A DNA stretch of 24,277 bases from Eggerthellaceae bacterium UBA5906. Lineage in GTDB: Bacteria; Actinomycetota; Coriobacteriia; Coriobacteriales; Eggerthellaceae. A program made the translations under genes and the position numbers. Positions 1 through 24,277 of the stretch are shown piece by piece. Positions within the stretch are counted from its first letter, which is position 1. The number at the start of each line of letters is the position of its first letter. The stretch covers positions 7,821-32,097 of the forward strand of contig DJEE01000175.1 of NCBI GenBank assembly GCA_002431805.1, written 5' to 3'. The notes under the pieces were generated by a model. That model was not told the origin of the DNA. It worked only from the letters and a program-made list of their open reading frames with translations, and searched no databases.

Positions 1-525
1 TACGAGTTCGAGAACAAGATCGTCGGCGGCGTCGTGCCGAAGGAATACATTCCTTCCATCGACAAGGGCATCCAGGAAGCTCTCAATACGGGCGTTCTGG
101 CAGGCTACCCGGTCGAGGATGTGCGCGTCGAGCTCATCGATGGTTCTTACCACGACGTTGACTCTTCGGAAGCTGCCTTTAAGGTGGCTGGCTCCATGGC
201 CATCAAGGAAGCGCTGCGCAAGTCCGACCCGGTCATCCTCGAGCCTGTCATGGCCGTTGAGGTTGAAACCCCGGAGGAGTACACGGGCTTCGTCATGGGC
301 GATATCCCGTCTCGCCGTGGCATGATCCAGGGTCAGGAGCAGCGTTCCGGCGGTGCCGTCGCCATCTCCGCGAAGGTGCCTCTGGGCATGATGTTCGGCT
401 ACGCAACCGACCTGCGTTCCGGTACGCAGGGTCGCGCTACCTACACCATGCAGTTCGACTCTTACGAGCCGGTTCCCAAGAACGTCGCTGCAGAGATTAT
501 CAGCAAGGCCGGCGGCAACGCGTAA
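1..525 (+). CDS. fusA: Elongation factor G, C-terminal part (5' end outside window)
   Basis: This is the last 174 residues of EF-G, the GTPase that drives ribosomal translocation. The reading frame is open from base 1 ([10 protein letters not shown]..., then [18 protein letters not shown]) and ends in TAA at 523-525. The visible part covers the end of domain IV ([23 protein letters not shown]) and all of domain V ([18 protein letters not shown], then [16 protein letters not shown], then a C-terminal [13 protein letters not shown]). The GTPase domain lies upstream of the window. It is followed 39 bp later by rpsJ, so the str and S10 operons are adjacent. The tuf gene often found between them is absent here. 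Identity is near certain from domain V motifs. Confidence 0.97.
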
Positions 526-564
526 GGCGTCTGCACGTCCGAAAGCTTAACGGAGGAAATGAAA

Positions 565-873
565 GTGGCTAATCAGAAGATTCGCATCCGCCTGAAGGGA
601 TACGATCATGAGATCGTGGATCAGTCCACGAAACTCATCGTCGATACCGCTCAGAAGACGGGTGCCAAGGTGTCCGGTCCCATCCCGCTGCCGACGGAGC
701 GCAATCTGTTCACCGTCGTCAAGGGCCCCCATGTGGACAAGGACTCGCGCGAGCAGTTCGAGATGCGCACCCACAAGCGCCTGATCGACATCCTGGAGCC
801 CACCCCGAACACGGTGGATTCCCTGATGCGTCTGGATCTCCCTGCCGGCGTCGACATCGAGATCAAGCTGTAA
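565..873 (+). CDS. rpsJ: 30S ribosomal protein S10
   Basis: S10 is a head protein of the 30S subunit and also a transcription antitermination partner (NusE). The protein reads [16 protein letters not shown]... and contains the conserved [14 protein letters not shown] and [15 protein letters not shown] segments, ending in [13 protein letters not shown] chose the GTG at 565, giving 102 aa, which is the usual S10 length. The Shine-Dalgarno GGAGG at 552-556 is 8 nt from this GTG but only 2 nt from the upstream ATG at 559, and family members normally begin with MA[NK]QKIRIRL. It lies between fusA and rplC and is probably co-transcribed with them. Confidence 0.97.
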
Positions 874-886
874 GGGGTGTCAAGTA

Positions 887-1507
887 ATGATTAACGCAAT
901 TTATGGTAAGAAAATCGGCATGACCCAGATCTTCAACGAGGAGGACAAGCTCATCCCCGTTACCGTGATCCAGGCCGAGCCGAACACGGTGTGCCAGGTC
1001 AAGACCAAGGCCACCGACGGCTACGAGGCCGTGCAGCTGGGCTTTGGCGCTATTAAGGCCAAGAAGGTCAACAAGCCCATGGGCGGCCACTTCGCCAAGC
1101 AGGGCGTCGAGCCGACCCGCTACTTGCGTGAGGTTCGCGTCGAGGACGCTTCGGAGTACAAGCCGGGCGACCAGCAGACCGTGGCGGCGTTTGCCGAGGT
1201 CAAGAAGGTTGACGTTACCGGTACCTCCAAAGGTAAGGGCTTCGCTGGCGTTATGAAGCGCTACGGCTTCGCCGGTGGTCCGGGCGGCCATGGTGCTCAC
1301 TTCCATCGCGCTCCCGGTTCCGTGGGCATGTGCGCTACGCCTTCCCGCGTGCTGAAGGGCCTGCGCATGCCTGGCCACATGGGCTGCGACACGGTTACCG
1401 TGAAGAACCTGACCGTCATGCGCGTTGACGAGGAGCAGAACCTGATCCTGGTCAAGGGCGCCATCCCTGGCGGCAAGAACGGCATCGTGCGCGTGCGCAT
1501 GGCGTAA
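887..1507 (+). CDS. rplC: 50S ribosomal protein L3
   Basis: L3 is an early-assembly protein of the large subunit whose central loop reaches towards the peptidyl transferase centre. The 206-aa product starts [16 protein letters not shown] and carries the typical loop ([16 protein letters not shown], then [18 protein letters not shown]) and the [15 protein letters not shown] segment. Length is normal for the family. A purine-rich AAGGGG (872-877) that overlaps the rpsJ stop serves as ribosome binding site. It is the second gene of the S10 cluster, 13 bp after rpsJ. Confidence 0.97.
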
Positions 1508-1538
1508 CCTGGACTATCTATAAGGAGTTTCTACTACC

Positions 1539-2165
1539 ATGACGACTATTGAGATCAAGGACGCAAGCGGTAAGAAGGCCGGCGACGCCGAGCTTTCCGC
1601 TTCCGTGTTCGGCATTGAGCCGAACGTGCCCGTCATGCACCAGGTTGTGCGCGCTCAGCGTGCGTCTTGGCGTGCCGGCACCAGCAACACCCTTACCCGC
1701 GGCAACGTCCGCGGCGGCGGCAAGAAGCCGTGGCGCCAGAAGGGCACCGGTCGTGCCCGTCAGGGCTCCATCCGCTCGCCTCAGTGGCGCGGCGGCGGCG
1801 TCGTGTTCGGCCCGCATCCCCGCAGCTACGCCTTCCGCGTGAACAACAAGGAAGTCAAGCTGGCTATGCGTTCCGTGCTGTCCGCAAAGCTGGCCGACGG
1901 CCAGTTCACCGTGGTGGACGGCTTCAACTTCGAGAAGCCCTGCACCAAGGACGCCAAGGCGTTCATCAAGGCCATGGGCTTCGAGGGTCAGCGCGTTACG
2001 CTCGTGCTGGGCAACGACGACGTCACCACGTGGCTGTCTTTCCGCAACCTGCAGAAGGTCAACATCCTGCCCGTTGCCGAGGCTAACACCTACGAGCTGC
2101 TCGACAACAAGCAGCTGGTGTTCACCGCTGAGGCTCTGAAGCGCATCGAGGAGGTGCTCGCATAA
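1539..2165 (+). CDS. rplD: 50S ribosomal protein L4
   Basis: L4 is a large-subunit protein whose extended loop lines the exit tunnel. In some bacteria it also represses the S10 operon. The 208-aa product has the basic tunnel loop ([20 protein letters not shown], then [23 protein letters not shown]) and the globular domain ([31 protein letters not shown]). An AAGGAG about 11 nt upstream supports the ATG at 1539. Its stop overlaps the rplW start in TAATG, so the two are translationally coupled. No S10-type leader for L4 control is visible in front of rpsJ in this window. Confidence 0.97.
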
Positions 2166-2452
2166 TGAAGGATCCCCGCGAGGTCATCATCCGTCCTATC
2201 GTGACGGAGCACAGCTACGACCAGATGGAGAACAACGTGTACACCTTCGAGGTGGCCAAGGACTCCAACAAGGTTGAGATCCGCCAGGCCATCGAGGCAA
2301 TCTTCAACGTCTCCGTGGTTAAGGTGAACACCCTGAACGTCAAGCCGAAGGTCAAGCGTGTTCGCTACCAGGCTGGCAAAACCCGTAGCTGGAAGAAGGC
2401 TATGGTCACGCTCAAGGAAGGCGATTCCATCGAGCTGTTTGGCGCCAACTAA
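2165..2452 (+). CDS. rplW: 50S ribosomal protein L23
   Basis: L23 sits at the peptide exit site of the 50S subunit and is the docking point for trigger factor and SRP. The 95-aa protein (KDPREVIIRPIVTEHSYD, then YTFEVAKDSNKVEIRQAIE, then the VNTLNVKPKVKR loop and a C-terminal GDSIELFGAN) matches the family in length and pattern. The start overlaps the rplD stop by one base. In most bacteria rplB follows directly. Here the operon stops at a strong terminator 33 bp downstream, and a transporter gene follows instead. Confidence 0.97.
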   Translation: MKDPREVIIRPIVTEHSYDQMENNVYTFEVAKDSNKVEIRQAIEAIFNVSVVKVNTLNVKPKVKRVRYQAGKTRSWKKAMVTLKEGDSIELFGAN

Positions 2453-2484
2453 GGCTGCCGCATAACGAAGCTTATGCGTTGACG

Positions 2485-2516
2485 AAAGCGCCCCGGATGT
2501 ATCCGGGGCGCTTTTT
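2485..2516 (+). terminator. Rho-independent terminator after rplW
   Basis: A perfect stem of AAAGCGCCCCGGAT (2485-2498) with ATCCGGGGCGCTTT (2501-2514) is followed directly by a T-run (2512-2516). This is a textbook intrinsic terminator and marks the end of the fusA/rpsJ-rplC-rplD-rplW transcript. Confidence 0.92.
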
Positions 2517-2517
2517 G

Positions 2518-2523
2518 TATAAT
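2518..2523 (+). promoter_or_regulatory. Candidate -10 box for the ABC transporter pair
   Basis: A perfect TATAAT begins 2 nt after the terminator T-run. No convincing -35 box lies 16-18 bp upstream, because that stretch is the terminator stem. A start site near 2530 would give a leader of about 35 nt to the ATG at 2566, or an almost leaderless message for the ATG at 2533. Confidence 0.4.
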
Positions 2524-2565
2524 CAAGTTGATATGAGATACACACCCAAGGGCAAGGTGGCAGGC

Positions 2566-3267
2566 ATGGCGTTCGTGGAGTTCAACGATGTGCGCAAGGT
2601 GTACAAGATGGGCGAGGTCGAAGTGGCCGCTGCCGACGGCATGACGTTTTCATGCGAAGCGGGCGAGCTGGTAGTGGTGGTAGGCCCGTCGGGCGCCGGC
2701 AAAACAACGCTGCTGAACATGCTTGGTGGCATGGACTCGTGCACGTCGGGCACTATCATGCTTGACGGTCGCGAAATCAGCTCGTTTTCCGAAAAACAGC
2801 TTACGCAGTACCGACGCCTGGACATCGGGTTCGTATTTCAGTTCTACAACTTGGTGCAGAACTTAACGGCGCTTGAAAACGTGGAGCTTGCCAGCCAAAT
2901 TTGCCCGCATCCGCTTGACGCCGCAAGTGTGCTTAAACAGGTGGGCCTGGCGCACCGCATGGACAACTTCCCGGCACAGCTTTCCGGTGGCGAACAGCAG
3001 CGTGTGGCCATTGCGCGCGCGTTGGCGAAAAACCCGAAGCTGTTGCTATGCGATGAACCTACCGGTGCGCTTGACTACAAAACAGGTAAGGCCATTTTAA
3101 AGCTGCTGCAGGATACGTGCCTCAATACCGGCAAAACTGTGGTGCTCATCACGCATAACTCCGCGTTTGCCGATATCGCTGATCGCGTTATCCATGTGCG
3201 CGAGGGCAAGGTTGCCAGCATGGCAACAAACGCCCATCCGGTGTCGGCCGACACGCTGGAGTGGTAG
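2566..3267 (+). CDS. ABC transporter ATP-binding protein, MacB/LolD type
   Basis: This is the cytoplasmic ATPase of a MacB/FtsE-like ABC system, partner of the permease encoded 3 bp downstream. The 233-aa protein has Walker [10 protein letters not shown] (about 40-48), a Q-loop in FVFQFYNL (Q92), the signature [15 protein letters not shown] (139-153), Walker B LLLCDE (159-164), a D-loop GALD and the switch histidine in ITHN (H197). I chose the ATG at 2566 because AAGGTGG lies 5 nt upstream. An in-frame ATG at 2533 lacks a ribosome binding site but sits just downstream of a TATAAT, so an N-terminally longer form is possible. MacB-type systems do not pump through the membrane. They use ATP to move a periplasmic or extracellular domain (family knowledge). 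The substrate is unknown. Confidence 0.93.
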
Positions 3268-3270
3268 AGC

Positions 3271-6200
3271 ATGCTCGCGTTTTCGAAAGAGGTGCTGCGC
3301 TCGATCACGCACTCGTGGGGGCGTTTTCTGGCTATTGCAGTGATAGCGGCGCTAGGCTGCGGCTTTTATGCCGGCTTGCGCATGACCGGGCCCGATATGC
3401 GCTTGGCGGGCGACACGTACTACGATGCCACCAATCTGTGCGACATCCGCGTGCTCTCCACGCTTGGCATGACCGATCAGCAAATTCAGCAGCTGCGCAA
3501 CGTTGACGGCGTATCAGGCGTTATGCCCGCTTACGAAGCCGATGTAACCTCCTCGTTGGCAGGTGCGCAGTACACGTTGCGCTTCCATTCGCTTGACGCA
3601 AGCGCCGCGGCGGCTAGCACGTGCAGCGACGGCTTGCATGTTGAGTCGTCCGATGCCAACTACATCAACCGCCCCATTTTGGTGTCCGGTTCGTGGCCTC
3701 AGGCGCCCAACGAGTGCCTGCTTTCGGCCGATGCCATTTGGACGAACGAGGTTCACCTTGGCGATACCGTGCAGGTGCTTGAGGGAACCTCCGACCTAGA
3801 CAGCACGTTTGCCGTGAAGGAGTTCACGGTGGTGGGTTTCGTGCACTCGTCGTATTACACGTGCACCACAAACACCGGGTCGACGTCGCTTGGCTCAGGC
3901 GAGCTTACCTCGTACGTGTATGTCCCCGAAGCGGCCTTCGCGCAGGATTATCCGTACACCGAAGCGTTCATCACCGTCGATGGCGCGGCGGGATTGCAAT
4001 GGCCATCGGACGCGTACCAGCAGCGCGTAGATGAGGTGTCACAGCGCCTCAACGACATCGCGCCCGAGCTTTCGGCTTCCCGTGTAAGCCAGCTGCAGGC
4101 AGACGCTCAGGCAACGCTTGATGAAAAGCGTGCTGATTACGAACGCGAAAAGGCCGATGCTGAAGCGCAGCTCAACGATGCGCAGGGCCAGCTAGACGAT
4201 GCCCGCTCGCAGCTAGACGATGCGGCGGCGCAGCTGTCAAGCGCCGCGGCACAGCTATCAAGCAGCCAGGCAGACATTGCGGCAGGCGAGCAGCAGCTGG
4301 CAAGCGGGCAGGCCGAGCATGATGCGGGACAGCAGCAGCTTACCGTCCAGCGCGAACAGGCGCAACAGGCCATCGCGCAAGCTCAAGCGCAGCTTGATGC
4401 GTCCCAGGCGCAATACGACGCGGCTATGGCGCAGCGCAGCCAGCTTGAGGTGCAGCTTGAGCAGGCCCGTGCGGCTCAGCTAGCCGATGTTGCCGCCCAG
4501 CTTGAAGCCGCCATTGCCAGCATCGATGCGCAAACCGCAGGCGTTCCCGATCAGTTGGCGGCGGGGCAGGCACAGTTGACGGCCCAGCGCGCGCAAACAG
4601 CTGCCCAGCTTGACGCGGCGCAGGCGCAACTGGACAGCGCGCAAACCCAGCTTGATGCCGCAGCGGCAAAACTCGCCTCGGGCAAGCAACAATACGCGCA
4701 AGGCCAACAGCAGTACGCGCAGGGCCAAGCGGAATACGAAAGCGGCCTGGCGCAATACGAAGACGGCCAAGCGCAGCTTGACGAAAAGCGTGCCGACGCG
4801 CAGGCGAAGTTTGCCGATGCCGAAGAGCAGCTGGCAAACGCGCAAGCCGATATCGATGCCATTGCCGAAAAAGACGCCAGCGTCTATGTGCTCGACCGCA
4901 CGAAAAACCTGGGCGCTGAAAGTTTTAAGAGCGACGCGGGACGCATCGACCAAATAGCGGCCGTGTTCCCGCTCATGTTCTTCTTAGTGGCGGCGCTTGT
5001 GTCGCTTACCACCATGACGCGCATGGTTGAAGAGGAGCGCGTACTCATCGGCACGTACAAGGCCTTAGGCTATTCAAGCGCGCGCATCACGTCGAAGTAC
5101 CTCATCTACGCCACGGTTGCCTCGGGGGCCGGCGCGGTGGTGGGCATCGTGCTGCTGTCGAAATTCTTGCCGTGGTTCATTTTGAACGCGTACTCCATCA
5201 TGTACATGGTGCCGTGCGTGCCTACGCCCTTAGACCCCGGCATTGCCGTGCTTGCTGCAGGCCTAGGCGTTGGCATCACCGTGGCGGCAACGTGGTTTGC
5301 CGCCGCCGCAACGCTGCGCGAACGCCCCGCAGCGCTGATGCTGCCGCGCGCGCCGAAAGCTGGCAAGCGCATTTTGCTTGAGCGCATCACGCCGCTGTGG
5401 CGCCGCATGACGTTCAGTTGGAAGGTCACGGCGCGCAACTTGTTCCGCTACAAGCGCCGCTTCTTCATGGCGGTGGTGGGCATTGCCGGCTGCACGGCGC
5501 TGCTGCTTACGGGCTTAGGGTTGCAAAACGCCATCAACGACATCATCGACAAGCAATATGGCCAGCTGTACCACTTCAACACCATCGTGCGTATGGACAG
5601 CCAGGCCAGCCAGGAAAGCAAAGACGCGGTTGCCGCGGCCGTGAGCGCCGACAATGGCACCTACACCTGGGTGCAAACGGGCAACAAGATCGCCTGCGCG
5701 CCCGACGACGCGGCCGAGCATCGCGTGGAGCTGGTGGTTGCCGACGATGCCGAGGCGCTGCAGCAGTTCGTGACCATGCGCACGCGCGTGGGGCAGTCGC
5801 CGCTGCAGCTTTCCGACAGCGGTGCCCTCATCAGCGAGAAGCTGGCCACACAACTGGGTGTTTCGGTGGGCGATGCCATCAACCTGTACGACGAGGACGA
5901 CATCGGCAACCTGGTGGGTCAAGCGCACAGCGTCACCGTTGCGGGCATCATGGAAAACTACGTCAGCCAATACGTCTACGTCACCTCGGCCGAATACGAG
6001 CGCGTGATGGGGCAGCCTGCAACGCTGGCCACCGTGTACGCCAACCTGTCCGACGGCACCGACCGCGATGCGTTCTCCAGCCAGATGCTTGCCATGGACG
6101 GTGTGAAAACCGTCACGTACAACGACGAAACCATTGACAGCTATCGCACCATGCTTAAAACGGTGGACAGCGTGGTGGTGGTGCTGGTGATTGCCGCCGC

Positions 6201-6564
6201 GCTGCTGGCGTTCGTGGTGCTCTACAACCTCACGAACATCAACATCACCGAGCGTGCGCGCGAAATTGCCACGCTTAAAGTGCTTGGCTTCACCCCGCGC
6301 GAGGTGGATGCCTACGTGTTCCGCGAAACGCTGCTGCTGTCCATCATCGGCGCTGCGGCGGGCCTGGTGCTCGGTATATTCATGGAGGGCTTCGTTATCA
6401 CCACGGCAGAGGTGGACCAGGTCATGTTCGGACGCGACATCCATGGGCTAAGCTTCGTCATAGCTTTCGTGCTCACCATGGTGTTCTCGGTCATTGTGGC
6501 CATTGCCATGCGCGGCAAACTGCGCCGCATCAACATGGTGGAAAGCCTGAAGTCAAATGAGTAG
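3271..6564 (+). CDS. Large FtsX/MacB-type ABC permease with extracellular coiled coil
   Basis: This is the membrane partner of the preceding ATPase, at 1097 aa about twice the size of a simple MacB permease. The order is: TM helix (about 17-36, GRFLAIAVIAALGCGFYAG); extracellular domain; a long coiled coil (about 265-535) dominated by Ala, Gln and Asp with repeats such as AQLD and QQYAQGQ; a three-TM FtsX core (about 558-690, including MTRMVEEERVLIGTYKALGY); a second N-terminal TM (about 730-750) with another extracellular domain; and a final FtsX core (about 965-1090, including EIATLKVLGFTPREV). It is therefore a tandem duplication of the MacB fold with a coiled coil in the first half. Similar giant permeases are common in Gram-positive bacteria and act on the cell surface. 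The substrate cannot be read from sequence. The start is set by spacing to the ATPase stop, with only a weak ribosome binding site. Confidence 0.9.
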   Translation: MLAFSKEVLRSITHSWGRFLAIAVIAALGCGFYAGLRMTGPDMRLAGDTYYDATNLCDIRVLSTLGMTDQQIQQLRNVDGVSGVMPAYEADVTSSLAGAQYTLRFHSLDASAAAASTCSDGLHVESSDANYINRPILVSGSWPQAPNECLLSADAIWTNEVHLGDTVQVLEGTSDLDSTFAVKEFTVVGFVHSSYYTCTTNTGSTSLGSGELTSYVYVPEAAFAQDYPYTEAFITVDGAAGLQWPSDAYQQRVDEVSQRLNDIAPELSASRVSQLQADAQATLDEKRADYEREKADAEAQLNDAQGQLDDARSQLDDAAAQLSSAAAQLSSSQADIAAGEQQLASGQAEHDAGQQQLTVQREQAQQAIAQAQAQLDASQAQYDAAMAQRSQLEVQLEQARAAQLADVAAQLEAAIASIDAQTAGVPDQLAAGQAQLTAQRAQTAAQLDAAQAQLDSAQTQLDAAAAKLASGKQQYAQGQQQYAQGQAEYESGLAQYEDGQAQLDEKRADAQAKFADAEEQLANAQADIDAIAEKDASVYVLDRTKNLGAESFKSDAGRIDQIAAVFPLMFFLVAALVSLTTMTRMVEEERVLIGTYKALGYSSARITSKYLIYATVASGAGAVVGIVLLSKFLPWFILNAYSIMYMVPCVPTPLDPGIAVLAAGLGVGITVAATWFAAAATLRERPAALMLPRAPKAGKRILLERITPLWRRMTFSWKVTARNLFRYKRRFFMAVVGIAGCTALLLTGLGLQNAINDIIDKQYGQLYHFNTIVRMDSQASQESKDAVAAAVSADNGTYTWVQTGNKIACAPDDAAEHRVELVVADDAEALQQFVTMRTRVGQSPLQLSDSGALISEKLATQLGVSVGDAINLYDEDDIGNLVGQAHSVTVAGIMENYVSQYVYVTSAEYERVMGQPATLATVYANLSDGTDRDAFSSQMLAMDGVKTVTYNDETIDSYRTMLKTVDSVVVVLVIAAALLAFVVLYNLTNINITERAREIATLKVLGFTPREVDAYVFRETLLLSIIGAAAGLVLGIFMEGFVITTAEVDQVMFGRDIHGLSFVIAFVLTMVFSVIVAIAMRGKLRRINMVESLKSNE

Positions 6565-6572
6565 GTTGGCCG

Positions 6573-6666
6573 GGCGTGAACATGGGGACGGAGGTGGTGT
6601 TCACGGTTGCCCTTTCATTTCCCAAAACGCTTTCGTGAACGCCCGCTCCGTCCCCATGTTCACGCC
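6573..6666. repeat. REP-like long palindrome
   Basis: Two perfectly complementary 21-nt arms lie at 6573-6593 and 6646-6666 (left arm begins GGCGTGAACATGGGGACGGA). They flank a second, shorter complementary pair, GTTCACG (6599-6605) and CGTGAAC (6634-6640). The GTGAAC/GGGGACGG wording resembles dispersed palindromic repeats of the kind mobilised by REP-associated tyrosine transposases (recalled pattern). No transposase is present here. It lies between the permease stop and the chaperone gene and may also terminate transcription, although no T-run follows. Confidence 0.75.
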
Positions 6667-6729
6667 AATGAGTAAGCAAGTGCGTTACAATAGCCGTTAA
6701 CGCGTTTTTTCAATCAGAAGGGAATTCCC

Positions 6730-8046
6730 ATGAAGGTTACCGAGAAAAAGCTGCCCGACGGCCGCTTTGAGCTTACCGCCGTGGCCGCCACGGCTGAGGT
6801 AGCGCAGGCGTTCAACGCTGCTCATCAGATATTTTTGGCGAACATGGGCGTGCAGGTTGCGCCGGGGCAAAAGCCCGAGGTTGTCGCCGAGGACGAGCTG
6901 GGTATCACGAACCTGGACATGGTGTCGCTGCAGCTTGCCATCGACTATTTGGTGCCGTTTGCCGTGGACAAAAGCAACCTGGTGCCGGCGTTTCCGCCTA
7001 AGCCCGTGGTAAACCAGATGATCAAGCGCGGTGAAACGTTCGAATTCCAGCTGCGCGTCACGCCGAAGCCCCAGTACAAGCTCACCAGCTACGAGCCCGT
7101 GTCCATTACCGTGCCGCCGTTTACGTTCGACGAATCCGCGGTTGACCAGCAGGTGCATCAGGTGCTTGAAAGCTACGCCACCTACGAGGCGTGCGACCCG
7201 CATCCGCTCGGCGAGAACGACGCCGCGCGCATCAAGGTTGAGGCCACGCAGGGCGGCCAGCCGCACAAGAACCTCTCCACCGAGGGGCGCACCTACATCA
7301 TGGGCATGAACCTGCTGCCTGAGGGTTTCGAGAAAAACCTGCTGGGCATGAACGTAGGCGACAGCAAGTCGTTCAGCTTCGACGTGCCGGGCGCCGAAGA
7401 AGGCGAGGACCCCATCGACTGCACCGTTACCGTGCTGGAGTGCCAGTGCAAAAAGGTGCCCGAGCTTACCAACGAGTGGGTTGAGAAGAACATCCCCATG
7501 GTGCGCGATGCTGCAGCGCTGCGTGGCTCTATCCGCGAAAGCTTGCTGGCAGAACAGCAGGCGCAGTACCGCGAGATGCAGCTGTCCATGGCCGCCGACG
7601 AGCTGTCGCGTCGTTTCGAGGGCAAAATCGCCGACGAGGTATACGAGGCCATGCGCGAGACGCTTATGAACAACGTGAAGGGCTCAGTCGAGCAGCAGGG
7701 CATGCAGTTCGACGAGTTCGTGGCCATGCAGGGCGGCATCCAACAGTTCGGCATGATGCTGATGGTGCAGGCGCGCCAGATGCTCGTGCAGGGCTATGCG
7801 CTTGATGCGCTGTTCCGCCACGAGAACATGGAACTGACCGACGAGGACCTGCTGGCCGCATGCCGCGCCATGAACCCGCAGCAGCCCGAGGCGGTGCGTC
7901 GCCAAATGGAAGGCAACGGCCAAGGCTTCGTGTTGCGCGAAACGGCAGCGCGCTTGAAGGCCAACCGTTGGCTGCTCGAGCACGCCAACGTAAACGTGGA
8001 AGGCCAGGAAGCTCCGGCTGCCGACGAGGCCCCGAAGGCCGAGTAG
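6730..8046 (+). CDS. tig: Trigger factor-like chaperone with FKBP-type prolyl isomerase domain
   Basis: This is a cytoplasmic folding factor of the trigger factor family, 438 aa (canonical TF is about 430). It has an N-terminal domain (1-135), a compact FKBP-type PPIase domain (about 155-240, with LLGMNVGDSKSFSFDVPG), and a long helical C-terminal chaperone domain (about 255-420). A Glu/Ala/Pro tail (EGQEAPAADEAPKAE) ends the protein. Oddly, the ribosome-docking loop GFRxGxxP of canonical TF is not visible. The matching place reads ANMGVQVAPGQKPEVVAEDELG (about 37-58, shown here with breaks at 40 and 50), with no Phe-Arg-Lys. The ATG at 6730 is preceded by GAAGGGA. A TACAAT at 6686-6691 may be its -10 box. 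Family assignment is sound, but canonical nascent-chain docking is uncertain. Confidence 0.85.
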   Translation: MKVTEKKLPDGRFELTAVAATAEVAQAFNAAHQIFLANMGVQVAPGQKPEVVAEDELGITNLDMVSLQLAIDYLVPFAVDKSNLVPAFPPKPVVNQMIKRGETFEFQLRVTPKPQYKLTSYEPVSITVPPFTFDESAVDQQVHQVLESYATYEACDPHPLGENDAARIKVEATQGGQPHKNLSTEGRTYIMGMNLLPEGFEKNLLGMNVGDSKSFSFDVPGAEEGEDPIDCTVTVLECQCKKVPELTNEWVEKNIPMVRDAAALRGSIRESLLAEQQAQYREMQLSMAADELSRRFEGKIADEVYEAMRETLMNNVKGSVEQQGMQFDEFVAMQGGIQQFGMMLMVQARQMLVQGYALDALFRHENMELTDEDLLAACRAMNPQQPEAVRRQMEGNGQGFVLRETAARLKANRWLLEHANVNVEGQEAPAADEAPKAE

Positions 8047-8048
8047 CC

Positions 8049-8098
8049 TGAGTCACCCTCTTCGGGAGGTTTTGGCTTATTACCTTTTCGAATGCGAA
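8049..8098. repeat. Flanking direct repeat, copy 1
   Basis: These 50 bp (starting TGAGTCACC, ending TTTTCGAATGCGAA) match 15019-15068 at 45 of 50 positions in the same orientation. The copy begins 3 bp after the chaperone stop codon. It contains a small stem, CCTC with GAGG (8057-8060 and 8066-8069), followed by TTTT. The two copies bracket the accessory block. Confidence 0.85.
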
Positions 8099-8129
8099 TG
8101 GGGATCATAGACAAGTTTGCTATTTGCTG

Positions 8130-8167
8130 AGAGGCGCGTGCAACGAAGAGACTTTGCGCGTGCCTCT
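8130..8167 (+). terminator. Hairpin terminator candidate downstream of the chaperone gene
   Basis: The arms AGAGGCGCGTGCAA (8130-8143) and TTGCGCGTGCCTCT (8154-8167) pair over 14 bp with two G-U wobbles and a 10-nt loop. They are followed by an A/T-rich stretch (TATATATCTTGTT) rather than a clean T-run. It lies 31 nt after repeat copy 1, and a hairpin of different sequence lies at a similar place after copy 2. The rest of 8168-8291 shows no gene. It holds a CCGAT-TCAAA-CCGAT direct repeat (8231-8245) of unknown meaning. Confidence 0.6.
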
Positions 8168-8291
8168 TATATATCTTGTTACGCGACTTCAAAAGACGTT
8201 GTCGATGCGCTCTGTTTGGGCAGCGGTGCCGATTCAAACCGATCATCGTGAAGTTTTATAGCGTTATGCAAATATAGCGTATCATTTGGGT

Positions 8292-10691
8292 ATGTTATTC
8301 AGAAAGACGCATATTCGCGGTTCTGCATTGCGCTTCAATTACGTTGCGTATTTCCTCTGTGCGCTTTTATGTGCACGAATTACCTTTCCGGCTTGTGGGA
8401 CGCTACTCAGCCCCGCTTTCGGCGTGCTGGCTCTCGTCGTCTTCGGATCTGCATGCTGGCGGGCGTCGAGGGCGCATGTCGCGGTCGGCGAGTGCCATGA
8501 CGTTGTCGTGCCCGATGCATGCGCCTTCGACGCATCGGGTGGCCTGCTTCGCAGGTATGTTTCGTTTGTTGCCCTGCTCATCGTGCTGCTGCTAAATGGC
8601 ATGTTTTACGCATGGCTCATGTTGTTTGGCGTGCACTCGTCGTTCATCGGGAGTTATGGCACACTTGCCAATTATGGCGGTATGCTATTCGTCGATGCTC
8701 TTCTCGTCGGGCTTTGCTCGTTGATTGCTCATCTTGTTCGCACAACGAACGAAGCTACGTTTGATGAAAAGAAGGGTGCACGCACGCTTCTTTTGCTTGC
8801 ATGGGTTCTTGGCTGCTTGTCGTGCTATCTGTGTCTGGCCTTCTATAAAATCGTTTCGGTTCCAAACTCCTCTACCATTGCTGCCTTTGCCGGCTTGCTT
8901 GTCTCTTTGGTTGTGTGCTCGATTGCTTTTCTCATTTACGGCAGTACCGCTCATCTTGCAAAAAGCCGTGGCTGCGCAGTGATTGTCGAACCTCAGCAGG
9001 AAGACGCGGAGGAACGGCTGCAGAACCGTTTGTCCGACTTTCCTCAGCTAACCGACAGGGAAAAGCAGGTTTTGCTGCTTTTACTAGAGGGGAGGAATTC
9101 TGCGCAGTCGGCAGAGGCGCTTGATTTGAAGCCCTCAACAGTTCGAGCATACCTGCAGCGTTCCTATAAGAAGCTGAACGTTTCCGGTGGTGACGAGGCG
9201 ATAAGCCTGCTGCGTGGCGAAGAGGCCGAAGATCCAACGCCAAGCGACATACCGATTGCTCCGGAGGAACAACGAGCCACCACAGAGAGCCCTCGACGTG
9301 CAGTGTGCTTGGCTCTGGCGATACTCGCCGGTCTTGTTACATCGCTGGGCTGTGCTATGGTTCCGCTGACCGCGTCTGGCAGAGCAAGTTGGTCTCTCTT
9401 GCAGCCGGATGCCGCGTTCTACGTAGGGCTCATTCCATTCGGCATGCTGACCTTGTTGGGACGCCTCAATGCACGTTCCCTGCTTATTCGAGCACTAGGC
9501 ATGTGCTTGCTCGTTGCGAGTCTTATCGCAATCATTCCCTTGACAGCAACTGAGCCGCTTGCGTCGTGCCTTGCTTTCAGCGTCCGCCTAGCTTGGGTGG
9601 TCCTCGCGCTCGCTTTGGTCGCTTTGTTTCTGCCGGCAGCAAAAGCATGTTCGGTAAAAGAAGGCTCGTGCGCGTTTGGCGGCGCTGTCGTCGTTGCTGT
9701 GGTGCTTATGGCGGTAGCGGCGAAAACGGATATCCCGCTCAGCACGCTGGCGATAGCTTGCTGCGTTTCTTGCGCCGCCGCTGCGGTCTTGCGCTCGTCT
9801 GCGCTCGATGTCGGCAATCAGGGAACCGAATCCAACGACGACACGGCGGAATCGATCGCCGGGGCGCCGATTGTGGCGTGCTATTTCTTCGTGTGCGGTT
9901 GCGTCGCTGGATCTATGTTCGATTCTTTCAAAGGCTTGGCATATCAGGCAATCCCCATTGCATTTTGCGTTGCAACTATCATTGTGGGTGTCGTTTCCCT
10001 TACGCGCCTTGCTGCTTTGCGTAGCAGCAAGCATTCGGCGATGGTCCTTGTGTTCTTCTGCATTGCCGCTGCTTTGTGCTGCATCGCGGTGGGAAGAAGT
10101 GAAGCGATTTGGATAACGTTCGCGCTGGCGTTGTCTGCGGTTGGCGTGTCTGCGTGGCGCAACGGGGCTCTATGCGCTAAGGACGCGGGCGTTGCTGCTG
10201 TATCGCTGGGCATTGGCTTTACTGCTTGTTCCTTGATGCATCGTTTAGTGCTGCCTCATGATGCTGCTCGTCTAATGGTTAGCGTATCGAATGCTTTGGC
10301 GGTTCCCTTGGTTGCTCCTGGGCTCGCTGCAGCGGGGATGTGCCTTGCTATTGTTGCCTTGGTTGTGATGTGTGCTCGTTTCCATGATACTTTCTTGCTC
10401 TCGAAAATGGAGCGGGAATATAGCTCGCAAGACCGTAACGAGCTTGCTCATGAGTATCTCGCGGGGTGCGGTTTGGTTGGCTTGCAGCTTGAAGTGGCGC
10501 TGCTTACCATTGAAGGGCAGAGCGTTTCTGCTATTGCCGAAAAGCTGTCTTATTCTCAGGCTGCTGTGAGTGGCGCACGCACGGCGGTGTATCGAATCAT
10601 GCAGGTTCATAGCGCTTCCCAGTTGGCGCTTAAAGTTGCCAAGTTTATTGAGCATACAAACGTTTCACCTGATGAATCGCGTAGTCACTAA
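8292..10691 (+). CDS. Membrane-embedded LuxR-type regulator with two HTH domains
   Basis: This is a polytopic membrane protein of 799 aa with two LuxR-like DNA-binding domains. The order is: hydrophobic N-terminal region with about six TM helices (1-225); a good LuxR HTH (about 245-305: LTDREKQVLLLLLEGRNSAQ, then SAEALDLKPSTVRAYLQRSY, then KKLNVSGG); a second hydrophobic region with about twelve TM helices (about 325-700); and a degenerate C-terminal HTH (about 720-785: LQLEVALLTIEGQSVSAIAE, then KLSYSQAAVSGARTAVYRIM). Eggerthellaceae carry many regulators with one TM block and one C-terminal HTH. Here two such units appear fused. It starts the accessory block and lies 122 bp upstream of the secreted protein gene, so it is the likely regulator of the operon (inference). 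I prefer the ATG at 8292 over a TTG at 8286; neither has a strong ribosome binding site. Confidence 0.85.
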   Translation: MLFRKTHIRGSALRFNYVAYFLCALLCARITFPACGTLLSPAFGVLALVVFGSACWRASRAHVAVGECHDVVVPDACAFDASGGLLRRYVSFVALLIVLLLNGMFYAWLMLFGVHSSFIGSYGTLANYGGMLFVDALLVGLCSLIAHLVRTTNEATFDEKKGARTLLLLAWVLGCLSCYLCLAFYKIVSVPNSSTIAAFAGLLVSLVVCSIAFLIYGSTAHLAKSRGCAVIVEPQQEDAEERLQNRLSDFPQLTDREKQVLLLLLEGRNSAQSAEALDLKPSTVRAYLQRSYKKLNVSGGDEAISLLRGEEAEDPTPSDIPIAPEEQRATTESPRRAVCLALAILAGLVTSLGCAMVPLTASGRASWSLLQPDAAFYVGLIPFGMLTLLGRLNARSLLIRALGMCLLVASLIAIIPLTATEPLASCLAFSVRLAWVVLALALVALFLPAAKACSVKEGSCAFGGAVVVAVVLMAVAAKTDIPLSTLAIACCVSCAAAAVLRSSALDVGNQGTESNDDTAESIAGAPIVACYFFVCGCVAGSMFDSFKGLAYQAIPIAFCVATIIVGVVSLTRLAALRSSKHSAMVLVFFCIAAALCCIAVGRSEAIWITFALALSAVGVSAWRNGALCAKDAGVAAVSLGIGFTACSLMHRLVLPHDAARLMVSVSNALAVPLVAPGLAAAGMCLAIVALVVMCARFHDTFLLSKMEREYSSQDRNELAHEYLAGCGLVGLQLEVALLTIEGQSVSAIAEKLSYSQAAVSGARTAVYRIMQVHSASQLALKVAKFIEHTNVSPDESRSH

Positions 10692-10813
10692 GATGCCAGC
10701 GGCTTTATAAGTCCTGACTACAGACAAAACGTTGCAAGCCGGGGTACTTTCATCGCAGAGATCCGTCGACGTCTCTATTGTTGAGATTCAAGAGAAGAAA
10801 GTAAGGTGAAAGT

Positions 10814-11341
10814 ATGGCTCTGCATCATGTCGGAAAATGGGCACGCGGCGCTTGCGCCGCAGTTGCACTTACGATGTTGTCGGGTTCGTCTGTCGCATTT
10901 GCAGATGATTCTACAAATGAAGTTGCGGCAGATGAAAGTACGGCTATCGCGACAATGGCAAGCTTCGATGAAATTGTGACCCATGAAAGCTGGCCTAATA
11001 AGCCTTTCTATTTCAATTTCTACGACAACACAAGTAACGTCTCGCAGAATACGGGTGTCAAAGAAAATTCTACTTCCTTTTGGCTTGGTGTGTACAAATT
11101 CGATGTTGATTACTGTAATTTTTACGCTGACGCGTTGATTGGCGGCCAATGGATTGACTGCACTAGTCCGGGGTATGGCCGCGTTTATCGCGTTGGTCAA
11201 TATGAGCTATACAACCAAGTTTGGGAGAGGTACGGAAGGGCAACCTGCAGGCTTGGTGGATACCGTGCAGCAAATTGGCAAGGTTGGGTTTCCGGTGAGT
11301 GGACTCCTGATTGTGAAGGGAATTTCAGCGTAGCCTACTAA
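10814..11341 (+). CDS. Secreted four-cysteine protein of unknown function
   Basis: The 175-aa precursor has a clear Sec signal peptide: basic n-region (HHVGKWARG), hydrophobic core (ACAAVALTMLSGSSVAF) and an AFA|DD cleavage site after residue 30. The mature part is about 145 aa, rich in aromatic residues, with exactly four cysteines (101, 116, 145, 167), which would allow two disulfides. It ends in VSGEWTPDCEGNFSVAY. I do not recognise the family with certainty. The layout recalls small secreted proteins encoded with bacteriocin-type ABC transporters (lactococcin 972-like or DUF2712-like operons), but I see no decisive motif. The start is well supported by TAAGGTGA 5 nt upstream of the ATG. 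It is the first gene after the regulator and is separated from the downstream operon by a hairpin, an arrangement that often lets the first gene be made in excess. Confidence 0.8.
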   Translation: MALHHVGKWARGACAAVALTMLSGSSVAFADDSTNEVAADESTAIATMASFDEIVTHESWPNKPFYFNFYDNTSNVSQNTGVKENSTSFWLGVYKFDVDYCNFYADALIGGQWIDCTSPGYGRVYRVGQYELYNQVWERYGRATCRLGGYRAANWQGWVSGEWTPDCEGNFSVAY

Positions 11342-11352
11342 ATGATTGCTTT

Positions 11353-11395
11353 GGGCTGCGAAGTGTGGACTTTGCAGCCCATTTCGAAATGGAGT
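11353..11395 (+). promoter_or_regulatory. Overlapping hairpins between the secreted protein gene and the transporter operon
   Basis: Hairpin 1 pairs GGGCTGCGAAG (11353-11363) with CTTTGCAGCCC (11370-11380), 11 bp with one G-U. Hairpin 2 is the palindrome CCATTTCGAAATGG (11379-11392), whose right end overlaps the ribosome binding site GGAG (11391-11394) of the next gene. Both structures need C11379-C11380, so they exclude each other. This could be an attenuator, a processing site or a translational switch. Confidence 0.55.
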
Positions 11396-11401
11396 ACCCC
11401 T

Positions 11402-12103
11402 ATGAAATACAGAACAAAACTCGTCGTTAGCATTGTGGTGCTTGCAACATTGGCTCTAGCCGTTGTATCGTATTTGTACATTGCCGAAGTAATGCGTCAG
11501 CAAGAAGCTGCACGGCAGCATGATGAGTACATCGCGGCGCATTCTTCTGTATCGGCGGTTGGGGATACCATAGCTCTTGATTCCCACGAAGATGAAAAAG
11601 GGGCCGAAGCCGGTTATGTCGCTGGATTCGATTGGACCGGCACAGTTGAAGCCACATTGCTTGATGCTGGGTACTATAACTCTCTTGCAGATGCAGGGAT
11701 TGGCGAGGATGAGCTTGTTATTCCTAATCATTACGAAGATGATCAGGTTTCAATATTATTAATCCACATCCGCCTTAAAAACATTGACGCCACGCCATCC
11801 GGTCCGCATCCTTTTATGAGCTGGGGTACGTTTAAGGTTGCGGTGGATGATGCCGAGGAGATGCAGTCTACTGCGCTCATGGAGGTAGCATACTTCGATG
11901 GCACCTCCGAAGATGCTGAAGATCCCAAACGCAATTATTACGATTACAAGCTTGGTATCGGCGAAGAGAGGGTATTTACGGCTGCGTATTACGTGCAGCG
12001 CGAGTACTTGAATCACGATGCATATCTTGCTCCGGGGTATATCTCAACTCAGAAAAAATATGCGTTTGATATCCCTGACCCTGTTGAGGGGGTGACTCCA
12101 TGA
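11402..12103 (+). CDS. Membrane-anchored extracytoplasmic protein, function unknown
   Basis: The 233-aa protein has one N-terminal TM segment (about 5-27, TKLVVSIVVLATLALAVVSY) that probably stays as an anchor, because there is no good cleavage site or lipobox. A soluble outer domain of about 200 aa follows. That domain has alternating hydrophobic strands (VSILLIHIRLKN, YYDYKLGIGEERVFTAAYYV), suggesting a beta-sandwich. I chose the ATG at 11402, where GGAG lies 7 nt upstream and the protein begins MKYRTKL. The upstream ATG at 11342 would place the intergenic hairpin inside the coding sequence. The stop overlaps the next start (ATGA). Its position beside an ABC transporter suggests an accessory or immunity-like surface subunit (inference). 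It shares general layout with the protein at 14410. Confidence 0.75.
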   Translation: MKYRTKLVVSIVVLATLALAVVSYLYIAEVMRQQEAARQHDEYIAAHSSVSAVGDTIALDSHEDEKGAEAGYVAGFDWTGTVEATLLDAGYYNSLADAGIGEDELVIPNHYEDDQVSILLIHIRLKNIDATPSGPHPFMSWGTFKVAVDDAEEMQSTALMEVAYFDGTSEDAEDPKRNYYDYKLGIGEERVFTAAYYVQREYLNHDAYLAPGYISTQKKYAFDIPDPVEGVTP

Positions 12104-12951
12104 GTCCGGTTTTCAAATGTGAGCTGTCAAAAGCTTTTCGCAAAAAGTCATTCTTCGTTTCGCTTGCGACTGCTTTGGTAATTGCAGGAGCATCTGCGGT
12201 GCTTTGCTGCATCGGCACCTACCAAGGAACGCTGAGTGCTGTGACGGGCTACGAAACAAAATGGTTCGATCCGTCAACGCTGTCCTGCTTCAGATATTGG
12301 ATAGTTACAGACTTTCAATGGCCCACCACATATTTGTTCTTCCTCGTCTTGCCGTTGCTGGCCGCCATCCCTAATGCCCGCTCATTTCAATGGGAATTTG
12401 CAAGTGGCTACACGAACAGCGTAGTGACACGTTGCGGCAAGCGGCGGTATTTTGCAGCGAAGTCTGTGGCGGTGTTTCTGTCTAGCGGGACAATCGCGTT
12501 GATTCCCGTGATAGCAAGTATTCTGCTTGCGGCTTGTTATGCTCCTGCCCGTATCCCTGATGTAACAAGTGTTATTTATTTCGCTGTATATGACGTTAGC
12601 TTATGGTCGGAAGTGTTCTACAGCCAGCCGGTAGTGTTTGTATGCTTATACTGCGTTCTGATTTTTGCCGTATGCGGCATGTGGGGCTTGCTTGTATCCG
12701 TTTTGGGCTGCTTTGTGAAAAGTAAGTTGGCTATCATCGTTGGCCCGTATCTTGCTATGCTTGGTGTGAAATTCATCACCGAAAACGTTATACGCGATTT
12801 CATCCATGTTGAGCTAACACCTATTGGGTACTTGCGCCCTTCGGGAAACTTATATGCGCCAAATGGGTGGGTAATCGTAGCGGAGCTGGTGCTTGGCCTG
12901 ATTTTTGTGGCAGTACTGCTTTCCATGAAAAGTAGGCGTGATGTCCTATGA
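12100..12951 (+). CDS. ABC-2 type permease subunit 1
   Basis: This is a polytopic membrane protein of 283 aa beginning MSPVFKCELSKAFRKKSFFV, the usual start of ABC-2 permeases (short cytoplasmic amphipathic helix, then TM1). About six hydrophobic segments follow, including YLFFLVLPLLAAIPNARSF, a segment near 120-145 (SVAVFLSSGTIALIPVIASI), ILIFAVCGMWGLLVSVLGCF and a last one (WVIVAELVLGLIFVAVLLSM). The start overlaps the previous stop in ATGA and its own stop overlaps the next start in ATGA, so it is translated in step with its neighbours. With the second permease and the BcrA-type ATPase it forms one transporter, comparable in build to the LanFEG self-protection systems of lantibiotic producers (family analogy, not proof). 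Confidence 0.8.
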   Translation: MSPVFKCELSKAFRKKSFFVSLATALVIAGASAVLCCIGTYQGTLSAVTGYETKWFDPSTLSCFRYWIVTDFQWPTTYLFFLVLPLLAAIPNARSFQWEFASGYTNSVVTRCGKRRYFAAKSVAVFLSSGTIALIPVIASILLAACYAPARIPDVTSVIYFAVYDVSLWSEVFYSQPVVFVCLYCVLIFAVCGMWGLLVSVLGCFVKSKLAIIVGPYLAMLGVKFITENVIRDFIHVELTPIGYLRPSGNLYAPNGWVIVAELVLGLIFVAVLLSMKSRRDVL

Positions 12952-13763
12952 AACTGCTAGGGCTTATACTAAGCGATGTGAAAGAGGGCCTGCGTTACGA
13001 ATGCCCCGCCATTGCTCTGGTGGTTGCGGTTGCGATTTTGTCATGCGCATCATTGTGGCTTTCTGATTGCGAAGGCGTGCGTTCGCTTGGCGATTATCTG
13101 ACGAACATGTTTTTAGGTATGGGTTCATATACCTTTAACATTTCTTCTCCGTTTAAATTGCCCGTAGCCTGGTTGCTCTTACTGTTTTCCCTGCTATTTG
13201 CCACGCTTCGTTATCCCTATAAGGACCTATACGGTATGGGTGCTCATGTCATGATGCGTTCGGGCAGCCGCCTGAGCTGGTGGTGGGCAAAGTGCCTATG
13301 GGTGGCGCTTTCCGTGGTGCTGCTCTGTTGCCTGCTGGTTTTGGTGGCCGTGTTTTGGGCGCTCGTAACGGCAGGGACACTATCGCTGCATACGACAGAG
13401 TTCTTCCTCGATTATGTTGCGATACGCGGCGACGCTGCTGCATATTGCGAGGAGTCGGTTACGTATCTTGCTTCCATTTTCGGGTGGGTACTGGCGTTGG
13501 GTCTGGTGCAGCTGGTTGCATCGGTTGCTCTGAAGCCCGCAGCGGGGTTTGTTGCGATGGTGTCCTACCTGTTCTTCTCGTCGTTTTACGCAACGCCGTT
13601 GCTGTTGGGAAATTACCTGATGGCGCAAAGAAGCAGTGCTTTTGGCGGAATTATCGACATGATGTCCGGTATGCCGTTGTCTGTTGCTGTGAGTGTGTTC
13701 GCCGTGGCCGTTGGTGCGGTACTCATTCAGCTGATGGACGTTATCGAAAGAGGTGAAAATTGA
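12948..13763 (+). CDS. ABC-2 type permease subunit 2
   Basis: This is a 271-aa polytopic membrane protein, the second transmembrane subunit of the same transporter. It starts MKLLGLILSDVKEGLRYECP and has about six TM helices (AIALVVAVAILSCASLWL, PVAWLLLLFSLLFATLRYP, CLWVALSVVLLCCLLVLVAV, a segment around residues 180-200, VAMVSYLFFSSFYATPLLLG, and AVSVFAVAVGAVLIQLMDVI). The RYPYKDLYGMGAHVMMRSGS segment resembles the cytoplasmic coupling region of ABC-2 permeases. It is coupled to the previous gene by ATGA and to the ATPase gene by TGATG. The two permeases show little obvious similarity in sequence despite similar length, which suggests a heterodimeric channel. Confidence 0.8.
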   Translation: MKLLGLILSDVKEGLRYECPAIALVVAVAILSCASLWLSDCEGVRSLGDYLTNMFLGMGSYTFNISSPFKLPVAWLLLLFSLLFATLRYPYKDLYGMGAHVMMRSGSRLSWWWAKCLWVALSVVLLCCLLVLVAVFWALVTAGTLSLHTTEFFLDYVAIRGDAAAYCEESVTYLASIFGWVLALGLVQLVASVALKPAAGFVAMVSYLFFSSFYATPLLLGNYLMAQRSSAFGGIIDMMSGMPLSVAVSVFAVAVGAVLIQLMDVIERGEN

Positions 13764-14404
13764 TGGGTTGCACGGTTAACGGCGTGTCAAAACGCCTGTG
13801 CGGACGCGTAATCCTCGACAACGTGAGTGCGGTGTTTTCGCCAGCACAAGTTTCGGGCATCGTAGGCGTGAACGGCTCGGGCAAGACCATGCTCATGAGA
13901 ACGATTGCCGGCTTGGCTCGTCCCGACAGCGGTACGGTGACCATCGATGGGGACGTGCTGTTTCGCGACGTGTCGTTTCCCCCGAGCGTGGGTGCGCTTA
14001 TCGAGAACCCGGCGTTTATCGGCGCAAGAAGCGGTTACGACAACCTCATGTTGCTGGCACGCATTAAGGGCCTTATAGGACCCGATGAGGTGCGGGCAGT
14101 GCTCGATGAAGTGGGTCTGGGAGATGCGGGGAAGCTGAAATTCTCGAAGTACTCGCTTGGCATGAAGCAGCGGCTTGGCCTAGCGGCTGCCGTTATGGAA
14201 AATCCCCGTTTGCTGCTGCTGGACGAACCTTCGAATGCGCTGGATGCAAGTGGCGTCGAGATGCTTAAACGTCTGGTCCGCAAAAGTAGGGATTCCGGCG
14301 CGACGGTCATTATCGCGTCTCACGATATGTTGCTGATCGAAGAGCTATCTGATCGCATGTTTAGCATGGAGGCCGGCCATATCGCGGAAATCGATAGGGG
14401 GTGA
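13763..14404 (+). CDS. ABC transporter ATP-binding protein, BcrA/LanF type
   Basis: This 213-aa ATPase has Walker A GVNGSGKT (35-42), the Q-loop region ALIENPAFIGARSGYDNL with the glutamate form (E81) common in the BcrA group, an unusual signature SLGMKQ (131-136) in place of LSGGQ, Walker B LLLLDE (150-155) and the switch histidine in ASHD (H187). SLGMKQR is the hallmark of drug- and bacteriocin-resistance ATPases such as BcrA and the lantibiotic immunity proteins. At 213 aa it lacks the C-terminal extension of many BcrA proteins. I start at the ATG at 13763, which overlaps the permease stop (TGATG) and has AGAGGTGA 6 nt upstream. A preceding TTG codon is less likely. It energises the two permeases before it. 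Confidence 0.9.
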   Translation: MGCTVNGVSKRLCGRVILDNVSAVFSPAQVSGIVGVNGSGKTMLMRTIAGLARPDSGTVTIDGDVLFRDVSFPPSVGALIENPAFIGARSGYDNLMLLARIKGLIGPDEVRAVLDEVGLGDAGKLKFSKYSLGMKQRLGLAAAVMENPRLLLLDEPSNALDASGVEMLKRLVRKSRDSGATVIIASHDMLLIEELSDRMFSMEAGHIAEIDRG

Positions 14405-14409
14405 TTGTC

Positions 14410-15021
14410 ATGCATAAGCGGACTATCGTCGTTTTCGCTGTTCTCGCGCTTGTGGTCGTTGCGATTGGTGTGCGAATTGCATACGTGAACGCTTCGGACA
14501 GCAATCCCATCACCATGGAAACGTATCAAATGTCCGAATGGGTTGACTTGGATGGTTGCTTCGCCTCCAACAAGGCAAGCGAAAGTACGGACGCGTATTC
14601 GGTCAAGCTTGTTTCCGCAAAACTCACGTCGTACAACGAATACGTGAGCGAGTTCGGGCGGCAGGATTGCATGCAGGAAGGGCTTGATGCCCAAAGCGTT
14701 ATCGACATGGAATTCGAAATTAGAAACGACGGGGGAGAAGAAGGCGGGATTTTCCTACTAGGCTGGAAGATATTCCCCGAGCGACGAAACATGTACTACA
14801 TCTGGGATGCCGACCTGCTCAAGATAAATCAGCCCGAATTAGAAGGCACGCTAGGCTTTGCGGTGGCGCCTGGGACGACGAAGAACATCCACATCCCATT
14901 CACCGTGAACCTAGATGATCGAGAAAACATGTCAGAATACAAAAGCGACATCACAGACACCGATTTCGAACTGGTAATGACCAATTCCCCCATAAGAAAG
15001 GCAATCGACTTCCATCTATGA
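14410..15021 (+). CDS. Second membrane-anchored extracytoplasmic protein
   Basis: The 203-aa protein has an N-terminal TM anchor (about 4-26, RTIVVFAVLALVVVAIGVRI) and an outer domain with strand-rich segments (MSEWVDLDGCF, DAYSVKLVSAKLTSYNEYVS, VIDMEFEIRNDGG, FELVMTN). The EWVDLDG / YSVKLVSAKLTSYNEY pattern reminds me of DUF5027-like surface proteins encoded beside ABC transporters, but I cannot confirm this. Two cysteines are present in the outer domain. I chose the ATG at 14410, with AGGGGG about 8 nt upstream. A GTG at 14401 would overlap the ATPase gene by 4 bp and is possible. It is the last gene of the operon, and its TGA stop is the first base triplet of repeat copy 2. Confidence 0.75.
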   Translation: MHKRTIVVFAVLALVVVAIGVRIAYVNASDSNPITMETYQMSEWVDLDGCFASNKASESTDAYSVKLVSAKLTSYNEYVSEFGRQDCMQEGLDAQSVIDMEFEIRNDGGEEGGIFLLGWKIFPERRNMYYIWDADLLKINQPELEGTLGFAVAPGTTKNIHIPFTVNLDDRENMSEYKSDITDTDFELVMTNSPIRKAIDFHL

Positions 15022-15068
15022 GTCACCTTCTCCGGAAAGTTTTGGCTCATTACCTTTTCGAATGCGAA
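15019..15068. repeat. Flanking direct repeat, copy 2
   Basis: These 50 bp are 45/50 identical to 8049-8098 and lie in the same orientation, closing the accessory block. The stop codon of the previous gene (15019-15021) lies inside the repeat. The stem pair C10-G20 of copy 1 is T-A here, one compensatory change, while another pair is lost. Confidence 0.85.
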
Positions 15069-15118
15069 CAGGGCGGGGAATAATCGCCTTCTCGTTCGCT
15101 ATTCGCGAAGAACCTGTG

Positions 15119-15152
15119 AACGCCGCGTACGTGTCTAGTCGTGCACGGCGTT
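15119..15152 (+). terminator. Hairpin downstream of repeat copy 2
   Basis: The arms AACGCCGCGTACG (15119-15131) and CGTGCACGGCGTT (15140-15152) pair over 13 positions with one mismatch and one wobble, followed by a short T-stretch. It probably terminates the accessory operon. It has no sequence match to the hairpin at 8130 but occupies the same place relative to its repeat. Confidence 0.5.
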
Positions 15153-15155
15153 TGG

Positions 15156-15164
15156 TGCTATTAT
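15156..15164 (+). promoter_or_regulatory. Extended -10 promoter for rpmE
   Basis: TGC-TATTAT is an extended -10 element (TGnTATnAT) 60 nt upstream of the rpmE start. No good -35 box is visible, which extended -10 promoters tolerate. A start site near 15171 leaves a leader of about 54 nt. Confidence 0.45.
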
Positions 15165-15181
15165 GCAAAGGCTTGTCTTCC

Positions 15182-15202
15182 GCCTTGGTCGGAAACCAAG
15201 GC
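15182..15202 (+). promoter_or_regulatory. Leader hairpin of rpmE (candidate ribosomal-protein leader)
   Basis: GCCTTGGT (15182-15189) pairs perfectly with ACCAAGGC (15195-15202) around a CGGAA loop, just upstream of the AAAGGAG ribosome binding site (15209-15215). L31 genes in several phyla, including Coriobacteria, have been described with autoregulatory leader RNAs. Assignment to such a class is by position and shape only. Confidence 0.5.
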
Positions 15203-15224
15203 ACGGTAAAAGGAGTACCAGACT

Positions 15225-15698
15225 ATGAAACAAGGAATCCACCCGGAGTACGTGGAGTGCACCGTCAAGTGCAGCTGCGGCAACACCTTCACCACGCGTT
15301 CCACCAAACCCGAGCTGAAGGTCGACATCTGCAACGTGTGCCACCCGTTCTACACGGGTCAGCAGCGCTTCGTTGACACCGGCGGACGCGTGCAGCGCTT
15401 CGCTGACAAGTTCGGTTCTGCTAAGGAGCAGGTGGCTGCTCGCGAGGCCGCCAAGAAGGCCGAGCGCGCCGCAAAGATCGCCGAGCAGGAGGCCGCTAAG
15501 AAGGCCGAGCGCGAGGCTAAGGCTGCTGCTAAGGCAAAGCGCGCTGAGGAGTACGCCAAGAAGGCTGCTGCCGAGGCTGAGAAGGCCGCTGAGCTTGAGG
15601 CTGCTACCGCCGCCGCTGAGGCAACCGAGGCTGCTGCCGAGGTTACTGCTGCTGACGAGGCTGCCGTCGACGCTCTGGTCGAGAACGCTGCTGAATAA
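15225..15698 (+). CDS. rpmE: 50S ribosomal protein L31 with long Ala/Lys/Glu tail
   Basis: Residues 1-67 are a zinc-type L31 ([20 protein letters not shown], then [20 protein letters not shown], then [19 protein letters not shown]). The likely zinc ligands are C16, C18, C36 and C39; an extra C12 is also present. L31 bridges the 50S and the head of the 30S subunit. Ordinary L31 proteins have about 66-90 aa. This one has 157 aa because about 90 residues of low-complexity Ala/Lys/Glu sequence follow, first rich in charged pairs ([10 protein letters not shown]), then acidic ([20 protein letters not shown]). The tail should form a single charged helix. AAAGGAG lies 9 nt before the ATG, and a strong terminator follows. 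Confidence 0.93.
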
Positions 15699-15734
15699 CA
15701 AGCGTTCAAGCGAAACAAAACGCACAAAAGCACT

Positions 15735-15762
15735 GAGAAAGCCCGCGAAAGCGGGCTTTCTC
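15735..15762 (+). terminator. Rho-independent terminator after rpmE
   Basis: GAGAAAGCCCGC (15735-15746) pairs perfectly with GCGGGCTTTCTC (15751-15762) around a GAAA tetraloop. The pyrimidine run is partly inside the stem. It closes the rpmE transcript. The rest of 15763-15914 shows no gene; CCGGTT (15874-15879) and AACCGG (15893-15898) could form a small hairpin. Confidence 0.8.
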
Positions 15763-15914
15763 GCGTCATGGAGATTGCCTTCAACGTAAACGGTTTCGTT
15801 CCAAAACAACAGCCCCGCTCACATCTGCCGTATGCTATGGGTGCATGATGGGTGACGGCCGAATGCGTACCTGCCGGTTATCTAGGCAATACAACCGGAT
15901 TGCAGCATATAGGC

Positions 15915-15954
15915 TTGTCTATCTAATTGGTACTGTGTATCATTAAGTTATACA
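15915..15954 (+). promoter_or_regulatory. Promoter and possible operator of the flavin reductase-rubredoxin gene
   Basis: TTGTCT (15915-15920) and TATCAT (15938-15943) are 17 bp apart, a good sigma-A pair. The inverted repeat TGTAT (15936-15940) / ATACA (15950-15954) overlaps the -10 box and could bind a dimeric repressor. The longer form is CTGTGTAT...ATACATACAG. Confidence 0.5.
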
Positions 15955-15980
15955 TACAGCAGCGTGGGAAGGGGCATCTC

Positions 15981-16652
15981 ATGATTGACAAATCGGCGTT
16001 TCACAACCTGAGCTATGGCATGTACGTTATCGGAGCGCATGGCAAAGACCGCGACTACGGCTGTGTAGTGAATACGTTCGCTCAGGTCACGTCGTCGCCG
16101 TTGCAGGTAAGCGTGGCTCTGAACAAGGAAAACGCCACGACGGCGATCGTGAGAGAATCTGGGCGCTTCACAGCGTCGTGCTTATCGGAAGACGCGACCA
16201 TGGAGCTGATCGGCACCTTCGGCTTCCATACCTCCACGGAAATCGACAAGTTCGCACAGTACGCATCTGCTCGCGATGCGGCGGGTGTACCGTACGTTGC
16301 CGAGTCATGCTGCGCCTGGTTTTCGGCGAAGGTCGTCCAAGAACTCGATCTGGGGACGCATGTGCTGTTCATCGGCGAAGTTGACGAATGCCAGAAGGTT
16401 TCCGGCGCCGCGGCTCCTATGACCTATGCGTTCTATCATCAGGTCAAAGGTGGCAAGACGCCTCCGAAGGCCTCAAGCTACTTGGGGGAAGAACAGCCCG
16501 CGCCTTCCGCGCAGGACGGTGCTGCGACTTCCAAAGTAGGCTGGCGCTGCACAATCTGCGGCCACATCGAGTACGTCGACGAGCTCCCCGACGATTTTAT
16601 CTGTCCCATCTGCGGCGTAGGCAAAGAATTCTTCGAGCGCGTAGAGCTATAG
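15981..16652 (+). CDS. Flavin reductase-rubredoxin fusion (high molecular weight rubredoxin type)
   Basis: The 223-aa protein joins an FMN-binding split-barrel flavin reductase domain (about 1-155: NLSYGMYVIGAHGKDRDYGC, VNTFAQVTSSPLQVSVALNK, and a GRFTASCLSE motif) to a C-terminal rubredoxin (about 188-223) with iron ligands C190, C193, C208 and C211 (WRCTICG ... CPICG). In anaerobes such as Moorella this architecture passes electrons from NADH to flavodiiron proteins for oxygen or NO reduction (family knowledge). The partner is not in this window. I chose the ATG at 15981, with GGAAGGGG 6 nt upstream. An upstream in-frame TTG would lie within the promoter. It is a single-gene unit between two terminators. 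Confidence 0.9.
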   Translation: MIDKSAFHNLSYGMYVIGAHGKDRDYGCVVNTFAQVTSSPLQVSVALNKENATTAIVRESGRFTASCLSEDATMELIGTFGFHTSTEIDKFAQYASARDAAGVPYVAESCCAWFSAKVVQELDLGTHVLFIGEVDECQKVSGAAAPMTYAFYHQVKGGKTPPKASSYLGEEQPAPSAQDGAATSKVGWRCTICGHIEYVDELPDDFICPICGVGKEFFERVEL

Positions 16653-16654
16653 AA

Positions 16655-16687
16655 ATGAGGGAATCGCCACTGTGGTGATTCCCTCAT
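16655..16687. terminator. Bidirectional terminator between converging genes
   Basis: ATGAGGGAATCGCCAC (16655-16670) pairs with GTGGTGATTCCCTCAT (16672-16687), 16 bp with one G-U. GTTTT follows on the plus strand and a TTTC stretch on the minus strand, so it can serve both the rubredoxin fusion gene and nadK. Confidence 0.85.
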
Positions 16688-16690
16688 GTT

Positions 16691-17575
16691 TTAGAAGAAC
16701 ACTTTGGCGGCGTGGTTGTAGAAACCTTCGTCTTTGTAGCGCAGCAGCGTGGTGGGAACTTCGCCACGGCGTACGTAGAGGTGGCGCAGCGGACGGTCAA
16801 GTTCCACCAGCTCGCCATCGATGAACAGCGTCGCGTCGCGGCCGTCTTGGTTTTCGGACAGGTCCATCTCCACCACATCGGAAGGCCCGGTCACCACGGC
16901 GCGCGAGTGCAGCGTGTGCGGCGCGATGGGCACGGCCACCAAGCCTGTGAAACCCGGCGCTACCAAAGGCCCGCCTGCCGAAAGCGCGTACGCGGTCGAT
17001 CCGGTGGCGCTTGCAACCACTAGCCCGTCGCCGCGCATGGCCGCCAAATGCGATCCGGAAACACCTAGTCCGAAATCGATGATGCGCCCGTTTGCCCCGC
17101 GCGTCACAGCCACCTCGTTCAGCGCGAAGAACTCACGCGCCTCTTCGGGTGCGTCACCGTTCGCATCGTCGTACGGGTCGGTTTCGCCTTCACATACCAC
17201 GCGTATAGAAAGGTTCGTGCGCGCCTCTTCGGTGGTGTCGCCGGCAAGCGCCGCGCACAGCGGTTCCATGATGCCCGATTCGTTGGGGTTCGCCAAAAAG
17301 CCCAGGCGGCCGTAGTTGATTCCCAAAATGGGCGTGCCGTGGAAGCCAACCTGCCGCGCCGTGCGCAAGATGGTGCCGTCGCCGCCGAGCGCAATCGCCA
17401 GGTCAACGCCGTGCGTGAACAGCGCCTCGATCTCGGGCGCGGCAAGGGGGCTTGCGAGCTTAGACGAATCGACCACGGTGTAGTCGATTCCCTGCGTGGC
17501 CAGGTAGGTGACCAGCATCAGCGAGGCGTCCATCGCCTGTGAGTTGGAATTATTACGCACGATAAGGATGTGCAT
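16691..17575 (-). CDS. nadK: NAD kinase
   Basis: This enzyme phosphorylates NAD to NADP using ATP (or polyphosphate in some lineages) and supplies the cytoplasmic NADP(H) pool. The 294-aa protein has the GGDGT motif (64-68, in IALGGDGTILRTAR), the GINYGRLGFLAN segment, the NE motif (FFALNEVAVTRG) and the conserved GSTAYALSAGGP and TLHSRAVV regions. I chose the ATG at 17575 (MHILIVRNNSNSQ). A ribosome binding site, AAAGAGG, lies 6 nt upstream on the minus strand, and the length fits the family. A longer open frame upstream runs into murJ and has no support. It is divergent from murJ, with a perfect extended -10 (TGG-TATAAT, plus coordinates 17610-17618). Confidence 0.95.
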   Translation of the reverse strand: MHILIVRNNSNSQAMDASLMLVTYLATQGIDYTVVDSSKLASPLAAPEIEALFTHGVDLAIALGGDGTILRTARQVGFHGTPILGINYGRLGFLANPNESGIMEPLCAALAGDTTEEARTNLSIRVVCEGETDPYDDANGDAPEEAREFFALNEVAVTRGANGRIIDFGLGVSGSHLAAMRGDGLVVASATGSTAYALSAGGPLVAPGFTGLVAVPIAPHTLHSRAVVTGPSDVVEMDLSENQDGRDATLFIDGELVELDRPLRHLYVRRGEVPTTLLRYKDEGFYNHAAKVFF

Positions 17576-17595
17576 GCGGGGCCTCTTTCCGGGTT

Positions 17596-17618
17596 TGCTA
17601 TGATGAGCAATTATACCA
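17596..17618. promoter_or_regulatory. Face-to-face promoters for nadK and murJ
   Basis: The plus strand has an extended -10, TGC-TATGAT (17596-17604), which serves murJ. The minus strand has TGG-TATAAT (17618 down to 17610), which serves nadK. Predicted starts near 17611 (plus) and 17603 (minus) each leave a leader of about 28 nt. The two core promoters overlap, so one polymerase should block the other. Confidence 0.55.
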
Positions 17619-17638
17619 ACACGAGAAAGCGCATCTTC

Positions 17639-19353
17639 ATGTCCGACAAGCTCGCACGAGCTTCCCACACACGCTCTGCCACTTCTGCGGCGCCGGACGC
17701 CGCGTGCCAGCCTAATGCCCCCCAAGCCGCCGCTAAACAGCCGGCGCAAGCAAGCGAACAAGGCTCTACGGCCGCCATCGGCACCTCGGCGGCGCTCATC
17801 AGCATTTGCACCATCATCTCGCGCATCACCGGCTTTGCGCGCACGTGGGCCATGGCGTTTGCGCTTGGCTCCACGCTGCTGTCAAGCTCCTATCAGGTGG
17901 CCAACAACCTGCCCAACCAGCTGTACGAGCTGGTGTGCGGCGGCATGATCGTCACGGCGTTTCTGCCGGTGTACGTGTCGGTGAAAAAGCGCTTGGGCCA
18001 GCGGGCGGGCAACGAGTACGCATCGAACCTGCTCACGCTGGTGGTGCTGTTGCTTGGCGTGGTGTCGCTTCTGTGCATGCTGTTCCCCTCGGCGGTCATT
18101 TACACGCAAAGCTTCTACTCCGATCAGTCTCAGATGGCAACCTCGGTGTTCTTCTTCCGGTTCTTCGCCATCCAAATCGTGTTTTACGGCTGCTCGGCCA
18201 TTGTGTCGGGCCTGCTCAACGCCAGCCGCGACTACCTGTGGTCTTCCATCGCCCCCGTGGCGAACAACGTCATCGTCATCGTCACGTTCTTGGCCTACGC
18301 GGTTGTGGCTCCGCACGATCAGCAACTGGCGCTCTACATCATCGCCATTGGCAACCCCGCCGGCGTGTTCGTGCAAATGGCCATCCAGCTGCCGGCGCTT
18401 AAGCGCAACGGCATCCGTATCCGCCCGCGCGTAAACCTGCGCGACCCGGCGCTGCGTGAAACGCTCGGCATCGGCGTTCCGGCTGTGCTGGTCATGTTGT
18501 GCTCGTTTGCCATCGTGTCGGTGCAAAACGCCGCATCGTACAACTTTGCCGACAACGGCCCGTCTATCCTGGCGTACGCGCGCTTGTGGTTCACGTTGCC
18601 GTATTCGTTTCTGGCTGTGCCCATTACCACGGCGATGTTCACCGAGCTGTCCGACATGCAGGCCGAAGGCAACATGGAAGGCGTGAAGCGCGGTATCGTA
18701 TCGGGCACGAACCAAATCCTGTTTTTCATGATCCCGTTTGCCATGTATCTGGCTGTGTTCAGCATGCCGCTGGTTACGCTGTACCACGCAGGGGCGTTTA
18801 CCATGGAAAACGTGTCGGCCATCGCCACGTACCTGGCGGTGTGGGCCGTGGCGCTGCCGCTGTACGGCGTGAACACCTATCTGCAAAAAACGTTTTCCAG
18901 CCTGCGGCGTATGGGCGTGTTCGCGGCGTTTAATTTCCTGGCGGTGCCGTGCAAATCGGCTTGACCATGTTCGCGGCGGCCCATGCCGACGTTATGCCCA
19001 TCAGCACCATCGCTGTGGCCGAGGCGCTGTTCTACCTGGTGTTGGACCTGTGCCTGTTCGGGTATCTGCGTCGCACGCTCGGCCCCTTCGGGTTGCACTC
19101 CATCGCGCGCGCCCTCATAAGCGCGCTTGTGCTTGGCGGCGCGGGCGCGGCGGCCGGCGCGGGCGTGCTATGGCTGCTGCAAACGCTCATAGCCCCGCTT
19201 TCCGGCTCTATCGTGCAGGCGCTTGTGTATGTGGTGATAGGCGGCCTGGTGGCCCTGGCTGTCACGTTCGTGCCCGCCTGTAAGCTGCATGTTCCCGAAG
19301 CGGCCTTTGTGAACACCATCATCCGCAAAATAGCCGGCAAGCTCGGAAGGTAA
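17639..19353 (+). pseudogene. murJ: Lipid II flippase MurJ, interrupted by a frameshift
   Basis: MurJ moves lipid II across the cytoplasmic membrane for peptidoglycan synthesis. The first frame (17639-18964) has a hydrophilic Ala-rich N-terminus of about 45 aa, then typical MurJ sequence (ISRITGFARTWAMAFALG, NNLPNQLYELVCGGMIVTAF, LWFTLPYSFLAVPITTAMF, YHAGAFTMENVSAIATYLAV). It ends early in AVPCKSA*. The second frame (from about 18949 to 19353) continues VQIGLTMFAAAHADV with the last TM helices. Adding one base near 18947, for example GTGGCCGTG in place of GTGCCGTG, restores FLAVAVQIGLTMF and a protein of about 571 aa. MurJ is normally essential, so a sequencing or assembly error is more likely than true loss. 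The ATG at 17639 follows the extended -10 at 17596. Confidence 0.85.
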
Positions 19354-19404
19354 CGAGTTAAAACCAGCCGGGTTGTTTCGATTCATGAACTTTTCCCAAA
19401 TGCA

Positions 19405-19440
19405 AAAGCGCCCCGCACCTATCAGGTTGCGGGGCGCTTT
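19405..19440. terminator. Bidirectional terminator between murJ and the DUF1846 gene
   Basis: AAAGCGCCCCGCACCT (19405-19420) pairs with AGGTTGCGGGGCGCTTT (19424-19440), with one bulged base. T-runs sit on both sides (CTTTGC on plus; GCTTTTGC on minus). It separates two converging genes. Confidence 0.85.
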
Positions 19441-19475
19441 GCTTGCGTGCGTGAGTCGCGTTTGCCGTCTATGGG

Positions 19476-20957
19476 CTACTTGTGGAAGTACCGGCGCTGC
19501 TCGTATTTCGGCTCGCAGCAAATGTTGATGCCTAAGGTACGATAGAGCTTCTCGTCGGTGGGGCTTAAAATCACGCTGAAGAACGCATCGCAGCCGCGTA
19601 GCTGGTCGGCTGCGTCCACCAGCTTCTTCGCAACGGGGTCGGTAGCGCTTGACACCGACAGCGCCAGCAGCGTCTCATCGGAGTGCAGGCGCGGGTTTTT
19701 CGCGTGCAGTGTGGAGGTTTTCAACTCGCAGATAGGCTCGATAACCTCGTCGGAAATAACGAACAGGTCCTCGTCAACGCCGGCTACGCCCTTAAGCGCG
19801 TTCATCAAAAGCGACGATGCGGCGCCTAGCAAGTCAGATGTTTTGCCGGTAACCACGCGGCCGTCGGGCAACACCATGGCGCCAGCGGGCGCGCCGGTTG
19901 CCTCGGCCTTCAGCAGCGCGGCCGAGCGCGCGGGCGAGAAGTTCGTGTCCACGCCCACCTGGTTCATCAACAGCTCCAGATGCTCCACGTACTCGTGATG
20001 CAAGCCCGTGCGGCGCTCGTCCACAGCGGCCTGGAAGTAGCGGCGCACAATCTCCATCTTCGCCGCCTCGCGGCACGCCTCGTCGTCCACAATAGCCATG
20101 CCCGCCATGTTCACGCCCATGTCGGTGGGCGACTGGTAGGGGCTCGTGCCCAAAATGCGCTCCATCATGGCTTTCAACACGGGGAAAATCTCAACGTCGC
20201 GGTTGTAGTTGACCGTGGTCTTGCCGTACGCCTCCAGGTGGAACGGGTCAATGGTGTTCGCATCGTCCAAGTCAACGGTTGCGGCCTCGTACGCCACGTT
20301 CACGGGGTGCTTCAGCGGTAGGTTCCAAATGGGGAACGTCTCGTACTTGGCGTAGCCGGCCTCAACGCCGCGCTCGTGCTCGTGATACAGCTGCGACAGG
20401 CACGTGGCCATCTTACCTGAGCCGGGGCCGGGGGCGGTTACCACCACCAGCGGATGAGTGGTTTCCACGAACTCGTTTTTCCCGTAGCCTTCGGCCGACA
20501 CGATGCGCGCCGTGTCATAAGGGTAGCCGGCAATGGGGTAGTGCAGGTAGCTTTTGATGCCCAGGCTGTCTAGGCGGTGGCGGAACGCCAGCGCAGAAGG
20601 CTGGTTCTCAAAGCGCGTGATCACCACGCCCGCCGTGGCAAAGCCCATGGTGCGGAAGATGTCCAGCAAGCGCAGTACATCCTCGTCGTAGGTGATGCCA
20701 AGATCGCCGCGCACCTTGTTCTTCTCAATGTCGTTGGCGTTGATGGCGATGATGATCTCCACGTCGTCGGCCATCTGCTGCAGCATGCGGATTTTGCTGT
20801 CGGGCTGAAAACCGGGCAGCACGCGCGAGGCGTGGTAGTCGTCGAACAGCTTGCCGCCGAACTCCAGGTACAGCTTGCCGCCGAATTGACCGATTCGCTC
20901 GCGGATGTGTTCGGCCTGCAGGGCCAGGTATTTATCGTTATCGAAACCGATGCGCAT
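19476..20957 (-). CDS. DUF1846 family protein
   Basis: The 493-aa protein begins MRIGFDNDKYLALQAEHIRE and has the segments typical of DUF1846 (PF08903): FGGKLFDDYHASRVLPGF, IAINANDIEKNKVRGDLGIT, TRFENQPSALAFRHRL, and GKTTVNYNRDVEIFPVL. A glycine-rich APGPGSGKMAT (about 175-185) looks like a nucleotide-binding loop. Structures of the family exist, but the reaction is not established as far as I know. The length is normal. I chose the ATG at 20957, which has AAAGGGG about 9 nt upstream on the minus strand. The longer open frame to 21032 would add 25 residues unlike the family. It is a single gene bounded by a terminator at its 3' end. Confidence 0.9.
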   Translation of the reverse strand: MRIGFDNDKYLALQAEHIRERIGQFGGKLYLEFGGKLFDDYHASRVLPGFQPDSKIRMLQQMADDVEIIIAINANDIEKNKVRGDLGITYDEDVLRLLDIFRTMGFATAGVVITRFENQPSALAFRHRLDSLGIKSYLHYPIAGYPYDTARIVSAEGYGKNEFVETTHPLVVVTAPGPGSGKMATCLSQLYHEHERGVEAGYAKYETFPIWNLPLKHPVNVAYEAATVDLDDANTIDPFHLEAYGKTTVNYNRDVEIFPVLKAMMERILGTSPYQSPTDMGVNMAGMAIVDDEACREAAKMEIVRRYFQAAVDERRTGLHHEYVEHLELLMNQVGVDTNFSPARSAALLKAEATGAPAGAMVLPDGRVVTGKTSDLLGAASSLLMNALKGVAGVDEDLFVISDEVIEPICELKTSTLHAKNPRLHSDETLLALSVSSATDPVAKKLVDAADQLRGCDAFFSVILSPTDEKLYRTLGINICCEPKYEQRRYFHK

Positions 20958-23169
<2,212 letters not shown>

Positions 23170-23184
23170 CATTCAGTTTGTATG

Positions 23185-23211
23185 GAAAGCCGTCCGCACA
23201 GGGCGGCTTTC
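23185..23211 (+). terminator. Rho-independent terminator after pyrG
   Basis: GAAAGCCGTCC (23185-23195) pairs with GGGCGGCTTTC (23201-23211), 11 bp with one G-U, around a GCACA loop and followed by TTATATATA. It separates pyrG from xerD. Confidence 0.8.
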
Positions 23212-23268
23212 TTATATATACATAACGGTAGTGCTACGTGCGGCAGGCAGCAGATGAAAGGGGAGACC

Positions 23269-24186
23269 GTGGACGATACGATTGATGCGGACGACCTGAT
23301 CGACCTGTCCGCCGAATACGTTGCGTATCTGCGCATAGAGCGTGGCAGCTCTCCGCGCACCGTCGAGGCGTACGAGGCGGACTTGCAGATGTATCGCAAC
23401 TTTCTGTGCACGCAGGGCATCGAAACGCTTTCCGCCATCACGCGCGATGCCATTGTGTCGTACGAGTCGTACCTGTTCGAACGCGGGTTTGCCGCATCGA
23501 CGGTGTGCCGCCGCGTTTCGGTGGTGAAAGGTTTCCACCGGTTTTGCGTGGCCGAAGATTACACGCAGGAAAACCCCGCCGCTGGTTTGCCGCTGCCTAA
23601 AACGCCCGAGCGCCTGCCCGATGTGCTTACCGTTTCCCAAATAACCCAGCTGCTTGACGCGCTGGTGGGCGAGGGGCCTACCGCACTGCGAGACCGCGCC
23701 ATGTTAGAGGTGCTCTACGGCTGTGGCTTGCGCGTAAGCGAGCTTGTGGGGCTTGACATGCCCGCCGTGCTGCTTGACGAGGGCTACCTGCTTATCACGG
23801 GCAAGGGCGACAAACAGCGCATCTCGCCGATATCAGGCGCTGCCGAGCATGCGTTGCGCGTCTATATAAGTGACGTGCGCAGCCAGCTGCAAAAGTCGTA
23901 TGCCAAGCCAACCGAGGCGGTGTTTTTGAACGCGCGCGGTGGCAGGCTTACGCGCCAAAGCGTGTTTAAGATTGTGGCGCGCGCCGGGCGCACCATAGGC
24001 GTTGATAACCTGCACCCGCATACGCTGCGCCACTCGTTTGCCACGCATATGCTGCAGGGTGGGGCGGATTTGCGCGTCATTCAAGACATCCTTGGCCATT
24101 CGGACATCTCCACCACGCAAATCTACACGCACGTAGATCGCAGCCACTTGCGTGAGGAGTACTTGCACGCCCACCCGCGCGCATGA
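23269..24186 (+). CDS. xerD: Tyrosine recombinase XerD
   Basis: XerD-type recombinases act at dif to resolve chromosome dimers. The 305-aa protein has the N-terminal SAM-like core-binding domain (about 12-100) and a catalytic domain with all active-site residues: R155 (GLRVSEL), K179 (TGKGDKQR), H251 and R254 (HPHTLRHSFATHML), H277 (LGHSDISTTQ) and the nucleophile Y286 (IYTHV). I place the start at the GTG at 23269, because AAAGGGGAG lies just upstream and the length then fits XerC/XerD. An ATG at 23254 (five residues longer) is possible. The pattern suits the housekeeping XerD rather than a phage integrase. No integron or prophage genes are nearby. Confidence 0.9.
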   Translation: MDDTIDADDLIDLSAEYVAYLRIERGSSPRTVEAYEADLQMYRNFLCTQGIETLSAITRDAIVSYESYLFERGFAASTVCRRVSVVKGFHRFCVAEDYTQENPAAGLPLPKTPERLPDVLTVSQITQLLDALVGEGPTALRDRAMLEVLYGCGLRVSELVGLDMPAVLLDEGYLLITGKGDKQRISPISGAAEHALRVYISDVRSQLQKSYAKPTEAVFLNARGGRLTRQSVFKIVARAGRTIGVDNLHPHTLRHSFATHMLQGGADLRVIQDILGHSDISTTQIYTHVDRSHLREEYLHAHPRA

Positions 24187-24187
24187 G

Positions 24188-24277
24188 TCAAAAGATGCCG
24201 GGCTGTTTTGGGGCTGGTTTGCCAGCACGTTGGCGGGGTCGCGTATCACCTGCAGCCAGCTTTTCAAGAATCACACG
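24188..24277 (-). CDS. Possible 3' end of a minus-strand gene (truncated by window end)
   Basis: On the minus strand the frame is open from the window edge for 29 codons (RVILEKLAAGD, then TRPRQRAGKPAPKQPGIF) and ends in TGA at 24188-24190, 1 bp after the xerD stop codon. A helix followed by a Pro/Arg/Lys tail ending in QPGIF loosely recalls the sliding-clamp binding motif QLxLF found at the ends of some DNA repair proteins. The fragment is too short to identify and could be chance. Confidence 0.3.
   Translation of the reverse strand, partial: RVILEKLAAGDTRPRQRAGKPAPKQPGIF

Follow-up and report, generated by a model that had tools for sequence, protein, structure and literature searches.

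A secreted DUF2712-type protein linked to an ABC transporter: a putative toxin-immunity cassette in Coriobacteriia and Bacillota

We identified a six-gene cassette, here termed A to F, in a 24,277-nucleotide stretch of DNA from Eggerthellaceae bacterium UBA5906 (the window, meaning that whole stretch). The cassette combines a gene for a putatively secreted protein related to DUF2712 with genes for an ABC transporter and two anchored proteins, and is best read as encoding a putative secreted antibacterial protein together with a LanFEG-like immunity transporter, a reading drawn from sequence comparison that in our judgement could fall either way. A cassette of this kind, with a DUF2712 gene, permease genes, an ATPase gene and, often, genes for anchored proteins, is also present elsewhere in Coriobacteriia, in Bifidobacterium and in Bacillota, among them Bacillus and lactic acid bacteria. 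The transporter is often found without A while A is not clearly found without the transporter, a pattern that fits a toxin and its immunity.

Layout and setting of the cassette

Six open reading frames lie at 10814-15021 in the order given by a preliminary description of this DNA, and the tight start/stop overlaps which it placed from 12100 onwards are confirmed, as 4-base overlaps at each of the B/C, C/D, D/E and E/F junctions. The layout goes beyond chance, since the same genes are found together again in many distant genomes. The features are as follows.

10814-11341, + strand: A, secreted DUF2712-type protein of 175 aa, predicted jelly-roll (profile and model)
10814-10903, + strand: putative Sec signal peptide of A, residues 1-30, with AFA (cleavage site placed by eye)
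11294-11314, + strand: signature of the A family, GEWTPDC, which is GxWSPDS in most members (alignment)
11342-12103, + strand: B, single-TM anchored protein, DUF5027-like (profile)
12100-12951, + strand: C, ABC-2-type permease 1 (membrane spans and linked ATPase)
12948-13763, + strand: D, ABC-2-type permease 2 (linkage across cassettes)
13760-14404, + strand: E, ABC ATPase (profile)
14401-15021, + strand: F, single-TM anchored protein, DUF5028-like, with a predicted MPT63-like beta-sandwich (profile and model)
Directly upstream of the cassette: LuxR-type gene (GerE match 2.8e-18, in two stretches)

The B open reading frame begins directly after the stop codon of A; an ATG at 11402 has, by eye, the better ribosome-binding site, and B possibly starts there instead. 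The cassette genes have a G+C content of 48-57%, against 58% for the window, and their 3' neighbour is the gene for ribosomal protein L31 with an L31-Coriobacteria leader (together at 15182-15698, the 157-aa protein bearing a long Ala/Lys/Glu-rich C-terminal extension). Elsewhere the window holds a second ABC system at 2479-6564, composed of an ATPase and a 1097-aa FtsX-type permease, and a phage-integrase-family (tyrosine recombinase) gene at 23182-24186, directly 3' of CTP synthase. The same genome carries a second DUF2712 cassette (L023 8097-11635, on G000:C36) in the order A, ATPase, anchored protein, permeases. Genome G223 has a pair of adjacent cassettes (L025 5385-18000), each accompanied by a LuxR-type gene of its own; A is present in one and absent from the other.

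As in the window, the cassettes of L018, L019, L025 (both of them) and L026 are immediately preceded by a relative of the LuxR-type gene, an arrangement that would suit A as a protein pheromone sensed by way of the ABC complex and the LuxR-type regulator. We regard such a role as very improbable: in L015 and L016 the search upstream of A detected no LuxR-type gene (L017 begins near a contig end), and A would be large for a signal.

Protein A as a divergent relative of DUF2712

The preliminary description had called A a Sec-secreted protein with four cysteines, and both points stand. A Sec-type signal is recognisable by eye, in which A28 and A30 do not vary among 16 aligned members, and four of the five cysteines lie in the mature part (C101, C116, C145 and C167). 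All four mature cysteines occur together only in window A and its four closest relatives (P0002, P0003, P0004 and P0006) among 38 aligned sequences, and are therefore not defining for the family. An hmmscan of window A returned zero Pfam matches at E ≤ 1. Of the 38 aligned members, 26 give a PF10916 match at E ≤ 0.1 (best 6.4e-9), and window A is not one of these. The identical database cluster, P0001, carries PF10916 in precomputed Pfam, and A30, K83, W163, P165 and D166 are invariant in all 38 aligned sequences, the members matching PF10916 included. Judged by these matches and residues, A is a divergent relative of DUF2712 (PF10916), so that the earlier statement that the protein matches no nameable family does not hold, DUF2712 being itself a family with no assigned function.

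A structure model of A built from the 38 sequences gave a confident all-beta domain (block-mean pLDDT 87 to 97 over residues 61-175), predicted to be a jelly-roll beta-sandwich. A fold search with this model retrieved a common jelly-roll, with carbohydrate-binding modules among the matches and no close match. Neither an enzyme nor an adhesin family, which the preliminary description had set against its own proposal, was found for A by the profile and fold searches. A jelly-roll resembling carbohydrate-binding modules, among other matches, would also suit a secreted protein with a structural or homeostatic role in the envelope, such as a glycan-binding one, that the ABC transporter installs, recycles or senses together with B and F, with no killing involved; we consider this alternative unlikely on the gene-loss evidence given below.

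The transporter and the anchored proteins

C and D have five and six membrane spans, respectively, by a simple hydropathy count, and neither has a Pfam match in the scan of window proteins; the designation of C as ABC-2-type is inferred from its spans and the linked ATPase. In E, the usual signature is replaced by SLGMKQ at 14153-14170, as had been noted before. E had also been described as a BcrA/LanF-type ATPase; its best NCBIfam match is the lantibiotic-protection subfamily TIGR03740, but the score of 157.7 bits is far under the cut-off of 309.75. The Pfam and NCBIfam scans covered 18 window proteins (part of the scan Pfam only, E ≤ 1e-5), and among these no lantibiotic precursor or modification enzyme was found, the search for precursors being confined to ORFs of at least 60 aa.

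A single membrane helix, at the N-terminus, is present in both B and F, and the two proteins are related to one another by profile comparison. B scores 24.1 bits against DUF5027 (PF16430; E 3.3e-5), just under the curated cut-off of 25. Window F reaches 19.2 bits against DUF5028 (PF16431), below the cut-off of 29.9, and 20 of 28 aligned F relatives match that family at E ≤ 0.1 (best 1.1e-11). F is predicted from its model to be a beta-sandwich behind the single membrane helix, and resembles Gram-positive beta-sandwich proteins, some of them annotated as lipoproteins, which counts in favour of A as an envelope protein.

An ATPase nearest to lantibiotic protection, albeit below the cut-off, together with two permeases and anchored proteins that recall LanFEG plus LanI, would also be expected of a cassette that protects against a foreign antimicrobial, with A as a secreted decoy that binds the antimicrobial and the ABC-B-F complex expelling it. 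That A is dispensable in relatives agrees with this scheme, which we nevertheless hold to be improbable: an unanchored secreted decoy should shield neighbours as well as the producer.

Linkage of A to the transporter

We surveyed 247 Coriobacteriales genomes with A and C profiles (C at E ≤ 1e-10), scoring a limited set of first-look candidates per genome, so that some members may have been missed. The C profile gave 56 matches in 41 of the 247 genomes; sorted by hand, 37 of these have A, 17 are without A and 2 are cut by contig ends. With the A profile, 33 genomes yielded 44 rows, 40 of them at permease-C cassettes. Two more lie where a contig stops: G187:C1, for which G187:C36 probably holds the B-F half, and G019:C2, which probably continues in G019:C81. 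The last two, from G011 and G194, are weak rows without a cassette, at E about 8e-4 in 557- and 318-residue frames. Zero A rows were obtained in 10 of the 41 genomes with C, one of which (G109) is cut by a contig end. A clear A gene without permease C was not seen in the 247 genomes wherever the contig gave room. The co-occurrence survey suggested in the preliminary description yielded no clear A homologue separated from the transporter where contigs allowed a view. In G098, the stretch L022 8779-13291 contains a DUF2712 gene, an anchored protein, permease C and then a 772-aa ORF, with no ATPase in the stretch read.

Beyond this order, the DNA pattern GVWSPDS[VI]-stop was searched in 84,980 species genomes and returned 49 stretches; 12 were due to chance and 2 repeated Coriobacteriales loci. 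The other 35 stretches represent 34 loci, in Bacillota, Bifidobacterium and a single unplaced actinomycete MAG. A related C gene (E ≤ 1e-3) and a related E gene (E ≤ 1e-30) are found within about 8 kb in 29 of these 34. Of the remaining five, four are cut by contig ends and one (Caldibacillus) has E and D, no C, and only a remnant of A. The genes usually run A, (B), C, (extra permease), D, E, F-like. L045 and L095 have the transporter divergent from A, and a C match precedes A in L083.

Loss of A with retention of the cassette

Among the evaluable C cassettes of the 247 genomes, 17 of 54 are without A. Two of the 17 keep C-terminal remnants of A (L165, E 3e-8; L178, E 9e-4), one holds a diverged A candidate (L161, E 8e-4) and the others have no A match at E ≤ 1e-3; a split A in L162 was counted among the 37 with A. 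The loci of G198 and G186 share 94% DNA identity over 3.0 kb upstream and 3.8 kb downstream. In G186 the A gene has been cleanly deleted, and its ribosome-binding site and start codon now precede B. Z and B-F are intact there, with NG86 dN/dS of 0.16-0.35, values that were computed on the longest ORFs (including overlapping extensions for D and E) and span the time before as well as after the loss of A.

Outside Coriobacteriales, A is broken in 5 of the 34 loci. B. bohemicum (L082) and B. pongonis (L085) have in-frame stops within A, Lb. corticis (L099, where just the motif is visible) and Caldibacillus (L089) retain a C-terminal remnant, and in Lpb. nangangensis (L097) the N-terminus is out of frame. 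Despite the broken A, C and E are open in L082, L085, L097 and L099. A in L103 may be without an in-frame signal peptide. As the search pattern requires an intact C-terminus of A, C-terminal breaks are missed in this sample. There are two contrary cases of an intact A with a split C, L113 (a MAG) and L180. A, C and F evolve at equal rates.

These gene-loss patterns suggest a secreted toxin with built-in self-protection. The asymmetry of loss, the strict linkage and the plasmid cargo described below support what the preliminary description had proposed, a secreted polypeptide with self-protection. For an envelope protein, the strict linkage and the matched rates of A and C would be natural; against it are the 17 of 54 cassettes without A, the clean deletion with the rest intact among them, the patchy occurrence (33 of 247 genomes have A rows, weak ones in two cases) and a small mobilizable plasmid that has the cassette as its only evident cargo.

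The yybN operon and other Bacillus loci

A PF10916 search of the B. subtilis genus matched in 1 of 44 genomes (G330; 7.2e-39, on a contig of 4,215,606 bases). The first gene of the locus encodes a 145-aa protein that has a hydrophobic stretch at its N-terminus. Three membrane proteins come next, of which the first is weakly related to C (2.4e-4), and then an E-type ATPase (match to E, 2.2e-81); the A profile built here left the PF10916 protein unmatched at E ≤ 1e-3. We take this locus to be yybN-yybM-yybL-yybK-yybJ of strain 168. On the PF10916, C and E matches, the DUF2712 cassettes apparently include the B. subtilis yybN operon. The two layouts share a DUF2712 gene beside permease genes and one ABC ATPase. 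In contrast to the window, the operon has three membrane proteins rather than two and is without B or F genes beside it, and its PF10916 protein ends in GVWDEETW, not in the GxWSPDS of most A members. The system had been put forward as a candidate new one, and this is only partly right, as A falls within DUF2712 and the same kind of layout is present in the yybN operon.

The literature describes yybN as an operon of unknown function (PMC11841835) and lists YybJ2KL as an ABC exporter of unknown function (PMC11466899). The yybN/yybM, yybL and yybK units are Rok-bound, and a table of such units places them beside sboA-alb, sunA, yydH and sdp, and also comK, rok, bhlA, yxaJ and others (PMC2978689). 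We counted that listing beside sboA-alb, sunA, yydH and sdp for the toxin-immunity reading, and likewise the tandem copies of A in B. spizizenii TU-B-10, where three DUF2712-like genes, unmatched by PF10916, precede one transporter (L087 6935-8410), the first two appearing nearly identical in the mature part. Several of the Rok-bound units listed with yybN are antimicrobial-production loci, which argues against A as a decoy.

Plasmid-borne cassettes in Lactococcus

Apart from rep, mobC, a relaxase-like ORF and two hypothetical ORFs, the 8.5-kb plasmid pLlaUC109V has no evident cargo but the cassette. The same 3.95 kb occur unchanged in pUC063E, and a third plasmid, of 9.0 kb, has them at 99.4% identity. 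An 82-kb Lactococcus plasmid carries a related copy that adjoins a Blp-type bacteriocin cluster and its exporter. The pLlaUC109V cargo and this neighbourhood were both counted for toxin and immunity. Three membrane-protein ORFs of the cassette, at L031 4328-6540, are missing from the plasmid database gene table for pLlaUC109V. The plasmid-bearing strain UC063 is not among the producers named for one screen with one indicator (PMC6458302).

Discussion

We propose that the cassette is the Coriobacteriia version of a DUF2712/YybN-type operon. A would be exported by Sec, lose its signal peptide, fold outside the cell as a beta-sandwich and act on the envelope of related bacteria that do not carry the cassette. 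C, D and E would make up an ABC exporter of the LanFEG/BcrAB kind, which removes A, or an A-bound target, from the membrane of the producer. B and F, with putative sandwich domains and one membrane helix each, may be LanI-like immunity proteins that bind A at the cell surface, or may pass A on to the pump, and the upstream LuxR-type protein may control production of A. The UC063 screen, the equal rates of A, C and F, the split permeases in L113 and L180 and the absence of an ATPase in view in L022 are points against toxin and immunity, and we therefore hold that reading to be evenly balanced.

Extended to the family, we propose, a little more hesitantly, that DUF2712/YybN proteins are a widespread group of unrecognised Sec-secreted beta-sandwich bacteriocins in Bacillota, Bifidobacterium and Coriobacteriia. 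Each would have an ABC exporter of its own, joined in many lineages by anchored sandwich-domain immunity proteins, and toxin-less cassettes would persist as immunity-only loci. If true, this would provide a function for the B. subtilis yybN operon, DUF2712, DUF5027 and DUF5028, and would add a family of protein bacteriocins to gut commensals and dairy bacteria. Even if A is no toxin, a conserved cassette of a secreted protein and an ABC transporter is documented across two phyla.

LanFEG and LanI combine one ATPase, two small permeases and membrane-anchored extracellular proteins, and in this composition they resemble C, D and E with the anchored B and F. The cassette differs in that E scores under the TIGR03740 cut-off and in that a lantibiotic modification enzyme is absent among the scanned window proteins.

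A second comparison is with lactococcin 972 and streptococcin B. Lactococcin 972 (PF09683) matches none of the 38 A members at E ≤ 0.1, and hhalign of the A family against it gave probabilities of 11% and 4% (3-sequence alignment). A is larger than lactococcin 972, and the cassette has one ATPase, two permeases and two anchored proteins in place of the two-gene immunity/transport set of lactococcin 972 loci. As the families are unlinked by profile, the likeness is one of logic and not of membership. In both, a Sec-secreted unmodified beta-sandwich protein (predicted as such for A) is followed by presumed immunity/transport genes. The parallel extends to small lactococcal plasmids and to bacteriocin-less variants in nature (PMC11796350, PMC4055356): lcn972 lies with putative immunity genes on the 11-kb plasmid pBL1 (PMC4055356), and the pneumococcal lactococcin 972-like scb locus is complete in 414 of 571 genomes and reduced in 157 to ScbBC, with no bacteriocin gene (PMC11796350).
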